The notes beneath the pieces are model-generated. The model was not told the DNA's origin. It did no database searches and saw only the letters and a program-made list of their open reading frames with translations. From the NCBI RefSeq assembly GCF_017306545.1, contig NZ_JAFKID010000019.1:24913-88912 (forward strand): 64,000 nucleotides of DNA, read 5' to 3'. Shown in pieces: positions 1 to 64,000 of this stretch (position 1 is the first letter of the stretch; each line of letters opens with the position of its first letter). The translations under genes were made by a program, and so were the position numbers. The stretch is from Mesorhizobium sp. Lineage in GTDB: Bacteria > Pseudomonadota > Alphaproteobacteria > Rhizobiales > Rhizobiaceae.

Positions 1-140
1 TGAGGCTGGAAATCAGCCAAATCCGCGACTGCCCCCGCAACTGTAACCGTAGAGCCTCTAACCCACATGCCACTGGTCAGCCTCGCTGGTCGGGAAGGCG
101 GACGGGGGCGACGACACGGAAGTCAGGAGACCTGCCTGTT
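1..140 (+). promoter_or_regulatory. Cobalamin (B12) riboswitch, 5' end cut by window
   Basis: The B12 box AGTCAGGAGACCTGCC is at 121-136. Upstream are the usual core elements: AATCCGCGACTGCCCCCGC near 30-47, then CAACTGTAACC, then GCCACTGG with a later CGGGAAGGCG, and a GC-rich helix before the box. The left strand of the closing helix would lie before base 1, so the element is incomplete here. It precedes a TonB receptor gene. In this family adenosylcobalamin binding lowers expression of the downstream uptake genes. Confidence 0.93.
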
Positions 141-297
141 CCAGTCACCCATGCTTGACCACGAGGGGTGGGCAGGCGCGGCCGTCCGTTGCGGTGACAC
201 AGTCTGGTGTTGCCGCATGCGGGTGGGCAGAGCGTGATCCTGTAACGTCCCTGATCCCGGTCCACTTGCGGTTTTTAAAAACCGGCACGATGCCGTC
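141..297 (+). promoter_or_regulatory. Leader between riboswitch and btuB
   Basis: This 157-base leader has no gene. It holds a perfect palindrome, GGTTTTTAAAAACC, at 270-283, only 14 bases before the GTG start at 298. That hairpin could be part of the expression platform by hiding the ribosome binding region. This is inference; no pairing with the aptamer was worked out. Confidence 0.4.
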
Positions 298-2202
298 GTG
301 CCTTTGAGCCGTTTGGGGGCAGATTTGAGAAAACTTCTTATTGCGGCTGGCGCGCTGTCGTCGGCCATTTCCACGCAATCCATGGCGCAAGACGCCTCGA
401 CGTCCGAGCCGACCCTGCTCGATCCCGTCTACATCAGCACGCCGCTCAGGCGCGACAGCTCGTTGATGCGCTCGACCTCCTCGGTGACGGTCATCGACGA
501 AGAGCAGATCAAGCAGTCGGCCGCGCCGGACCTGCCGAGCCTGCTCCAATCGTACCCTGGGGTTTCGGTGAGCACCAACGGCGGCATGGGCTCGATCGCT
601 AGCCTTTCGGTGCGCGGAACCAAGACAAGCCAGACGCTGATCCTGGTCAACGGCGTGCGTGTCGCGTCCGCCACCTCGGGCGGCGCGTCGATCTTCAACA
701 TCCCGCTGGACTCGGTGGAGCGCATCGAGATCGCCAAGGGCGCGCATTCGGCGCAATACGGCTCCGACGCCATCGGCGGCGTCATCAACATCATCACCAA
801 GCAAGGCGGCACCTGCGGCGACGACCGCAAGGTCTGCGGCAGCGCCACGGTCGGCGTGATGAATCCATGGGGCGGTTATACGTCCGGCAACGTTCGGGGC
901 GAGCAAGACGGGCTGACCTATTCGGCCGGCGCCAGCTTCATCGGCACCCAAGGCTATGATTTCACCACGCCGGACGCGCCGTGGGGCATCCACGAACCGG
1001 GCGACAACGGCTTCCTGCAAGGCTCGGCAAACATGTCGGTGTCCAAGGATTTCGACTGGGGCCGAATCTACGGCGACGCCCTGGTGGCACGCGGCAAAAC
1101 CCACTACGACAATGCTTTTCCCTTCGACAACCAGCAATACACGACGACTTTTGCCGGCAAGCTCGGTACTCGCATCGACCATTCGCAAGACTGGTCCTCG
1201 ACCGTCGAGCTTTACTCCGGCATCGACAACCAGAGGAACTTCCGCAAGGACCAGCCCAGCGACAGCCGCTTCGATACCAGCCGCTACGGTATCTTCGCTT
1301 CGACCGAGAAGCACTTCGATACCGGCGGCGTGAAGAACGTGCTGACGGGCGGCGTAGAATCCTATCGCGAAAAGGTCGATTCCACCGTCGACTACGACGT
1401 CAACGCCCGCATCGTCTCGTCGGTGTTCGGCCAGTATTCGGCCGAGTACGAGGCGCTGCGCATCGACAGCGGCATTCGCTACGACGACAACAGCCAGTTC
1501 GGCAGCGTGACTACCTACAATATCGGCGCCAGCTACGAGATCACGCCCGACCTGACGCTGCGCTCCTCCTACGCCACCGGCTACAGGGCGCCGACGTTCA
1601 ACGATCTCTACTATCCGTCGTTCCCCGGCTTCCCGCCGGCGTCGAACCCGAACCTGAAGCCGGAGAAGTCGCACTCATGGGAAGCCGGCCTCAACTGGCG
1701 GATGGGAGCGGATACGACGGTGGACGTCGCCTTCTACCAGACGACGCTGACCGACGCGATCACGCTCAACCAGGATTTTACGCCCGTCAACGTCGGCCGC
1801 GCCCGGATCACCGGCTTCGAGGCCGAGCTTTCGCATCGCTTCTCCGACGAATGGAGCGGCAAGGTCTCGCTTGACCTACGCCGGCCGATCGACCGCGATA
1901 CGGGCAAGTATCTGGTCAACAGCGACCGCTTGAAGGCGGCGGCCGAAATCACCTATAGCCCGACCGAGCAGTTGGACCTGACAGCCAAGGTGCTCTACGG
2001 CGGCAGCCGCTATATTTACGATGTCGCGCATGAGAAACTGCCGGATTATGTTACGGCCGACTTCACCGCCAACTACGCCATCGACGCCAGTTCGCGGATG
2101 AAATTCGCCGTGGAGAACATCTTTGACGAACAGTATCAGACCAATCTCGGCTATCGCGCGCCGGGACGGACGTTCGACTTGAGTTTTACGCGGTCGTTCT
2201 GA
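298..2202 (+). CDS. btuB: TonB-dependent outer-membrane receptor, probable cobalamin receptor BtuB
   Basis: Predicted outer-membrane receptor that takes up cobalamin using energy from TonB. Residues about 10-31 form a signal peptide ending near SMAQ. A TonB-box-like DPVYIST lies at 42-48. A plug domain follows with LVNGVRVAS and QYGSDAIGGVINI, then a 22-strand-type barrel ending in the C-terminal Phe expected for barrel insertion. At 634 residues it matches the BtuB/FepA family length. The start is GTG 298: the ATG at 290 stops after five codons, and TTG 304 is the next in-frame choice. Cobalamin as substrate is inferred from the riboswitch upstream; the ABC genes follow 41 bases later. Confidence 0.9.
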   Translation: MPLSRLGADLRKLLIAAGALSSAISTQSMAQDASTSEPTLLDPVYISTPLRRDSSLMRSTSSVTVIDEEQIKQSAAPDLPSLLQSYPGVSVSTNGGMGSIASLSVRGTKTSQTLILVNGVRVASATSGGASIFNIPLDSVERIEIAKGAHSAQYGSDAIGGVINIITKQGGTCGDDRKVCGSATVGVMNPWGGYTSGNVRGEQDGLTYSAGASFIGTQGYDFTTPDAPWGIHEPGDNGFLQGSANMSVSKDFDWGRIYGDALVARGKTHYDNAFPFDNQQYTTTFAGKLGTRIDHSQDWSSTVELYSGIDNQRNFRKDQPSDSRFDTSRYGIFASTEKHFDTGGVKNVLTGGVESYREKVDSTVDYDVNARIVSSVFGQYSAEYEALRIDSGIRYDDNSQFGSVTTYNIGASYEITPDLTLRSSYATGYRAPTFNDLYYPSFPGFPPASNPNLKPEKSHSWEAGLNWRMGADTTVDVAFYQTTLTDAITLNQDFTPVNVGRARITGFEAELSHRFSDEWSGKVSLDLRRPIDRDTGKYLVNSDRLKAAAEITYSPTEQLDLTAKVLYGGSRYIYDVAHEKLPDYVTADFTANYAIDASSRMKFAVENIFDEQYQTNLGYRAPGRTFDLSFTRSF

Positions 2203-2243
2203 CCCCAGAACAAGGCCGCGCTGTCGGGCGCGGCCTTGAAAGG

Positions 2244-3107
2244 ATGACGATGCCGGAAACGAGGAAAGGTCGAGCGCTGTTCGCCCCGCTGGCGGCGGTG
2301 CTGGCGCTCGCCTATCCGGCGGCTGCGGCGCCAGCACCGCAGCGCGTTGTTTCGATGAATTTGTGCACCGACGAGATGGCGATGCTGATCGCGGCGCCCG
2401 GTCAGTTGCATTCCGTTTCATTTCTCGCTGCTGATCCGATCTCCTCGGTTCTCGCGCCGGAGGCCAGCCGCTATAAGGCCAATCACGGGCAGGCGGAGGA
2501 GATTTTCCTCATGCAACCCGATCTGGTGCTGGCCGGAACCTATACGACCGGCGCGACCGTCGACTTGCTGCGCCGGCTGGGAATCCGGGTCGAGCAGTTC
2601 GCCCCGGAAAATTCCTTCGACGACATCCGCGCCGGCCTGCGGCGCATGGGCGAGGTGCTCGGCCAACGGCAACGGGCCGAAGATCTGGTCGCCGATCTGG
2701 ACCGGCGGCTGGCGGCGGTGAAGGCCGGCGATCACGACGGCATGACCGCCGCCATTTACTACGCCAACAGCTACACGTCCGGTAGCGGCACGCTGATCGA
2801 CGACGTGATGGCGAAAGCCGGGCTGACCAACATCGCGACAAAATTCGGCTATGCCGGCATGGAACGCCTGCCGCTGGAACTGCTTGTGCTATCCGATCCG
2901 GACCTTCTGGTCACGGCCGACCGAGGCTATTCGGCACCGGCGCTGGCACAGCAGGGGTTCGACCATCCGGCTTTCCGGGCGCAGGCGGCGCTGAGCGGCG
3001 CGGTCGATCTCGCCTCGCGCTACACGATCTGCGGCGCGCCGTTCACCGCGGAGGCGGTGCGCCTGCTGTCGCAGGGCGCGGATGCCCGCAAGGCGGCTCC
3101 GAAATGA
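2244..3107 (+). CDS. btuF: Periplasmic binding protein of cobalamin-type ABC importer (BtuF-like)
   Basis: Soluble periplasmic component expected to hand the ligand to the permease. Residues about 8-30 are a hydrophobic signal sequence ending in AAAAPAP, followed by the start of the TroA/BtuF-type fold (QRVVSMNLCTDEMAM). At 287 residues it has the usual length. The ATG at 2244 follows GAAAGG; an ATG two codons later is also possible. The stop overlaps the permease start (ATGA), so the genes are translationally coupled. Ligand identity rests on the riboswitch; iron-siderophore binding proteins share this fold. Confidence 0.78.
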   Translation: MTMPETRKGRALFAPLAAVLALAYPAAAAPAPQRVVSMNLCTDEMAMLIAAPGQLHSVSFLAADPISSVLAPEASRYKANHGQAEEIFLMQPDLVLAGTYTTGATVDLLRRLGIRVEQFAPENSFDDIRAGLRRMGEVLGQRQRAEDLVADLDRRLAAVKAGDHDGMTAAIYYANSYTSGSGTLIDDVMAKAGLTNIATKFGYAGMERLPLELLVLSDPDLLVTADRGYSAPALAQQGFDHPAFRAQAALSGAVDLASRYTICGAPFTAEAVRLLSQGADARKAAPK

Positions 3108-4105
3108 ACGATGCACGCCGCTACCAGATGGCACTGGCGGCGCTCACGCTGGCGACGCTCATTCTGTTTTGCCTGTCGCTGCTGGTCGGACCGGCCGGCA
3201 TCGGCTTCATCGACAGCGTGTCGGCCTTGTTCTCGGAGCGGCGCGATGCGATCGCGCTGATCATGCAGGAAATCCGCCTGCCGCGCGCGCTGCTCGGCCT
3301 GATGGTGGGCGCGACCCTCGGCCTGTCCGGCGCGGTGCTGCAAGGCTATCTGCGCAACCCGCTGGCCGAACCCGCCCTGATCGGCGTCAGCGCCTCGGCC
3401 TCACTCGGCGCCGTGCTCGCCATCTATACGGGGCTGAGCGCGGTCTTCCCGCCGGCGCTGCCGCTGGCAGCGCTTGCCGCCTCAGTTGTCGCGGTGCTGA
3501 TCGTACAGGCGATGGCGGGCCGGCGCGGCAGCGTGCTCACCCTCATCCTCGCCGGCGTCGCCGTTTCGAGCTTCGCTGGTGCCATGACCTCGCTGGCGCT
3601 CAACCTGTCATCCAATCCCTTCGCCGCACTGGAAATCATGTTCTGGATGCTCGGCTCGCTGACCGACCGGTCGATGACGCATGTGTGGCTGGCGCTGCCT
3701 TTCATGCTGGCGGGATGGGCGGCGCTGCTGACGCTCGGGCGGGCGCTGGACGCGCTGACGCTCGGCGGGGACACCGCAGCCAGCCTCGGCGTCGACATGC
3801 GCCGCGTGCAGTTCCTCGCCGTGTTCGGCACGGCCGCCTCGGTGGGCGCGGCGACGGCGGTCACCGGCGCCATCGGTTTCGTCGGGCTGGTCGTGCCGCA
3901 TCTCTTGCGGCCGCTGACCGGCGGCCAGCCGTCGCGCCTGCTGCCTACGAGCGCGCTGGGCGGCGCTTCGGTGGTTCTGGCCGCCGACATCCTCGTGCGG
4001 ATCGTCGCGCCGGAGCGCGACCTCAAGCTCGGCGTTCTGACGGCGATCGTCGGGGCGCCGTTCTTCCTCTGGCTGGTCTGGCGCGAGCGGAGGAAAGTGG
4101 CATGA
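3104..4105 (+). CDS. btuC: FecCD-family ABC transporter permease (BtuC-like)
   Basis: Inner-membrane permease of a type II ABC importer, expected to work as a homodimer. It is 333 residues with roughly ten hydrophobic segments spread over its length. FecCD signatures are visible: RLPRALLGLMVGATLGLSG near residue 60, then NPLAEPALIGVSASA, and GAIGFVGLVVPHLLR near 265. It overlaps the binding-protein gene by 4 bases and the ATPase gene by 4 bases. With the riboswitch this points to vitamin B12 import. Confidence 0.82.
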   Translation: MNDARRYQMALAALTLATLILFCLSLLVGPAGIGFIDSVSALFSERRDAIALIMQEIRLPRALLGLMVGATLGLSGAVLQGYLRNPLAEPALIGVSASASLGAVLAIYTGLSAVFPPALPLAALAASVVAVLIVQAMAGRRGSVLTLILAGVAVSSFAGAMTSLALNLSSNPFAALEIMFWMLGSLTDRSMTHVWLALPFMLAGWAALLTLGRALDALTLGGDTAASLGVDMRRVQFLAVFGTAASVGAATAVTGAIGFVGLVVPHLLRPLTGGQPSRLLPTSALGGASVVLAADILVRIVAPERDLKLGVLTAIVGAPFFLWLVWRERRKVA

Positions 4106-4899
4106 CGCTGCTTTCCGTCTCACACCTTTCGGCCGCGCTCGGCGGCCGGCCCGTGCTGCACGACATATCGTTCGATGTCGGGCCGGGAGAACTGGTCGGC
4201 CTCATCGGACCCAATGGCGCTGGGAAATCAACGCTGCTGCGCGCGCTCATGGGGCTGACCCCGGCCTCCGGCGCTATCGTTCTCGACGGAGAGGACGGGG
4301 GCGACCTGACCGCCACCCGGCGGGCGCTGAAGGTGGCCTACATGGCGCAGAGCCGCGACGTCGCCTGGGCGATGCCGGTGGAGGCGCTGGTGGCGCTGGG
4401 GCGGCTGCCGCATCTGCCGCGCCTGTCGCCGATGCGGGCGGCCGACCGCGCCGCCGTCGACGCCGCGATGCGCCTGATGGATGTCGAGGCCCATCGCGAC
4501 CGACAGGCGACCGCGCTTTCCGGTGGCGAACTGGCGCGTGTGCTGGCGGCGCGCGCGCTGGCACAGGAGACGCCGCTGCTTCTGGCCGACGAGCCGGCCG
4601 CCGGCCTGGACCCGTCGCACCAGATCGGCCTGATGCAGGTCTTCCACTCGCTCGCGCAGGAAGGTCGCAGCGTCGTCGTCTCGACCCATGATCTCGGCCT
4701 CGCGGCGCGAAGCTGCACCCGCCTCATTCTGCTCGACCGGGGCCGCGTCGTGGCCGATGGGACGCCGGAAGCGGTGGTGACGGCGAACAACCTGAAATCT
4801 GTCTACGGCGTGGAAGCCTATTTCGGCGAAGTCGAGGGCCGCATGGTTGTACTTCCCCTTGGCCTTTCGACACCCTCTTCCAAAGAGCATAGGGCATGA
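4102..4899 (+). CDS. btuD: ABC transporter ATPase (BtuD-like)
   Basis: Cytoplasmic ATPase that drives the importer. In 265 residues it has Walker A GPNGAGKST (36-44), Q-loop (MAQSRD, near 83), signature LSGGE (139-143), Walker B LLLADE with the D-loop AAGLD (159-170), and a switch His in STHD. The start is ATG 4102 after AGGAAAG, overlapping the permease stop. The gene ends in an ATGA overlap with a 48-codon ORF. Confidence 0.85.
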   Translation: MTLLSVSHLSAALGGRPVLHDISFDVGPGELVGLIGPNGAGKSTLLRALMGLTPASGAIVLDGEDGGDLTATRRALKVAYMAQSRDVAWAMPVEALVALGRLPHLPRLSPMRAADRAAVDAAMRLMDVEAHRDRQATALSGGELARVLAARALAQETPLLLADEPAAGLDPSHQIGLMQVFHSLAQEGRSVVVSTHDLGLAARSCTRLILLDRGRVVADGTPEAVVTANNLKSVYGVEAYFGEVEGRMVVLPLGLSTPSSKEHRA

Positions 4900-5042
4900 G
4901 CGGATTGGAGCGTTTGCCACGCGGCCATTTGACCGATGCCAGCGGCGACGCGAAGCGGCAACAGCGGCTGGCCGCATGGTCCGAGGCATTCGATCCGGGC
5001 CAGACCCTCGGCGACGAAGATGACCACGCGCCTGGCCGTTGA
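4896..5042 (+). CDS. Small ORF (48 aa) between ATPase and tonB
   Basis: A 48-codon frame starts with ATG overlapping the ATPase stop (ATGA) and ends 23 bases inside the tonB gene. The product is polar (MSGLERLPRGHL at the start, acidic near the C-terminus), with no signal or membrane segment. I do not recognise a family. The tight overlaps at both ends match the operon's style and favour a real gene, or at least a coupling ORF that carries ribosomes to the weakly marked tonB start. Confidence 0.45.
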   Translation: MSGLERLPRGHLTDASGDAKRQQRLAAWSEAFDPGQTLGDEDDHAPGR

Positions 5043-6258
5043 GCCGAACACCGGCGAGATAGACAAGGCCGATCCGAGGTTGGCAGGGCCGGACGAACCG
5101 CGAATCGACCTTCCCGGTTGCGATCCGGATCACCTCCCCTATTCCGAAACCTGGCAGCTCCGAGACGAGCCGGATATCGAGACTGCTCCGCTGCGGCCGG
5201 TCCGTCCCCCGGAACGCGCGGGCAAACGGGTATGGTACGCCGTCGGCGCCGGCGCTTCTGTCGTCGGCCATGCCCTGGCCGTTGCCATGTTGCTTCTCGC
5301 TCCCCAGGTGCCGCTGCTTTCCGCGCCGGATGACGACGCGATCGACGTTGTTCTCGACTATCGTGCGGCGGAAGGAGCGCCTGCCGAGGCAAACAGTCCG
5401 TCGGCAGGAAAGCAAAGCGAGAATGCCCAGCCTCAGGCGACGGGGAACCCGGCAGCGCAGGAGAGACAGGAAATGCCGCGTTCGCCTGAGCGGGATCAGG
5501 ACGAACCACCGGTCACGCCGGAACAGAAAACCGACCCGCAACCGGTCGCCGCGCCCACCGAGGAGCCGGAGACACGGCACACCAGCGCGCCGGAAAAGCC
5601 CGCGAGTTCCACCGCACCGGCAACAAACAATGATGCGCATTCTGCGGAGGCGGAACTGTCGACGACATCGCCGAGCGACACGAACACCGCCGAGCCTTCG
5701 CCCGACCCGTTGCCGCAACCGTTGCCGCAGAAGAATACGCAGCCGGCGCCTCCGTCCGAAGCCAAGAAGCCATCGCACGAGGTTTCCGAAGATCGGTCGC
5801 GATCCCGGCATGAAAAGGTGGAAGCCAAGGAGCCAAGCCGGCGAAAGGCGAAGCCGACGCGCAAGGACCGCAAACCACCAGCCGATGGCGGCGCGAAGAC
5901 GCCGGGAGATGCGGCGGAAAATTCAAGGCCGTCTTCAGCGGCCGCGACGGGCTCCGGGCAAAAGTCGGGCAGCACCGGAAGTGTGGCGGTGGCGAATTAT
6001 CCCGGCCTGGTTCATCGCCGCTTGCAGCGAACGGCCGCGAGCGCGGGGAGCGGATTGAGCGGAACTGCGGCCGTGGCGTTCACCGTCGATGCCTCGGGTG
6101 GAGCCTCGTCGATCCGGCTCGCAAAAACCAGCGGCAAACCGCAGCTCGACCGAGCTGCGCTGGCGGCTGTCCGCCGTGCGTCGCCATTTCCGCCCATTCC
6201 GCCGGAGGCAAACCGGAGGAACTGGTCGTTCGTCGTGCCGGTCAGGTTCGGCAACTGA
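5020..6258 (+). CDS. tonB: TonB family energy transducer
   Basis: Inner-membrane protein that couples the proton gradient (with ExbBD, not in this window) to the outer-membrane receptor. The single membrane segment is at about 72-100 and contains S80-x3-H84, the Ser/His pair typical of TonB transmembrane helices. A long Pro/Glu/Lys-rich, disordered periplasmic linker spans about 105-335. The TonB C-terminal domain (YPGLVHRRLQ... to VPVRFGN) covers the last 90 residues. The N-terminal cytoplasmic part of about 70 residues is longer than in enteric TonB. ATG 5020 is chosen because upstream in-frame codons run inside the 48-aa ORF. Position suggests a TonB dedicated to this receptor. Confidence 0.85.
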   Translation: MTTRLAVEPNTGEIDKADPRLAGPDEPRIDLPGCDPDHLPYSETWQLRDEPDIETAPLRPVRPPERAGKRVWYAVGAGASVVGHALAVAMLLLAPQVPLLSAPDDDAIDVVLDYRAAEGAPAEANSPSAGKQSENAQPQATGNPAAQERQEMPRSPERDQDEPPVTPEQKTDPQPVAAPTEEPETRHTSAPEKPASSTAPATNNDAHSAEAELSTTSPSDTNTAEPSPDPLPQPLPQKNTQPAPPSEAKKPSHEVSEDRSRSRHEKVEAKEPSRRKAKPTRKDRKPPADGGAKTPGDAAENSRPSSAAATGSGQKSGSTGSVAVANYPGLVHRRLQRTAASAGSGLSGTAAVAFTVDASGGASSIRLAKTSGKPQLDRAALAAVRRASPFPPIPPEANRRNWSFVVPVRFGN

Positions 6259-6302
6259 CGGAAAGCGGCTTGTCCGAGTTGCCGGCGCGCAGAGAACCGC
6301 GG

Positions 6303-7283
6303 CTAAGGGCCCCCATTCCGGAAATCCGACGGCGTGATGCCGAACCTGCGCCGGAAGGTGCGGTTGAAGTAGGACAGGTCGTTGAAGCCGCAGGCGTGCG
6401 CAATCGATGCGATGGTGGTGGCGGTGTGCCCGGAGCGCAGCAATTGCCGCGACCGTTCCAGCCTCAGCAAAAGCAGAAAATCTGAAAACGTCGTCTGTTC
6501 GTCCTGGAACAGCTTGCGGACATAGCGCGGCGAGATGCCGTGACGCACGGCGACCGCGCCGATGGAAAGGGCCGGCTCGCCAAGATGCCGGCCGATATCG
6601 GCCTTGATCGCACGCAGCCGCGCCGCGCGCACGCCGCCGCGCTCATAGGCCGGCGGATCGCCGTCCGATCCGGAACCGATCATCGTCGCCATCAGGTCGC
6701 GGATATGGCCGGCGGCAAGCCGGCCGAATTCGCTGGAGTGCGGTTTGTGCCGGGCGTGCAGCAGGCGCACGTAGCCGAGAAGCAGGCCGAGCACGTCGCT
6801 TTGGCGGTTCACCACGGTCATCGACGGGTTTTGGCATGCTGGGAGCAGCGGCATCAGATCGTCGATCGGCACCGATATGTTGGTGAACTTCGCCCTGTCG
6901 TGCGACTGGATAACGCTGCGTTCGCCGCCTCGCACAAAAATGGCGTCGCCGGCGTCGAGTATATGTTCACGGCCATTCTGGGCGACATGGAGCGGAACGT
7001 CGGCGGTCACGACAAACATCATGTCCGTCTCGTCGCCGGCGATGAGCTTTGGCGTACGCGATACACGAAAGGGAGTGGCAGACACCGAACTGCAAGCCGC
7101 ACCCGGCAGCATGAGCAGTTCGCCTTCGGCGTGAAAAGCAGTGTCCTTCGCCGGCTCGATGTCGAGCCGCACCACCATCTGCCCGAATACTTCGCGCCAG
7201 ACCGGAAGCCTGTCCCGCGCAGGCAGCGCCGCCGTCGTCAAAAACAGCGATGAGGACGGGGCCGGTTCGTTCACGTTCTCCAT
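6303..7283 (-). CDS. AraC-family transcriptional regulator
   Basis: Probable DNA-binding regulator of 326 residues. The C-terminal 100 residues hold the double helix-turn-helix: SIGAVAVRHGISPRYVRKLF, then TIASIAHACGFNDLSYFNRT with the FRRRFGITPSDFR ending typical of the family. The N-terminal 200 residues resemble the AraC_binding_2 type ligand-sensing domain. It is convergent with tonB (44 bases between stops) and divergent from the exported-protein operon at 7433. Whether it controls either neighbour cannot be read from sequence. Confidence 0.88.
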   Translation of the reverse strand: MENVNEPAPSSSLFLTTAALPARDRLPVWREVFGQMVVRLDIEPAKDTAFHAEGELLMLPGAACSSVSATPFRVSRTPKLIAGDETDMMFVVTADVPLHVAQNGREHILDAGDAIFVRGGERSVIQSHDRAKFTNISVPIDDLMPLLPACQNPSMTVVNRQSDVLGLLLGYVRLLHARHKPHSSEFGRLAAGHIRDLMATMIGSGSDGDPPAYERGGVRAARLRAIKADIGRHLGEPALSIGAVAVRHGISPRYVRKLFQDEQTTFSDFLLLLRLERSRQLLRSGHTATTIASIAHACGFNDLSYFNRTFRRRFGITPSDFRNGGP

Positions 7284-7432
7284 TCACGCTCCCCCTGCCG
7301 CAACGATGCAACAGGGCTGTGCGAAGGTCAATTTGGTTCCGTCCTGTCCGTATCCAGTTCCTTCCGGTCCATGACGAGGGGGGACGGAAGCGACATTATG
7401 GGTGCGGTCAGGGCGTTGGGGGAAAGACCTGA

Positions 7433-8245
7433 ATGAGTTTGCCGGGCGGCGGCACTGTCGGCACCAGCGACGAAACTTCGACCGGCCAGGCCCCACGCCC
7501 CGGAAAGGCCGGGCGGGTGTTGCTGTTCTTCCTCTTTTTCTTCGGCTTCGTCTTCGTCATACCCTTTGTGACCGTGGCGCTGGTGCAGGCGAAATACGGC
7601 CTCATCGATGGGCCGCCCTCGTTTCCGGTCGACCCGTTCGGCGAGACGGTCAAGCGGGTCGCCTTCTACGGTATTTTTGTCTGGGCCGGCTTGCAGTTCT
7701 TCCTCTTCGGCCGCGTCGCCTCATGGGCCGCTCAGGTGCCGGCCGTTCCCGGCGTGGAGCCGGCGACGGTCGAGACACTGATGCAGCGCCTGCTTTCCAT
7801 CAACGAGCAGGACGTTCCCTATACGATCAAGCGCGGCAGCCGCCCCGACGAACTCGTCGTCGACTGGCGCTATGCCGACGCCAAATGGCTCGACCTGATG
7901 CGCATCCACGGCATGAGCAAGGGCTACCGGCTGGTGCTTCGCTTCGACGAGGGCGCGCATAACGTCCGGGCGCAAGACCGCTACGCGTCCTTCGACTGGT
8001 CGGCCGGGCGCGGTCCCGACCTGCTCAGCCTCAACTGGCAGATGTCGCTCGGCATCACTTTCTTCGAATACCGGCACGAACGGGTCTTCGGCCTGCAATT
8101 CAGGGACGGCAAGCCGACCTTCGACCTGAGCTACGCCTACACCTTCGACCTCAACGAACTGAAACAGCCGATGATCGAGATCGTCCGCCATGCCGGCTGG
8201 AATTTCCGGCCGGTCATCACCTTCTTCCGCCCGATCGGCGGATAG
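7433..8245 (+). CDS. Membrane protein of unknown function, first gene of exported-protein operon
   Basis: 270 residues with two hydrophobic segments near the N-terminus (about 28-50 and 72-95) and a soluble C-terminal part of about 165 residues rich in aromatic residues. ATG 7433 follows GGGGGAAAG at good spacing. No family is recognised. It opens a + strand run of six genes with short gaps or 4-base overlaps, all the others being exported, so it may be the membrane anchor of whatever they form. Confidence 0.7.
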   Translation: MSLPGGGTVGTSDETSTGQAPRPGKAGRVLLFFLFFFGFVFVIPFVTVALVQAKYGLIDGPPSFPVDPFGETVKRVAFYGIFVWAGLQFFLFGRVASWAAQVPAVPGVEPATVETLMQRLLSINEQDVPYTIKRGSRPDELVVDWRYADAKWLDLMRIHGMSKGYRLVLRFDEGAHNVRAQDRYASFDWSAGRGPDLLSLNWQMSLGITFFEYRHERVFGLQFRDGKPTFDLSYAYTFDLNELKQPMIEIVRHAGWNFRPVITFFRPIGG

Positions 8246-8273
8246 AAGCCGGCGGACAGGAACAGGAGCCGAT

Positions 8274-9053
8274 ATGCAACGCGTTTACCGGACTTTCCTC
8301 GCGGCAACGTTGATGGCGCTCATGCCGGTGGCGCTGCTGCCGGCCGCCGCGCAGGACGAGGAGCAGCCGCGCTGGTTCGGCGGTGGCTACGACGACGTGA
8401 CGACGCTCGCCTACGGCATCCCGGACAGCGACTATGTGGCGCTGCATTTCTCCTGCGCCACCGGCAAGCCCGTGGTGAACGTCTATGTGCAGGATGAGGA
8501 AAGCAGCGCCGACGAAGGAGCGACGATGCAGGTGCGCCTGTCAGCGGGCGGGCAACAGGTCGCGTTCTCGGGAAAAGCCATGCCCAACGAGGATTCCGGT
8601 GGGAAGGACGTCAAGGGCGCATTGCCGCCCGACGCTGCGCTACGGGCCATCCTGACGGCGACGGGCGAACTGGAAATCGTCGTCGACGGGCATATCCAGC
8701 GCTACGCCATGGAAGGCGCGGCCGAGCCGGCGGCGACGATGCTTGCCGCCTGCGACGCGCCGAGGCCGGCCGGCGACCTCGACGTGACGGTGACGAACGA
8801 GGCGAAACGTTCCTTGCAGAGCTTCGCCTGGTCGGAGGCCGGCGTGAATTCCTTCGACAGCGACGCCTTCGGCTACGAGACGCTGGAACCGGGGGCCAGC
8901 CGCACCTTCACCATTCCCGACGGCCGCGCCATCTGCACCTTCGATCTGGCCGTGACTTTCGCCGAAGAGGACGAGGAGGACTGTTGCAGCGACCCGACGC
9001 CGGCCGGCACGCAGAATCTGTGTGAAAACAGCACGTTCGTTGTCCATGACTAG
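8274..9053 (+). CDS. Exported protein of unknown function
   Basis: 259 residues with a clear signal peptide (about 1-28, ending LLPAAAQD). The mature part is acidic and has several Cys residues (including an adjacent pair near the C-terminus), which suggests a disulphide-bonded periplasmic protein. ATG 8274 follows AACAGGAG. The last 8 bases overlap the start of the next gene. No known domain is recognised. Confidence 0.68.
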   Translation: MQRVYRTFLAATLMALMPVALLPAAAQDEEQPRWFGGGYDDVTTLAYGIPDSDYVALHFSCATGKPVVNVYVQDEESSADEGATMQVRLSAGGQQVAFSGKAMPNEDSGGKDVKGALPPDAALRAILTATGELEIVVDGHIQRYAMEGAAEPAATMLAACDAPRPAGDLDVTVTNEAKRSLQSFAWSEAGVNSFDSDAFGYETLEPGASRTFTIPDGRAICTFDLAVTFAEEDEEDCCSDPTPAGTQNLCENSTFVVHD

Positions 9054-10338
9054 CGCGGTGTCTATCCGCTTCGCGGGCGCGGCGCTCGGTGCCCTATTGG
9101 CACTCGGCGCGCTGTGGGCGGCCCCGGCCAGGGCCGAAAGCGTTTCGGCAAGCTTCGACTGCGCCAAGGCCGGCACCACGGTCGAAAAACTCATCTGCTC
9201 GCAGGCGGTGCTGCGCTGGCAGGATCTTAGCCTGTCGCGCGCCTATCGCGCTGCCCGCGATGCCGTCACCGGTTCCGCCCGCGACGATCTGGTGCTCGCT
9301 CAGCGCGACTGGGTGCGCGAGCGCGACCGCCGCTGCATCGCCGACCGGACATTCGCGGAACTGGCCGACACGGCAACTGAATTGGGCAAGCAGGCTTACG
9401 AGTGCCTGAACGTCGTCTATCTCGACCGCCGCCGCGCCTTGCAGGACCTTGCCTTGCCGCCCCTGTCGGCGAGCGGCATCAGGGAAATCGACCTTCAGCC
9501 GATCGCGGCGGCCCGTCCTGAGATTTCCGAAGGCGGCGTGCCGCGCATCGCCGGCATGCGCCTGTCGCCGGACGGCGGTCTGGCCGCGATCCTGCTGCCC
9601 AGCCTCGAGCTCGACGGCCCCGATCAGGTATGGCTCTACCGCATCGCGGACGGCAGGCTTGCTGCCGCCACGCCGATGCCGGACATGCAGCAGCCGCATC
9701 CGGACGGCGCGCCGATGGCGATAAAGGCGCTCGGCTGGCAGGGCGACACGCTTTATGTGCGGCTCGCGCTCTGGAGCGCCGGCGGCGAAAGCGAGGAAGG
9801 GCCGAGCGCCGTCTATGCCGCGACGCTTTCCGGCAGCGTCCAGTTGGGTACGGTGCCGGCCGAGATCGCCGGCCTCCTGGACAGCGACGGCGCGCCTGCC
9901 GAAACGGAAGCGATGGCGGACGGCGACGACGAAAGCGCGCAGACCGTCCGGGGCAATGACGACTTCCTCGCCTGGATCGACGACCACGGCCACGGCACCA
10001 TCGAACTCAAGGTTCGCAAGCGCGCCGCCGGTTCACCCTCTTATCTTGCGGCGTGGGGCGGCTGGGAACTGGCGGATTATCTCTTCGACGCGGACCGCTC
10101 CCGCCTTGTCTATCCGGCCGATACCGGGATCGCCGTCTTCGACATGGACACGCATGGCGAACGGCGCATCGCCGCCACCTCGCGGAGCGACCGGCCCTAC
10201 GCGGTTTCGGCCGATCTCGACCTCATCGTCTGGTCCACCCGCAACGCTTGCGGCGACGAGTTCATGACCGAGCAGGACGAGGACGCGCCCGAGCATTTCT
10301 GCCTTGCGCTTCTGGCACAGCCGGAGGAAAGCGAATGA
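9046..10338 (+). CDS. Exported LprI/DUF1311-like protein with C-terminal propeller-like part
   Basis: After a signal peptide (about 1-31, ending PARAES) there is a region with the DUF1311/LprI pattern. It begins FDCAKAGTTVEKLIC, continues with a helix ending QRDWVRERDRRC, and closes with a C-x6-YLDRRRAL segment. This family includes lysozyme inhibitors of the cell envelope. The remaining 300 residues look like a beta-rich repeat domain (segments such as WGGWELADYLFDADRSRLVY) and are clearly related to the gene at 11327. ATG 9046 is preferred; GTG 9022 is an alternative in-frame start. It overlaps the next gene by 4 bases. Confidence 0.72.
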   Translation: MTSAVSIRFAGAALGALLALGALWAAPARAESVSASFDCAKAGTTVEKLICSQAVLRWQDLSLSRAYRAARDAVTGSARDDLVLAQRDWVRERDRRCIADRTFAELADTATELGKQAYECLNVVYLDRRRALQDLALPPLSASGIREIDLQPIAAARPEISEGGVPRIAGMRLSPDGGLAAILLPSLELDGPDQVWLYRIADGRLAAATPMPDMQQPHPDGAPMAIKALGWQGDTLYVRLALWSAGGESEEGPSAVYAATLSGSVQLGTVPAEIAGLLDSDGAPAETEAMADGDDESAQTVRGNDDFLAWIDDHGHGTIELKVRKRAAGSPSYLAAWGGWELADYLFDADRSRLVYPADTGIAVFDMDTHGERRIAATSRSDRPYAVSADLDLIVWSTRNACGDEFMTEQDEDAPEHFCLALLAQPEESE

Positions 10339-11330
10339 CACGCAACGGATTGGCCTCCATCTGCGGAGCGGTCCTGCTGCTGGTGCTGGCCATGCCCGCT
10401 TTCGCACAGGACGAGGGCCGTGGCATCGGTATCGCCGTCGCCGGCCCAGCCTTCCACCTGCCGTCCGGCGTCAGCGTCGAGCGGCAGGACGTCTCCATCT
10501 CGATCTATTCCGTCAAGCTGACCTACGTCTTCAAGTCCGCCACGCAACAGACCGTGCATTTCACCTTCGCCATGCCCGAAATGCCGGTGGATGCCGCAGA
10601 GGACCTTGCCGCGCTCGATACGGACTCGGAAGCCGCGGGCCTTGCCGCCGACACGCGGCCGGCCAACTATATGAGCCTTTCCGTCAGCGTGAACGGCCAG
10701 CCGTTGACGCCTGGCGGCCACGGCCGGGCGCTGCTCGACGGCAAGGACGTCACAAGGCAATTGCTCGATGCCGGCGTGCCTCTGCTCAGCGGGTTCGACG
10801 GCCCGGGCGATCCGATCTGGCGGCGGCTGCCGCCGGAAAAGCAGGAAAAACTCAGGGCGAGCGGCCTGATGAGCGAGGATACGGCGGTGTGGACCTATCA
10901 GGCCGATTTCGCCTGGGATGCGACGCTCGAACCGGGCGAGACGCGCGTCGAGGTCGGCTATGCTCCGCTTGCCCACTATTGGAGCGACATCAATCTCGAC
11001 AGCTTCCCCGAGATGGAGACCGACGGTTCGGCGACGCGAGCCTATTGCATCGACGCCGCCATACGCCGCGCGTTCCTTTCCGGCAAGCATCAGTACGAGC
11101 TCTACACCGTCACCCATCTGACGCCGCAAGACGGATGGCACGGGCCGGCGAGGCATTACCGGCTGGAGGTGGAGAAGCGGCATCCCACCGATCTGGTCGC
11201 CTTCTGTCCGCAAGAGGCGAAGAAAATCTCGCCGACGCGGTTCGAATGGACGGCCACGGACTACACGCCCGGCACTGCAACCGGCGTCCTGTTCTTCTGG
11301 GACCTCGAAACGCCCGACCAACGGGAATGA
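10335..11330 (+). CDS. Exported DUF4424-like protein
   Basis: 331 residues with a signal peptide (about 1-24, ending PAFAQD). The pattern QTVHFTFAMPEMPVD near residue 80 and the overall layout match DUF4424, a family of exported proteins of unknown function in proteobacteria. A Cys pair (AYCIDAA, and VAFCPQE near the C-terminus) may form a disulphide. ATGA overlaps join it to both flanking LprI-like paralogues, so the three are almost certainly co-translated. Confidence 0.72.
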   Translation: MTRNGLASICGAVLLLVLAMPAFAQDEGRGIGIAVAGPAFHLPSGVSVERQDVSISIYSVKLTYVFKSATQQTVHFTFAMPEMPVDAAEDLAALDTDSEAAGLAADTRPANYMSLSVSVNGQPLTPGGHGRALLDGKDVTRQLLDAGVPLLSGFDGPGDPIWRRLPPEKQEKLRASGLMSEDTAVWTYQADFAWDATLEPGETRVEVGYAPLAHYWSDINLDSFPEMETDGSATRAYCIDAAIRRAFLSGKHQYELYTVTHLTPQDGWHGPARHYRLEVEKRHPTDLVAFCPQEAKKISPTRFEWTATDYTPGTATGVLFFWDLETPDQRE

Positions 11331-12988
11331 CCATGAGACGATCGATCCCGCTGCTGTTCTTCGCGCTGGCCCTGTTGCCGGCAATGCCGGCGCTCGCCGG
11401 TCCCGGCTTCGACTGCGGCAGGGCGATCCGCCAGATCGACAAGGCGATTTGTGCCTGGGACACGGTAGGCATGCTCGATGGCAGGATGGCCGATGCCTTC
11501 AAGGCGACGCTCGCGGCGCAGAAGGACGAGACCGCCGCCGCCTCTGTCAAGGCCAACCAGAAGGCATGGCTTGCCGAGCGCGACAGACGTTGCGGGCTGG
11601 AGGCCGTGACGCCGCAGGAAGGCAGCGAGGACGGGCTGAGCCCGAAGGAATTCGGGCAGTTGATGTGCCTTCAAGCAATCTATCCGCAGCGCATCGCGCA
11701 GTTGATGGACCTGACCGTGCCGCCTCTCGTCCCGCTCCACGTCAGGACGGTGCCGGTCGAGCCGTTGCTGGCAGCCTATCCGGACGACTGGCAACAGGCC
11801 GGGTATCAGGCGATGTTTTCGCCCGACAAGTCGTTGATGGCTTTGGGTATCGAGGATAGTGCCGGCTACATCATGCAGGTTTGGCTCTACGAGCCGCAAA
11901 GCGGCAGGCTGGCGAAGGCCTCGCCCCGCACGCATGAGGGCAAGGTGGAAAAGCCCGAGGACATCGCGGAACTCAATTCCTGGTCATGGGGCGAGGACGG
12001 CCGCTTCTACGTTCGCGCCGACCGGCCGCTCGGCGAGGACAGCCTGTTCGCAGCCGACATGGACGGCTATGCCGAGGTGACGCCGCCCGCCGACATTGTG
12101 CAAAAATTCGCCGCCGCCGATGCCGCCGGCCAGGCCGCTCGCCAGAACAGCGAGACGCCCGAGGTGGATCGTCCGCCCGGCTTCGACGACGACAGTTACG
12201 ACGAGCAGCAAGGCGGCGGCTTCACCGCCTGGGCGCAGAACAGGGGCCACGGTTCCTTCGAGCTTCTGGCCACGCGCAAGGGCGACGCGGAACCGCGCCC
12301 GATCGCCTCCGGCGGCTGGGAACTGCGGAACTTCCAGTTCGACCCCGGCGGCACACGGCTGTTCTACAATGGCGAGGACGGCATCCTCGTCACCGATCCC
12401 GAGACCGGCGTGACGCGCCGCCTCAAAGGCACGCGCGGCATGGACCTCGAAGTCCGGCCGGTCGCGCTCTCGGCCGACGGCGCAACCCTCGTCTACTGGG
12501 CCGTCGGCTCCTGCACGGACGATGTCGCCGATGGGATCGATCCGAACATAGGCGACGACGGTGCCCGACGCGTATGTCTCGCCTATCTGCCGGCTGCGGC
12601 CGCAACGTCCGTTCCGGCTTCCGAAACCACGCCGGCAAAGGCGGAGGCGGTTTCTCGCGACCCATGGGTGGGCGAATGGGCGGGCAGCGGCGAAGGTTCG
12701 CTTGCGGCCACCATCCGGCGGGGCACCGCCAAGCCCGACTATCTGGTGATCGAGCTTGCGACCGGCACGCCCGGCTGTTCGGGCGCCGTCACGCTCTACG
12801 GCAAACCGAAGGGCGCGACCGTGCTCGGCGAAAGCTACGATCCGAACGATCCTTCCGCGCCGGTCTGCCGGGTGGAGTTGTCGCTCGACGGCAAGGGTAC
12901 GCTGAAGACAGAGGTGGCCGGGCCCTGCACTACCTATCACGGGACCTCCTGCGGCTTCGACGGCAGCCTGACGCGGAGTGAACAATGA
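11327..12988 (+). CDS. Exported LprI/DUF1311-like protein, paralogue of the gene at 9046, with extra C-terminal domain
   Basis: 553 residues. Signal peptide about 1-24. The LprI-like region starts FDCGRAIRQIDKAIC and has QKAWLAERDRRC and a later QLMCLQAIYPQRIAQL. The middle repeats the plan of the upstream paralogue (GGWELRNFQFDPGGTRLFY against GGWELADYLFDADRSRLVY). A further C-terminal domain of about 120 residues starts near DPWVGEWAGSGEGS and resembles small lipocalin-like or beta-barrel exported domains. This shows a duplication of the two-part protein around the DUF4424 gene. Confidence 0.72.
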   Translation: MTMRRSIPLLFFALALLPAMPALAGPGFDCGRAIRQIDKAICAWDTVGMLDGRMADAFKATLAAQKDETAAASVKANQKAWLAERDRRCGLEAVTPQEGSEDGLSPKEFGQLMCLQAIYPQRIAQLMDLTVPPLVPLHVRTVPVEPLLAAYPDDWQQAGYQAMFSPDKSLMALGIEDSAGYIMQVWLYEPQSGRLAKASPRTHEGKVEKPEDIAELNSWSWGEDGRFYVRADRPLGEDSLFAADMDGYAEVTPPADIVQKFAAADAAGQAARQNSETPEVDRPPGFDDDSYDEQQGGGFTAWAQNRGHGSFELLATRKGDAEPRPIASGGWELRNFQFDPGGTRLFYNGEDGILVTDPETGVTRRLKGTRGMDLEVRPVALSADGATLVYWAVGSCTDDVADGIDPNIGDDGARRVCLAYLPAAAATSVPASETTPAKAEAVSRDPWVGEWAGSGEGSLAATIRRGTAKPDYLVIELATGTPGCSGAVTLYGKPKGATVLGESYDPNDPSAPVCRVELSLDGKGTLKTEVAGPCTTYHGTSCGFDGSLTRSEQ

Positions 12989-13011
12989 GGCCGCGAGAAA
13001 AGGAAAGGGCC

Positions 13012-13380
13012 ATGTCCATCAAATCGATTGCCGCAGTCTTCTTTGTCATCGGTTGCCTGCCGCCTGCCGGTCCGGCATGGGCGCAGATCGCCGGCGACGA
13101 GCAGGGATTTCAGCAACTGGCGGCGGCGCTGAAGGCTGACGATGCGGAGCGGCAATCCGCCATCGCAACCTGTATCGAGCAGGGCATCGGCGACAATCCG
13201 GCCGGAGCTGCCCAGTTCATGGGCGTGCCGGTGGAAAAAGCGGCCGAAGCGTGGTGCACGCGCATGACCAATGGCATCGCCAACGGCCTGCTTACCCTTG
13301 CCGATGTCACGGCGCTGAACAGCGGAACGGTCACGCCGGGCGCCCAGAAAGTGCTGACAACCGTCTCGGAGGGCAAGTAG
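13012..13380 (+). CDS. Small exported helical protein
   Basis: 122 residues with a signal peptide (about 1-25, ending GPAWAQ). The mature part is helical with two Cys (ATCIEQG and AWCTRMTNG), a pattern also seen in small Rap1a/Tai-like periplasmic proteins; that link is only suggestive. ATG 13012 after AAGGAAAGG is preferred over ATG 12985, which would overlap the previous stop. It is the last gene of the exported-protein operon. Confidence 0.65.
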   Translation: MSIKSIAAVFFVIGCLPPAGPAWAQIAGDEQGFQQLAAALKADDAERQSAIATCIEQGIGDNPAGAAQFMGVPVEKAAEAWCTRMTNGIANGLLTLADVTALNSGTVTPGAQKVLTTVSEGK

Positions 13381-13627
13381 ATATCGTGAGCAACTTTCGT
13401 GACGACCTGCGGCTCGACGGCGACCGCGGAGGGTTTTCCATCACCCTCGACCTCCCCGTGGTACAAAACGGACCGCTCAAATGCCCCGAAAGTCAATGCA
13501 ATGCGTCACCGTCGCCAATGGCGACGTTTGAGCTGTTCAAAGCGCGATCGTCACGCCTTCCGCAGCGTACCAAAATTTCGGCAGATACAGGATTTTGCAA
13601 GGATTGGCCTGCTCCTGAGCGATGCTT
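13381..13627. other. Intergenic stretch, no gene seen
   Basis: These 247 bases lie between the end of the exported-protein operon and a convergent DUF982 gene. I see no convincing coding frame. A short inverted repeat around 13507-13530 (CGTCGCC...GGCGACG) could act as a terminator stem but lacks a T-run. Confidence 0.4.
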
Positions 13628-13927
13628 TCACACTGCCGGCAGGATCGACCACTCTCGGGCAAGCTGAGTCGAGGCCCGCCTGTAGGCGTCGTCGACGAGA
13701 ATGCCCTTGCCATCGGCGAATCGCTGGAACGCTTCGCGGGCATCCTTGCCGCTTTTTTCGCCATTCAGGGCTTTCCTGCAAACGTCGATGGCGGCCGAGC
13801 GATCGAGATCGGACAGTCCGCTCCACTCGATCAACACGTCGTAGGCATCAAGGACGGTCTCGATTTCACGCGGGAATCCAAGGCCGATGAAAACCGAAAC
13901 CGGTTGATCGAATTGGGCGTGCTTCAT
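13628..13927 (-). CDS. DUF982 domain protein
   Basis: 99 residues starting MKHAQFDQPVSVFIG. Features typical of DUF982 are the opening strand with a PV.V...G pattern, the helix with DAYDVLIEWSGLSDLDRS, the central ACRKAL-like helix (DVCRKALNGEKSGKDAREAF) and the late helix RASTQLAREW. This family is small, cytoplasmic, of unknown function and abundant in Rhizobiales. A second member lies at 15223. Confidence 0.8.
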   Translation of the reverse strand: MKHAQFDQPVSVFIGLGFPREIETVLDAYDVLIEWSGLSDLDRSAAIDVCRKALNGEKSGKDAREAFQRFADGKGILVDDAYRRASTQLAREWSILPAV

Positions 13928-14108
13928 CTGAGGTGCTCCTAACGAAAGCGATCTTGCCAACCAGCGCTCAGAAACGGGCGACACCGAGATCGGTTCTGTC
14001 ACAAATGAAAACCGCTGCGGGTGCGTTTGTGATGGAGAGCGCCCTGTGGTTGCCGGAAACGCGCCCCATGTGACGATTTCCTGACGCTTCCGTTGCAGGA
14101 GGAGGACC

Positions 14109-14876
14109 GTGGCGCAGACGCTTCACTCCCTCGACCACGAGGCCGGTCACAACGCAGACAAACGACGGCGGATGGCCGGCCAAGCTTATTTTCTGGTCAT
14201 GGCGCCCGCCGTCATTGGCTCGATCGCGCTTGCCACCGCACTGGTGGCGATCGTCGATCCCACCATCCGACCGCAGCTTTTGCAGGAAGACGGCATCGTC
14301 GAGGCGGCCAGCGTCATCGTCCTGCTGTTCGTCGTCACGGGATCGGTTTACGCGATCTATCGCTGGGGGCCTCGGTTTCCCTTCGTTCTCGCGGGCCTGC
14401 TCGGATTTGCCGAACTGATGGACGAAACCAGCTTCGGATCGAGGCTTTTCGGCTTCGATCCACCTCCCCTCTACGGCGGCGGGGAACTCGACGGATTCCA
14501 TGATCTGGCGATCCTGGTTTTCCGGTTGCTCCGCGTCGTCAGCCAGGATCTCGCCTGGCTATGGGTGGGCCTGATGCTGGTCGTGGCGGTCGCACTGGTG
14601 GCCTACGCCACCCATCAGATTGCAAAAAGCGTGGGCGACACGGCCGGCGGGATATCCAGCCATACCCTGATCCTCCTGCACTTCGGGCTGATCGGCTTCG
14701 CCCAGGTCATCGACGTCGCGACGCATTCGCACGTTCTGGCGGCCATGGAAGAAGTCTTTGAACTGGATGCGGAAATCCTGCTTGGCTTCTACCTGCTCCA
14801 GCAAGCGCACCTGGCGTCCGATGTCGGCAATACCGTCGGAGATCGAAAAGACAATTCGGTCGGAGCGGCGAGTTGA
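14109..14876 (+). CDS. Integral membrane protein, unknown function
   Basis: 255 residues with about six hydrophobic helices (near 24-50, 63-83, 90-102, 140-170, 186-205 and 222-235). The GTG start at 14109 sits 6 bases after a strong AGGAGGAGG. ATG 14173 would remove 21 residues but has no such site. Between the helices is an acidic segment (ELMDETSFGSRLFGFD). No family name is recognised. Confidence 0.65.
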   Translation: MAQTLHSLDHEAGHNADKRRRMAGQAYFLVMAPAVIGSIALATALVAIVDPTIRPQLLQEDGIVEAASVIVLLFVVTGSVYAIYRWGPRFPFVLAGLLGFAELMDETSFGSRLFGFDPPPLYGGGELDGFHDLAILVFRLLRVVSQDLAWLWVGLMLVVAVALVAYATHQIAKSVGDTAGGISSHTLILLHFGLIGFAQVIDVATHSHVLAAMEEVFELDAEILLGFYLLQQAHLASDVGNTVGDRKDNSVGAAS

Positions 14877-14946
14877 CCCGCCTGGCTTCCTGCCTCCTGC
14901 CGCAAAGGCGCCGGCCCAAGACCGGCAAGTCCGCCGCCAATGATCG

Positions 14947-15141
14947 CTAGGCGGCCGCCTCTGCCGAAATGAACCGGTTCAGTTCCGACATCAGCCGCTC
15001 TGCATCGCTCTTGCTGATCTTCAGATTGATGACGGTGTCGTCTTCCGCCGCCAGTTCGATGCTGCCAAGAAGCGGAGTTTTGGAAAGAAGATCGACGCCG
15101 TAGCCTTCATATTTGGCGACGATCGTATCAGGGCTGCACAT
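14947..15141 (-). CDS. Small hypothetical protein
   Basis: 64 residues starting MCSPDTIVAKYEG and ending FISAEAAA. ATG 15141 is chosen because AAGGAG lies 7 bases upstream; an ATG at 15147 is too close to that site. It is soluble, with a predicted strand-rich first half and a C-terminal helix. It sits between a membrane protein and a DUF982 gene. No family recognised. Confidence 0.55.
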   Translation of the reverse strand: MCSPDTIVAKYEGYGVDLLSKTPLLGSIELAAEDDTVINLKISKSDAERLMSELNRFISAEAAA

Positions 15142-15222
15142 GGCCATTCTCCTTACGGGGCCAGCAAACCACCAACGTCGTGCCGCATCAAGGATAATCG
15201 GCCCAGACCTGCCTGAGACAAT

Positions 15223-15537
15223 TCAGGCGGACAGCCGTTTGCCCGCGTTCCGGCGACCGGCCGGTTGCCACATCATGTCCTTCGCCATGACGCCGCTGAC
15301 GCGGCAGAGCGCCGAAAACGCCCGGCAGGCTTCCTCGACGTCGGTAACGCCGACGCTGGCCCCGAAACAGGCGTTGAAGGCGGCCTGATAAAGCTTGCCC
15401 TGCCGGCCCGCCGGCCATTCGGCCAACAGGTCGAGAGCCTGCTCGATCCCGTAAATCTCCTCGATCGGCAGGCCGTCCGAAGAACGGACCCGAACCGGAA
15501 TGGCAAATTGCAGGCTACGCATCGAAACGTCTTTCAT
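15223..15537 (-). CDS. DUF982 domain protein (second copy)
   Basis: 104 residues starting MKDVSMRSLQF. It shows the DUF982 layout: an opening strand (IPVRV), IYGIEQALDLLAEWPAGRQGKLYQAAFNAC, then DVEEACRAFSALC and a basic tail. It is diverged from the copy at 13628. The in-frame extension upstream to 15681 lacks a ribosome binding site and is not included. Confidence 0.78.
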   Translation of the reverse strand: MKDVSMRSLQFAIPVRVRSSDGLPIEEIYGIEQALDLLAEWPAGRQGKLYQAAFNACFGASVGVTDVEEACRAFSALCRVSGVMAKDMMWQPAGRRNAGKRLSA

Positions 15538-15718
15538 CCGTGCTCCGTCGTCGGACGGGTACGCATAGTGTGGTTGGTTGCTGTCGCGGGCGCTTGTCAG
15601 CCTCAAATGTGGCCTCAGTGCGGAAGCTTCAAGCCTCTCCCCGTCATATTGAAGGTTGAAGAACAGCCGTTTCGATGTCACATGATAGGCACGTTATCAG
15701 AGCCATTCCTGCCACATC

Positions 15719-16546
15719 ATGACCACCTATCTCGATGCCGCCACGGCCCCGCTGCGCAACACGGGCCAGATCCGTCTCTATAATGAGGACGCTTTCGCGG
15801 GCATGCGCGACGCCTGCCAGTTGACGGCACGCTGCCTGGATGAACTGGCGGAACTGGTAAAACCCGGAGTGACCACCAACGCCATCGACCGCTTCGTCTT
15901 CGAATTCGGCATGGACCACGGCGCCCTGCCCGCGACCCTCAACTATCGCGGCTACACAAAATCCTCCTGCACCTCGATCAACCACGTCGTCTGTCATGGC
16001 ATCCCGGACGACAAGCCGCTGCGCGAAGGCGACATCGTCAACATCGACGTCACCTACATCCTCGACGGCTGGCACGGCGATTCCTCGCGCATGTATCCGG
16101 TCGGCCCGATCAAGCGAGCGGCCGAACGCCTGCTCGAAGTCACGCATGAGTGCCTGATGCGCGGCATCGCCGCCGTCAGGCCCGGCGCCCGTACCGGCGC
16201 CATCGGGGCCGCGATCCAGAGCTATGCCGAGGGCGAGCGCTGCTCTGTGGTGCGCGACTTCTGCGGCCACGGCGTCGGCCTCCTTTTCCACGACGCCCCC
16301 AACATCCTGCATTACGGCCATGCGAACGAGGGCGTCGAGATGCGCCCCGGCATGATCTTCACCATCGAGCCGATGATCAATCTCGGTCGCCCGCACGTAA
16401 AGGTGCTGTCCGACGGCTGGACGGCGGTGACGCGCGACCGCTCGCTGTCGGCGCAATACGAGCATTCGGTCGGTGTCACCGAAACGGGCTGCGAAATCTT
16501 CACGCTCTCGCCCAAGGGGCTGGACCGCCCTGGCCTGCCCGCCTGA
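15719..16546 (+). CDS. map: Methionine aminopeptidase, type I
   Basis: Removes the initiator Met from nascent proteins in the cytoplasm. 275 residues with all five metal ligands visible: D110 (NIDVTY), D121 (HGDSSR), H184 (GHGVG), E217 (TIEPM) and E248 (YEHSV), plus the conserved H93 in VCHGIP. Length and order match type I enzymes. It precedes radC by 97 bases on the same strand. Confidence 0.96.
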   Translation: MTTYLDAATAPLRNTGQIRLYNEDAFAGMRDACQLTARCLDELAELVKPGVTTNAIDRFVFEFGMDHGALPATLNYRGYTKSSCTSINHVVCHGIPDDKPLREGDIVNIDVTYILDGWHGDSSRMYPVGPIKRAAERLLEVTHECLMRGIAAVRPGARTGAIGAAIQSYAEGERCSVVRDFCGHGVGLLFHDAPNILHYGHANEGVEMRPGMIFTIEPMINLGRPHVKVLSDGWTAVTRDRSLSAQYEHSVGVTETGCEIFTLSPKGLDRPGLPA

Positions 16547-16643
16547 CCCAACCGACTGCCGGTCGCGCGGCCTGTGGAAAAAAGGCTGAAAACGGCCGTT
16601 CAATGCGCCGCCGACATGGCCTATCATCGAGCCGGCGGGAGCG

Positions 16644-17405
16644 ATGGACTTGGGTTCGGACAAGCGAGAAAACGCTGGATTTCTGGCCGAGCAGGCGATC
16701 GCACCGCCTGCCGGAACGCCGGCGCCACATGAAAAGCCGCACTATCTCGGCCACCGCGACCGGCTGCGCGAGCGCTTTTCGCTCGCCGGGCACATCGCCC
16801 TGCCTGACTACGAGCTTCTGGAACTGCTTCTGTTTCGCCTGATTCCGCGCGCCGACACCAAGCCGGTGGCCAAGGCGCTGCTGGCCCGCTTCGGCACGCT
16901 GGCCGAAGTGCTGGGAGCCCCCGAAACGCTGCTGCGCGAAGTCAAGGGCGTCGGCCCGGCGGTGGCGCTCGACCTGAAGGTGATCGCGGCCGCCGCCCAG
17001 CGCATGCTGCGTTCGCAGATCACGGAGCGCGAAACCCTGTCTTCATGGCAGCAAGTGCTGGATTATTGCCGCGCCGCCATGGCCTTCGAGGAGCGCGAGC
17101 AGTTCCGCATCCTGTTCCTGGACAAGAAGAACGTGCTGATCGCCGACGAAGTGCAGCAGACCGGCACGGTCGATCATACCCCCGTCTATCCGCGCGAGGT
17201 GGTGCGGCGCGCGCTGGAACTTTCGGCAACCGCCATCGTCCTTGCTCATAACCACCCGTCCGGCGATCCCACCCCTTCGCGCGCCGATATCGAGATGACC
17301 AAGGAGATCGTCGAGATCGGCAAGCGGCTCGGCATAGCCGTGCACGACCACATCATCATCGGCAAGAAGGGCCATGTGTCGATGAAGGGGTTGCTGCTGA
17401 TCTGA
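16644..17405 (+). CDS. radC: RadC family JAB/MPN-domain protein
   Basis: 253 residues. The N-terminal helix-hairpin-helix region ([28 protein letters not shown], then [13 protein letters not shown]) is followed by the JAMM metal site [14 protein letters not shown]. The RadC-type C-terminus [12 protein letters not shown] is present. The family's role in DNA repair is unsettled. ATG 16644 follows a GGCGGGAG stretch. Confidence 0.93.
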
Positions 17406-17406
17406 A

Positions 17407-17931
17407 TCAGCTCGGCGGAACGGTTCCGCAAGCATCGGCAATGCGGCCCACAGCCTGCCTGACTCCCGTCAGGTCGAAGTCGGCTTCGCCGCGACCGGAC
17501 AGGAAACCGAACCGCCACGACACGGAAAGACGGCCGGCGGATGCCAGCGCGGCGACACCGTCGGCACCGGCCCTGAAAAGCACCTTGCCGCCGCGACGCA
17601 CCGCCCAGCGCTCGTTGAAGCTGTCGGAATCGATCGTGACGCGCACCGTGACGGCTTCGTCGGCTGATATTTTGTCGTTGATCCAGAGCCATTCCCGCCA
17701 GTGCGGTTCGCCGCCCGGATCGCAGGCTATGGTCAGGATCGGACTGTAGCTCAGCGCGCCGCCCCCGGCGCTGAGCTTGTTGGTTGCCAAAAGCGCCGCG
17801 GTCGCCTGCCCGCTCTCGCCGTCGCCGAACCGCCACCGCTCCGGCGCATCGTCCGCGAACGCGCCGCAGCAAAGGCTCGCCAGTGCGAGCGCCGCGGCGC
17901 CGCCCCGCCGCATGACCGTTGCCCGCATCAT
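17407..17931 (-). CDS. Small exported protein of unknown function
   Basis: 174 residues with a signal peptide (about 1-26, ending CCGAFADD). The mature part is beta-rich and has two Cys (TIACDPGG and ADACGTVPPS). ATG 17931 lies near a GGAGGG on the - strand; ATG 17913 is another option. It is convergent with radC, whose stop is 1 base away. Confidence 0.6.
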   Translation of the reverse strand: MMRATVMRRGGAAALALASLCCGAFADDAPERWRFGDGESGQATAALLATNKLSAGGGALSYSPILTIACDPGGEPHWREWLWINDKISADEAVTVRVTIDSDSFNERWAVRRGGKVLFRAGADGVAALASAGRLSVSWRFGFLSGRGEADFDLTGVRQAVGRIADACGTVPPS

Positions 17932-18006
17932 CCGCACCGCCCTCCGAAACCGTATCAAATGGCGTCCGAAACCCGTGCCCAGCATGCCAACAACGGAGCA
18001 TGCCAA

Positions 18007-18035
18007 CAAAAAAGGCCGCCTTGCGGCGGCCTTTC
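18007..18035 (-). terminator. Rho-independent terminator of tig
   Basis: On the - strand a 9-bp stem AAGGCCGCC/GGCGGCCTT (18012-18033) with a 4-base loop ends in a run of T (complement of the A-run 18008-18013), 16 bases after the tig stop. Confidence 0.85.
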
Positions 18036-18051
18036 CCGTCTTTTCGCCTGC

Positions 18052-19521
18052 TTACTCGGCGTCCTTCGTGGCCTTCTTCTTCGGCGCGGCCTTTTTCTTC
18101 GGCTCCTCGCCGGCCTCGCCGCCCTCGGCCTTTTCAGCCTTCTTGGCAGCCGCCTTCTTGGCGGGCTTGGCCTTGACCTCGTCCTCGTCGTCCTCGGCCA
18201 TCAACTCGTCCTTGCTGACCTTCTTGTCGGTCACGGCGATCTGGCCGAGCAGGTGGTCGACCACCTTTTCCTCGAACATCGGCGCCCTCAGCGTGTTCAG
18301 CGCATCCGGGTTGGACCGGTAGAACTCGTAGACTTCCTGCTGCTGGTCGCCGGGGAAACGGCGAATCTGCTCGAACAGGCCGCGCTGCAACTCTTCGTCC
18401 GTCACCGCGACGCCGGCCTTCTCGCCGATTTCGGCGAGCACGAGGCCGAGGCGAACCCGCCGCTCGGCAAGCCGCGTGTACTCGGCGCGGGCCTCTTCCT
18501 CGGTCGTCTCTTCGTCGGCGAAGGTACGGCCGGCAGCCTGAAGGTCGCGGTTGACCTGGTTCCAGATGTTGTTGAACTCGGCCTCGACGAGCTTCGACGG
18601 CGCCTCGAACTCATAGGCGGCATCCAGCTGGTCGAGAAGCTGACGCTTCACCTTCTGGCGCGTCATCGAACCGAACTGGTTCTCGATCTGGCCCTTGACC
18701 ACTTCGCGCAGGCGCTCGAGCGATTCCAGGCCGAGATTCTTGGCCGTCTCGTCGTTGATCTCCAGCGCGCCGGGCTTGGCGACTTCCTTTACGGTGACGT
18801 CGAAGGTGGCTTCCTTGCCGGCCAGATGCGCGGCCTGGTAGTTTTCCGGGAAGGTGACGGTCACCTGCTTCTCGTCACCGGCCTTGGCGCCGACGAGCTG
18901 ATCCTCGAAGCCGGGGATGAATTCCTTGGAGCCCAGCACCAGCGGCTGGTCGTTACCGGCACCGCCGGAGAACGCCTCGCCGTCGATCTTGCCGACGTAG
19001 TCGATGGTGACGCGGTCACCCTCGGCGGCTTTGCCGTCCTTCGGCTCGTAGGTGCGAGCGGATTCGGCGACGCGCTTGACCTGCTCGTCGATTTCGCTTT
19101 CCGGCACGTCGTAGACCGGCCGCATGACCTTGATGTCGGCGAAGTCCTTGATCTCGATCGGCGGAATGACCTCGTAGTTCAGCTTGAACTCGAAATCCGA
19201 GCCGCCGGCCAAAATCTTCTCGGCTTCCTTCTCGTCCTCGGTCATGACGATTTCGGGCTGCATGGCGGCCTTCTCGCCACGGCCGGTGATGATCGAGCGC
19301 GAGTCGTTGAGGATTTCGTTGACCACCTCGGCCATGAACGACTTGCCGTAGACCTTGCGCAGGTGCTGCACCGGCACCTTGCCGGGACGGAAGCCGTTGA
19401 TGCGGACCTTGTCCTTTGCATCGGACAGGCGCGCCAGCAGCTTGGCTTCCATGTCGCCGGCGGGCACGACGACCTTGATCTCGCGCTTGAGGCCGGAATT
19501 GAGCGTTTCGGTGACTTGCAT
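18052..19521 (-). CDS. tig: Trigger factor, ribosome-associated chaperone and prolyl isomerase
   Basis: 489 residues. The N-terminal ribosome-binding domain starts [15 protein letters not shown] and contains GFRPGKVP (43-50), the ribosome contact. An FKBP-type isomerase domain covers about 150-245 ([16 protein letters not shown]). The C-terminal arms follow, then a low-complexity Lys/Ala/Glu tail typical of alphaproteobacterial trigger factors. The ATG at 19521 is preferred over neighbouring ATG 19524, with AAAGG upstream. Confidence 0.96.
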
Positions 19522-19527
19522 CATCAA

Positions 19528-19920
19528 ACCTTTGTTTTAACCGAGGCGGCCGTCGAGCGGCCCATGCCGCCGACCGCCTGCCAAATCGTCCTGGCCGGGA
19601 TGGCTTCGGTGTGGAATGCCGAAGAAACGGGCGTCATGCCCGGATTCTTCAAAATACGCCACAAAATGTGATTAAGTCTTTGTTTTTCCTACTTCTTATC
19701 ACATCTTGCAGAAGCGGATCGTCGCATCCCGTCACATTCGACACGCCTTTTGTCACAGGCGAGCCCGATTTTCAACCATCTTCGCGGCTCCAGGACAGCG
19801 CAAGAACCGGTCGAAAGCATGGCGGCAGGCGCAAAGCAAACCCAAAGGTCCGCAAAGATGACAGCTCGCCGCAGGGCCGGCCGAGCGGCGGGTGAGGCGA
19901 ACCCAAACAAAACAGGAAAA
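19528..19920. other. Intergenic region between tig and the prophage
   Basis: These 393 bases carry the upstream region of tig and, before prophage insertion, led into tRNA-Leu. The part 19660-19700 is AT-rich (TTTGTTTTTCC and nearby) and is the likely tig promoter zone. I see no credible gene; the short frames here have shadow-like composition. Confidence 0.5.
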
Positions 19921-19934
19921 TGGTGCGGATGAGA
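19921..19934 (+). other. Left prophage attachment core (attL)
   Basis: TGGTGCGGATGAGA is identical to 61210-61223, the 3' end of tRNA-Leu including its CCA. Flanking bases differ on both sides, so the shared core is 14 bp. The pair bounds a 41.3-kb block with an integrase gene at one end. Confidence 0.85.
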
Positions 19935-19995
19935 TGCAACCGCACTTTTACGCCGCTTTGATATTGCAGCGGAATTTTGGCCCAACCTCAAATAC

Positions 19996-20031
19996 GTGGC
20001 GCAATATGTGGCCCAATTCGTGTCGCAAAGT
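19996..20031 (+). repeat. Three tandem 12-bp repeats at the left prophage end
   Basis: Units GTGGCGCAATAT, GTGGCCCAATTC and GTGTCGCAAAGT are consecutive, 62 bases inside the left core. The same kind of triplet occurs at 61088-61123 near the right core and in the same orientation. They are probable arm-type binding sites for the integrase; this is inferred from place and pairing. Confidence 0.75.
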
Positions 20032-20170
20032 GCGCTTTTATACGACGTCGGGCGCGGTTGAGGTTAACTCTCCGGCGTGACAGGCGCGGTGAAATGCCTG
20101 TCCGATCAACGAGAGTTTCGGATTATGATCGCCGGAATTTGGGGCATCCGGCCGGAAAGTTGAAACCGAA

Positions 20171-20257
20171 ATGGGTTCGCGCAGCGTCACCATCATCGTC
20201 GCCGCCATGCTGCTATTTATGGTCGCATGGGCAATCGCCCGTCCGCTGTTGGGCTGA
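20171..20257 (+). CDS. 28-aa single-pass membrane peptide
   Basis: Frame MGSRSVTIIVAAML then LFMVAWAIARPLLG: almost the whole peptide is one hydrophobic helix with a basic N-terminus. A GGAAAG lies 13 bases upstream. It is the first plausible gene inside the left end of the prophage. The rest of 20032-20332 shows nothing else. Confidence 0.42.
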   Translation: MGSRSVTIIVAAMLLFMVAWAIARPLLG

Positions 20258-20332
20258 AGGCCGCTTGCGAACGAAATAAGAACGTGCTCTGATTAGCTCG
20301 GTTGCGGCGCCCCACTCTCACCGGAGGCCGCT

Positions 20333-20557
20333 ATGGCAAGACACACCAAACCGAAAAAGCTCTCAGAGGCGGACGTCGAGAAAATCCTCGCCGACGCCAA
20401 ACGCCTGATGACTACCATCAACCTCGCATGCGTCCGCACCGACACCGATCAGTTTCGGGCGATGCGCGATATCAATGAGGCGGTTTTCGAGGGCGCGAAG
20501 ATCATTGCCGGCTCAGACAGGCCATGGCCGATCTATAGTTCGACGGGACCATGCTGA
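20333..20557 (+). CDS. Small prophage protein, unknown function
   Basis: 74 residues with a basic N-terminus (MARHTKPKKLSEADVEK) and two helices. CGGAGG lies just before ATG 20333. It is the first gene of a four-gene + strand set at the left end. Its size and place next to the attachment site would fit an excisionase, but no such motif is seen. Confidence 0.6.
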   Translation: MARHTKPKKLSEADVEKILADAKRLMTTINLACVRTDTDQFRAMRDINEAVFEGAKIIAGSDRPWPIYSSTGPC

Positions 20558-20673
20558 CCCTGGCAAAAAAATCGACGCCAGGCTGCATTTCTCCTCTTTA
20601 TTATACGGAAAAATCCTGTATATTAAAACCATCAGCAACGGGGCAGCGCCCCACTTCCTCGGGAGACAATCCG

Positions 20674-21063
20674 ATGACCACCATCACCATCCAGCCCAAG
20701 TTCTACGACGAACGCAGCGCCGGCCGCTTGCAGGTCGTCGCGCCGATGCCGGCGCTCAAGGGCAGCGAGAAGCAGATCGCCTGGGCGGCCGACATCCGCT
20801 CCCGCATGCAGATCGAATACGGCGAGAAGCTCGCCAAGTTGGCCGGCGTCAACTGGGGTTGCGTCACGCAGCGCGACGTCGACTACATCGCCGAATGCCA
20901 GGTCAAGCTCGACGCGTTCTGCGGCGACCCCCAGTATGCCGCGCCCTTCGAAAAGCTCGAGGCCGCGTTCGCGATCGAGCATGCTCATTTCTGGATCGAG
21001 AACCGCACCGACACCATGGACCAGTTGGCCCGCAGCGCTGCCGCCTTCCTGGCAAGCGCCTGA
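20674..21063 (+). CDS. Prophage hypothetical protein
   Basis: 129 residues beginning MTTITIQPKFYDERS, mixed alpha/beta, soluble. The start at 20674 follows GGGAGACAAT; earlier in-frame codons are unlikely because a promoter-like AT-rich segment (TATACGGAAAAATCCTGTATATT, 20600-20623) lies there. It is followed within 2 bases by the next gene. Confidence 0.6.
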   Translation: MTTITIQPKFYDERSAGRLQVVAPMPALKGSEKQIAWAADIRSRMQIEYGEKLAKLAGVNWGCVTQRDVDYIAECQVKLDAFCGDPQYAAPFEKLEAAFAIEHAHFWIENRTDTMDQLARSAAAFLASA

Positions 21064-21064
21064 C

Positions 21065-21820
21065 GTGCCGACCGAGACGGAAATCAAGATCGCGCCGCTC
21101 CCCATGGGGGCGGCGTCCGGCGCGGCGGTGAGCTTTCCGAAGGATGCGGACCGTAACGCCCGGTTCAAGGCGCGCTTTCCGAAAGCGCGCTGGAGCAGCC
21201 AGACAGGTTCCTGGCTGATTACCGGCAAGACGGCGGCCCAACGCGCCGCCCTCTGGGCCGAGGAAGAAGCGGCCCGCGGCGCCCTGGAAGCCAAGATGCG
21301 CCTGCGCGCAGAGATCGACCGCGCCTGGCACGAGGCCGACCCCGCTGTGCGCGCCGCGAAAGAAGAAAGACGCCGGCGGCGCGAGGCCGAAGAAGCCGCG
21401 GCCGAGGAAAAGCGACAGGCCGAACTCGACAGCCGCCGTTACAAGCCGGACGATGCCATGATCGAGAGGATCGTCGAAGCCCACAAGGGCCGCATCGGTT
21501 CGGCCTACACCGTCGACCCGGATATCCTGCGCGCCTTTTTGCGGCGTGGGATCGCGCCGGGCAGCAGCACGGGCGCCGGGCCGGATAGTGAGCATTTCGG
21601 CGCCGGCCTGACCGTGACCTATCTCGGTGATGGCCGCATGCTGGTGGTTTCGAAATATCCGCCCATCCGCGGCAAGAACGGCAGATGGCAGGACATCGAG
21701 GTCAGCCGACGCGAAACAAGCGCCGAAGCCGACCTCATGGAAATGATGCTGTCAAACCTCGCCCGGCGCGAATTCAGGCCGCGCTCTGGCTTTGGCTTAC
21801 CTAACGCTTCCAGGCGGTGA
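21065..21820 (+). CDS. Prophage protein with charged coiled-coil centre
   Basis: 251 residues starting at GTG 21065, one base after the previous stop. The first 60 residues (FKARFPKARWSSQTGSWLITG) look like a small compact domain. Residues about 65-125 are a highly charged Glu/Arg/Ala helix (EERRRRREAEEAAAEEKRQAE), probably a coiled coil. The C-terminal part is mixed. Function unknown. Confidence 0.6.
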   Translation: MPTETEIKIAPLPMGAASGAAVSFPKDADRNARFKARFPKARWSSQTGSWLITGKTAAQRAALWAEEEAARGALEAKMRLRAEIDRAWHEADPAVRAAKEERRRRREAEEAAAEEKRQAELDSRRYKPDDAMIERIVEAHKGRIGSAYTVDPDILRAFLRRGIAPGSSTGAGPDSEHFGAGLTVTYLGDGRMLVVSKYPPIRGKNGRWQDIEVSRRETSAEADLMEMMLSNLARREFRPRSGFGLPNASRR

Positions 21821-21934
21821 GTTGTGATCCACGCACCTGACGGTGCGACACCCTTCATATCGGGGCGCGTGTTTCGATCCGCAGCGAGTAGCTGACAAGG
21901 CACGGAACGACAGCCCACAACAGGAGTCAAGACC

Positions 21935-22549
21935 ATGAACGGCAACGAATTGCGCGAGGCGCGCGACACCCTCGGAAAGCTGTGGAAGCTCGGGCGGCCT
22001 CTGCATCTGGCAGAGCTCGGCCGCGCATTGCGTCTCACCGGCCGCGACCCCGGCGAGACGGTCCTGAAGTGGGAGCGAGGCACCGGCCCCAGCGGCCCGG
22101 CATCGGTCGCCATCGAACTGATGCTGGCCGGCGCCATGCCTCCGGACGACATGGCGACGATCGTCGCGCAGCGCGGCAGGCCGTCCCTGCTCGATCACGA
22201 CAAGAACCTTGTTCAGACGCTCGAAAACGCCGACCTGGTCTACGGATCGTATCCAGATGGCAATCCATGCGAAGATTGCGTCAGCCTCGCGCATCTGTAC
22301 GGCTATGTCGGCATCGATGTCGACGACAGCGCTTGGCCACACCGGGCGATTGCGTCGATTGTCGCAGGCGAGAGGGTTGGCCTGTGGCCCGTCAGCGATT
22401 TCGGCGACCCGCGCGCCGACGAAGATGGCTGCCAGCAGCGCGCCTTGGCGCATGCGCGCAACGCGCTCGGCGAGGCTTTGCGGACGCTGGCGGCCGAAAT
22501 TGTCGTCAGCACGCGCTTGAGGATTGCGCAAGCAGAGGCTGCTCAATAA
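21935..22549 (+). CDS. Prophage DNA-binding-type protein (helix-turn-helix N-terminus)
   Basis: 204 residues. The N-terminal 65 residues (NELREARDTLGKLW, LAELGRALRL, ETVLKWERGTGP) read as an XRE-like helix-turn-helix in which the second part matches the recognition helix and wing. The C-terminal part is unrecognised. AGGAGTC lies upstream of ATG 21935. It is the last gene of the left + strand set, and its target is unknown. Confidence 0.6.
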   Translation: MNGNELREARDTLGKLWKLGRPLHLAELGRALRLTGRDPGETVLKWERGTGPSGPASVAIELMLAGAMPPDDMATIVAQRGRPSLLDHDKNLVQTLENADLVYGSYPDGNPCEDCVSLAHLYGYVGIDVDDSAWPHRAIASIVAGERVGLWPVSDFGDPRADEDGCQQRALAHARNALGEALRTLAAEIVVSTRLRIAQAEAAQ

Positions 22550-22564
22550 CTGCCCTGAAACGCC

Positions 22565-22596
22565 AAAAGCCCGCTCGGCCGAGGCCGAGCGGGCGA
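22565..22596 (-). terminator. Terminator at the end of the late operon
   Basis: A 12-bp inverted repeat GCCCGCTCGGCC/GGCCGAGCGGGC at 22569-22594 has a T4 run on the - strand, 33 bases after the last late gene. It may also stop the left + strand operon ending at 22549, though the + side has no T-run. Confidence 0.75.
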
Positions 22597-22628
22597 TCAT
22601 ATTGCTGGCGTCGGAAAGATGATCAGGT

Positions 22629-23039
22629 CTAGGGCGGATCGCGATTGCGCAGGCTGGTAGTTCGTCGGTCGTCAACCACCGCCTGCAAAGTCGCTGTGAG
22701 CGCCGCCACCGCATTGGACAGCCCGACGATGCTATCCTGCACTCGATCAAGACGGGACAGCGTAGCGCTCTGGAATTTCTCGCTGGATGCGGCATCCCGC
22801 ACCTGTTTCGTCTCGACTGCGACCAACCGTTCGGAGAGGCTGACCGCCAGCTTCGACGTGTCGCGTGTCGCGGATTGTGTTTCGGTGATCTGCGCCTGGA
22901 GCTTGTCCAGCTGCGTATCCTGCCAGCCAGAGTAGAGCCAGAAAATGACTCCGATGGTCGGCATGGCAAGCGCCATGGACACCCTCGCCACCGCCAGGAG
23001 GATCATGTTGCTCGCGATTCGTTCAGACGTGTTCGCCAT
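22629..23039 (-). CDS. Membrane-anchored coiled-coil prophage protein
   Basis: 136 residues. A hydrophobic segment near 10-36 is followed by a long Gln/Ser/Thr-rich coiled coil (LDKLQAQITETQ to LTATLQAVV) and a short basic tail. It lies 13 bases downstream of the outer spanin, at the end of the lysis block. The layout resembles accessory lysis or holin-type proteins, but no family is recognised. Confidence 0.6.
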   Translation of the reverse strand: MANTSERIASNMILLAVARVSMALAMPTIGVIFWLYSGWQDTQLDKLQAQITETQSATRDTSKLAVSLSERLVAVETKQVRDAASSEKFQSATLSRLDRVQDSIVGLSNAVAALTATLQAVVDDRRTTSLRNRDPP

Positions 23040-23052
23040 GTCGCCCCCCCCG

Positions 23053-23325
23053 TCATTTCTGGCCTTCGCTCCACTCCCGGATGCCTTGGACTTGGGCCGT
23101 GCAGGTGTTGAGCGCGGCCTCGGTGTAAGTCAGCCGATTGACGATATCAGCTGTCGTGGCGAGCTTGCCGCGGCGCCTGGGCGGGCACGGCCGCGTCAGT
23201 GCTGCCGGCACCTGTTCGCGGATCACCTGCGGCGCCGTCACCACGGCCGGCTTATCGGTTAAGCAACCGGTCAAGATCGGCAGGCACCCGGCCAGCCAGA
23301 TAGGCCCGCACATCCTCGTTCGCAT
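23053..23325 (-). CDS. Rz1-like outer spanin lipoprotein
   Basis: About 90 residues. After a basic start, a hydrophobic segment ends in the lipobox LTGC, so the mature protein would be lipid-anchored in the outer membrane. The remainder is Pro-rich (VVTAPQVIREQVPAALTRP), as in Rz1. The first 74 bases are nested in another frame inside the inner spanin gene, the classical Rz/Rz1 arrangement. ATG 23313 is an alternative start. With Rz it would disrupt the outer membrane during lysis. Confidence 0.75.
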   Translation of the reverse strand: MRTRMCGPIWLAGCLPILTGCLTDKPAVVTAPQVIREQVPAALTRPCPPRRRGKLATTADIVNRLTYTEAALNTCTAQVQGIREWSEGQK

Positions 23326-23617
23326 CCTTGAGCTCTCCGATCTGCTGGTTGGTGTCGGCGACGGCCGCATTGATGGCGGCAAGCTGATCCGTCATCTGGG
23401 CGACGAGCCGATCATTCGCCTCGGCCGTCGCGCGCAAGCGACCGATCGTTTCCTGCTGGACCGCATTGGCGGCGGTGGCCGTCGCCAGCCCTGCCCTCGC
23501 CTTGGCCGCATTCGCCTCTGCCGAGATCGCCTCTCCGCGATACCAGAGCGCTATCGCGACAATCCCCAGAAATGCAGCGAGCAAGCCGAGCGCAAGCCAG
23601 GCGCGGACGCCCATCAT
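23252..23617 (-). CDS. Rz-like inner spanin
   Basis: About 121 residues. An N-terminal membrane helix (WLALGLLAAFLGIVAIALW) is followed by a periplasmic coiled coil with repeated Ala/Gln/Leu heptads (to LKDANEDVRAYL). ATG 23617 overlaps the endolysin stop (ATGATG against TGA). The 3' part overlaps the Rz1-like gene in another frame. Confidence 0.75.
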   Translation of the reverse strand: MMGVRAWLALGLLAAFLGIVAIALWYRGEAISAEANAAKARAGLATATAANAVQQETIGRLRATAEANDRLVAQMTDQLAAINAAVADTNQQIGELKDANEDVRAYLAGRVPADLDRLLNR

Positions 23618-24369
23618 CGCACTCCGATCATGCACAATGCCCGCTCTCGCCTGCGCCGTTCGAACAGGCCGCGCAGCACACGGCCGCCGGCCTTGTCCCA
23701 CCATGTGAGGGCTTCGCAGCCGCCGGCGACGTCGCCGGCATTGAGACGGCGCGTGGCGGTGCTCTTGCCGATCGCAGTGACCCCGCAGTTAAAGGCCGTC
23801 GAGGTATAGGCCGCATCCCGTGTCGGCGGCAGGCGTCCGGCACGCGTCGTCAGCGTGAAATAGCGATGCAGGCCGGCCCGGTGCCGCGCCGCGTCTTCGC
23901 GCAACAGTGCGAGCGCCTGCGCATGCGTGATCGTCATGCCCATGTACACATCTTCGGTGTGGCCGAAACCGATCGTCGGAATACCGACGGCGTCCCGATA
24001 GGCCGCCAGACGCTCGCCCTCTTCCTTGGCGATGAAGGGCACGGCGATATCGAGCGTCTGCTGTTCAGTCGCCTCAGCCGCCAGCGTCGGCCACGCGAAA
24101 ATGACGGCCAGGACGATGACGATAAAGGCGACGGCCACTACCCTCAACCATTCGCGCCACGGGGACAGGCCCTGCTGATAGAGACGGCCGCCGAGCCCAG
24201 CCACAAGGAAGAGAACGCCGAGCCACCAGGCGAAGTACGGATCATAATCCTGACCGGTCCAGCGATATCGCAGCTCGGGCAAGATCAGGACAAGCAGGCC
24301 AGCGACCTGCATCCAGAAGCTGAGAGACAGCAGCAGCACGCGCCGCCAATCCGTGATGAGACGGGGCAT
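23614..24369 (-). CDS. Endolysin (GH24 lysozyme) fused to an N-terminal three-helix membrane domain
   Basis: Cuts peptidoglycan at host lysis. Residues about 105-251 are a GH24 (T4/P21-type) lysozyme with the catalytic pattern E117-x8-D126-x5-T132 in the EGERLAAYRDAVGIPTIGFGHT context. The first 100 residues hold three hydrophobic helices (about 11-30, 46-66 and 74-97), more than a signal-anchor endolysin needs. No separate holin is obvious in the cassette, so the membrane part may serve as holin or as an anchor. Its stop overlaps Rz. Confidence 0.82.
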   Translation of the reverse strand: MPRLITDWRRVLLLSLSFWMQVAGLLVLILPELRYRWTGQDYDPYFAWWLGVLFLVAGLGGRLYQQGLSPWREWLRVVAVAFIVIVLAVIFAWPTLAAEATEQQTLDIAVPFIAKEEGERLAAYRDAVGIPTIGFGHTEDVYMGMTITHAQALALLREDAARHRAGLHRYFTLTTRAGRLPPTRDAAYTSTAFNCGVTAIGKSTATRRLNAGDVAGGCEALTWWDKAGGRVLRGLFERRRRERALCMIGVR

Positions 24370-24429
24370 TGAAATTCTCCAGATTTTGAGAGGATTGTCA
24401 GTGAGGCCTATCGCGGCCGAGCTTTTACG

Positions 24430-24852
24430 TCACGCCGCCGGCCACAGCGCATCGTCCGTCACATCGTCCGGCAACGGGTCCATGGCCTTGATGGTCCAGC
24501 TCGCCTGGATGATCGCTTCGACCGCTGCGGCTGCCTGCTGGACAAGCTCCAGCACCTGCGGCGGGGTCAGAGCGTGGTCGATGTTTTCGGCATCCCGAAA
24601 CGTCGTCACCGCCGCCACGTCGCCGGCCGAGACGCGTGCCAGAGCCATCAGGCCGAGACCTTGCAGATTGCGCACGTCGGCGTCTCGCCCTTGGACCGGA
24701 ATCGCACCGGCGCCGGTGACGGTCACGGTGGCGCCGGCGGCGATGCGGCGCTCGCGCTCCACGTTGACGGCCGCACGCGTGGCTGTGGCGATCTCTGCGG
24801 CCTTGTCGTCGGCCGTGACCATCTTGCTCCAGTCGATCGCGGCCATCGTCAT
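24430..24852 (-). CDS. DUF4376-type protein, probable tail fibre assembly factor
   Basis: 140 residues starting MTMAAIDWSKMVTADDKAAEI. The basic helix NVERERRIAAGATVTV and the later helical bundle fit DUF4376, often found next to phage tail fibre genes. It overlaps the upstream gene by 4 bases and lies downstream of the fibre gene. Confidence 0.62.
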   Translation of the reverse strand: MTMAAIDWSKMVTADDKAAEIATATRAAVNVERERRIAAGATVTVTGAGAIPVQGRDADVRNLQGLGLMALARVSAGDVAAVTTFRDAENIDHALTPPQVLELVQQAAAAVEAIIQASWTIKAMDPLPDDVTDDALWPAA

Positions 24853-25169
24853 ACCTCCTCCAAGGGCGCCGGCTCCGGATCGACCGGCACGGCGATCGGG
24901 CCATCGACCGTCACCGTGATCGGCTCCGGCCACGCCACGGCGCGGCTCGGCGCCGGGCCGTGCGGCAACAGCAGCGTGATGTGGACATCGCCGTCGATGC
25001 GCTCGACAGGGCCGACGATCCATCCGCAATCGATGGCGCCAGCCGGCAGCGTGGCGCCATCGAGGAGGCCGCCAAAGTCCAGCGCGACACCGTTGACGGT
25101 CAGCACGTCGCCGGCCTTGGAGGCGGTCAGCGCGTCGTCTCGGCGCTGCGGGCTAAACGATATGTGCAT
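24849..25169 (-). CDS. Small prophage protein next to tail fibre
   Basis: 106 residues starting MHISFSPQRRDD. It is beta-rich with a Pro-rich C-terminus (VPVDPEPAPLEEV). ATG 25169 overlaps the fibre gene stop (TGATG). Similar short proteins occur beside tail fibres in rhizobial phages; role unknown, perhaps fibre assembly. Confidence 0.6.
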   Translation of the reverse strand: MHISFSPQRRDDALTASKAGDVLTVNGVALDFGGLLDGATLPAGAIDCGWIVGPVERIDGDVHITLLLPHGPAPSRAVAWPEPITVTVDGPIAVPVDPEPAPLEEV

Positions 25170-26215
25170 CAGTACCACCTCCCGATCCCTAAAATCCTGA
25201 CGCCGTAGCTCCGCGTCCCGCCCGAAACGGGACTAAGGAGATAGAATGGCGGTGACGTGGTGGCGGTCGCGCCGCCGCCACCGACCGCGGAAAGCGTGGC
25301 CCCCGCGTTGTCCGACGCCCAACTGCGAATGTCGTAATAGTCCGGAGCAGCTGTAAACGCCGCCGGCCACGGCGAGCCGGGCCAGAGCCGGCCGTTAAAG
25401 AGGTTGCCCCAAGGCAAATTCACCGTGTCGCTGGCGATGTAATTTATGAGGCAGATTTGGGTGCCGTCCGAAGTCCGCCAATAGACCCCGTTGGAATTGC
25501 TCGCATACTCCGGCAGCATCGATCGCCAGACGGTCCAGCTAACACCGCCGTTGTCCGAAAACCGGAAACTCAAGTGATATGCGTTTGTGACGCCGCCGAA
25601 GCCAGCAATCTGGATGACCTGCGCGCCGGCTCGGGTGAGCACCAGCAGCGGGCCATAATTGTCAGACGCCAGCGGACCGTTGACGGCCCCCGCGCCGGCA
25701 CCATCGTAAATGCCGGAGACGATGGCCTTGTTGTAATCGCCGCCGGGGATTGCAAGCCCGGACATCTTGGCCTGCGCGCCCAGCGTTGTCAGCATCGCTG
25801 CGGCGTCCGGATCGTCGAGCAGCTCCAGCGCCTTGTCGGTGAGCGAAAACAGGCTGGCGGCCGAGGTCGCGTCGAAGCGGATGCCCATGCGCGGCGCCGC
25901 GACAGCGCTGGTCAGTCCCATCAGCGCCGAGCCGGATATCTTTTGCAACACCTGCCGCCCGAGCGCCTGCGCGAACACGTCGTCGGAGGTGTAGACAATC
26001 TCGTACACCGCAGCAGCCTGCGCCGTCCCGCGCCAAGGCCGTGTCAGGGTGATCTGCGTATTGCTGTCAACAGTGCCGACGATGGCGGTGCCGTTGCCGT
26101 AGCCAACGACCAGGTCGCCCGGCCGCACATTGCCGAGCCAGAGCGTGCCCTGTCCCGTCATGACGGCCGAGCCGGCCGCCAGCGTGGCGTAGCCGATGTT
26201 GTAGCCCGCGAGCAT
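25169..26215 (-). CDS. Tail fibre protein with knob-like domain
   Basis: 348 residues. The N-terminal half has beta segments with WLGNVRPGDLVVGYG and then a helix (KALELLDDPDAAAMLTTLGAQ) common in fibre shafts. Residues about 165-240 (NKAIVSGIYDG, LLVLTRAG, QIAGFGG, WTVWRSML) resemble the pyocin-knob fold that binds cell-surface sugars. The C-terminus is Gly/Ser/Thr-rich. It is likely a host-recognition part of the virion. Confidence 0.65.
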   Translation of the reverse strand: MLAGYNIGYATLAAGSAVMTGQGTLWLGNVRPGDLVVGYGNGTAIVGTVDSNTQITLTRPWRGTAQAAAVYEIVYTSDDVFAQALGRQVLQKISGSALMGLTSAVAAPRMGIRFDATSAASLFSLTDKALELLDDPDAAAMLTTLGAQAKMSGLAIPGGDYNKAIVSGIYDGAGAGAVNGPLASDNYGPLLVLTRAGAQVIQIAGFGGVTNAYHLSFRFSDNGGVSWTVWRSMLPEYASNSNGVYWRTSDGTQICLINYIASDTVNLPWGNLFNGRLWPGSPWPAAFTAAPDYYDIRSWASDNAGATLSAVGGGGATATTSPPFYLLSPVSGGTRSYGVRILGIGRWY

Positions 26216-26463
26216 CAGACCGTCCCTCCTGCGCCTTCAGCCAGCGGTTCGGCCGGCGGCGGATCGAACTTGGCAAGCTCGGCCGTCAGCCGCTCGATCT
26301 CGGCATCGCGCTGCTTGACGATCTCCTGGAGCCCAAGCACCTCGGTCGTTAGCAACAGCTTTTCCTGGGCGTCGAACATGTTCTGGCGGCCGGCGACATT
26401 AAGCGCGGCTTGCAGGTTGACGGGCTGGGGTTGAGGCGACGGCTTGGGTGCTGGATCGGGCAT
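26215..26463 (-). CDS. Small prophage tail-region protein
   Basis: 82 residues: a Pro/Gln-rich N-terminus (MPDPAPKPSPQPQP), a helical middle with a coiled coil (EIVKQRDAEIERLTAEL) and a Pro-rich end. It shares one base with the fibre gene stop and lies 7 bases after the large tail gene. Possibly an assembly helper; unknown. Confidence 0.58.
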   Translation of the reverse strand: MPDPAPKPSPQPQPVNLQAALNVAGRQNMFDAQEKLLLTTEVLGLQEIVKQRDAEIERLTAELAKFDPPPAEPLAEGAGGTV

Positions 26464-26470
26464 GGGAGGC

Positions 26471-28042
26471 TCACAGGCTTGTAGGGATTGCGAAGAGATA
26501 CCAGCGGATGCCGATGGGCTTCTGGCCGTGCGTGACGGTCAGGCCGCTGCTGTTGAGGCGCATGTCTGTCGGGTTGCCGGTCGCCATGTAGAAGGTCAGT
26601 GAGGTGTCGCCGACGATGCAGTTGACGGAGTCCCCGGCGCAGCGATTGCCCCAGCTGGTGCTGGTGAAATACTCTTTGAACAGCCGGTTTCGCGGGATGG
26701 CGTAGTGGTCGGAGAAGACCGTCGCGTACTTGACGAACGGCCGGAACCCGTTGTTGACGAAATTGATGGTCCGCATCGCCTCGCCGAGCCACTGATAGTC
26801 AGCCTGGACGAAGTCCGTCGCAGCCGACAGATAGCCGTCGGCGACCAACGGCAAATAGGCCAGCCGCGTGTCGACGATGATATCGTTGAGCTTCGGTGCC
26901 GCGTCGGACGAGCCCGGCACCTTGAGTTGCCAATAGTCGGACACACCGTCGTTCGCCCGCCGCTGCCACAGCGAGCCGCCCGAGCTTTGCGCGCTGTCGT
27001 CGTCGGCCAAGACGAGGTAGCGCACCACCATTGTGTAGGTGCTGAGATTGTAGATGGTGACGCCGGCCGACAGGATTTCGAACTGGATATCGATACTGTC
27101 CGACCGCGCCGAGCCGGGCAACAGCGGCGGGTGGAACATCGCCTCGGTGGACTTGCGGGCGTGATAGTCGACATAGGTGGCCGGCGTCGTCGGCAGGCGC
27201 GTCGAAACCGTGGCGCTGGAGCCGGCAGCGATCGTCACCTCGCCGGCCGCCAGCACCTTCGCCGGGATGCGGGCCTCCGAAAAGATGTGCGGCACACTCT
27301 CGGTGACCTGATGGCCCGAATAGGCAAGCCGCACCATGGTCGGCGAGAGGCGCAGAGCGAGGTGTCCAGCCACCGGCGCGGCGGCATAGCTCGGCAGCGG
27401 CTGGTTTTTGCCGGGCAACTCCCAGGCCGAAATGATGCAGCGCTGCGGGAAATTCGAGGTCGAGTTGTCGCCGAGGCCGAACGTATAGGTCTCGGCCTGC
27501 TGGATGTACCCGAAGCCGTCATTGCCGATGTAGTTGAAACTGCCCGTCGTGCCCCCGTCGAAACCCACGTTGCCGCGAATCTCGCCGATCTCGGCCAAGG
27601 AGCCGGCGCCCCCCGAGCCGAGACTGATATAGGTCGACCATGGCCCCTTCAGCCTTGCCCCGAAGGCCTGCTGGCGCACCTCGACGATCGGCGTAAACGG
27701 CAGTTGCGGGAACGCGGCGGCAATGTTGACCCAGTGCGTCTCCTGGATGTTGTTGCCAAAATTGCCGCCCTTGGCGAGACGCGCCTGCACCCATTCCGTT
27801 GCCAACGCCTGAAACTGATATTCGGGGTTGCTGCTCTTGACCGGGGTCCAGGTAAACTGGCCGAACGTCTTCTGGACGATGTCATAGACATAGCCAAGCT
27901 TGGCCTGCTCGCTGTCGAACAGAAACGCCTCGTACGAGGTCGTAGGCAGCGCGATGATCTGGTCGGCCGTGAGGTCGGCTTTCGTGATCTTGAGCGCCGG
28001 CACGCCGCCCGGCTTGATGCCGTACCAGTACGCCACCATCAT
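26471..28042 (-). CDS. Large virion-associated protein of the tail tip region
   Basis: 523 residues starting MMVAYWYGIKPGG, overlapping the tail-tip gene by 4 bases (ATGA). It is aromatic and beta-rich throughout, with no signal or membrane segment. I do not recognise a family. Its place between the J-like protein and the fibre suggests a baseplate or receptor-binding part. Confidence 0.62.
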   Translation of the reverse strand: MMVAYWYGIKPGGVPALKITKADLTADQIIALPTTSYEAFLFDSEQAKLGYVYDIVQKTFGQFTWTPVKSSNPEYQFQALATEWVQARLAKGGNFGNNIQETHWVNIAAAFPQLPFTPIVEVRQQAFGARLKGPWSTYISLGSGGAGSLAEIGEIRGNVGFDGGTTGSFNYIGNDGFGYIQQAETYTFGLGDNSTSNFPQRCIISAWELPGKNQPLPSYAAAPVAGHLALRLSPTMVRLAYSGHQVTESVPHIFSEARIPAKVLAAGEVTIAAGSSATVSTRLPTTPATYVDYHARKSTEAMFHPPLLPGSARSDSIDIQFEILSAGVTIYNLSTYTMVVRYLVLADDDSAQSSGGSLWQRRANDGVSDYWQLKVPGSSDAAPKLNDIIVDTRLAYLPLVADGYLSAATDFVQADYQWLGEAMRTINFVNNGFRPFVKYATVFSDHYAIPRNRLFKEYFTSTSWGNRCAGDSVNCIVGDTSLTFYMATGNPTDMRLNSSGLTVTHGQKPIGIRWYLFAIPTSL

Positions 28043-30747
28043 ACGTACCCCGAGATATCGGCGAGCGAGCCGGAGCCACGGATGATCAACTTTCCATTGT
28101 TGGAATAGAGCTGATCGAACTTGACCGTTCCAACGACGATGTTTTCGAGCCGCGCCACCCCGCTCGAGAACACGAACGGATAGGCCTTATTGCCGGCGCC
28201 GTCGGTCATGTAGACCTTGGAGGCGACGAGGCCGATCATACTGTCGCCGCCGGCTACAGCCGAGAGCAGGATAGCCGCGAGGGCGGATGCACCGCCGGCC
28301 GTCGCGGATACGCTGATGCCGATCGTCGACTGCGCACCCGCCTCGGTCGCCACCACGGCGGTTCGAAACAGGCCCGACGCCGAAAAATTGCCGACCGTCG
28401 TGGACAGCCCCGACAGTTGCGTCCCTTGGGCAGATATCGTGTTGCCTTGAGCGGTAACGGTCGCCGAAACGCTGTTCAGCGCCGAGACATCCGCCTTGCC
28501 CGGCAGCGCCGCATTGAGCGTGCTGATCTGGCTGGCCTGCGCCGTCGTCACGCCTTCGAGGTTGGACACGCGCACGATGGTCGCGTTGAGCGCCGAGGCG
28601 GTCGCCAGCATGGGGATGACGGCGTCGAACGTGTCCAGCCGCCGCACGATTGCCGAGCCAGGTCCCGTCTGCGCGCCCACAAGGCTCTGGTAGTCGGCCG
28701 TCACTGTCCTGTAGGCGGATCGCAGGCTGGCGACAGCCTGTTCCTTGTCGAGATACTGGCCGGCGTCCTGGCTCAAGGCCTCACGCGCCACCTTGTTCTT
28801 TTCGATGACGAGGTCGCGCAGGCTGACGTTCAGCGGCGCCAGCATGTCGGCAGTGTGCTGGTTGATCTCGTCCACCATGCCGGGCAGGTAGACGTCCTGA
28901 TTCGTCAGCTGCGCGTTCGGCGTCGTGACCTCGTACCAGCCCGACGCAAAAAACGTCCGCGGCGGATCGGAGCGCAGCGTGTAGCGCACCGCCCACAGCG
29001 ACGACGACATGACGCCCTCGTACAAATCCTCCTTCGCCTGGTCACTCTTGGCTTGTTTGGTGGCGACGGCGGCCGGCACCTGGCCGGTGGCGGCAATCGG
29101 CCCGTATTCCAGATCGACAAACGTGATCGTCGGATCTTCGATCTGGTTCCAGGTCGCGCGGATGCCGGCGCGCTTGGAGCCGGTCGAGGCCGTAAACGCG
29201 GTGCCCGCCACCTGGAAATTGACCAATTCGCTCTGATAGTCCGGAGCGCCGACGCCCGAGGCATCGGGCGGCAGCGTCTTGTAGGCGGTCGGGTCGAAGA
29301 CGCCATCGCCGACCTCCTGCAAGGTCACGTAGACGGCGCGGCAGGCTTTTGGCCCCAACGGCCCGAGGCGGCGGCGAACGATCTGGAACGTCTTGGCGAA
29401 GCCGCCGGCCTTGCCGCTCTGCCACCTGATCCACTGACCGACCTTGAGAAACAGGTACTTTTGCCGGAGACAGATTTCGGCGTTGGCCTGATAGCGGCTG
29501 GCGCGCAGCGCGATGTCGTTGAGGCGGTCGCCGACGACGGGATCAGTGACAGCCTCATAAGGGATCGACGCCGCCAGGCGCTCGCGGTCGGCGGCGAAGG
29601 CGGCAGCATCGGTGCGCGTCGCCAGCGGCACGCCGTCGTAAAATGCATCCGGGCTGGAATAGGTGCCGGCGATGGTGTTGACCAGTTCGGAGCGCGTGCG
29701 CTTAAGCGAGAGGCGCTCATCCTCATCGACCAGCAGATCATCATCGGTGATGGTGGCGACGACGGCCTGCACGGCGCCGGCAATAGGATACTCGCCTTCC
29801 GGTCCCTCGTACCAGGACGCGGCGGCCGCGGCGAGGATTGGCGCCATGTTGTCGGAATGCGTGACGCCTTGACCGGCCGAGGCGATGTAGGCAGCGCCAT
29901 AACGCTTGCCGGTGCCGACCGCCTCGTCTGCAATATTGGCCGCGAGCGTCCACTGTGCTAGCGGCAGGCGATCGGTCGAGACGCCCTTGCCGGTAATCAG
30001 CTGGCCGTTGAGATAGAAGCCGCGCTCCAGATTGTAGGCCTGGACAATGGGATTGTCGGAGGCCGCCCACGTCGTCGGATCGTTCCAGCGCTGCGCGCCG
30101 CTGCCGCCCGAGGACGTGTCGTAGCGCCAGTCGTAGCAGAGGCCCGCCACCTCGAAAAACGCATCCCAAGGGTTCGGCAGCTTCTCGCGGTCCAGCTGTT
30201 GCGTGACGACGGCATAGGCGAGGCCGGCGAGCTTGTGCGCCGCGGTCCATCGGCCGGCAGGATTGGCGCGGGCGATAAGGCCGGGATCAGCAGGCTGCGA
30301 GAGGTCGCCCTTGTAGACTTTGACCCAGATCTCGCTGTCGATACCCTGCACCCGGAAGCCGCGTTCCACGTCCTCGGCGCCGCCAAGCATCTTCCATTCG
30401 CCGTCGACGCGCACCCGCGTCACACCGGCAATGCGGAAGTGCGACAGGATCAGCACGTCCTGGACGGTGCGATTGCCCTTGCCGAAGGCGTTGCGATAGA
30501 CGTGATGGCCGGCAAGGCCGCGCGCGCCCAGAACGACGGTGCGCGGCAGGTTCTCGCCATACTGCGTTTGCAGGTGCGTGACCTGCGCCGGCGTGTTGCT
30601 GTGGATCAGCTGGCCGACGGCATACTGGGCTGCAAGGCCCAAGCCGAGGCGAGCGATGCCGGAGAAAATCGTCCCACTCGACAGGAACGACGAGAAGCCG
30701 CCGAGCACGCCGCCTATGCTGGTGATGACCGGTCCGAGAAACGGCAT
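28039..30747 (-). CDS. Tail tip / host-specificity protein (lambda J-like)
   Basis: 902 residues. The N-terminal region has a hydrophobic Gly-rich start (VITSIGGVLGGFSSFLSS) and the pattern YGENLPRTVVLGARGLAG, as in tail-attachment proteins of siphoviruses. The middle contains phage-J-type modules. The C-terminal 200 residues carry a helical linker with a coiled coil (VSNLEGVTTAQASQISTLNAAL) and a DUF1983-like end (GLVASKVYMTDGAGNKAYPF). It lies directly after the DUF6950-like gene. Confidence 0.78.
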   Translation of the reverse strand: MPFLGPVITSIGGVLGGFSSFLSSGTIFSGIARLGLGLAAQYAVGQLIHSNTPAQVTHLQTQYGENLPRTVVLGARGLAGHHVYRNAFGKGNRTVQDVLILSHFRIAGVTRVRVDGEWKMLGGAEDVERGFRVQGIDSEIWVKVYKGDLSQPADPGLIARANPAGRWTAAHKLAGLAYAVVTQQLDREKLPNPWDAFFEVAGLCYDWRYDTSSGGSGAQRWNDPTTWAASDNPIVQAYNLERGFYLNGQLITGKGVSTDRLPLAQWTLAANIADEAVGTGKRYGAAYIASAGQGVTHSDNMAPILAAAAASWYEGPEGEYPIAGAVQAVVATITDDDLLVDEDERLSLKRTRSELVNTIAGTYSSPDAFYDGVPLATRTDAAAFAADRERLAASIPYEAVTDPVVGDRLNDIALRASRYQANAEICLRQKYLFLKVGQWIRWQSGKAGGFAKTFQIVRRRLGPLGPKACRAVYVTLQEVGDGVFDPTAYKTLPPDASGVGAPDYQSELVNFQVAGTAFTASTGSKRAGIRATWNQIEDPTITFVDLEYGPIAATGQVPAAVATKQAKSDQAKEDLYEGVMSSSLWAVRYTLRSDPPRTFFASGWYEVTTPNAQLTNQDVYLPGMVDEINQHTADMLAPLNVSLRDLVIEKNKVAREALSQDAGQYLDKEQAVASLRSAYRTVTADYQSLVGAQTGPGSAIVRRLDTFDAVIPMLATASALNATIVRVSNLEGVTTAQASQISTLNAALPGKADVSALNSVSATVTAQGNTISAQGTQLSGLSTTVGNFSASGLFRTAVVATEAGAQSTIGISVSATAGGASALAAILLSAVAGGDSMIGLVASKVYMTDGAGNKAYPFVFSSGVARLENIVVGTVKFDQLYSNNGKLIIRGSGSLADISGYV

Positions 30748-31176
30748 CTATCGGGCACCCACCTGAAAGGCCGAGCGTGCTTCTGTCACCGGAACAAAGG
30801 TCAGTCCGGCAAGGGTCTTCATGGAGATCCCGTACTCACAGACATAACCGGAATAGATCGTGCCATCGCGCTCGACGGTTGCGGCATCGCCACGGCGGGC
30901 CAACAGCACCGGCGTCGGCGGGAACAGTCGCGCCAAGGCATCCTCCACCGTCTTGCACTTGCGCCGGCGCAGCAGCTTCGCCGCGCCCTGTTCGGTCGAA
31001 TACTTGCCGCGGATCGCTGCGGCATAGTCGATGCCGGTGACGGCCTCGAACGCGTCGGCCGCCGTCAGCAGGCAATCGGACACGCCCCATTCGCCGGGTA
31101 GCGACAGGTGCTTTTCGGTGACGCGCGCAAGGCGACGGTCCCAGTCGCTCACGCGCTCGGGCAAAGTCTTGGTCAT
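30748..31176 (-). CDS. DUF6950/NlpC-P60-like tail protein
   Basis: 142 residues. The motif GEWGVSDCLLTAADAFEAVTG near residue 28 looks like the Cys position of NlpC/P60-type tail peptidases; a later GDAATVERDG and YGISMKTLAG match DUF6950. It may be a tail-tip peptidase or structural relative. No clear catalytic His is seen, so activity is uncertain. It shares its end with the J-like gene start. Confidence 0.65.
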   Translation of the reverse strand: MTKTLPERVSDWDRRLARVTEKHLSLPGEWGVSDCLLTAADAFEAVTGIDYAAAIRGKYSTEQGAAKLLRRRKCKTVEDALARLFPPTPVLLARRGDAATVERDGTIYSGYVCEYGISMKTLAGLTFVPVTEARSAFQVGAR

Positions 31177-31187
31177 GGCTGGATCGA

Positions 31188-31751
31188 TCAGAAAGAGATG
31201 TCGAAGGTTTCGGTCTTGATCTTCGAGGCGTATTCGAGGCCCCGATCACCGGGCGAAACAAGCTGCTGGTCTTCGTTCGAAGCGGAACGGTAGCCGTCGC
31301 GGTGGTTGTCCAGCGCGCCGGAGATCACATGGCCCTCTAGCCGCCGCTCGCCGCTCTGGCCGACATGGTCGATGAAATCGACATAGCCGAAGGCGAGATC
31401 CTCGACATGCAGCAGATCGCGCGTGTCGGGGTCGAAATAGGCCTCGCGCAGCAGGCAGGGCCTACCCTTGTAGTCTTCGGCCTCGATCATCGCCAGCTTG
31501 TCCGGCGTCACCCCGAAATCGCCGGCTTCCGGCATGGTGACGACGAATTCGCTCGCCTCCATGCCCAACACGCCCTCCGGCGGTTCGGCGGAGACAAGCT
31601 GGTTCGGGACATAGACGACGCCCTCGTAGGCGAGGTCATAGTTGCCCAGCCACACGCCGAATGTTCCGCCGCCAAACTGGTAGCGGACCATGCCGCGCAC
31701 GGCGACGCGTCCTTCCTCGAGGAGTTCTTGCAAACGAGATGGGAAACTCAC
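31188..31751 (-). CDS. Minor tail protein (DUF2163-like layout)
   Basis: 187 residues from GTG 31751, which overlaps the upstream stop (GTGA). Beta-rich, with LQELLEEGRVAVRGMVRYQF at the start and DFIDHVGQSGERRLEGHV later. Its place between tape measure and J-like protein is that of minor tail or baseplate hub proteins. Family assignment is tentative. A longer in-frame extension upstream is not supported. Confidence 0.6.
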   Translation of the reverse strand: MSFPSRLQELLEEGRVAVRGMVRYQFGGGTFGVWLGNYDLAYEGVVYVPNQLVSAEPPEGVLGMEASEFVVTMPEAGDFGVTPDKLAMIEAEDYKGRPCLLREAYFDPDTRDLLHVEDLAFGYVDFIDHVGQSGERRLEGHVISGALDNHRDGYRSASNEDQQLVSPGDRGLEYASKIKTETFDISF

Positions 31752-32359
31752 CGTGGCACCTCGACGAGCGTGAAGGTAGCGACAGGCCAATGATCGTCCG
31801 GCACCGTGAAGCTGCCGGGCACGACGCGCGTGTTGAGTTCCGGCCGCAGGAACTTCGCGACCGCTCCGGCCGTAAGGTAGCCCGGCACCGGCGGATCGAC
31901 GGTCAGCGCGATCGCGCCGGCCGCCGCGACGCCGCCGACAACGACCTGGTGAAAGGATCGATATCCGTCCTTCGCCAGCGAGAAGCGATCTCCTGGCATA
32001 AGCTTCAACCCGTTCGCGACGCCGTTGAGCGCCACCGTGAAGCCGTTCGTCACCGAGACGAGGTTTCCATCGTCGGCAATTGCCGCAGCGCCAGGATTGC
32101 CCCAATAGGCCTGCGGCAAGCAGATATCGACAGGACGCCACACCACAGTCACGCGGCCGGTTCTGGCCTGTGCTGCAAAGGCCTGAGCCAGCATCAGTTC
32201 CGACGCGGATAGCGGCGCGGTTTGCATCGAGATTTGCCAGAACGGATCGGCGTATTCGACAAACCCGACCGCCCTGTTGCCCGCCCTGCTGATCGACACG
32301 GAATCGACCAGCATCGGCCGCGTAGGCCTGAAGGCGACCGCCGGCAGGTCGATCGTCAT
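31748..32359 (-). CDS. Minor tail protein
   Basis: 203 residues starting MTIDLPAVAFRPTRP, beta-rich (YADPFWQISMQTAPLS; VTVVWRPVDICLP). It directly follows the tape measure gene with a 4-base overlap and precedes another minor tail gene with a GTGA overlap. Likely a distal tail or tail-tip structural part. Confidence 0.65.
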   Translation of the reverse strand: MTIDLPAVAFRPTRPMLVDSVSISRAGNRAVGFVEYADPFWQISMQTAPLSASELMLAQAFAAQARTGRVTVVWRPVDICLPQAYWGNPGAAAIADDGNLVSVTNGFTVALNGVANGLKLMPGDRFSLAKDGYRSFHQVVVGGVAAAGAIALTVDPPVPGYLTAGAVAKFLRPELNTRVVPGSFTVPDDHWPVATFTLVEVPR

Positions 32360-34572
32360 ACCGGGATGCCCTTCTTTTTGATGTCTTTCAGCGCCTTGAC
32401 CACAGCTGGGGTCATATCTGCCATTGCCTGTTTGATGCCGCGCCGCACTTCATCTCCCACGCCGGGCTGCGCATTACTGGCGTCAACGTTGATGATCGGC
32501 GAAAGGGTAATGACGGCGCCGGCCAACGCGTCCCGAGACATCTGTCGTGATGTGGCAACATTGGGCAACACAAGGCCGCCATCCGCGAACCCAAGTGATT
32601 TCCCGCTGTTGATGGCATCGAGGAACGGCCTGAATTTCCTTGTGGCGTCGGCATTGACCACGTATTCGCCGTCAGACAGCCACGCCGGGATGCTGTCGCT
32701 TTTAGAAGTACCTGCGCCAGATACACGGCCACCCCCCGCCAGACCGAGCATCGACGCAAATCCATTGGCGCTCGCGACACCCATTCCACCGGGAAACATC
32801 TGGACACCGCCACCTAGGCCAAGAAGGTTCCAGAGGCTGAAACCGCCACCACTTCCACCGGCCTTGTTCAGCTGCAGAATGCTGTCGATGAGATCGTTCT
32901 CGATCTTGTCGATGATCTTATCGAGAGCGTTCATGGCGACATTGGCGAGGTCGTTCCAGTCGAACTTGCCATCATCCAGCGCCGAGCGCAGATCGGAGAA
33001 CACTCCCTTGAGCACGTCGCGTTGAAGATCCTGCGCTTCCTGCGCCTTGCGCAACTCGTCCGCTTGGCGCGCATAGGCGGCCGATACCTCGTCGATCTGC
33101 TTGATCTGTCCGGGCGATAGCTGCGCGTTCTGCCAGTCCTGATCGCCCTTGCGGCGGGCTTCCTCGCGGACCTGGCGCAGCGCCTCCTGTTCGAGGTCGA
33201 GGGAAACGGCGCGCTTCTGCTGCTCGAAGAAGGACATGCCAAGTGTGGCCTGCTCCTCTCGCAATGCCGCAGTGCGATCCTTGATGCTTTGGATATCCCC
33301 GGCGAAGCGGTCGTCTGCTGTCGCCCGATGGCCGCCGCGTCCGCCCTTCTTTCCTTTGCTGCCGGTGACAGGATAGTCGGCAAGTGTGATAGGTTCCGTC
33401 TTCGGCACTGCCGGAATCCTGCCGGTCTTCGGCGTCGTGACGTTGCCGCCGTAAGTCCTCTGAGCCCATGCCTGAATGGTTGCGTCCGCCGACGGAACAT
33501 CGCCGGACATGCGATCGCGAAGCAAAGCAGGCGAGGTCATTCCGATGGCCTGGCCGAACTTGGTCGTCGTCAGCCACTTGCCGATGTTCTCCGCACCTGT
33601 CGCACGGCCAAGCGCGCCGCCCCAATCCTGAACAAGCCCGTTCAAATAGTTGAGCTTGGCAGCGACGGCATCGAGTTGCCCCATCATCCCATCGAAATTG
33701 AGATGATCGACGTAGACGGCAAGCTCGCCAAGGGCATTGCCGAACCGCTTGCTGGCATCCGTAGATGTGTCGAACCGTTCAGCGGCTCGCGTCAGCGCAT
33801 TTGTCAAAGTGGTGAAGCCCTGCGAGGTGGTCATGCTCGCATTCGCGGCCTTTGCGGCCAGCGTGTCGGCGCCAGCCGCGAAACCGTCGAAGAATGCCCG
33901 GCTGGACACTTTGCCGTCGATGACGAGCTGCTTCAACGCCGCGACCGAGCCGTTTGCTTCCTTAATACCGGCCGCAGCAGCCTGCACGATGGTCGGGACG
34001 CCTTCGAGGATCGAGTTGAATTCCTCGGCATGGACAACACCGGAACCCAGCGCTTGGCCGAGCTGCAACAACGCCCCGGAAGCAGTGCCAGCGTCCGTGC
34101 CGGCGACGCGCAGCGCCACCGAAACGTTGTCGGTGAACTGAAGAAGCTGGTCGGTCGAAACGCCGAGTTCCTTCTGCTGCTGGGCGGCTCTACCGTACAA
34201 CGTCGCCAGCGCCTCCAGCGGCGCGGCATTTTTCTGCGCACTCTCGTAAAGACGATCGTAGACCTTGGTGAGATCGGCGCCCGATAGTCCTGCCACCTTC
34301 AACGCGTTCTGGATGCGGGTCGCGCTGTCGATAAGTTTCTGCGCCGCCTGCACGGAAAAGGCCGACGCGATGCCGCCGACAAAGCCGGAGCCGAAATTCT
34401 TGAGAAAGCCGCCGGCACCGAGTTTTGCAAGCCGACCTTCCATCACCTTGCCGCGCCGCTCGATCCGCGAGAATTGCCGATCCGTCTGGCCGTAGGCCTT
34501 CTGGAGGTTCTTCTCGTACTTGTCGATCCGTGCTTCAAGAGTGGCAATCAGACGTTCTACCGTCACCGCCAT
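32356..34572 (-). CDS. Tail tape measure protein
   Basis: 738 residues. The start MAVTVERLIATLEARIDKYE and the region FGSGFVGGIASAFSVQAAQKLIDSA are typical of tape measure N-termini. Long helices follow, with Ala/Gln-rich segments, a basic low-complexity patch (GSKGKKGGRGGHR) and a Gly-rich part with a small hydrophobic stretch near 600. By the usual rule of about 0.15 nm per residue, the tail would be near 110 nm. It ends against the minor tail genes. Confidence 0.85.
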   Translation of the reverse strand: MAVTVERLIATLEARIDKYEKNLQKAYGQTDRQFSRIERRGKVMEGRLAKLGAGGFLKNFGSGFVGGIASAFSVQAAQKLIDSATRIQNALKVAGLSGADLTKVYDRLYESAQKNAAPLEALATLYGRAAQQQKELGVSTDQLLQFTDNVSVALRVAGTDAGTASGALLQLGQALGSGVVHAEEFNSILEGVPTIVQAAAAGIKEANGSVAALKQLVIDGKVSSRAFFDGFAAGADTLAAKAANASMTTSQGFTTLTNALTRAAERFDTSTDASKRFGNALGELAVYVDHLNFDGMMGQLDAVAAKLNYLNGLVQDWGGALGRATGAENIGKWLTTTKFGQAIGMTSPALLRDRMSGDVPSADATIQAWAQRTYGGNVTTPKTGRIPAVPKTEPITLADYPVTGSKGKKGGRGGHRATADDRFAGDIQSIKDRTAALREEQATLGMSFFEQQKRAVSLDLEQEALRQVREEARRKGDQDWQNAQLSPGQIKQIDEVSAAYARQADELRKAQEAQDLQRDVLKGVFSDLRSALDDGKFDWNDLANVAMNALDKIIDKIENDLIDSILQLNKAGGSGGGFSLWNLLGLGGGVQMFPGGMGVASANGFASMLGLAGGGRVSGAGTSKSDSIPAWLSDGEYVVNADATRKFRPFLDAINSGKSLGFADGGLVLPNVATSRQMSRDALAGAVITLSPIINVDASNAQPGVGDEVRRGIKQAMADMTPAVVKALKDIKKKGIPV

Positions 34573-34583
34573 GGAGGCCTACC

Positions 34584-34823
34584 TTGTTAAGACTGCTTAT
34601 AACTTTCGGCTTCACTACGCTCGCGTTCTCCGCTCACGCTGAAACCTATCGCCTGGTCCACGCCATCGGAAACACTGAGAAGGTGGTCGCAAAAAACCTC
34701 ACAAAACCTGATTGCGAGGAGAGGAAACGTGAATTGAAAGCGACTGCCACGGCACTCGGCACCTACAATGAGAGCACCGGATTTGGGTCGATTACCTGTC
34801 TACCCGAAAGCCTTTTCAAGTAG
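34584..34823 (+). CDS. Small exported protein, likely lysogenic 'moron' gene
   Basis: 79 residues from TTG 34584, with GGAGG 6 bases upstream (34573-34577). A signal peptide (LLRLLITFGFTTLAFSAHA) is followed by a 60-residue mature part with two Cys (KPDCEER; SITCLPE), likely a disulphide. It is the only + strand gene within the - strand structural block, exactly filling the gap between tail chaperone and tape measure. This is the classical place and orientation of a gene expressed from a prophage to change the host. Function unknown. An ATG frame at 34571 stops early. Confidence 0.62.
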   Translation: MLRLLITFGFTTLAFSAHAETYRLVHAIGNTEKVVAKNLTKPDCEERKRELKATATALGTYNESTGFGSITCLPESLFK

Positions 34824-34959
34824 CCGACCGCATTGCCGCCTCGAATTCCTCAACGCTTGGCGGCGCGACCGTCTCCTTGCCGTGGGCTTTGTTCCAGCCG
34901 CGCACAACAGACACCCACTCGCCAAGCGAAAGCGACATTACTTTCTGCACGCCTATCAC
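34816..34959 (-). CDS. Second tail assembly chaperone ORF (possible -1 frameshift product)
   Basis: 47 codons if it starts at GTG 34959, overlapping the stop of the upstream gene (GTGA). The product contains MSLSLGEWVSVVRGWNKAHG, typical of the second tail chaperone. The same frame stays open and protein-like further upstream (GEDERIDFAAIRGAAAV) through the end of the first gene, so a -1 frameshift fusion is plausible. It ends just before the tape measure, across the moron gene. Confidence 0.6.
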   Translation of the reverse strand: MIGVQKVMSLSLGEWVSVVRGWNKAHGKETVAPPSVEEFEAAMRSAT

Positions 34960-35357
34960 GGCTGCGGCGCCTCGGATCGCGGCGAAGTCGATGCGCTCGT
35001 CTTCGCCGCGTCGGCTTCCCCCGGTTGATCGACCTCCGCCGCATTCACGCGCGCGAGGCCGGCGAGAACGACGGCATAAGCAATGTCGCGGTTCTCATCG
35101 ACGGGGCGTTCGTCGATATATTTCCGGACCTTGACCAGCGCGTCCACCGGCTTCAGACCACCACCGATCAGACCGAGACGAAGCACCTCGCGGATATCAG
35201 CAAGGCGCGCGTCGCGTTCAGCCGGCGAGAGCCGCCGCGCGAGGGTGAAAAGCGACAGGTCGCGCTTTTCCTCCAGTTCCTCGATCTGGTCGAGGCCTAG
35301 CCGAAAGGTGAAAGTCCCATCCGCCCAGTCGAGTTCGATGGCACCATGCCGGCTCAT
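34956..35357 (-). CDS. Tail assembly chaperone, gene-transfer-agent gp10-like
   Basis: 133 residues starting MSRHGAIELDWADGTFTFRLG. The pattern LGLDQIEELEEKRDLSLFTLARRL and IREVLRLGLIGGGL matches the alphaproteobacterial GTA/phage protein located between tail tube and tape measure. The last 25 residues are low-complexity (AAKTSASTSPRSEAPQP) where the -1 frame looks more like protein. A run of five G on the coding strand lies at 35018-35022. Confidence 0.8.
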   Translation of the reverse strand: MSRHGAIELDWADGTFTFRLGLDQIEELEEKRDLSLFTLARRLSPAERDARLADIREVLRLGLIGGGLKPVDALVKVRKYIDERPVDENRDIAYAVVLAGLARVNAAEVDQPGEADAAKTSASTSPRSEAPQP

Positions 35358-35809
35358 GCGGCAGCATCCGTCCAGGCAACGGGACCGTCAGAAACGAGGG
35401 TCACGGTGCAGGTCGACTGCTCCTTGTTGCCGTCCGACGTAACCTCGAACTGCGTCAGCTTGAACGACCCGGACCAGGAGCCGCCGCCGGACGCCAGAGG
35501 GACATTGAGCGCGAACTGGATGTTCTTGCCGTTGTCGCCCTTGTACCAATCGAACCAGTCGGCGACAGAAGCGGTGTACAGCATGCCCGCGCCCGAGATC
35601 GTGGCCGAAAGGCCGTCCTTGGTGACGCTTTTCCACGCCGGATCGTCGGGATTATCGCAGTCCGGCATCACGAACTCGTTCGTGTCGGACTGAAACTGGA
35701 TGCCGCGACTGGTGTTGATCAAGCAGTCGGCGGTGAACACTTCGGGCGAAGCTCCGTCGCCAATCTTGACGAGCAGCTTCGACCCCGTAACGCGAGGCAC
35801 AGCAGCCAT
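35354..35809 (-). CDS. Major tail (tube) protein
   Basis: 151 residues starting MAAVPRVTGSKLLVKIG. Beta-rich with SGAGMLYTASVADWFDWYKG and a C-terminal FEVTSDGNKEQSTCTVTLVSDG, the layout of TP901-1/GTA-type tail tube subunits. Position after the tail terminator and before the chaperones supports the call. Start and stop are 4 bases or 36 bases from neighbours. Confidence 0.8.
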   Translation of the reverse strand: MAAVPRVTGSKLLVKIGDGASPEVFTADCLINTSRGIQFQSDTNEFVMPDCDNPDDPAWKSVTKDGLSATISGAGMLYTASVADWFDWYKGDNGKNIQFALNVPLASGGGSWSGSFKLTQFEVTSDGNKEQSTCTVTLVSDGPVAWTDAAA

Positions 35810-35845
35810 AGATATTCTCCTTGTGAAGATGCCCGTCCGGGCCGG

Positions 35846-36238
35846 TTAAGCCGGGTCGATCAATGCCCGGAAGGTGACGACGGCATGTTCGGTGAGGCCG
35901 TCAGGATCGCGGAAAATCCGCGTGGTTTCATGGGTGAGAGATACGAGCGAGAATCCGGCGATGCCAGAGATTGCAACAATGCGCGACACGACAGCGGCTG
36001 CGATCTGCTTGACCTCAAGCTTCGATCCGGTTTCCGGCCGGGACCAGCAATGGACGTCGGTGCTGACATCCCAGCCATCCTGACAACTGGTACTGTCGTC
36101 GATCACCTGCTCGTCGCCGATGGTGATGCGCGGAAATGGGTTGCTCTCCGGCACCTGGTCGAACACGTTGCCGTCCACCAAAGCAGGCGCCGTTGTCAGC
36201 GCCGCGTAGATCGCCTTTTGAAGCTCCCCAGCAATCAT
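35846..36238 (-). CDS. Tail terminator-like protein (DUF3168)
   Basis: 130 residues starting MIAGELQKAIYAALTTAPAL. FPRITIGDEQVIDDST and DVHCWSRPETGSKLEVKQIA are typical DUF3168 features; such proteins cap the tail tube. ATG 36238 overlaps the upstream gene by 4 bases. Confidence 0.82.
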   Translation of the reverse strand: MIAGELQKAIYAALTTAPALVDGNVFDQVPESNPFPRITIGDEQVIDDSTSCQDGWDVSTDVHCWSRPETGSKLEVKQIAAAVVSRIVAISGIAGFSLVSLTHETTRIFRDPDGLTEHAVVTFRALIDPA

Positions 36239-36744
36239 CCGCCTGCCGCCACTTTCTTCGCCGCCTTGTTGGTGGCGCGGGATATCCGGCCCTTCGCCTT
36301 CTTTTTCACCAAGCGCCACGCGGGGAAAAAGAAGGGGCGAGCCGCGGCTCCAGGATGCTCAACCTTGGTGATCGTTCTGCCGAAAATGTTGAGCAGTCCG
36401 CCCGGCCTCTTCGGCTTGATCGTGTGGGCAGCGGTGCCGAACTCGACAAAGGCAGCATAGAAGGCCTTGGCATCGCCCGCATGGATAGTGACGGTCAGAT
36501 CGGGGTCGTTCAGCTTGTTCGCAGCGACGCCAACGCCGCGTACGTTAGAGTTCTCCGGCGAGTATTTGCCGAAGGTGTAACCGATGCTGTTGCGCAGATC
36601 GCCGCTCTTTACCGGCGCAAAGTTTCGGGCGGCCTCGACCATTTCAACCGCCGACTGCTGGAGCGCGCCGTGGATTTCCTCGCGCGCGATTGCCGGCAGT
36701 GCGCGCAGCTTGCGCTTGAGCTTGTTGACGCCAGCAAATTTCAC
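36235..36744 (-). CDS. HK97 gp10-like head-tail connector/tail completion protein
   Basis: 169 residues from GTG 36744 (GTGA overlap with the previous stop). N-terminal KFAGVNKLKRKLRALPAIARE and central NFAPVKSGDLRNSIGY with AFYAAFVEFGTAAHT are the known HK97 gp10 signatures. The C-terminus is strongly basic. Confidence 0.85.
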   Translation of the reverse strand: MKFAGVNKLKRKLRALPAIAREEIHGALQQSAVEMVEAARNFAPVKSGDLRNSIGYTFGKYSPENSNVRGVGVAANKLNDPDLTVTIHAGDAKAFYAAFVEFGTAAHTIKPKRPGGLLNIFGRTITKVEHPGAAARPFFFPAWRLVKKKAKGRISRATNKAAKKVAAGG

Positions 36745-37094
36745 GCGGCCACTCCGGACTGCGCCAGAACATCGACCCACATGCGATCGACAGTCGGCGT
36801 CACGTCGATGATGTTGTAGAGCGTCCCGACACGCGCATCCCGCGCGCGCCAGTCCGTCGAGATGGTCCGCGTGATGCTGTCGGCGCGTACACGGATCAGC
36901 AGCGTATGCCTGCCCTGCAAACGGTCGGCCATGACAGCCTCGCCACCGGTGCGATGGACATAGGCGGCGCGGCGCTGGAACTGTTCCTGCCAGGTGGTGA
37001 CGACACCGCCGCCGCCGTCCGATCCGCTGCCGCGCTTGTCAAACGCGACGCGTTCGCGAAGATCACCGGCTCCGGTCGGCATCGCCATCGGCAA
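36741..37094 (-). CDS. Head closure (head-tail adaptor) protein
   Basis: 117 residues starting MPMAMPTGAGDLRERVAFDKR. The GDLRERV opening and TWQEQFQRRAAYVHRTGGE plus the late GTLYNIIDV pattern match the phage head-tail adaptor family. It overlaps the small ORF upstream by 32 bases and the gp10-like gene by 4. Confidence 0.8.
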   Translation of the reverse strand: MPMAMPTGAGDLRERVAFDKRGSGSDGGGGVVTTWQEQFQRRAAYVHRTGGEAVMADRLQGRHTLLIRVRADSITRTISTDWRARDARVGTLYNIIDVTPTVDRMWVDVLAQSGVAA

Positions 37095-37257
37095 CCTCCT
37101 GTTCCGATGTCGTCGGAGATCCTGCGCCTGCCTTCTCAGCAGCCTCGGCGCAGGCGCGCGTCACGTTCACGACCATGCCGCCCTTGTAGGCAATGGTGAC
37201 ACGGCCGCCTCGCTCGGCAGGCGAGAAGTCGAAATCCTTTTCGAAGCGGAACCACAT
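37063..37257 (-). CDS. Small prophage protein
   Basis: 64 residues starting MWFRFEKDFDFSPAERGGRV. A short beta-rich N-terminus and an Ala/Glu/Asp-rich tail. It lies between the two connector genes and overlaps one by 32 bases and the other by 1. Homologues with the same place occur in many HK97-type phages; role unknown. Confidence 0.62.
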   Translation of the reverse strand: MWFRFEKDFDFSPAERGGRVTIAYKGGMVVNVTRACAEAAEKAGAGSPTTSEQEVADGDADRSR

Positions 37258-37844
37258 CAGCGGTAAATCCTGCGTTCGTTGACCAGATCGTCAAAGCCGC
37301 CAGGTACGGTCGCCATCGTGCCATCCACGGCTGTTTCGCGGTTGAGATACCAATGTCCGGCGAGCATCAGGATCGCATGCACGTCCATGGGGTTCTGCGC
37401 GGTGACAGGATCGTCGGCAGGGTCTTCCGGATCGTCGCAGCCGGCCGTGAAGCGTACTCTGACTGGCAGCGCAGAGGACGATAGTGCTGGCCGGGCGAAA
37501 TTGTCGGCAAAGGTGACGATTCCCATGCGGTCGGGCACGATATCGAGCATCCAATCGGTCGGGGAAATCGTCTGTTCGGCGCCAGCAGCATCGAGATAGG
37601 CAATTTCATCGAGGTCGCCCCGTATCGGCACGACGGGCAGCGAAATGCAGGACCAGTCCGGAGCGCGCCATTCGAACTGCGTCGGCAACATCGTTCTTTG
37701 CGTCCGCGTCTCATATCGAGCCGTCGCGGCGCGGATCATACGCTCCAGATCGTCGTCGGCATCGTCATCATCGATGCGCAGACGAATCTTGGCATCCGCG
37801 ATGGAAATCACGAGGCCGTCAGGCGTGGACAGTTTTACGAGCAT
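37257..37844 (-). CDS. Head-tail connector protein (gp6-like)
   Basis: 195 residues. The N-terminal SIADAKIRLRIDDDDADDDLERMIRAATARYETRTQR is the classical gp6-like connector pattern. Beta segments with VRVRFTAGCDD and a C-terminal helix (HAILMLAGHWYLNRET) follow. It forms the ring below the portal in this phage class. Confidence 0.85.
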   Translation of the reverse strand: MLVKLSTPDGLVISIADAKIRLRIDDDDADDDLERMIRAATARYETRTQRTMLPTQFEWRAPDWSCISLPVVPIRGDLDEIAYLDAAGAEQTISPTDWMLDIVPDRMGIVTFADNFARPALSSSALPVRVRFTAGCDDPEDPADDPVTAQNPMDVHAILMLAGHWYLNRETAVDGTMATVPGGFDDLVNERRIYR

Positions 37845-37859
37845 GACGGCCTCGCGCGA

Positions 37860-38231
37860 TCAGTCGACCAGGATCAGGAACTGACCCTTCTTGGCGTTGC
37901 CGCCGGCGGCGATGACGATCTTGGCGCGGTCGTTGGCAAGGGCGATCTTGTCCATGACCGCTTCCCCAGCCGCCGCGTAGAGCGCAGCCGCGCCGGCCTG
38001 CGAATGCGTCGGAGCGCGCGGATATCGGGCGGTCGCGGCGTTCACGGCCGCCTCCGTCCAGATATTCTCGCCGGTCGCCTCGGCGGTGACGGTGAAGCCG
38101 ACACCGTTGGAGAACGCGGCGGTGCCGTCCTTCAGGTAGTGAATGCTGTGGACCTTGCCGCTGACCTTCGGCGAATAGGCCGTGGCGGTGCCATCGGCAG
38201 CAGTCGTCACATCGATCTTGATGCGTCGCAT
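37860..38231 (-). CDS. Head-region structural protein, unknown type
   Basis: 123 residues starting MRRIKIDVTTAADG. Beta-rich first 70 residues and an Ala-rich helix, ending GNAKKGQFLILVD. It lies between capsid and connector genes, where decoration proteins or other minor head proteins occur. No firm family. Confidence 0.65.
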   Translation of the reverse strand: MRRIKIDVTTAADGTATAYSPKVSGKVHSIHYLKDGTAAFSNGVGFTVTAEATGENIWTEAAVNAATARYPRAPTHSQAGAAALYAAAGEAVMDKIALANDRAKIVIAAGGNAKKGQFLILVD

Positions 38232-38312
38232 GATAATGTTCCTTGGAAATGCGCCTCAGCGCGTGACGGAGAGGCGGCGGCCGGGAAGCCGCCGCCGAGA
38301 GTACGAAGCCGA

Positions 38313-39632
38313 TCAGTCGGTGAAGGCGCCGGAGACCAGTGCGGCGGGACGGCGGACGGCCAGAGCAAGACGCTCCTCGGCACGAACCGTCAGCATGTTC
38401 TTGATGAAGTTGTCGCGATCCTCCGAGGAGATCGTGACTTCGACATCCATGCGGTCCCATATCTTCGCCGCCATCTTGAAGGCGCCGGCAAGGAACTCAT
38501 CCTCGTCCATGGCCTGCGTGGCGATGACAGGACGGCCCCACAGCTGAGGTCCGGCCATCTGGATGACGTTGGCGAAGATGTAGCGCTGCTCGCCGTCCTT
38601 GATCAGTTCGATCTTCGCCCAGCGCGTCGGGTGGAGAACGAGGCCGTCGGACGGATACTCGGCAAGCGACGCCTGGAGCAAAGCCAAGCGCAGCGTGTCG
38701 ATGTCCGTTTCGTCCGAGGGGGCGAACGCCGGGGCGTAAGCGGTCGCCTGCGGCACGAGGCCGAACAGATGCTGGCCGGTGCCGTCGCCCTTGAGGATTT
38801 CCATCTCCTCAACGAACTGGAGGCCGTAGCGAAGTTCGCCGTCGATCTCGCTCTGAAGCTGCGGGATATCGTCCATCGCCTGACGGGAGACAGGCACCCA
38901 ATGCGCGATGGTGCGCACCGGGGCATCCTTGGGCTCCCACACGAGATTGGACTCGGGCTTCTGATCGCCTTCCGCGACGACGGCCGCGTTATTGGTGCGG
39001 GTCTTCTGGCGCGCATATTCGATCGAGTTCGACGTGGTGCGACCGACAGACAGAAGGTTGCGGATCGTCATCTGCCGACGCGGCAGGCCGATGATCTCGT
39101 TGTCCCGCTGGGGAGAGATCAACGCGCCGCCGGAATCGCTGGCGGAGGTGATGGCGTTCTGGACCGAGAGCGTGAGCGACATCGTGCCCTTGGCGCCGTT
39201 CGTGACGAACGACTTGAGCTTGTCGCTCTCGCCGACCTGCTGGCCGAGCGACTTGACGCCTCCATCGCCGCCGCCGCGCCGAGCCGCAAGCTTCTGCTCG
39301 AGATCGGTGTTGCGGGTTTCGAGTTGCTCCAGCCGCCCGGTGAGCTTGTTCTGCGCGTCGTTCAATGCGGCCTGGACCGTCAGCAGTTCGTCTGCCTTGG
39401 CCTTGACCTCATCGGTGGCCTTGCCGGCGTCCTTCGCCTGCGAAAGCGCCTGTTCGGCGGTCTTCTTCACCTCGTCGCCGACGCGGGTCAGTTCCGACTT
39501 GACGTCGCCGAGGAGCCTTTCGAGCTTCGCGGCGTCGACGCCGGCTTCGCTGCGGACGCTGCCGACAATGCCGGCCGGGCGCGCAGCCATCAGGGCCGCG
39601 ATGCTGGCTCGCGGCATGAAATGCTTGGACAT
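38313..39632 (-). CDS. HK97-type major capsid protein
   Basis: 439 residues. Residues about 30-118 form a long coiled coil (scaffold-like delta domain, ending LEQKLAARRGGGDGG). The HK97 fold follows with GGALISPQRDNEIIGLPRR, EYARQKTRTNNAAVVAEGDQKPES, WVPVSRQAMDDIPQL and the C-terminal FIKNMLTVRAEERLALAV. The delta domain is probably removed by the protease encoded next to it. Confidence 0.92.
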   Translation of the reverse strand: MSKHFMPRASIAALMAARPAGIVGSVRSEAGVDAAKLERLLGDVKSELTRVGDEVKKTAEQALSQAKDAGKATDEVKAKADELLTVQAALNDAQNKLTGRLEQLETRNTDLEQKLAARRGGGDGGVKSLGQQVGESDKLKSFVTNGAKGTMSLTLSVQNAITSASDSGGALISPQRDNEIIGLPRRQMTIRNLLSVGRTTSNSIEYARQKTRTNNAAVVAEGDQKPESNLVWEPKDAPVRTIAHWVPVSRQAMDDIPQLQSEIDGELRYGLQFVEEMEILKGDGTGQHLFGLVPQATAYAPAFAPSDETDIDTLRLALLQASLAEYPSDGLVLHPTRWAKIELIKDGEQRYIFANVIQMAGPQLWGRPVIATQAMDEDEFLAGAFKMAAKIWDRMDVEVTISSEDRDNFIKNMLTVRAEERLALAVRRPAALVSGAFTD

Positions 39633-39643
39633 GGGTGCCTCCT

Positions 39644-40498
39644 TTAGGCTGTCCGGATGGATTTCATGGAGTTGAGGAGGTTTTCGACCTCCGCGACGAC
39701 GGCAGCGCCTCGCATGCCGGTTGCGGCAGCGTCCTGCGTGCCGCCTTTCAGCGCCATGATCAGTTCCTTGCGTTCGGAGCGCGGAACATTGGCCAGGGCG
39801 AGATAGGTTTCGAGCTTGCGCACGGCGGACACCGTCTTGCCCTCGCTCGAATTCTTGGTCTTCGTGTCGATCTGGTCGACGGGAAGGAAATCGTCGGCGA
39901 AACCGTCATCGACGGCCTCGGCGCCGCCGATCCATGTTTCGCGATCCAGCATCTTCGCCAGTTCTTTCGGATCGATGCCTGTGCGGGCGGCGTAGATGTC
40001 GACGGCCATGCTGTCGAACGGCTCCAGCCAGTCGGCAACATCGCGAAGTGCGTTGCGGTCACCAGCGGCGATGACCCAAGTGTTGTGGATCATCAGGAAG
40101 CCGGCGCGGGCAATCTGGATTTCGTCGCCGGCCATGGCGATGACCGATGCGGCCGATGCCGCAATGCCGACGATCTTGACCGTAACCTTCGCCGGGTGGT
40201 CGCGAAGCAGGTTGTAGATCGCCAGCCCCTCGAAATAGTCGCCGCCGGGCGAATTGATCGTGACCGAAACGTCCTTCTTGCCGATGGCGCGCAAAGCGCC
40301 CGAAACGCGCTTGGCCGTCACCCCTTCACCGAACCAGTCCGCGCCGATCGGATCGAGGATGGAAATGGTCGCGTTCTCGTCGTCGGCAGCGGCCGAACGG
40401 ACATCCGGGTTCCACTTCGACAGGGCGGACGGCAGGATTTCCGACCGGAGCCCGGCGCGGGCCGATACCGGCGCGGCCGGCAGTTCACGCTTGCTCAT
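39644..40498 (-). CDS. ClpP/S49-like head maturation protease
   Basis: 284 residues from ATG 40498. ClpP-type features: INSPGGDYFEGLAIYNLL, the nucleophile region GIAASAASVIAMAGDEI (Ser), IHNTW (His) and DRETWIGGAEAVDDGFAD (Asp). It would cut the capsid scaffold domain during head maturation. It overlaps the portal gene by 14 bases. Confidence 0.9.
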   Translation of the reverse strand: MSKRELPAAPVSARAGLRSEILPSALSKWNPDVRSAAADDENATISILDPIGADWFGEGVTAKRVSGALRAIGKKDVSVTINSPGGDYFEGLAIYNLLRDHPAKVTVKIVGIAASAASVIAMAGDEIQIARAGFLMIHNTWVIAAGDRNALRDVADWLEPFDSMAVDIYAARTGIDPKELAKMLDRETWIGGAEAVDDGFADDFLPVDQIDTKTKNSSEGKTVSAVRKLETYLALANVPRSERKELIMALKGGTQDAAATGMRGAAVVAEVENLLNSMKSIRTA

Positions 40499-41816
40499 GT
40501 TGCTTTTCCCCTGTTTGGTCGAGCAACCATGCCCGAAGCGCCGCGCGCGCCTGTGCGCCGCTGCTGCCGTCGCCGCCAAGCTTGTCGAGCGGCGCAAGAT
40601 TCGTCTGTGCGGTGAGTTGGTCGGCGCCTTGTTGCCAAGGCAGATTGAGCTTCTGGCGGCCCTCGTTGCGGGTCATGAGGCCGTTCTGCGTCATGGTGGA
40701 CAGGAAGGCGGCCTTCGCCGCGCTATCCATCTGCAAGAGTGCTTCGCGGTTGTATTCGAAGTACCGCCGCTTGTTCTCGTAGGGCCGGATAAGGTCCTTC
40801 TTCACCCGCGCCTCGATACGAGTGCAGAGCGGATTGATGCCGAGCGTCAGCCAGGCGATCAGGATGGCCTCGACGCCGGTTCCCCACATCGTCTGACCTT
40901 GGGCGGCATGACCGATGATGATGGGCGGCATGCCGTACCAGCGGCAGATTTCCTCGACACCGAAGCGCAGGTTGGCCAGCATCTCCGCATCGACCGGCGT
41001 CAGGGCGAGGCGATTGAACTCCATGCCGCCCTCGAGAACCATCATCTTCCCGGCATTCGACGATCCGGCGAACTCTCCCATGATCCGCTGCAAATCGGCA
41101 CGCTGCTGAGGATCGAGCTTCACATTGGCCGGCATCTTCAGGAAACCGCTGGACTGAAGGCCGGCGCCGTACATCTTGCCGGTGGTTTCCTGCATGGCGA
41201 TGGCGGAACCGAAGGTCTGCGCGCCAAACCGGATCGGCGACAGGCCGCGGTCCCCGCCGAAGCTCATACCCTTGACATGGAAAACCTTGCCGCGCGGCAA
41301 TGTCTCGGACCGACCGCGGTCGTTGAAGCGGTAGACCAGCGTGCCGTCAGGTTCCCGGACGGGGGAACAATGCAGGCTGGACAGCGGCTGCAAGGCGATG
41401 ACACGATTGCCCGACGTGACCTTCTCCGAATAGGAGTTGCCTTCTGCCGTCACCCAGGCCGCGACCGTCTCCCAATATTCCTGCGGGGTCTGATCCTCGT
41501 TCGGGCTGTCGCAGAGGATTTCCGCAACACCGTCTTCCACCTTGTCGCGGCTATCGTGCGCCGCCTTCTGGTACATTCCGGCGGGCAAGCAAGAGAGCGC
41601 CTGGGCCGTGAGCCGGATACACGCCCAGGCAGTCGATAGCTGGAGCATCGATTCCATGGTGACGGTCTTGCCGGCGTAGTTACCTACGCCGCCGAAAACC
41701 GCCCATGCATTACCGTTCTGAAGTGTCAGCCTGCGATCCTTGGCGATGCTATCCTGCCGGGTCATGTTGGCCGGAGCGAAAGCCTGGCGCTGCTTTTTGC
41801 GACCGCGTCGGGACAT
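40485..41816 (-). CDS. Portal protein (HK97 family)
   Basis: 443 residues. STAWACIRLTAQALSCLPAG, LLCDSPN-type ILCDSPNEDQTPQEYWETV and FGVEEICRWYGMPPIIIG are signatures of the phage portal family. The C-terminus is Gln/Gly/Ala-rich. It forms the dodecameric DNA gateway of the head. Confidence 0.92.
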   Translation of the reverse strand: MSRRGRKKQRQAFAPANMTRQDSIAKDRRLTLQNGNAWAVFGGVGNYAGKTVTMESMLQLSTAWACIRLTAQALSCLPAGMYQKAAHDSRDKVEDGVAEILCDSPNEDQTPQEYWETVAAWVTAEGNSYSEKVTSGNRVIALQPLSSLHCSPVREPDGTLVYRFNDRGRSETLPRGKVFHVKGMSFGGDRGLSPIRFGAQTFGSAIAMQETTGKMYGAGLQSSGFLKMPANVKLDPQQRADLQRIMGEFAGSSNAGKMMVLEGGMEFNRLALTPVDAEMLANLRFGVEEICRWYGMPPIIIGHAAQGQTMWGTGVEAILIAWLTLGINPLCTRIEARVKKDLIRPYENKRRYFEYNREALLQMDSAAKAAFLSTMTQNGLMTRNEGRQKLNLPWQQGADQLTAQTNLAPLDKLGGDGSSGAQARAALRAWLLDQTGEKQHEQA

Positions 41817-43519
41817 CAGGCCACCATCAGAGGATTAGCGAGGAAATCGTTCAAGTTCGCCGCCGCTTCCGGGTTCCAGCTCATCAGGATCGCGGCGCAG
41901 AGCATGGCGATGACGGGGTCGATCTTGGCGCGACCGGCGGCCTGTTTCGTCGCCATGTTGCCGTTGCCCTTGACCTCGATTTTGACGTTGCCGACCGACC
42001 ATGCCATCAACCCGGATCCGTCATGGCTGATTGTGTCGTCGGATAGTTTATGCTCCAGCCCCCACAATGCCGGCGACAACGCTGGCCCTTGCCGGAGACG
42101 ATGGAGCATCGCGCCGTCGATGTTCTGCAAAGCCAATGCATCAACGAAAGCGGCGATGTTGTTCGGGTCGAAGCCGACCGCGTTTTTCTCCGGTAGCAAG
42201 CCCGCATCGCGCAGCCTGGCGGCAATGGCGGCAATGCGCGTGACGTATTCCGTGACTTCACAAAAGGTCAGCGAGCGCTCGGCCTCGAAATCCCGAAGCT
42301 GCGGCGCGATTTCCTTCCGACGCTCCAGAACCTTCGGGTGCGCAAAGGCATGACACCAGACCAGCCAGCGGCGCGTCACCTTTTCGCGGCCGATAACACA
42401 GACGCCGAACAGATCGTCCAGGCCGCCGCCATCGGCGCCGAAAACGGCGACTTCGCTGCGCGCAATGAGAGCTTCGAGGGTAAGGGTCCGATCGGCACGA
42501 GATTGCCAGAATTCGGCGCCACCCCATCCCTCCGCCTGGAGCCCAAGACCGATTTCGACGTTGAAATGCTGCGAGGCGATGACTGCGAGTTTCTCCGGCC
42601 CCTCGCGCTGGGCTGTCGCAATTTCACCAGCGAGATAGTCGGCGCTGACCGACCGATTGAGGTTCGGGTTGACCAATCCCCACGTTTCCGGTCGCATCCA
42701 TCCGCCGTCGACGGCATCTTCCGCCGGCAGCTCGTAGAGGACGGCGAGCATCGGAAAGGCGAAGGAGCCGTCCCGAACATCGCGCGCCTTCTGCAACTCC
42801 GCCTTGAACACGCCGGCCGGCGGCTTTTTCGACTGGGTCGATATCTGCAACAAGAAGCCATCGGGCCGAGCCGCGAGCGAGCCGCGAATTTCCACGAAAA
42901 TGTCGCTCGCCTTCGCCATCGCGGCAAAGACGTGCGTTTCGTCGATCAAAATGAAGGTCGCCTTGGACCCTGTGATGACGTCGGCCGCGGCGGCCTTCAC
43001 CAGTATTACGGCCAGCGTCCGCAGGTTCGTGATCTTCTTCAGGTGATCCTGAAGATGGAAGAGCGCCGACAGTTCCGGATCGAGACGAATGATGCCAGCG
43101 GCCTGCTTGAACGATATGTCGGCGATGGTCTTCGTCGGCGCGATCAGCAGCAATTCCGCTTCCGGCCGCTCATTCAGAATGGCCGCCGTGACGATAATGG
43201 CGGCCGCGATCGATGATTTGCCGTTCTTCTTCGGCACAAGCAGGAAGAATTCCCGCAACATGCGCCGTTTCGTTTCCGGATCGTACGAGCCGAACACGAC
43301 ACGCACGAAGTCGAAAACCCAGTCGTCGCAGGCTTCCCCGTAGGTCGGGTTGCCGATGATGTCCGGGACCTTGAGGCGCTTGAAGATCCTGAGCGCCTTG
43401 TCCGCAACCTCGTCGAAGAGTGGCAGATCGGGAATCAGCGACAGGCCGTGACGAATCCGTTCCTTCCAGTCAGGAACGGCCGTCGACCATGTCTCGGCCG
43501 GCGCCCATGCGGTGTCCAT
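41816..43519 (-). CDS. Terminase large subunit
   Basis: 567 residues. ATPase domain with Walker A LVPKKNGKSS (about 94-103) and Walker B FILIDE (189-194), coupling motif STQS. The C-terminal nuclease domain has acidic residues in GADGGGLDDLFG and later GFDPNNIAAFVDAL. Length and motifs match Terminase_1 (HK97-type cos) enzymes. It shares single-base boundaries with portal and small terminase. Confidence 0.93.
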   Translation of the reverse strand: MDTAWAPAETWSTAVPDWKERIRHGLSLIPDLPLFDEVADKALRIFKRLKVPDIIGNPTYGEACDDWVFDFVRVVFGSYDPETKRRMLREFFLLVPKKNGKSSIAAAIIVTAAILNERPEAELLLIAPTKTIADISFKQAAGIIRLDPELSALFHLQDHLKKITNLRTLAVILVKAAAADVITGSKATFILIDETHVFAAMAKASDIFVEIRGSLAARPDGFLLQISTQSKKPPAGVFKAELQKARDVRDGSFAFPMLAVLYELPAEDAVDGGWMRPETWGLVNPNLNRSVSADYLAGEIATAQREGPEKLAVIASQHFNVEIGLGLQAEGWGGAEFWQSRADRTLTLEALIARSEVAVFGADGGGLDDLFGVCVIGREKVTRRWLVWCHAFAHPKVLERRKEIAPQLRDFEAERSLTFCEVTEYVTRIAAIAARLRDAGLLPEKNAVGFDPNNIAAFVDALALQNIDGAMLHRLRQGPALSPALWGLEHKLSDDTISHDGSGLMAWSVGNVKIEVKGNGNMATKQAAGRAKIDPVIAMLCAAILMSWNPEAAANLNDFLANPLMVA

Positions 43520-44001
43520 CAGTTCGCCTTCTGGACACCCGGAAGGAGGTCGCTACCCCAGGAACCACCCTGCCCGGCCTGCTCCGCAGCGATCTGGCGC
43601 GCCTCCTTCTTGCCGACCTTTTCCTGCTTGTCCGCCCCGCCAGCCTGTGCATCGCGCAGCCGTTGATCCGCGCCCATCAAATCCGAACGCTCGATCATCT
43701 TCCCCAACTCCTTCAGGGCGGCGACATTGCCGTCGTTCGCCTGCTCCATGGCGATCTCGAAGCGGCGGGCATCGAGCCGGTCACGCATGGCGTCACGCAC
43801 CTTGAGCTCGGCTCTAAAATACCGCTTCACGGTCGCCGGAGAGATGCCGACGCCATTGGCGATGCGCTGGATCGACCAACCGAGCGCCAGCAAAAGCTTG
43901 ATTTTGTTGCGATCCTTATCCGTCGCTTCGTAAGGCGGGCGGCCTCGCTGTCCCAATCCCTCACGGACCGGATGACCGAAGAGGTCAAAATTCGGTTCCA
44001 T
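43519..44001 (-). CDS. Terminase small subunit-like protein
   Basis: 160 residues. A helix-turn-helix (LLLALGWSIQRIANGVGISPATVKRYF) recognises DNA, followed by a helical region and a Gln/Gly-rich tail. It sits directly upstream of the large subunit with a 1-base overlap. Confidence 0.78.
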   Translation of the reverse strand: MEPNFDLFGHPVREGLGQRGRPPYEATDKDRNKIKLLLALGWSIQRIANGVGISPATVKRYFRAELKVRDAMRDRLDARRFEIAMEQANDGNVAALKELGKMIERSDLMGADQRLRDAQAGGADKQEKVGKKEARQIAAEQAGQGGSWGSDLLPGVQKAN

Positions 44002-44160
44002 CGAAAAAAATCCGTGTATGTGGGGGACGCGGGTCTAGCGCCGGAGGGGTCTTGAACTTTCGACCCGCCCCCCCCTGCCGCCTTGTGCAGCAAGGTCCGC
44101 CTTGTCAGGGCTCGGCCCGGTTGTTGTGATCTACCGGCGGCGTTGCCACCGCGCATACCG
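44002..44160. other. Gap between HNH and small terminase; candidate cos region
   Basis: 159 bases with no gene. It contains a run of nine C (about 44066-44074) and GC-rich inverted repeats. In HK97-like phages the packaging site lies next to the small terminase and HNH genes, so this is the likely place; no cos sequence is recognised. Confidence 0.35.
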
Positions 44161-44472
44161 TCAATACCAGACGCCGCGCGTCTGCATGGAGGATCGCTCC
44201 TCGCTCTGCTTGAGCCTGTCGTGGCAATCCTTGCAGAGACACTGGAGGTTCTCGGCGTCCCAGAACAGGCGCTCATCACCACGATGCGCGACCTTGTGGT
44301 CAGCTACCAGTTTCGAGGTGTCTGGTTCGACGCGACCACATCCTGCCATCTGGCAGGTGAACAGGTCGCGCACCAACACCGACCATCGCAATCGTTGCCA
44401 TCGCGCCGTCTTGTACCAGGCGCGCCAAGGTTGCGTCGCGTCCCGCTGACGCGACCGCTGCTGTTCTGACAT
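44161..44472 (-). CDS. HNH endonuclease
   Basis: 103 residues from ATG 44472 (44490 is an alternative). Features: two zinc-binding pairs (TCQMAGC; CLCKDCHD), the core LVADHKVAHRGD and the N-residue in WDAENLQCL. HNH proteins beside terminase are needed for packaging in HK97-type phages. Confidence 0.88.
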   Translation of the reverse strand: MSEQQRSRQRDATQPWRAWYKTARWQRLRWSVLVRDLFTCQMAGCGRVEPDTSKLVADHKVAHRGDERLFWDAENLQCLCKDCHDRLKQSEERSSMQTRGVWY

Positions 44473-44620
44473 TCTGGCAAGCTTCCGCACTGACCCTGAA
44501 TCGATGAGCGCATCGCTCTGTCAGGGCTGGGCCGGGAGGAGCTCTGTCACCTTGCGGTGATGGCTACGCTGGGTGGAGGCGCTCGCCTCGCGGTCCCCGG
44601 TCATCCATGGGTTGGAATCG

Positions 44621-45274
44621 CTACTCCAGTTTCTCCAGATGAGCAAGCGTGACGTCCACCGTCATCTCGCCACCGAAGAGGTGGGTCAGCACACGCGCCG
44701 AGCGCCCGCGCCCATATCCCTCCAACACACCGTCGAAATCGGCATAGGGACCGACCTTGATACGCACACGCGAACCAACCACCAAACCGGTCGGCGTGTT
44801 ACGCTCGTCGAACGCGCCTGCCTGTGCCAAGTCCATGAATCCATTCATTTCCCGATTTCCAATCGGATACGGCTCATCACCCTTGCCGACGACGGCAACG
44901 ACGCCGTCGAAACGCAGCAGCCCAGCGAATGCCATGTCGCTCGGCACGATGTTGACGAACACCAGGCCGCGCAGAACCGGCTTGTGGACAACCTTGCCGC
45001 CACGCCCCCCGACACGACGCGCAGCCTGCACTTCCTTGACCGGAACCACCGCGTCCACACGCGAATCGGTCAGACTGGAGACAAGATCGACTTCGCCTCG
45101 AAAGCCGGAGCGCAGCGCGAACCACTGCCGCTCGCCCTCGACATCGAGGGACGCGGCCGCCAGCAACTTCGCCTCGATACGGCGCCGCTCAATCACCTTG
45201 TCCATCGCCGCATAGCAGCGCGTCAGGTCGATTTTTTCCGCTTCATTCAGCTGCTTCACATCGACCGCCATCAT
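44621..45274 (-). CDS. NusG-like transcription elongation/antitermination protein
   Basis: 217 residues. A NusG N-terminal-like domain (QWFALRSGFRGE, VHKPVLRGLVFVNI) and a C-terminal KOW-type domain (VVGSRVRIKVGPYADFDGVLEGY ... TVDVTLAHLEKLE) are visible; the first 45 residues are an extra helix. It lies immediately before the HNH and terminase genes, so it may be a dedicated antiterminator for the late operon. It overlaps the upstream gene end by 32 bases. Confidence 0.75.
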   Translation of the reverse strand: MMAVDVKQLNEAEKIDLTRCYAAMDKVIERRRIEAKLLAAASLDVEGERQWFALRSGFRGEVDLVSSLTDSRVDAVVPVKEVQAARRVGGRGGKVVHKPVLRGLVFVNIVPSDMAFAGLLRFDGVVAVVGKGDEPYPIGNREMNGFMDLAQAGAFDERNTPTGLVVGSRVRIKVGPYADFDGVLEGYGRGRSARVLTHLFGGEMTVDVTLAHLEKLE

Positions 45275-46433
45275 TTTCCGTTCCTCGCACCACTGTTTCG
45301 AATTCGCTCAACCGTTCCGGTCCGCCAACCGGGAAGAAAACCACAGGCTGCTTGCCCGGATCAGGCAACCACGGCCAACCCATGCGCTCGTGCAATCCGC
45401 GCCAGCTCGCATAGACGTCCGAACCGACAGGCACCGGCTCCATCAGCGGTTTCAGCCGCTCGGCACGTTCGAAACCGACGCTGATGCCCGCACGGTCCGC
45501 GGCGCGCTCATGGATGCGGTTGACAGCCGGCCAGCCATAGGTCGCCTGGCGTGTGAGCCTCGCCTGCCTGCCCGCCTCGTCGTCGCGGGCAAGCTGTTCG
45601 GCCAGGAAGGCGCTCGGCTTCGGCCCGTCGACCGGCACATGGGTCAGCAGCAATTCCATGCGAACGCCGCTCCACACCGGACCGAACACAGGCGCGTCGA
45701 CGAATGCGGGCTTGTCCTCGACCAGCTCCGGAAGCCCTTCCCAACGCCGTTCGGCGAGATACCGCGACAAGGCAGGAAGATAGTCCCGGCCGCTGGCCTT
45801 GTTCGCCGCGATCCATCGACCGATGGCAGCTTTCGCGGCGGTGCGCTGGTCCGGTGTCAGGGCAGACCATGCCGCGAATGCCTCGTCTCGCGATCCGGTC
45901 GAGCCGACCGGCCAGTCCCGCCAGGCCCGTTCGAATGCCCGTTCGACAGCTTTCCGATCTTCCGAGCCACGCGCCTGCGCCTCTCTCTCAATCGGTTCTG
46001 TTGGTGGTTCTACTGACGGTTCAGCCTTATAGGGGGGTGCGGGGGGATTGCTGTCATCTGCCGGTGGTTGTGCAGTCATCTGCCGGTGGCTGTGCCGTGA
46101 GATGCCGGTGGCACCACCGGCAGGATTTGCCGGTGGTTGACCGTTCCGCGCCGGCTGTTTCTCGCCATCCATGCAGAGGCGGATTTCGTCTGCCTGATAG
46201 GTTCCGCCGGCGTTGCGACGGCGCTCTACGACGATCAGGCCCGCGTCTTCGAGCTTGCGCTTCCAGTCGCGAATGGTCCGCTCCGCCATTTCCGTGTCGG
46301 ACATGAGGCGCGCATCGGACGGCCAGCACCGGCCGGTTTCGTCGGCATAATTCGCCAACGCATAGAGCAGCAGCTTGCCGCTGGCGCCGCCCGCCTCGAC
46401 CTTGGACACCCAAGCAGTTGCCTGCCAGCTCAC
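45243..46433 (-). CDS. Helix-turn-helix replication-type protein
   Basis: 396 residues from GTG 46433, which overlaps the stop of the previous gene (GTGA); an ATG at 46451 is possible. The N-terminal winged helix (KLLLYALANYADETGRCWPS; MAERTIRDWKRKLEDAGLI) is of the HTH_36 type found in phage replication initiators. A Pro/Ser-rich linker follows (about 100-150). The C-terminal part is unrecognised. Probably a phage replication (O-like) protein. Confidence 0.68.
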   Translation of the reverse strand: MSWQATAWVSKVEAGGASGKLLLYALANYADETGRCWPSDARLMSDTEMAERTIRDWKRKLEDAGLIVVERRRNAGGTYQADEIRLCMDGEKQPARNGQPPANPAGGATGISRHSHRQMTAQPPADDSNPPAPPYKAEPSVEPPTEPIEREAQARGSEDRKAVERAFERAWRDWPVGSTGSRDEAFAAWSALTPDQRTAAKAAIGRWIAANKASGRDYLPALSRYLAERRWEGLPELVEDKPAFVDAPVFGPVWSGVRMELLLTHVPVDGPKPSAFLAEQLARDDEAGRQARLTRQATYGWPAVNRIHERAADRAGISVGFERAERLKPLMEPVPVGSDVYASWRGLHERMGWPWLPDPGKQPVVFFPVGGPERLSEFETVVRGTENDGGRCEAAE

Positions 46434-46972
46434 CGCCGTGCCCTCCACCATGCGTCGAAATCGCGGCGCAGCGCCTTCCAGCGCTCCGCCGCCTGCCCGC
46501 CGTCGTTGAGTTCCGCTCGCGACGTGACGCCGAGCAAGGTGCGCACCTTCTGGGCAACGCGTTCGTCGGTCAGCGGCCGGTCAAGACCATGCCGCTCCTC
46601 GAGGAAGACGCGGAACGACGGCTCGTCGCACTTCATGGCGCACTCGGCGGCGAAGTTCTTCGGATCGGCAGGCTGCGGCGGATCGCCTCTGGGCGAGCGG
46701 TCTTCCTTCGGCTTGAGCCTGGCAATCGCGCGGTCAACGAGGCCGAGCAGAAACCGGACGTTGTCCGGCGCCTCCACCACGAAGGCGATTTCGTCGTCGG
46801 TCGCACCACAGTCGAAACGCAGCACCGGCGACAATTCGCCCATCGGCCCGAGCGCCTCGACAAAGCACCCGGCATCGGCCGGGTTGCCGTCGTGGACGCG
46901 CGCCCATGAGGCAGGCGCGATGGCCGCAAGCTGGTCACGAACGCGCGCGAGCCGGGCGGATTCGGAAATCAT
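46430..46972 (-). CDS. Prophage hypothetical protein
   Basis: 180 residues starting MISESARLARVRDQLAAIAPAS. Mixed alpha/beta N-terminus, Arg/Lys/Pro middle (RLKPKEDRSPRGDPPQPADP) and a helical C-terminus (LGVTSRAELNDG, RRDFDAWWRARR). Overlaps both neighbours by 4 bases. Function unknown. Confidence 0.6.
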   Translation of the reverse strand: MISESARLARVRDQLAAIAPASWARVHDGNPADAGCFVEALGPMGELSPVLRFDCGATDDEIAFVVEAPDNVRFLLGLVDRAIARLKPKEDRSPRGDPPQPADPKNFAAECAMKCDEPSFRVFLEERHGLDRPLTDERVAQKVRTLLGVTSRAELNDGGQAAERWKALRRDFDAWWRARR

Positions 46973-48510
46973 TCCGCCGCCTCCATCATCCGAACAAGGC
47001 GAGTTGCGCCGGCGGAGCCTCGACCGGCAAGGCGATGGCACAGAGTGCGGAACGCATGCGCGCCTTCCAGGCTGACAACGCCGTTGCCGAGCATGCGCAG
47101 CCGCTCGACGCGGGCGGCGTGAGGGCCAGCGAGGTCCACCCTGGCGGCCACCCCATCAGCCATTCGACGAACAGCGGGTTCAAGGTCCGGCGAATGTGCG
47201 AGGACTCGTCGCCAACCGTCGAGATCGGCCGGTCCGGGAGGGAAGACACCAAGGTCGAAGCCATCCCCATCGTCAGGTTGTAGCTGCGCGAATTCCCCGG
47301 CTGATGGCTCTCGCCGAAACTCAGCGATGTCGGCGTCGGCCACTGCTTGGCCTGCAATGTCAGCGTTCCATTCGGTCCCATCCTGTCGGCCGGCGACATT
47401 CGCTGCCGTCGAGCATGAAACGCTTCCGGCGACTCGTCGTTCTCGTTGGCGCGAGGCGTCATCCAGAGCGTGTTGACCTGTTGCGTCAGGCTCGTACCCG
47501 ACATCGCTGCGGTGATCGTCCCGCCGCGCTGACCGTCTCCCGCTGACGGCGTCGTCCAGAGCGCCGCGTCCCGGCTCAGGTTGTTGCCCTGCGTCGAATG
47601 GATGTCCGCTCCCGGACGCCTGCCGTCGTGCGCTGTCGGCGTCGACCACATCGACACCACGTCCTCCAGCCGCGCGCGAGGATCCGTAACGTTTTCCCGA
47701 AGCTGGCCGGCCATCCCGTCGCCGGTTCGCGGTGTCGGCCAGACCTTCGCTACCTCGTTCAGCGGCGCCCCCTTCGATCCTCGATCGTGAAGCTCGTCGT
47801 TGGCGCCCTTCCAGTCCCTTGCAGACGGCGTCGGCCACGCCTGCGCAACTTCCGCGAGATACAGAGGCACCGTGTTCTGTCCGGCATTCCGCTTCCGGAA
47901 AGCCGCGCATTTCGCCAAGGTCTCCTCGTCTCGCACGCGATTCATCGCATCCGGCGTCGGCCAATTCGTCATGTACGCCGAGGATGAAGAGGCGCTCGCG
48001 CTCATGGCTCGCGCCGACTTCCGCCGCCGTGAACAATCCGATCTCAACCTGGAAACCAAGCTTGCGAAGGTCTCGCCATACCCGCTCGGCTCCAGCGACT
48101 TCGTCAGCCCCCGCCGCAAGCATGCCGCCGACGTTCTCGATAAGCACCCACCAGACGCGCGACTGGACGACGATGCGCCGCGCGTCGGACCACAGGTCGC
48201 GCTCGTCGAGTTGCCCCTGCTTGCGTCCAGCGAGGCTATGCGGCTGGCACGGGATGCCGCCAACGAGGCCGTCCACGCATCCACGCCAGCGTCGGCCGTC
48301 GAATGTTCGGGCATCGCTCCACACAGGTGCCGGAGCCATGAAACCCTGTTCCATCGCTGAAACCAGGTGCGCGACGGCGAAGGCTTCCCTCTCCACCATG
48401 CAGACTGCGCGAGCGCATGGAACCGCCAGTTCGATTCCAAGATCAAGTCCGCCCCCCCCTGTGCAGATGGAGAGGATGTCGAGGGACCAGGGACGTGCAG
48501 CCACATTCAC
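46969..48510 (-). CDS. DNA cytosine-5 methyltransferase
   Basis: Methylates cytosine in DNA, probably protecting phage DNA. 513 residues from GTG 48510 (GTGA overlap). Motif I LDILSICTGGGGLDLG (10-25), catalytic motif IV GGIPCQPHS (Cys 88), motif VI IENVGG (125-130), motif VIII HERERLFILG (169-178), and motif X near the C-terminus RLRMLGNGVVSLEGAHAFRTL. The middle, about 185-420, is Arg/Gly/Ala/Asp-rich and repeats ADAD-like words (VADAV, LADTA, VADAD). The +1 frame over the same bases looks like the real target-recognition region, so the full product may need a frame change. Confidence 0.85.
   Translation of the reverse strand: MNVAARPWSLDILSICTGGGGLDLGIELAVPCARAVCMVEREAFAVAHLVSAMEQGFMAPAPVWSDARTFDGRRWRGCVDGLVGGIPCQPHSLAGRKQGQLDERDLWSDARRIVVQSRVWWVLIENVGGMLAAGADEVAGAERVWRDLRKLGFQVEIGLFTAAEVGASHERERLFILGVHDELADAGCDESRARRGDLGEMRGFPEAECRTEHGASVSRGSCAGVADAVCKGLEGRQRRASRSRIEGGAAERGSEGLADTANRRRDGRPASGKRYGSSRAAGGRGVDVVDADSARRQASGSGHPFDAGQQPEPGRGALDDAVSGRRSARRDDHRSDVGYEPDATGQHALDDASRQRERRVAGSVSCSTAANVAGRQDGTEWNADIAGQAVADADIAEFRREPSAGEFAQLQPDDGDGFDLGVFPPGPADLDGWRRVLAHSPDLEPAVRRMADGVAARVDLAGPHAARVERLRMLGNGVVSLEGAHAFRTLCHRLAGRGSAGATRLVRMMEAAE
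46986..47972 (-). CDS. Overlapping +1 frame of the methyltransferase, target-recognition-like
   Basis: This frame, open for 506 codons from 48506, is shadow-like up to about 47975, then reads as protein. It holds seven modules of the form W-P/S/T/M-T-P-x-A/T at 47963, 47837, 47741, 47648, 47558, 47465 and 47342, then LNPLFVEWLMGWPPGW near 47183-47135 and an end QLALFG. WPTPT modules and the NP-FVEWLMG-P-GWT ending are known from many phage cytosine methyltransferases. An ATG at 47972 could start it, though without a good ribosome site; a +1 shift from the upstream frame is the alternative. Confidence 0.5.
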   Translation of the reverse strand: MTNWPTPDAMNRVRDEETLAKCAAFRKRNAGQNTVPLYLAEVAQAWPTPSARDWKGANDELHDRGSKGAPLNEVAKVWPTPRTGDGMAGQLRENVTDPRARLEDVVSMWSTPTAHDGRRPGADIHSTQGNNLSRDAALWTTPSAGDGQRGGTITAAMSGTSLTQQVNTLWMTPRANENDESPEAFHARRQRMSPADRMGPNGTLTLQAKQWPTPTSLSFGESHQPGNSRSYNLTMGMASTLVSSLPDRPISTVGDESSHIRRTLNPLFVEWLMGWPPGWTSLALTPPASSGCACSATALSAWKARMRSALCAIALPVEAPPAQLALFG

Positions 48511-49070
48511 GCCCGCCCTCCCTTGTGCCAGACGCCGGCGGCGCGCGCGGCGTGAAGGATCGCCGAATGATCGCGATTGCCGAACAGCCGGCCGAGTTCC
48601 GGCAACGAGATGTCCGGCCGCGCGACATAGGCGGCCGCCATGGCTTCCCGGCGCGCCAGCACAACATGCCTGGCGTTGCGCTTGCCGAGCAGCGTGCGCA
48701 CGGAAATCCCATGCCGCTCGGCTGTCGTACGGATGATCTCCGCCACCAGCGGCATGGGCGCCGGCACCTCCGGCACATCGGCCACATCCTTGGCATAGAG
48801 CATCATCACCGCCCCGCCGACGATGGCTTCAGCCTGGGCGCGAGCATCGGCGAGCGCGATGGCGACGATCTCCATCGCCTCCGCCTTGGCCTCGGCGACG
48901 ATCCTGTCCGCTTCGGCGCGGATTTCGTCGAGCGCGGCGCCGCTGGCCCGCTGCAATTCCGTGGCCGACAAAGGCCGCGTCTGCTCTCGCTGGCGCGCTG
49001 CGAGCGCCGGGCTGCGCATGTCGAGACGCGGCAGGCCGCGATCCAGTTTCCGCAAGGCAGGCTCAGCCAT
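48507..49070 (-). CDS. Protein with DnaA-type C-terminal DNA-binding domain
   Basis: 187 residues from ATG 49070. The middle is a charged helix (AEADRIVAEAKAEAMEIVAIAL). The last 70 residues (AERHGISVRTLLGKRN, LARREAMAAAYV, LPELGRLFGNRDHSAILHA) match the DnaA-box-binding domain of DnaA. No AAA+ ATPase is present. It may bind the phage origin or act as a regulator. Confidence 0.75.
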   Translation of the reverse strand: MAEPALRKLDRGLPRLDMRSPALAARQREQTRPLSATELQRASGAALDEIRAEADRIVAEAKAEAMEIVAIALADARAQAEAIVGGAVMMLYAKDVADVPEVPAPMPLVAEIIRTTAERHGISVRTLLGKRNARHVVLARREAMAAAYVARPDISLPELGRLFGNRDHSAILHAARAAGVWHKGGRA

Positions 49071-49308
49071 CGACCCCGAGCCCCCGCAGTTCGTCGGCCA
49101 GATGCGCCGCGCGCATGTCCAGCGCCGTGCGCAGCGCACCCGCGATCTCTTTGGCGTAGCTGTCGGACGCGACGATCTCGCTGGCGCGCTCGCCGTCGCC
49201 GACGACGAAGTGCAGCCGCTCGCCGGCAGCGAGCCGTCCCGCCATGGCGCGGGTGGCGTCCAGTTGCGCAGCAAGCGCCTGCGCCCGTTTCAGATCGGAC
49301 GCCCGCAT
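49063..49308 (-). CDS. Small prophage protein
   Basis: 81 residues starting MRASDLKRAQALAAQLDATRAM, mostly helical, with a short strand (LHFVVGDGERAS) and a helical end. Overlaps the DnaA-domain gene by 8 bases and meets the cupin-like gene at one base. Unknown. Confidence 0.6.
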   Translation of the reverse strand: MRASDLKRAQALAAQLDATRAMAGRLAAGERLHFVVGDGERASEIVASDSYAKEIAGALRTALDMRAAHLADELRGLGVDG

Positions 49309-49793
49309 CACTCGAACTCCCCGCAGCCGCGCCCGATCTCGCCAGGCTTTTCCGGCTTGGTGAAGCGCTGCCACGGCACCCAGCCGAGACGGCAATGGAA
49401 ACCCCACGTCCGCAACACCGGCCCGGTGAGGAACAGCGTCCAGCAAGGTCCGTCGACCAGTTCGATACGGTGCGCCGCCGTGGCGCTGCGGAATTTCACC
49501 TGGCCGGCATGGCGCTCGGCACGGCGGCTGATGCCGCCGGCGTCGATGGTGTGTTCGACATACCGGCCGCGCAGCAGCACCGAGAGGTTCCACCACGGAT
49601 GATCATGCAGAGCGCGGTCGTCGTCGGAGCGGCGGAAGTGATGGAGATAGATGTTGAACCAGCGATTGCGCGGAATCAGCCACCAGCGCCGCATGTAAGG
49701 ATCGGCATCGCCGCCGATGATGACGTCGGGCGGACGCCGCTCCGAAAGCGCGACAAGACGCGGCGCCAGCCGCAGGATCAGCTTTGCGAGCAT
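49308..49793 (-). CDS. Cupin-like conserved phage protein
   Basis: 161 residues. A beta-barrel pattern with DDDRALHDHPWWNLSVLL and, later, AAHRIELVDGPCWTLFLTGP; the His residues (H-x-H and the late His) suit a cupin metal site. The ending RTWGFHCRLGWVPWQRFT is highly conserved in similar phage proteins. Activity unknown. Confidence 0.65.
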   Translation of the reverse strand: MLAKLILRLAPRLVALSERRPPDVIIGGDADPYMRRWWLIPRNRWFNIYLHHFRRSDDDRALHDHPWWNLSVLLRGRYVEHTIDAGGISRRAERHAGQVKFRSATAAHRIELVDGPCWTLFLTGPVLRTWGFHCRLGWVPWQRFTKPEKPGEIGRGCGEFE

Positions 49794-50224
49794 TTTTCCA
49801 AACTCACTGTTTCAGTGGTGGTCACGTGAAACACACGCTTGCGCCGGGCCGTCTGGCGCGGGCGCTTGCGCGGTTTCGGGGCGTTTTGGGACGGCGTGTA
49901 GAAGGCGTCGGGATCGAGCCCGGCCCAGTCGCAGATCGCGCGCACCTTCTGGTAGGCGAGGTGCTGGCCGCTGGACATGCGCGACAGGTCGGCGGCGCTC
50001 ACGCCCATTTCCTGGCCGATGTCGCGATGCCCGCGACCGTCGAACGCCAGCATCGGGTTCACCCGACGCGCCAGGGCGCGCATGTCGAAATCGGCGAGCC
50101 GGCCGGCGTGCGGCTTCGGTTGTCGCCGCGCCAGTTCCTCGGCGCGCTCATCCATCGCCATGCGCTTTTCCAGCGCCTTGCGCAGACGGGCCATGGCGCG
50201 GAGGATGGAAGGGTCGGACGTCAT
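49778..50224 (-). CDS. Helix-turn-helix protein
   Basis: 148 residues from ATG 50224. A central HTH (HRDIGQEMGVSAADLSRMSSG with KVRAICDWAGLDPDAFY) resembles XRE/Cro domains. The C-terminal 35 residues are very basic (KPRKRPRQTARRKR). Overlaps both neighbours. Likely a DNA-binding regulator. Confidence 0.65.
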   Translation of the reverse strand: MTSDPSILRAMARLRKALEKRMAMDERAEELARRQPKPHAGRLADFDMRALARRVNPMLAFDGRGHRDIGQEMGVSAADLSRMSSGQHLAYQKVRAICDWAGLDPDAFYTPSQNAPKPRKRPRQTARRKRVFHVTTTETVSLEKCSQS

Positions 50225-51657
50225 TCCGCCACCGCCAGTCCCGTCCGTTCGGCGAACAGTTTCGTGATGGCCGCTTTGGCTATGGCGACGCTCTTTGCCT
50301 TGTGGTGCGGTCCGGTGACAGTCCCCAACCAGAACGACCAGGTGCAGCCTTTTTCCTCTGGAAAGACGGCCGCGACCTCGACCGAGCCGAGCTTCGCCAG
50401 AATCCGTCCCTTGTCGTGCAGTTGCTCCCACGACAGAGAGACGCCCGATGGCGGAGCGGCGGCCGGCACAGGCACCCGATTGTCATCCGGACCGCGCGGC
50501 CCACACGGCTTGGCGTTTTCGAAAACCTTCCAGTCGACCCGCAATATCGTGGTGTCGCGGTGGCCGCCGGCGTCGTATGTGCCGGTCGCCTCGTCGAGTT
50601 CCCACACGAACCAGGCCGTGTTCATGCGGCTGGACGCTTCCGGTCCGTCCCAGCCGTCGCGGTGCATCATCGGCAGGCGGCGCGTGAAGATGTAGACCGT
50701 CTTCGGCGGGCATTCGTCCATCGAGAAGCAGCGGTCCGGATCGTCGAAACCGCACAGGAAATTCAGGTTGAGCAACAACGCCATGCGGCGCGGCCGATGC
50801 ACGCGCAGCGCATGGGCGACAAAGGCGTTGAGGTCGGCGCCATAGGGCGGATTGGTGACGATATCAGGCCGTTCCGGGTCTTCGCCGCGCGGTGCGCTGG
50901 CAAGGAAGTTCTCGACCCGCTGCACTTCGCCGAAACGGTCGGCGGTGCCATAATCGATCAGGTCGGATAGCTCGACCTCATAGCCGGCGTCTTCAAGCAT
51001 GCGGCTGATGGCACCGCGCCCGCAGGCGGGCTCCCATACTTTCGGCGAGAACCGGGTGAGCGACAGCAGCGCCCGCATCGCCTCCGGCGGCGTCTGGTAG
51101 AGATTGTTACCGCGCTCGGCGGCGGTGGCGGAATCGGTGCCGACAGCGGCGCGCAGATTGGCACGCGGCAGTTCGCGCTTCAGGGCGGCCCGCGTCGGCT
51201 CGACCCGCTCGGCAAGCATCTGGTCGAGGGCGCGACGCACGATGCCGGGATCGTGTTCGATGGCATCGCGCATCTGGCGCGCTTCGTGCACCTGCTTGCG
51301 GGTAAGCCCGACCTCTTCGGCGGTAAAACCGTTCCCGTCCGGAACGGTTTTCGGGCGGCCGCCCTTCTCGGCGCCGGCGGGGCGCGCGGCGTCATATTCC
51401 TTGGCAAGACGGCTTTTCGCGAGACTCTCGATCTCCAGCGAATCCGCCTGCACGCGATAAGTCGCGTTGATCAGTTCGTCATGGGCGCGCTTGGCTTTGG
51501 CAAGGCGCGCGGCCCGTTTGGCTGCGTCGTAGATCGTCGCCGCCATATCGTGCGCCGACAGCACCTCCGCGGCGCTAGTCGCGCGCGAGAGCACCGCCGC
51601 CGCCTCTTTCACAAGAGACGGCAGCGTATCGTCAGCTATGGCGGGAGCGCCGGTCAT
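50221..51657 (-). CDS. Putative DNA adenine-type methyltransferase fused to HTH-like N-terminus
   Basis: 478 residues from ATG 51657. The first 190 residues are helical with an HTH-like part (FTAEEVGLTRKQVHEARQMRDAIE), like ParB/regulator domains. Residues about 185-400 have a class I methyltransferase fold: motif I EPACGRGAISRML (about 209) and catalytic NPPY (269-272). NPPY enzymes usually methylate adenine N6 or cytosine N4 in DNA. Its pairing with a cytosine methyltransferase suggests phage DNA protection. Confidence 0.75.
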   Translation of the reverse strand: MTGAPAIADDTLPSLVKEAAAVLSRATSAAEVLSAHDMAATIYDAAKRAARLAKAKRAHDELINATYRVQADSLEIESLAKSRLAKEYDAARPAGAEKGGRPKTVPDGNGFTAEEVGLTRKQVHEARQMRDAIEHDPGIVRRALDQMLAERVEPTRAALKRELPRANLRAAVGTDSATAAERGNNLYQTPPEAMRALLSLTRFSPKVWEPACGRGAISRMLEDAGYEVELSDLIDYGTADRFGEVQRVENFLASAPRGEDPERPDIVTNPPYGADLNAFVAHALRVHRPRRMALLLNLNFLCGFDDPDRCFSMDECPPKTVYIFTRRLPMMHRDGWDGPEASSRMNTAWFVWELDEATGTYDAGGHRDTTILRVDWKVFENAKPCGPRGPDDNRVPVPAAAPPSGVSLSWEQLHDKGRILAKLGSVEVAAVFPEEKGCTWSFWLGTVTGPHHKAKSVAIAKAAITKLFAERTGLAVAE

Positions 51658-52580
51658 CACGCTTCCGGCGCGCCTTCGAAGGCCGGCAGTTCGGTCGCGC
51701 CGGCCGCCGTGCCGAGGTCGCGCTCCACCTGTTCGCGCAGGAAGAATTCCCAGCGGTAGAGCTGGTAGAACCACTTGATGTCCCCGCCGGCGATGCGATA
51801 GCGCAGCCGCGCCGGAATGCGCACGGCGTCGCCGTCGACGAAGGCCGCCACCGACACCATGAAGATGCCGGGAATGACCACCGCCTCGCCCTTGGAGTTC
51901 TGGTGTTCTTCCGTGAACTCCACCGTCCGCTCGCCGGTCTGGAGGCGAACGCCCTGCTTGGCGCGGGCGGAAACGAAGACTTCCAGATGCCGCGACAGCG
52001 ACACGACCTCCGAAGGAGTCGCCATCTTCTCGTTGAACAGGCGCTCATATTCCGAACGCTCGCCGTCCATGGGCGCTGCCAGTTCAGCGGCATGCTCCTC
52101 GAGGAATGCGGCGAACACCTCCTGCTCCATCGGCTTGGCGTTCACGCCGACCCACGCCTTGAACTCGTCGGTCAGGGGGAAGGCGTAGACGATGCGGTGC
52201 TGGCGATTGCGCGCCTCGCCCTGCGCGTCGTCATAGTCGAGGACGGCGGTCAGCTTCGGGTCCGGCCAGATGCAGCGTCCGAACAATGCCGAGCGCTCGT
52301 CCTTGTGCCGGTTGACCAGGTTGACGAAGCTTTCCAGCGTATCGGCCGTCGCCGTGCCCTTGCGACGCTGCGGCATCAGGCGGGTTTCTTCCAGCAGGGT
52401 GCGGAGCGAACGGAACGTCTGCTCCTTGCGGTCGAACGCGACCGGCACCGACGAAGGAAGGCCGGCGCCGAGGCCGGACGTGGTGATATTGAGGATCGTC
52501 GGCGACGCCGCCTCGGTGGCGAGCGCCGAAACGACGTCGATGGCGTGGGAATCGAGAGGCACTTGCTGCTTGTCGGCCAT
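51657..52580 (-). CDS. DUF2303 family protein
   Basis: 307 residues. Typical layout of DUF2303 (YfdQ-like): FRSLRTLLEETRLMPQRRKGTA, a central DAQGEARNRQHRIVYAFPLTDEFKAW, and a C-terminal IPARLRYRIAGGDIKWFYQLYRWE. Found in phage early regions with the next small gene; function unknown. Confidence 0.82.
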   Translation of the reverse strand: MADKQQVPLDSHAIDVVSALATEAASPTILNITTSGLGAGLPSSVPVAFDRKEQTFRSLRTLLEETRLMPQRRKGTATADTLESFVNLVNRHKDERSALFGRCIWPDPKLTAVLDYDDAQGEARNRQHRIVYAFPLTDEFKAWVGVNAKPMEQEVFAAFLEEHAAELAAPMDGERSEYERLFNEKMATPSEVVSLSRHLEVFVSARAKQGVRLQTGERTVEFTEEHQNSKGEAVVIPGIFMVSVAAFVDGDAVRIPARLRYRIAGGDIKWFYQLYRWEFFLREQVERDLGTAAGATELPAFEGAPEA

Positions 52581-52609
52581 GGCCGGGTCCTTTCAGGCTG
52601 GAGGGAAAA

Positions 52610-52963
52610 TCAGGAGGCCGCAGCCTCGTCTTCGTCGTCGCGGTCGGGTGCTGCGGCACGCGGCGGGAACATGTCGATCTGGTTGGGGTGCTCGACCGAC
52701 AGCGAACCGTCGACCGCCCAGAAGGGCGTCTTCATGAACTTGACGATGTCCGGCAGCTTCGACTTGGCGTCCGCTTTGACGTCGATGCGGCCGAGCTCGT
52801 ATTCGAGCGTGATCTTGACGGTGATCTCGGCCTTGCACTTGTCGGCCGGAGACTGTTCGAGCGCGTCGATCGCCTCGCCCATCAGCTGGTCGCAATGGCG
52901 CGAGAAATCTCCGCGCGACAACAGGCCCATCATTTCGCGGAAAGAGCGCAACACCCGGCTCAT
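52610..52963 (-). CDS. Prophage protein paired with DUF2303
   Basis: 117 residues starting MSRVLRSFREMMGLLSRGDF; a strand segment CKAEITVKITLEYELGRIDVKAD and an acidic tail (DRDDEDEAAAS). It keeps company with DUF2303 in many phages. Overlaps the upstream gene by 4 bases. Confidence 0.62.
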   Translation of the reverse strand: MSRVLRSFREMMGLLSRGDFSRHCDQLMGEAIDALEQSPADKCKAEITVKITLEYELGRIDVKADAKSKLPDIVKFMKTPFWAVDGSLSVEHPNQIDMFPPRAAAPDRDDEDEAAAS

Positions 52964-53409
52964 GGGGTAATCCTTTCGTGGTTGAGGATGCGATAGGTGC
53001 CCTTCCTGCCGGCGCGCGAGGCGACGACGGTATCGACGAGATCGGCCTTGAAGAGCAGTTGGAAGTGGTAGCTGAGACGGCCGCCGGGCAGGCCCGACAG
53101 CGCGGCGAAATCCTCGACGCTGCCCGTCACCGTGCCGTCCGCATCGGCCCTAAGCCGCAGCGCGTTGAACAGCCGCGCCGCCGTCGACGTGACGGCATGC
53201 TGGCGGGCGAATGCATCGGCATCGAACCCGGCGTCGTCGACCTGCACGCCGAGGATGGTTTCGAAATGGCGCTGCACCAACGTGGTGACGGACACGCGGG
53301 CCCGGCGCGCCGCCTTTTCGAGCTGCTGGTTGAACTCGCGGTCGCAGCGGACCGAGAAGCGGTAGAAGCGCGCGTCGAAATCCGGCTTGGAAAGATCGTC
53401 GCCCATCAC
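52960..53409 (-). CDS. Ribbon-helix-helix / winged-helix-like phage regulator
   Basis: 149 residues. N-terminal RFYRFSVRCDREFNQQLEKAARRARVSVTTLVQRH resembles a ribbon-helix-helix. The C-terminal part (FAALSGLPGGRLSYHFQLLFKADLV) looks like a winged helix. Possibly a DNA-binding regulator of early genes. Confidence 0.62.
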   Translation of the reverse strand: MMGDDLSKPDFDARFYRFSVRCDREFNQQLEKAARRARVSVTTLVQRHFETILGVQVDDAGFDADAFARQHAVTSTAARLFNALRLRADADGTVTGSVEDFAALSGLPGGRLSYHFQLLFKADLVDTVVASRAGRKGTYRILNHERITP

Positions 53410-54032
53410 GACGCCTTTCCGATTTCGCGATCGAGGCGCTTGACCATCCTCTCCAGCGGCTCGACGCGCTCGGCGATCTTGCGGGCCTCTTCCAGCTGCG
53501 CGGTGCAGGAGCGGTGGAGGTTTTTCAGGTCGGCGATGATCGGCGCCGCGCGCTCAAGGAAATCGTCGAACTCGGCATTCGACCCTTCTGGGCCGAACAG
53601 ATCCTCGCGCACCTGGCTCACCCAGGTGCGCGGCACGCCGAGATCGCGGGCGACGGCGGAATCCGTCCACGGCGGCGAATAGCCGGTCTTGTCGGACAGA
53701 TAGAGTTCGTCGATCTTGGCGAAGATGATGCGGCGGTCCTCGCGGCTCATTTCGCGCGGCGGCTCCGCCGCTGCGGGCTTGCCCTCCATGCTCTCCACCT
53801 TTTCGGATGAGCGGCCGAGGCAATCCGGGCACACGTCGGCGCGCGCCGTCTTGCCGATCTCCCAGCCGTGGTTGCGGAAATATTTGTGCGCCAGCGTCGA
53901 GGAAAAGCCGGCGCCGTTGGCGATCAGGTAGTGCGCGCCGACATGGCAGCGGCCACACTCGATGCGCATGGCCTGGACGCTGCGCCCCTCGCGCTCGACG
54001 TGGACAAGCGGAAACTGGCGCGGCGTCGCCAT
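53406..54032 (-). CDS. Zinc-ribbon-like prophage protein
   Basis: 208 residues. Two Cys pairs (ECGRCHVG with C-x2-C; VCPDCLG) suit a zinc-binding N-terminus. An HTH-like segment (TDSAVARDLGVPRTWVSQVREDLFG) and a coiled-coil C-terminus follow. Probably DNA-binding; role unknown. Confidence 0.6.
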   Translation of the reverse strand: MATPRQFPLVHVEREGRSVQAMRIECGRCHVGAHYLIANGAGFSSTLAHKYFRNHGWEIGKTARADVCPDCLGRSSEKVESMEGKPAAAEPPREMSREDRRIIFAKIDELYLSDKTGYSPPWTDSAVARDLGVPRTWVSQVREDLFGPEGSNAEFDDFLERAAPIIADLKNLHRSCTAQLEEARKIAERVEPLERMVKRLDREIGKAS

Positions 54033-54508
54033 CAGCCGGCCCTCGCCAGCTTGCGGTCGATATGCTGGAGCTTGGCGATCTGCCGGGCGATGGTCGCCCT
54101 GCCTTTTCGCCGCTCGCCGATGTCGATGACGCCGTCTTCCAGCGCCTCCATCAGCGTGACGGCCGTATCGCCATCGGCGCGCTGCAAATCGGTGACGTCG
54201 GAAAGCGTGACCCGCTCGTCGCCGTCGCCGGCATCGATCGGCACAAGGCGGTAGCCGAGCATCGCCGCCAGCTCGGCCACCATCAACGGCGCATCCAATT
54301 GCCTGTCGAGGGCGATGACGACGGCGGCGTTGATAAAGTTCGGCTCCGAGCGCGAGCCGTATTTCGACAGCATGTCGGTCGGCACGCCGGCGACATGCTG
54401 GAAAACGCCAGGGCCGCCGGCCAGCTTGATCAGCTGTTCGGTGCGCGCCTTGATGCGCAGGCGATCCTCGGGCGTCGTCAGGAAAAGCGCTGGGTCAAGC
54501 TTGGACAT
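54032..54508 (-). CDS. CII/CP76-like phage regulatory protein
   Basis: 158 residues from ATG 54508. Helical start (EDRLRIKARTEQLIKLAGGPGVFQHVAGVPTDMLSKY) has an HTH-like part; the later VVIALDRQLDAPLMVAELAAML fits CII-type (Phage_CP76) proteins. Position just downstream of the Cro-like gene agrees with a lysogeny regulator, as for CII. Identity is tentative. Confidence 0.5.
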   Translation of the reverse strand: MSKLDPALFLTTPEDRLRIKARTEQLIKLAGGPGVFQHVAGVPTDMLSKYGSRSEPNFINAAVVIALDRQLDAPLMVAELAAMLGYRLVPIDAGDGDERVTLSDVTDLQRADGDTAVTLMEALEDGVIDIGERRKGRATIARQIAKLQHIDRKLARAG

Positions 54509-54633
54509 GGTCGGTTCCGGGCAAAGCAAGGCCGTCAAGGAATTTTTCTTGGCGAAAGATTCCGTGCCGGTTGGTTCGGTTTCGGTCAGTGTGTGGGCGT
54601 CAGATCAGTCAGGAGGCCCGCAAATCGATGCGC

Positions 54634-54885
54634 TCATGGTCCGCCACCTCGAAAACGGTTTTCGCCGATGCGCCGGAAGTTCGGCACGGCGTGCAGGTCC
54701 TCGCCGTCGAACAGGCCTGCGGGGAGAGCCGGATTGCCCTCCCCGCCGTCCGTCTCGCTCTCACGGTTATGGCTTTGAGCGCCGGTGCGCTCGATTTCGT
54801 CGAGGGCTGCGCGGGCGAGCGGCCCGGCGCCGATGCGATGCGGTCGCCTCGGGCGGAAAGGAGTTGGTTGGAGCGGAGAGACCTC
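54634..54885 (-). CDS. Probable small prophage gene without a clear start
   Basis: This frame, 84 codons from the end of the Cro-like gene to the stop at 54634, reads like protein (ALDEIERTGAQSHNRE, NPALPAGLFDGEDLHAVPNF). No ATG, GTG or TTG is in frame. The overlapping frame that does begin with ATG 54887 (ATGA with the Cro-like stop) is Ser/Arg-rich and looks like a shadow. Either a frameshift joins the two or an unusual start is used. Bases 54509-54633 hold nothing else. Confidence 0.4.
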   Translation of the reverse strand, partial: EVSPLQPTPFRPRRPHRIGAGPLARAALDEIERTGAQSHNRESETDGGEGNPALPAGLFDGEDLHAVPNFRRIGENRFRGGGP

Positions 54886-55165
54886 ATGCGGCCTCGCCTT
54901 CGCAAAATGGCGATGGAAGCGGAGAAGCGAACTTCTCGGGTCGATGCTCCTTCAGCCAGGCAAGTCGAACCGCATGCATGTCGGATTCGGTGACATGGCC
55001 GCCTGCTAACGCGACGATACGGGCAACGAGGTCAGCCTCCGGCTGGCGTGCCCCCGTCTCAATGCGAAGCAGCGTCGACCCTGGATTTTTCCCATCAATG
55101 CCGAGCATCCCCGCCGTTTCGGCGAGGGTCAGCTTTCGGCTCAATCTCCAATCACGCAGCAGCAT
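54884..55165 (-). CDS. Cro-like repressor (XRE family)
   Basis: 93 residues from ATG 55165. HTH: LSRKLTLAETAGMLGI, then NPGSTLLRIETGARQPEADLV. It is divergent from the S24 repressor and is the first gene of the long - strand early block, the place of cro. Operator TAGCC-N5-GGCTA overlaps its promoter at 55176. A 55195 start would include the operator and is rejected. Confidence 0.78.
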   Translation of the reverse strand: MLLRDWRLSRKLTLAETAGMLGIDGKNPGSTLLRIETGARQPEADLVARIVALAGGHVTESDMHAVRLAWLKEHRPEKFASPLPSPFCEGEAA

Positions 55166-55175
55166 GGCGGGAGCA

Positions 55176-55190
55176 TAGCCACAATGGCTA
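55176..55190. promoter_or_regulatory. Repressor operator, cro side
   Basis: TAGCCACAATGGCTA, perfect 5-bp inverted arms with N5 between, just upstream of the Cro-like start. On the - strand a TTGACA (55203-55198) and TATGCT (55177-55172) around it suggest that it covers that promoter. A weaker copy (TCGCCGTTTTGCCTA, 8 of 10 arm bases) lies at 55212-55226. Confidence 0.8.
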
Positions 55191-55235
55191 GTCAATTGTC
55201 AATAAATAATCTCGCCGTTTTGCCTATTTCACATA

Positions 55236-55250
55236 TAGCCGATTTGGCTA
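55236..55250. promoter_or_regulatory. Repressor operator, cI side
   Basis: TAGCCGATTTGGCTA, perfect arms identical to the site at 55176, 12 bases before the repressor start at 55262. It suits autoregulation of the repressor gene. Confidence 0.8.
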
Positions 55251-55261
55251 GAAATGCGCAA

Positions 55262-55951
55262 ATGGTTGATTTGACTAAAAGATATGAGCATTACGCCACC
55301 CGGATGAAAGCCTTCATGGAGGCGCGTAACATCACCGGCGAGATGGCAGCTGATATGATCGGAGCGCATCCGACCACCATTTACGATCTCCGCCGCGGCG
55401 CGCAAAGGTTGGACGATGAATGGCGCGTCAAGGTAGCGGCGGGATTTAAGACTGAGGAAGCAGTCCTATTTGGCGAGGGACCGTTGCCAACGCCTCATGC
55501 GACCGAGATTTTTCCAGCAAAGAAGCGCGGCCGGAAACCCAAGATTGCTGCGAATGATAACCTGCCGCTGTACGGGCTGGCGGCTGGTTCGGCGATGGGC
55601 GCCCACCGCATGTCCAATGACCCCATCGACGAGGTTCCGTGCCCTGCGGGCCTACGCGATGTTATCGGAGCGTATGCTCTACTCACACGCGGCGAATCGA
55701 TGGTCCCGCGTTATTTCCCCGGCGACAGGCTCTACATCAATCCGGTCCAACGGGTGCGACCGGGGGACCACGTCATTATCCAGACAAGGCTGCACGACAG
55801 CTCGGGTACGGAAACCTGGGTGAAACGATATGACGGCGAGACTGAGTCCGAAATCAGAGTCTGGCAGTATAATCCTCCCGCCGAGATGAAGTTCAAAAAG
55901 CAATATGTGATGCACGTCCACAGGGTTTTGCCTGTCAACGAGCTTTTCTAG
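55262..55951 (+). CDS. Prophage CI-type repressor (HTH + S24 peptidase)
   Basis: 229 residues. N-terminal helix-turn-helix (NITGEMAADMIGAHPTTIYDL). Peptidase S24 domain from about 105, with the likely cleavage site near YGLAAGSAMG, catalytic Ser in RGESMVPRYFPGD and Lys in TWVKRYDG. Such repressors are cut on RecA activation, so induction by DNA damage is expected. The start is chosen at ATG 55262, downstream of the operator. It ends in a 4-base overlap (CTAG) with the convergent gene. Confidence 0.88.
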   Translation: MVDLTKRYEHYATRMKAFMEARNITGEMAADMIGAHPTTIYDLRRGAQRLDDEWRVKVAAGFKTEEAVLFGEGPLPTPHATEIFPAKKRGRKPKIAANDNLPLYGLAAGSAMGAHRMSNDPIDEVPCPAGLRDVIGAYALLTRGESMVPRYFPGDRLYINPVQRVRPGDHVIIQTRLHDSSGTETWVKRYDGETESEIRVWQYNPPAEMKFKKQYVMHVHRVLPVNELF

Positions 55952-56742
55952 TTCGCCGCAATAGGCGCGCCGACCATCTCGACACATATGGCATTCAAGA
56001 GCTCAAGCTCGGCCGGATGCCTTTTGCCATCGGCGTCAAGCACGTCGACGGCTGCCATTAGTAACTTCTGAATTCCTCTCGCATCACGCTGGCCGATTCC
56101 TTCGACTGCACGCTGGATGGCTGGGCCTGTAGGCCTCATCCTGCGAAAGTAGGCTCCCAGTTCGGAAATCTCCCGGTCAGAAAGGGGCGCTTCATCGTCT
56201 TCCACTCGGCGCGCAAGATAATGTATCGCCGCCTGGACCTCCAACGAATGAACCTGACCATCGGACTTTGAGATTGCGGCCAGAATTACCGCATCATCTC
56301 TGATTTTCAACACAATCCGCCGCCAGCGATCATCGTCATGTCCGGCCGTTGTCCGAGCAGCCAAGTCGCGCGACATACCAAAATTGTCGGCAAGGAACGC
56401 GGTCACATCTTGGTGGACCTCGCCGTCATAGTCGATGCAGCACCGGATGCGATCTACTCTAAATTGCCTCGTGGCGTTTCGTTCGTGGCATCGGGCGGTG
56501 AGTAGCGGAATGCCATCGCGCCCCAGAACTATGCCGTAGACGGAAATCCTTCGGGTGGATTGGCGACCCGTCGAATCGACGTACTCGATCATGAAGGATT
56601 GGCCTTCGGCATCGCCGAGATGCTCCACTGGGCCATCGTGGACATCATCGTTGCTCGGAAGGGATACTTCCCGTGGCGGTCGAGGAATCGGCCGCACACT
56701 CACGTTGTATTCGAGCACCCTCACCAGATCATTGAATGCCAT
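55948..56742 (-). CDS. WYL-like regulator with C-terminal TerB-like helices
   Basis: 264 residues from ATG 56742. Residues about 45-130 (QSFMIEYVDSTGRQSTRRIS, IPLLTARCHERNATRQFRVDRI) resemble the WYL sensor fold. The C-terminal 110 residues (VILAAISKSDGQVHSLEVQAAIHYLARRV, LLMAAVDVLDADGKRHPAELELLNAIC) repeat a D-G-x-x-H/P-x-E pattern like TerB/DUF533. Convergent with the repressor; divergent from the right operon. Longer frames upstream lack support. Confidence 0.68.
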   Translation of the reverse strand: MAFNDLVRVLEYNVSVRPIPRPPREVSLPSNDDVHDGPVEHLGDAEGQSFMIEYVDSTGRQSTRRISVYGIVLGRDGIPLLTARCHERNATRQFRVDRIRCCIDYDGEVHQDVTAFLADNFGMSRDLAARTTAGHDDDRWRRIVLKIRDDAVILAAISKSDGQVHSLEVQAAIHYLARRVEDDEAPLSDREISELGAYFRRMRPTGPAIQRAVEGIGQRDARGIQKLLMAAVDVLDADGKRHPAELELLNAICVEMVGAPIAAN

Positions 56743-56798
56743 AATCCCCTCGCCATAAACCCCGCGATTATGGTGGTCTCCATACGCTCGCGATCCAA

Positions 56799-56813
56799 TA
56801 GCCAATGTGGCGA
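56799..56813. promoter_or_regulatory. Imperfect repressor operator, right operon
   Basis: TAGCCAATGTGGCGA, 9 of 10 arm bases match TAGCC/GGCTA. It lies in the 147-base divergent gap, 36 bases from the perfect site at 56835, the same spacing as between 55176 and the weak copy at 55212. Confidence 0.55.
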
Positions 56814-56834
56814 TATTATTTTCTTGATTTAATC

Positions 56835-56849
56835 TAGCCATTACGGCTA
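56835..56849. promoter_or_regulatory. Repressor operator, right operon
   Basis: TAGCCATTACGGCTA, a perfect copy of the arms seen at the cI/cro gap, 41 bases before the first gene of the right-hand + strand operon. It implies repression of that operon by the same repressor. Confidence 0.78.
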
Positions 56850-56889
56850 TAAGTTGCCCCCATCGCAATCCCGCGATGGAGTGGACACG

Positions 56890-57123
56890 ATGATTTCCCA
56901 GCAGTTCCGCGCGGCCACGAAAGCGGCGCCGCCGGCCGCCGCAAAGACCCGCAGCGTCACCGAGCGCATGGCCGACACGATGCGCGAAATGCGCGCCGCC
57001 GGTCAGATGGTCACGGCCGAGACTGTCGCCGTGCACGGCGACTTCACCAATGCGGAGGTGGCGAAGTTCGGCCCCGAGGCGGCCAACCTCGCCCGCTCGC
57101 GCGAAACCCGTCAGGTCGCCTGA
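56890..57123 (+). CDS. Small prophage protein, first gene of right operon
   Basis: 77 residues starting MISQQFRAATKAAPPAAAK. A Lys/Ala/Pro start and helices (MADTMREMRAAGQMVTAETV; FTNAEVAKFGPEA). It could be a small HTH protein (TAETVAVHGDFTNAEVAKF). The start is after CGATGGAGTGG. Confidence 0.6.
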   Translation: MISQQFRAATKAAPPAAAKTRSVTERMADTMREMRAAGQMVTAETVAVHGDFTNAEVAKFGPEAANLARSRETRQVA

Positions 57124-57124
57124 T

Positions 57125-57214
57125 ATGGACACCTTGCAGGATGTCCTTTCCGGCCTGGCGGTGGCGGCATTCGGCATCGGCCTCGCCCTCATGTCGATGG
57201 AGGTGCTGGCATGA
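57125..57214 (+). CDS. 29-aa single-pass membrane peptide
   Basis: One base after the previous stop; ATG DTLQDVLSG then LAVAAFGIGLALMSMEVLA, a hydrophobic helix. Overlaps the next ATG (ATGA). The tight fit suggests it is translated. Function unknown. Confidence 0.5.
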   Translation: MDTLQDVLSGLAVAAFGIGLALMSMEVLA

Positions 57215-57465
57215 TCGCGCAGCGCACTCCGCATCCATACGGCATCGAGCTCATAGACGGCCTCGACCCCGTCTATGGCGACGTCACCATCCCGCCCGGC
57301 AACAAGACGGTGCGCGTCTGCGCCGGCTGGCCGGACTGCGATTGCCACGGCGATTGCGAAACCATCGTGCTCGGCCCGACCCCGGCCGAGCGCCGCATCC
57401 TGTTCGGCGTCCTCATCCTCGTCGCCGTCGTCGGCGCCATCCTGATCTGGCTGGGGCTGCGCTGA
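57211..57465 (+). CDS. Small protein with C-terminal membrane helix
   Basis: 84 residues. A Cys-rich patch (VCAGWPDCDCHGDCE) is followed by a membrane helix (ILFGVLILVAVVGAILIWLGL). The Cys cluster might bind metal. Overlaps its neighbours by 4 bases and 1 base. Confidence 0.6.
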   Translation: MIAQRTPHPYGIELIDGLDPVYGDVTIPPGNKTVRVCAGWPDCDCHGDCETIVLGPTPAERRILFGVLILVAVVGAILIWLGLR

Positions 57466-57701
57466 TGAGCCCGAGCGAGCGCCACAACCGCCTGGTATCC
57501 GACTTCGTCACGCGCGTCGGCGCCGACACGGACACGATCGGCGAACTGATGGTGGTGCTGGAAAGCACGATGCTCGGCGCCATGCTGATCGCGCAGCGCG
57601 TGCACGGCGTCACTCCGGCCAACGCGGCCGTTCTCGTCGAGGCCGCCATCCAGCGCGCCACCGAACGCTTCACGACCAAGTCACAGGGAGCCGCCAGATG
57701 A
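57465..57701 (+). CDS. Small helical prophage protein
   Basis: 78 residues starting MSPSERHNRLVSDFVTRVG. Helical throughout, with STMLGAMLIAQRVHG and AAVLVEAAIQRATERF. The start overlaps the previous stop (TGATG). Unknown. Confidence 0.58.
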   Translation: MSPSERHNRLVSDFVTRVGADTDTIGELMVVLESTMLGAMLIAQRVHGVTPANAAVLVEAAIQRATERFTTKSQGAAR

Positions 57702-57919
57702 GCACCTTCCATCATTTCCCGCGCGCCGTTTCGTCGATCAGCGCCTTGCAAGTGTCCATCGACGAGGCTGACCGCGAGGTCGAAGAGATCGACCGCGAGC
57801 TTTCGCGCCTTCAGGCGCGCCGCGATGACGTCATGCGCGAGCGCGCCGCCCTCACCGCCGGCGCCGCCGACATCGGCCACCGCGTCGGCCTCATCACCAT
57901 CCGCCAGGCGGCGGAGTAG
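57698..57919 (+). CDS. Small coiled-coil prophage protein
   Basis: 73 residues. The middle is a coiled coil (SIDEADREVEEIDRELSRLQ). The C-terminus is Ala/Gly-rich. ATGA overlap with the previous gene. Unknown. Confidence 0.58.
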   Translation: MSTFHHFPRAVSSISALQVSIDEADREVEEIDRELSRLQARRDDVMRERAALTAGAADIGHRVGLITIRQAAE

Positions 57920-57922
57920 CCA

Positions 57923-58297
57923 ATGCCTGTCTACGTCGACAACATGCGCGCGCAGTTCGGCCGGATGGTCATGTGCCATATGTGGTGGGCCGACACGCGC
58001 GACGAACTGTTCGCGATGGCCGACCGCATCGGCGTGGCGCGGCGCTGGTTCCAGCGTCCGGACTATGTCGGCCTGCCCGGCATGACCGCCTCCTGGGAGC
58101 ATTTCGACATCGCGCAGTCGAAACGCGCGCTGGCCGTCGCCACCGGCGCGATCGAGACGGATAGATACGGCCCCATTGAATTCGAGGCGCGCAACAAGGG
58201 CGACCAAGCCAAGCTCGACATGATCGCCCGCCTGCGCGCCAAAGGCTACGGCGATGCCGCCGATAAGGCGCCCGTTACGCAGGGGCGCCTCCTGTGA
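57923..58297 (+). CDS. DUF4031 domain protein
   Basis: 124 residues starting MPVYVDNMRAQFGRMVMCHMW. The opening VYVDNMR and the helix ADTRDELFAMADRIGVARRWFQ are the DUF4031 signature. Function unknown; frequent in phages. GTGA overlap with the next gene. Confidence 0.82.
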   Translation: MPVYVDNMRAQFGRMVMCHMWWADTRDELFAMADRIGVARRWFQRPDYVGLPGMTASWEHFDIAQSKRALAVATGAIETDRYGPIEFEARNKGDQAKLDMIARLRAKGYGDAADKAPVTQGRLL

Positions 58298-58461
58298 CTT
58301 TTCCCCTCACCCACATCTACCGCTGGGATCGTCAGGGCCGGAAAGGCCAGCCCTGCCGGATCACCGCGCGCGGCCGGATGAATTCGATCCGCGTCGAATT
58401 CGCCGATGGCTACGTGATGATCACCAGCGGCAACGCCATCCGCAAAACCAGAAAGGACTGA
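58294..58461 (+). CDS. Small basic prophage protein (55 aa)
   Basis: GTG 58294 overlaps the DUF4031 stop. The product has IYRWDRQGRKGQPCRI and VEFADGYVMITSGNAIRK, a beta-rich small basic fold that recurs in rhizobial phages next to DUF4031. Ends 2 bases before the repeat protein gene. Confidence 0.62.
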   Translation: MTFPLTHIYRWDRQGRKGQPCRITARGRMNSIRVEFADGYVMITSGNAIRKTRKD

Positions 58462-58463
58462 CC

Positions 58464-59513
58464 ATGCCGCGCAAGACAGCCGCGACTGCCGAGATCGATT
58501 CCCCGAAAATCGCCGGATACAAGGGTTTCCGCGAGGACCTGACCTGCTGCCCGAAAGACAAGCCTTTCCAGTTCGAGCTCGGCCATACCTACCGCCATGA
58601 CGGCACGGTGAAGGCTTGCAAGAGCGGGTTCCATGTCATCACCGGCCATCCGCTGGCGCTGTTCCGCTACTATGCGCCGGCCGGCACGCGCATCTGCCGC
58701 GTCGAGGTTTCCGGCAAGACGGACACCGACGATGGTGGCGAAAAGACTGCCGCCGAGATCCTGACGGTCGGAGAGGAGATCGGCCTGACGCCGCTTATTC
58801 TCGACGCGGTGAAGTGGGTAAAGGACAGGGCCAAGACCGTCGCCGGCACGTATACGGACAAGGAGTCCACCGCCGTCGAAGCACGCGGAACCGGGGGCGC
58901 TGCCACCGCATCAGGCACGCGGGGCGCTGCCACCGCATCAGGCACGCGGGGCGCTGCCACCGCATCAGGCCACCAGGGCGCTGCCACCGCATCAGGCTTC
59001 CAGGGCGCTGCCACCGCATCAGGCGACTGGGGCGCTGCCACCGCATCCGGTGACTGGGGCGCTGCCACCGCATCCGGCACGCGGGGCGCTGCCACCGCAT
59101 CAGGCAACCAGGGCGCTGCCACCGCATCAGGCCACCAGGGCGCTGCCACCGCATCCGGCGACTGGGGCGCTGCCACCGCATCAGGCTATCAGGGCGCTGC
59201 CACCGCATCCGGCAACGGAGGCGCTGCCACCGCATCAGGCCTCCAGGGCGCTGCCACCGCATCAGGCGACTGGGGCGCTGCCACCGCATCAGGCACGCGG
59301 GGCGCTGCCACCGCATCAGGCAACCAGGGCGCTGCCACCGCATCAGGCTACGAAGGCAAGGCTCGCGGCGCCGCCGGCTGCGCGCTGTTCCTCGTCGAGC
59401 GCGACGGCAACGGCGAAATCCTGCACGTCTGGGCAGGCATTGCCGGCAAGGACGGCATCAAGCCGATGGCGTACTACCGCCTCGTCGACGGCAAGCCGGT
59501 CGAGGTCGAGTAG
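58464..59513 (+). CDS. DUF7666-like protein with 17 nine-residue repeats
   Basis: 349 residues. An N-terminal domain of about 140 residues (YKGFREDLTCCPKDKPFQFELG, CKSGFHVITGHPLALFRYY, CRVEVSG) matches DUF7666-type proteins. Residues 142-294 are 17 copies of G-x-x-GAATAS with hypervariable x-x (TG, TR, HQ, FQ, DW, NQ, YQ, NG, LQ). A 55-residue C-terminal domain (CALFLVERDGNGEILHVWAGIAG) follows. The repeats would suit a beta-helix or roll. Function unknown. Confidence 0.8.
   Translation: MPRKTAATAEIDSPKIAGYKGFREDLTCCPKDKPFQFELGHTYRHDGTVKACKSGFHVITGHPLALFRYYAPAGTRICRVEVSGKTDTDDGGEKTAAEILTVGEEIGLTPLILDAVKWVKDRAKTVAGTYTDKESTAVEARGTGGAATASGTRGAATASGTRGAATASGHQGAATASGFQGAATASGDWGAATASGDWGAATASGTRGAATASGNQGAATASGHQGAATASGDWGAATASGYQGAATASGNGGAATASGLQGAATASGDWGAATASGTRGAATASGNQGAATASGYEGKARGAAGCALFLVERDGNGEILHVWAGIAGKDGIKPMAYYRLVDGKPVEVE
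58887..59345 (+). repeat. 17 x 27-bp coding repeat
   Basis: Exactly 459 bases in 17 units of 27, pattern GGC-nnn-nnn-GGC-GCT-GCC-ACC-GCA-TCA/TCC; the GCT GCC ACC GCA core is the same in all units. Low divergence outside the variable codons suggests recent expansion and possible length change by slippage. Confidence 0.92.
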
Positions 59514-59515
59514 GC

Positions 59516-59746
59516 ATGTCACGCCCTCACAAGCAAAAGCCTGTGACGCTGGACGAGATCGAGGCTGGCCTCGATCTCGTTGCGCGGCGCATGGAAAAGC
59601 TTGGGCCGAGGGCGGAACTCTATCTGCCAATCTGGCGCGCGCTGACCCGCGAGCGCGACAAGCGCATCGAGGCCGACGCCATCCTATCGGCCGCCCGCGA
59701 CCGGCTCAAACAATCGCGGGATCGAATGGCAGCGCAATCTTCTTGA
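59516..59746 (+). CDS. Small helical prophage protein
   Basis: 76 residues starting MSRPHKQKPVTLDEIEAGLD. Helical and charged. Its end overlaps the convergent integrase gene by 41 bases. Unknown. Confidence 0.6.
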   Translation: MSRPHKQKPVTLDEIEAGLDLVARRMEKLGPRAELYLPIWRALTRERDKRIEADAILSAARDRLKQSRDRMAAQSS

Positions 59747-61064
59747 GTTCGCTCTGACGCCACTCCAGCGACCCGCCCGAGCCGTATTTCGGCCGGTCTA
59801 CCGTATGGCCCATCAGCAACCGCCGCAGTTCGTCTTCAAGGCCGCCGTCCTTCATACGGTCCTCAAACGAATGGCGAAAGGAATAGAGCGTGTGGCGCGC
59901 TGTCGGGAACAGCTTGTTCTCTCTGAGATACTTGTTCAACGTCGCCGACAGGTCGTTCTCGCGGTCTCTATAGCGCGGGAATCCACCCTTATGGCGCTGC
60001 GCGGCAGACAGCGCGACCCCTACAAGCGGCACCGCACGCCTAGACGACGCGGTCTTGATTTCGCGCGGATCGTCAGGGTCTTCCCGTGGCTCTATCGACA
60101 GGTGCGGCACGCGATGGGACAGGCGGATCGCCGAAGGCTCGAGGTTGGCGATCTCACTCGGCCGAGCGCCCGTTTCGATCATGATCAACAGGATGCCGCG
60201 AGCCTCTTCGTTGAGCCCGGCAAGCGCTTCCGGATCAAGGATCCTTCCCCTGATCCAGTCCGTGGGAATCGGGGGCCGCGATTTCTTGATCTTGTTCGAA
60301 AAGCCCAGGCTGTTGAACGGGTTTTTGCGTTCGGTGTCGCCCATGTGCTTGAAATAGGCGTCGTACAGGACGCGCAGATTTCCCATGTCGCGATTGCCGG
60401 ACGATGCCGATGCGGTCGGCGATCCCTCTTTCGGCGCGACGCGCGCAAGCCAATGGCGGTAGACCTTGGCGGCGTCATCGCGGTTGATGTCGACCATCGG
60501 CTTGTCGCTGATGAGCGAGACGAAGTTGTTGACGGCCCGCTGTTTGACCTTCTTCCACTGCTCTCGCTGCGCTTTGCTTTTCGTGACCAGTTCGTCTGCG
60601 ACGATCTCTTCGCAATAGAGTTTGAAAGCGTCGGTGATCGTTGTCCGCGGCGTCTCGACGGCGCCGAGAAGCGGTTCGGCCAGGTCTTCCTTGCCCGACG
60701 CGACAAGCTCCCGGATCCTCTGCATGAGATCGCCGAAGGCTTCTGGCCTTTCCAGATCCTGCGCGGCGTGGAACGTAAAGCCCAAAGCCTCGACACGTTT
60801 GACGGCCGCCTCATATCGACGGCGCGCCGGATCGGTCACACCGTCCACGATGAGCGAGGCCCACAAAGCATCGTCGGCGGCCTCCAGCTGGTCGCGCTTG
60901 CGCCTGGCAAGAGCCAGATCGTCGGTCTTCAGGGACATCCGGATGATCGGCGTCCGCTTGTCGAGATGAGCGACTTCGGTCGGCACGCGGCGCTTGTAAT
61001 AATAGTTGCCCGCCCGCTCAGCGAGGAATCGATCTTGCTTCTTCAGTTCGCGGTTCCGCCCCAA
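59706..61064 (-). CDS. int: Tyrosine recombinase / phage integrase
   Basis: Integrates and excises the prophage at tRNA-Leu. 452 residues. N-terminal arm-binding region (YYYKRRVPTEVAHLDKRTPIIRMSL), core-binding helices, and the catalytic domain with Arg in ETGARPSEIANLE, the H-x-x-R box in YSFRHSFEDR, His in LMGHTVD and Tyr in RPKYGSGG. It lies 146 bases from the right core. Expression from the - strand runs away from the tRNA. Confidence 0.92.
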   Translation of the reverse strand: MGRNRELKKQDRFLAERAGNYYYKRRVPTEVAHLDKRTPIIRMSLKTDDLALARRKRDQLEAADDALWASLIVDGVTDPARRRYEAAVKRVEALGFTFHAAQDLERPEAFGDLMQRIRELVASGKEDLAEPLLGAVETPRTTITDAFKLYCEEIVADELVTKSKAQREQWKKVKQRAVNNFVSLISDKPMVDINRDDAAKVYRHWLARVAPKEGSPTASASSGNRDMGNLRVLYDAYFKHMGDTERKNPFNSLGFSNKIKKSRPPIPTDWIRGRILDPEALAGLNEEARGILLIMIETGARPSEIANLEPSAIRLSHRVPHLSIEPREDPDDPREIKTASSRRAVPLVGVALSAAQRHKGGFPRYRDRENDLSATLNKYLRENKLFPTARHTLYSFRHSFEDRMKDGGLEDELRRLLMGHTVDRPKYGSGGSLEWRQSELKKIALPFDPAIV

Positions 61065-61087
61065 TTGCGCACCTCAATCTTGCCACC

Positions 61088-61123
61088 GTGGCTTAATAGG
61101 TGGCGCAATAAGTGGCACAAATC
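61088..61123 (+). repeat. Three tandem 12-bp repeats at the right prophage end
   Basis: Units GTGGCTTAATAG, GTGGCGCAATAA and GTGGCACAAATC lie between integrase start and the right core. They match the triplet at 19996-20031 (shared GTGGCGCAATA) in the same orientation. They are probable integrase arm sites. Confidence 0.75.
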
Positions 61124-61209
61124 CGCAGAATGGTGCAAGAGAAATCCAACCCAACCACGAAAATATGCAGTCTTTTCAATCGGATAGGTATTGCTGTCTA
61201 CGAGGTTTT

Positions 61210-61223
61210 TGGTGCGGATGAGA
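61210..61223 (+). other. Right prophage attachment core (attR)
   Basis: TGGTGCGGATGAGA, identical to 19921-19934. It is the 3' end of the tRNA-Leu gene (CCA end on the - strand), so the tRNA remains intact after integration. Confidence 0.85.
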
Positions 61224-61294
61224 GGACTCGAACCTCCACGCCTTTCGGCACTGGAACCTAAATCCAGGGTGTCTACCAATTCCACCACATCCGC
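61210..61294 (-). tRNA. tRNA-Leu (UAG)
   Basis: On the - strand: GCGGATGTGGTGGAATTGGT start, D-loop, anticodon arm CTGGA-TTTAGGT-TCCAG with anticodon TAG, a long variable arm (TGCCGAAAGGCG), T-loop GTTCGAGTC and acceptor end CATCCGC plus encoded CCA. The acceptor stem pairs GCGGATG/CATCCGC fully. It is the prophage attachment target. Confidence 0.96.
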
Positions 61295-61362
61295 GCGGGA
61301 GTTCGGCAAATCCCACGTCGCCCGCCGCCTGTCAATCTCGAGGTCGGACGAACGGCTCTTCA

Positions 61363-61941
61363 TCAGTAGAGCGGCTCCTCGAACAGCATCCTGTCGCCGT
61401 CCATCAGCCCCTTGATCTGGGCCCGGCCGTCGTTCGCCACGGCCACGCGCACCCCGAAAGGCCGCACCCGCATATCCTGCTCGATCGCCAGGCCTTCGCC
61501 TTCCGGCAGATAGAAGCGCTCGATCCCATAGTCCGCCGACAGCGTCGTATCGGGGGCGAAAGTCCATCCGGCGGAAAGGTGGCCGACGATATCGACCTCG
61601 CCGCCGGCGGCCGGCGTCGGTGCCTTGCCGAGCCAGGCCGTCCTTGCCCGCCAGTAGCCGTCGGCATCCTTGCCCAGCCGGACGGTGACGGGTCCATCGG
61701 CGCTGGACGCCCGGTCGGCCGGAATATTGGCGATCAGCGACGCCGGAAGGCGCGATATCTCGTAGCTCAAAAAAACGTAGTCGCCGCGCAGAAGGTCGCG
61801 CGGATCGACGGGCTCGACCTTGAGCAGCACCTCCGTGCCGCCGCGCAGGATGGCGGCGCGCCCGGCGATGATCCAGCCCAGGAAGCCGATCTGGAGCAGC
61901 GCCAGCACGACGGCCGATGCGATGAGCTTTCTGCCGGTCAT
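61363..61941 (-). CDS. GDYXXLXY domain protein
   Basis: 192 residues with an N-terminal membrane anchor (ASAVVLALLQIGFLGWIIAG). The motif GDYVFLSYEIS, with VDPRDLLRGDY before it, is the GDYXXLXY family signature. The C-terminus is periplasmic and beta-rich. It overlaps nothing and follows the DUF2157 gene by 3 bases, the usual pairing. Confidence 0.85.
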   Translation of the reverse strand: MTGRKLIASAVVLALLQIGFLGWIIAGRAAILRGGTEVLLKVEPVDPRDLLRGDYVFLSYEISRLPASLIANIPADRASSADGPVTVRLGKDADGYWRARTAWLGKAPTPAAGGEVDIVGHLSAGWTFAPDTTLSADYGIERFYLPEGEGLAIEQDMRVRPFGVRVAVANDGRAQIKGLMDGDRMLFEEPLY

Positions 61942-61944
61942 GGT

Positions 61945-63066
61945 TCAGGCTCCCTTCGCAACCGGCGCGGCCCAGCGCCTTTCGATGCGGATGATGGCGA
62001 AAGCCAGGATGGCCAGAATGATCGCGGCGGTCAGGAAGAAGCCGGCCGTGCCGAGCATGGACTGCATCGTGACGAGATAGATGACGACCAGTTCGAAGGC
62101 GAAGCCGAGATAGGCGATCCAGCGCAGCCCCCTGCTCTCGCGGCCGGCCAGTACGACCGCCGCAGCGATGCCGGCCAGCGCAACCGCGGAAGCGGCGGCA
62201 AAACCGCCGCCGGTGCCGGTTTCGTCCGCGAAAGTGAACTGGATCATGGCCATCCCGGTCAGGAAACCGATCAGCGCATGCAGCGGCAGCCGGCCGCCCA
62301 GTCGCGCGATGCCTTCGACCGGCTCGGGCGCCAGCACGGCCGCCGCAAACAACGCGACCGAAACGGCGGCGAGCGCAAACGACACCTGAAGCACGTCATG
62401 GTCCATCGCAAAAAGGCCGGCATAGGCGATAAGCGACAACAGGATGAGGTGCCGGGTAACGACGCTCCGCGTCCAATAGGAAAGGACAAACAGCGCAACC
62501 GCGACGGCCACGAACAGATGCGGAAACGCTGTCTCCGCAAAGAGCCGAAACCCGCCGACCAGGCTCATCACCAGCCAACCGTCGGCGATGCCTGCGGCCG
62601 CGACCGTCAGCGGATTCGAGCGCAGAGCGGCCGCGGCGAGCGCGGTGCCTGCGCACCATGTCAGCACCGCCGAGGATTCGTCGCCGGCGAGGTGGTACAT
62701 CTGCCCAACAAGCGCGATGCCGCCGCCGAAGGCTGCCGCCGCCACGATCCACAGCGCTTCGCCGATCGCCGGATGACCGCGGCTCTTGACCACCGCGCCG
62801 CCGACATAACCGACGAAAATGACGGCAAACAGGGCGCACACCCGCGCCAGTCGCGGGATCGCCTCCCAGTTCGCCGCGACGAAAATGAGGATCGCCGCGC
62901 CGAACAGCAGCGCCGCCATCATGGCCAGGACGGAACCGAAGCTGAGCGAACGGCGGTCGCTCGCCTCCACGTCGCGCCGCAACGTGGCGGCCGTCGAGGC
63001 ATCGATCAGGCCGGAAGCCGCCCAGCGCTCGATGTCGCCCCGGACCCGCGAGGAATAACTCGCCAT
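61945..63066 (-). CDS. DUF2157 membrane protein
   Basis: 373 residues from ATG 63066 (63090 possible). A soluble N-terminus (DIERWAASGLIDASTAATLRRDVE) is followed by about ten hydrophobic helices starting SFGSVLAMMAALLFGAAILIFVAANW, the DUF2157 pattern. Function unknown. Transcribed with the GDYXXLXY gene. Confidence 0.86.
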   Translation of the reverse strand: MASYSSRVRGDIERWAASGLIDASTAATLRRDVEASDRRSLSFGSVLAMMAALLFGAAILIFVAANWEAIPRLARVCALFAVIFVGYVGGAVVKSRGHPAIGEALWIVAAAAFGGGIALVGQMYHLAGDESSAVLTWCAGTALAAAALRSNPLTVAAAGIADGWLVMSLVGGFRLFAETAFPHLFVAVAVALFVLSYWTRSVVTRHLILLSLIAYAGLFAMDHDVLQVSFALAAVSVALFAAAVLAPEPVEGIARLGGRLPLHALIGFLTGMAMIQFTFADETGTGGGFAAASAVALAGIAAAVVLAGRESRGLRWIAYLGFAFELVVIYLVTMQSMLGTAGFFLTAAIILAILAFAIIRIERRWAAPVAKGA

Positions 63067-63320
63067 CAACCTATCCCCCAAGAGCGTCATTCAAGAGTGT
63101 CACTCCGACGAACCGGACAGTTCGGTCTTCGGCCGCGCCGACGTCGCCGGGCGAATCGTCCCAACTGTCGCGGCAGTGTCAACGCGAGCAAATGTTGCAT
63201 TGCACAATTTGCATTGCTGCCATGCACCAATGGCGCTTTTAAATCGATATGGGTACGCCTATCTTCGCACCGTTCCGAAAGAAAAAGCGAAACGAACTAA
63301 AGACGAAACGAGTTAGTACC
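63067..63320. other. Divergent promoter region of DUF2157 and DUF1127 genes
   Basis: 254 bases without a gene. Near 63188-63230 there is an AT-richer stretch with TTGCATTGCACAATTTGCATTGC, containing a direct repeat of TTGCATTG. A-rich sequence (AAAGAAAAAGCGAAACG) precedes the first DUF1127 start. Stress sigma-factor promoters are usual before such genes, but no box is assigned here. Confidence 0.45.
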
Positions 63321-63458
63321 ATGAACCTGATCCGCAACTATCGCAACTGGCGCCGCTACCGGGACACGGTTTCCGAGCTGAGCCGCCTGAGCAACCGTGA
63401 ACTGAACGACCTCGGCATCAGCCGCGGCGACATCCCTTTCGTGGCCCGCAAGGCCTGA
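63321..63458 (+). CDS. DUF1127 protein 1
   Basis: 45 residues starting MNLIRNYRNWRRYRDTV and ending with a helix LSNRELNDLGISRGDI, the DUF1127 signature. Basic and Arg-rich. Such proteins bind RNA in Rhodobacter (CcaF1). A longer frame from 63249 is not used, as ATG 63321 matches the second copy exactly at its start. Confidence 0.85.
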   Translation: MNLIRNYRNWRRYRDTVSELSRLSNRELNDLGISRGDIPFVARKA

Positions 63459-63501
63459 TTTTACGGATCCTCGACGATCCGCACCAGACGAGAGAAGAAC
63501 G

Positions 63502-63645
63502 ATGAACCTGATCCGCAACTATCGTAACTGGCGCGCCTATCGCGACACCGTTACCGAGCTGGATCGTTTGTCCAACCGCCAGCTCAACGATCTCGGCATC
63601 ATCCGTGACGAGATCAGGATGATCGCCCGCAAGGCGATCGTCTAA
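63502..63645 (+). CDS. DUF1127 protein 2
   Basis: 47 residues starting with the same ten residues as copy 1 (MNLIRNYRNW) and ending RDEIRMIARKAIV. AGAGAAGAA lies before ATG 63502. A tandem duplicate; followed 4 bases later by the hairpin array. Confidence 0.85.
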   Translation: MNLIRNYRNWRAYRDTVTELDRLSNRQLNDLGIIRDEIRMIARKAIV

Positions 63646-63648
63646 GGG

Positions 63649-64000
63649 ATTTCGTCAGGGTCGACCTCCTCCCCGACCCTGGCGGATACGGCCAGCCTCA
63701 TCCTCCTCCCGGAGGTTGGCCACCAAAACGGCGCCCGCCGGACCTCCTCCCCCGGCGGGCGTTGTTACCTAAAAAGGGTTTCGCCCCCTTTCAAAAGGCG
63801 AAAGGAATTTCGTCGAAGCCGACCTCCTCCCCGGCGACGACGAATACGGCCAGCCTTCATCCTCCTCCCGAGGGTTGGCCACCGAAACGGCGCCCGCCGG
63901 ATCTCCTCCCCCGGCGGGCGTTGTTGCCGGAAAAGGGTTTCGCCCCCTTTCAAAAGGCGAAAGGAATTTCGTCGAAGCCGACCTCCTCCCCGGCGACGAC
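63649..64000 (+). repeat. 158-159 bp tandem repeat, at least two units and a third begun
   Basis: The word ATTTCGTC recurs at 63649, 63807 and 63966 (steps 158 and 159). Each unit carries the same series of three hairpins and the ending AAAGGGTTTCGCCCCCTTT then GGCGAAAGGAA. The array runs past the window. Confidence 0.9.
63656..64000 (+). ncRNA. CcsR ('cuckoo')-type sRNA array with CCTCCTCCC loops
   Basis: Seven hairpins each show CCTCCTCCC (or TCTCCTCCC) in the loop: 63656-63681, 63691-63720, 63732-63761, 63812-63841, 63848-63880, 63891-63920 and 63971-64000. Stems are 8-10 bp and several are perfect (CGCCCGCCGG/CCGGCGGGCG). The loop resembles the anti-Shine-Dalgarno of 16S rRNA. CcsR sRNAs of Rhodobacter sphaeroides have this motif and lie behind a DUF1127 gene, which is the arrangement here. 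Each unit ends with a possible terminator-like hairpin. Expression is not shown. Confidence 0.78.

Follow-up and report, generated by a model that had tools for sequence, protein, structure and literature searches.

Organization of the locus

The window, a stretch of 64,000 nucleotides from a Mesorhizobium sp. contig, carries on its reverse strand a putative cytosine-C5 methyltransferase gene that can be read from end to end in two frames (Table 1). Our analysis confirmed both frames of the original prediction, frame A from a GTG codon and frame B at +1 of it, as well as the seven W-x-T-P modules, which all lie in frame B, and the NP-FVEWLMG ending, which is present in the same frame. Four of the seven module positions (47963, 47837, 47741, and 47648) were checked by eye and were correct. 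The overlap had been put at about 830 bases, but it is actually the whole gene, about 1.5 kb. Frame B is free of stops through its 506 codons (48506-46986), and the GC content of the gene is 0.66.

Table 1. Features of the two-frame gene in the window.
Feature	Position	Strand	Remarks
Frame A, proposed large subunit	46969..48510	-	GTG 48510 to stop 46969, 513 aa; C5-methyltransferase motifs I-VIII N-terminal, motif X near C end; middle links motifs I-VIII to X, open, residues unconserved
Frame B (+1), proposed small subunit	46986..48506	-	506 aa from ATG 48506; start peptide, seven W-x-T-P modules, motif-IX-like end
Ambiguous start GTGAATGTG	48502..48510	-	A: GTG 48510 or GTG 48504; B: ATG 48506
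Block with frame A residues constrained, motifs I-VIII	47973..48510	-	Frame B open
W-x-T-P block, constrained in frame B	47270..47963	-	Frame A open, unconstrained
Motif-IX-like LNPLFVEWLMGWPPGWT	47133..47183	-	Frame B
Motif X, RLRMLGNGVV	47074..47103	-	Frame A

No DNA tandem repeats were reported inside the gene; the sole array between 46000 and 49500 is the one at 46049-46112, with 2.9 copies of a 22-base unit, and it lies within the ORF 45243-46451. At the 3′ end of the gene, the stop of frame A overlaps the ATG of another frame in the AATGA at 46969-46973, so the downstream ORF (frame of 46430-47041) may be translationally coupled to frame A.

Family matches, motifs, and models

The two frames were searched separately against protein families, as had been proposed. 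Frame A matched PF00145 over residues 11-183 (1.7e-24) and phrog_363 over residues 10-488, and a 328-aa part of frame B matched phrog_27243 (1.1e-25) and phrog_1008 (1.4e-20). Both frames thus resemble known phage protein families. Upon the protein search, the middle of frame A found 9 matching frames and the middle of frame B found 36, the window's own copies included. On two other contigs of the window's genome (G000), C26 and C58, PF00145 gave five more match rows.

The catalytic motifs I-VIII of PF00145 enzymes were all found in frame A, whose invariant columns in 63 sequences include E40, C88, E125, N126, R171, and R173. The motif numbers used for both frames follow the C5 methyltransferase literature and were fitted by eye. 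In 81 distinct loci, window included, motif X stands in frame A, in the same chain as motifs I-VIII, in 70, and an X pattern occurs in frame B in 3; the IX-like motif was found in frame B in 79 and in frame A in 0. The target-recognition part and motif IX expected of a PF00145 enzyme were not found in the chain of frame A. Because its middle is unconstrained (see below) and the IX-like motif is in frame B, frame A alone would be an incomplete C5 methylase.

The model of frame A spans M.HhaI to residue 324. Residues 471-480, which make up most of motif X, had a mean pLDDT of 74, and the helix after them had 95-98. The model of frame B alone was poor (mean pLDDT 51.6). The profile match of the frame B end to motif IX was weak (E 0.31); it was better supported by relatives in which a single frame holds IX as well as X, the IX-like motif lying 20-21 residues before X there. 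A profile comparison of the frame B middle with ordinary C5 methyltransferases gave nothing notable (E 0.83).

Distribution of the layout among relatives

With frame B as a query, 80 of 87 IMG/VR loci were kept, together with 28 GTDB loci, and of the 297 genomes from the window's order, 9 contained matches; frame A as a query gave three IMG/VR loci. A total of 132 loci matched B or the catalytic part of A. Both parts were present in 117, and B was at +1 of A in 110 of these 117. The remaining 22 of the 132 comprised 11 whose examined stretch lacked the catalytic part of A, 4 with no B match at the threshold, and 7 with another phase; 3 of the 4 showed the same layout by eye. The blocks are in other phases in L035, L078, and L080. 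The 110 loci were picked by their +1 offset (the unselected figure being 110/117), and the window is among them, as are several copies from a single contig. Of these 110, 98 have motif X in A and 108 have the IX-like motif in B. When 91 distinct loci were chosen by the IX motif of B, motif X was in frame A in 88 and in frame B in 0, and in none of them was the third frame open over 400 nt upstream.

The layout was seen in loci from Rhizobiales genomes, Synechococcus phages, and low-GC phage contigs, and also in members with a GC content of 0.47-0.55; a nested form was found in contigs related to an Arthrobacter phage gene. In other loci, the W-x-T-P-like modules sit at other positions. Two Synechococcus phage records, L086 (PP438429.1) and L091 (OM868082.1), are identical over 5333 compared bases, and the gene is annotated in different frames in them, as a hypothetical protein (B) in one case and as a cytosine-specific DNA methyltransferase (A) in the other. 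Dual coding explains this difference.

Four in-frame 'fusions' (L039, L056, L057, and L061) were considered as natural fusions and dropped, since A's catalytic part is itself in two frames there. In Salmonella phage SEN5 (L088, 2017-3006), a methyltransferase gene belonging to another C5 subgroup is partly open at +1, where x-T-P and an NP-WLMG motif can be read; over the full length of the gene, this +1 frame has 4 stops. One locus from a genome of the window's order (L161) looks similar to it.

Start site

The ATG of frame B (48506) lies 4 nt past the GTG of frame A (48510), and the TGA at 48509-48507 inside the start site is the stop of an upstream ORF, 48507-49274, in frame B. Next to the start of A, 91 of the 97 loci (repeats counted) have a B start peptide, either M-(x)-W-x-(Y/F/H)-(V/I/L)-P or of the MSWLFS type. 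The 73 nonredundant loci had B starts of the AUGUG type in 33, GUGUG in 3, and other types in 32, and the start peptide was absent from 5. All 68 loci with a B start peptide (68/68) have a start codon for A at −7, −4, +2, or +5. In E. coli, AUGUG and GUGUG sites are able to initiate both frames, and a dual start has been described before for rnpA-rpmH of Thermus (PMC9841429).

Openness and stop depletion

We fixed the protein of one frame, shuffled its synonymous codons, and counted the stops in the other frame. In the overlap of the window, frame A was expected to have 7.6 stops with B fixed, and none of 1000 shuffles left it open. With A fixed, frame B was expected to have 2.0 stops in the overlap and 1.6 over A's catalytic part. 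The shuffles left B open in 4.7% and 11% of cases, respectively. The window by itself thus gives B weak support, and it is the relatives that make the case.

Over A's catalytic part, frame B had 6 stops in 73 loci against 161 expected, all of them in L115 and L135, while the third frame had 317 against 369 expected. As controls, 83 flanking genes had 505 stops in +1 against 498 expected (third frame, 519 against 652), and 24 ordinary C5 methyltransferases had 104 against 102. With B fixed, 235 stops were expected in frame A over the overlaps of 71 loci; that no stops were observed in A here, or in the gp78 comparison below, follows by construction, since the segment ends at A's stop, and the motif counts in the 110, 91, and 81 loci are the figures to rely on. 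The per-locus P was below 0.05 for A open with B fixed in 49 of 71 loci, and for B open with A fixed in 19 of 71.

If only A were a protein and B an open shadow of a GC-rich gene, the GC content of the gene and the share of open shuffles in the window would be easily understood. The family-wide depletion of stops in B, the substitutions of the B type, and the same layout at a GC of 0.47-0.55 speak against this, and we regard it as hardly credible.

Substitutions by codon position

The pairwise comparison and the shuffles over the overlaps were made on 71 nonredundant loci, after duplicates and incomplete N-terminal matches had been dropped, as well as L035, L044, L075, L088, L089, and L090. 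Substitutions per site at the first, second, and third codon positions of A (A1/A2/A3) were.198/.132/.352 in the catalytic part,.319/.166/.212 in the middle, and.205/.096/.223 at the C-terminal end, the pair counts being non-independent as the loci are related. Pair counts are likewise non-independent for A's codons 4-13, the identity bins, the 39 partners of the window's middle, the junction columns, and the gp78-related loci treated below. In the nine closest pairs, the middle had.222/.053/.041. Since A3 is the second codon position of B, the low A3 in the middle indicates B coding. As judged from these counts, selection is on A coding in the catalytic part, on B in the middle, and on both at the end.

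In the window itself, the region 47963-47270 had 137/50/30 substitutions at A1/A2/A3 against 15 nucleotide-selected matches in 13 loci. The short alignable middle of the window against 39 partners had.261/.156/.254, with A1 about equal to A3; in our reading most of these columns are next to the C-terminal block, and the result counts against B coding in the window's middle.

Within the catalytic block, substitutions of the B type are confined to about the first 13 codons, codons 4-13 of frame A having.433/.242/.235. Beyond them, the N-terminal third of B showed no clear extra constraint, which is odd for a full-length protein. The ratio of substitutions at position 3 to position 1 in the catalytic part was 1.58 against 1.55 in controls below 70% identity, 1.81 against 1.74 at 70-78%, 2.03 against 1.04 at 78-86% (7 control pairs), and 2.61 against 4.35 at 86-98%. 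Being near the controls below 78% identity and diverging both ways in closer pairs, these ratios indicate that B, which is open there, is mostly free in sequence.

Selection on both frames, as in an overprinted pair, was found in the substitutions and in the stop depletion, with controls, and these two lines support the true overprinting that the original prediction had listed among its options. It had also set against this option related phages with only one of the frames open, or a codon-substitution signal for only one frame across 47963-47130. In the middle, residues are indeed constrained in B only, but A remains open there and its own motif X follows further downstream. Both frames therefore appear to be used. 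On the sequence comparisons, dual coding of the locus, conserved across the phage family, is near certain.

Single-chain and gp78-related loci

Eight single-chain relatives have motif IV, x-T-P modules, IX, and X all in one frame, the modules lying between IV and IX. For relatives of gp78 of Arthrobacter phage DrYang, 80 of 205 were kept, making 79 loci (L169-L247). In 27 of them, the block is nested at +1 and motifs IX and X lie in A; 11 have IX and X in +1, 7 have other +1 layouts, 19 are single-frame without a +1 partner, and 15 were left unassigned. Narrow motif scans found IX in 12 of 79 and X with NP in 13 of 74, and wider patterns were used for this split. The x-T-P block of the gp78 relatives takes several forms: in frame, nested at +1, at +1 together with IX and X, or as part of a neighbouring gene.

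These loci bear on the start of B. An internal start near 47972, giving a B of 328 aa, was another option of the original prediction. B is nested at +1 in the 27 gp78-related loci, and 38 such stretches have a normal number of stops in the upstream +1 frame (69 against 65 expected). Loci of the window's type, however, keep the upstream +1 frame open with a conserved start peptide, and in the window 48506 is the likelier start of B. As the sole start, the internal one is therefore not favoured; it may exist as an additional start, and it would also fit two subunits. We consider a B made from this internal start to be improbable.

The gp78-related loci also bear on a programmed frameshift, a +1 shift having likewise been proposed originally. 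Past motif VIII, ribosomes would slip by +1 to enter the W-x-T-P block and might shift back before X, so making a single chain. The single-chain relatives keep this order of blocks in one frame, and in the 27 nested loci the block is at +1 while IX and X return to A. Our analysis of the junction columns found no near-invariant base run beyond what A's conserved residues give, and to include X two shifts would be needed. The openness of B over the catalytic part and its start peptide are also left unexplained by a frameshift, which is unneeded here and in our view unlikely.

B might also be an overprinted protein independent of the methyltransferase and not a subunit of it, for example an anti-restriction protein, some other accessory protein, or a mobile insertion. 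The lack of Pfam matches at E 1 and PDB matches at E 10 for frame B and the weak constraint on its N-terminal third agree with this, and out-of-frame HNH elements are known inside phage methylase genes (PMC11855218). However, the x-T-P block lies within one enzyme in the eight single-chain relatives, the IX-like motif keeps its short distance to X where both are in one frame, and the middle of A is unconserved. An independent B is accordingly rather improbable.

Discussion

We propose that this locus encodes a two-subunit cytosine-C5 methyltransferase from an almost completely overlapping gene pair with an ambiguous start, and we give this a probability of roughly 0.7. Both frames would be translated in cells, with ribosomes starting either at GTG 48510 or GTG 48504 for A, or at ATG 48506 for B. 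A would fold as a large catalytic domain consisting of motifs I-VIII and a C-terminal part with motif X, with a long disordered linker between them. B would supply motif IX and the modular W-x-T-P part, which in single-chain relatives lies between motifs IV and IX, the place expected for a target-recognition part. A and B would then assemble into one enzyme whose specificity is set by the modules. We infer that A binds B, that DNA is recognized through the W-x-T-P modules, and that the assembled product is active in DNA methylation.

In a wider form, which we favour somewhat over its denial, this would be a widespread phage gene with a single ambiguous start that is translated along its whole length in both frames, and whose products are complementary halves of one enzyme, each carrying the other's coding region as tolerated filler. 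The recognition block may be in frame, nested at +1, full-length at +1, or in a neighbouring gene in related phages, so the modules would be swappable.

Long same-strand overlaps in which both products serve one enzyme are rare, and the selection map here is clean and repeated. The locus also offers a natural setting in which to test whether AUGUG sites initiate two frames. Our results further suggest that W-x-T-P-repeat phage proteins of no assigned function may be methyltransferase specificity subunits. Among the matches listed, we found no description of such an overlap in phage methyltransferases in the titles and abstracts of the open-licence literature.

Several known systems share some of these features. 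In rnpA-rpmH and at the dual starts of E. coli, two frames likewise begin from starts a few bases apart, but one of the frames there is a small nested gene or encodes only a short peptide (PMC9841429), whereas here each frame has about 500 codons. The out-of-frame HNH of the ShiLan type is likewise a hidden extra frame in a phage methylase gene with the host frame open. It is a homing insertion (PMC11855218), whereas B carries an enzyme-like motif and, having no Pfam match at E 1, showed no HNH domain. M.BatI was considered as a parallel and rejected, being an ordinary single-gene enzyme (PMC8936443). M.AquI is likewise a C5 methyltransferase in two polypeptides (PMC3404938), and its second chain has motifs IX-X and half of the variable region. 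The gp77/gp78 pair of Arthrobacter phage DrYang is closer to the M.AquI layout than the window is.

The nearest known enzyme is M.EcoHK31I, whose small subunit is reportedly read from another frame inside the large-subunit gene. Its large subunit has motifs I-VIII and X and its small subunit has motif IX (PMC3404938). A and B show the same division of motifs, with IX in the second polypeptide and I-VIII and X in the first, a likeness of sequence layout. The predicted target-recognition part of M.EcoHK31I is in the large subunit (PMC3404938), whereas here the modular block is in the small frame B. B also differs in beginning next to the start codon of A and running the length of the gene, an arrangement that many phage loci share.
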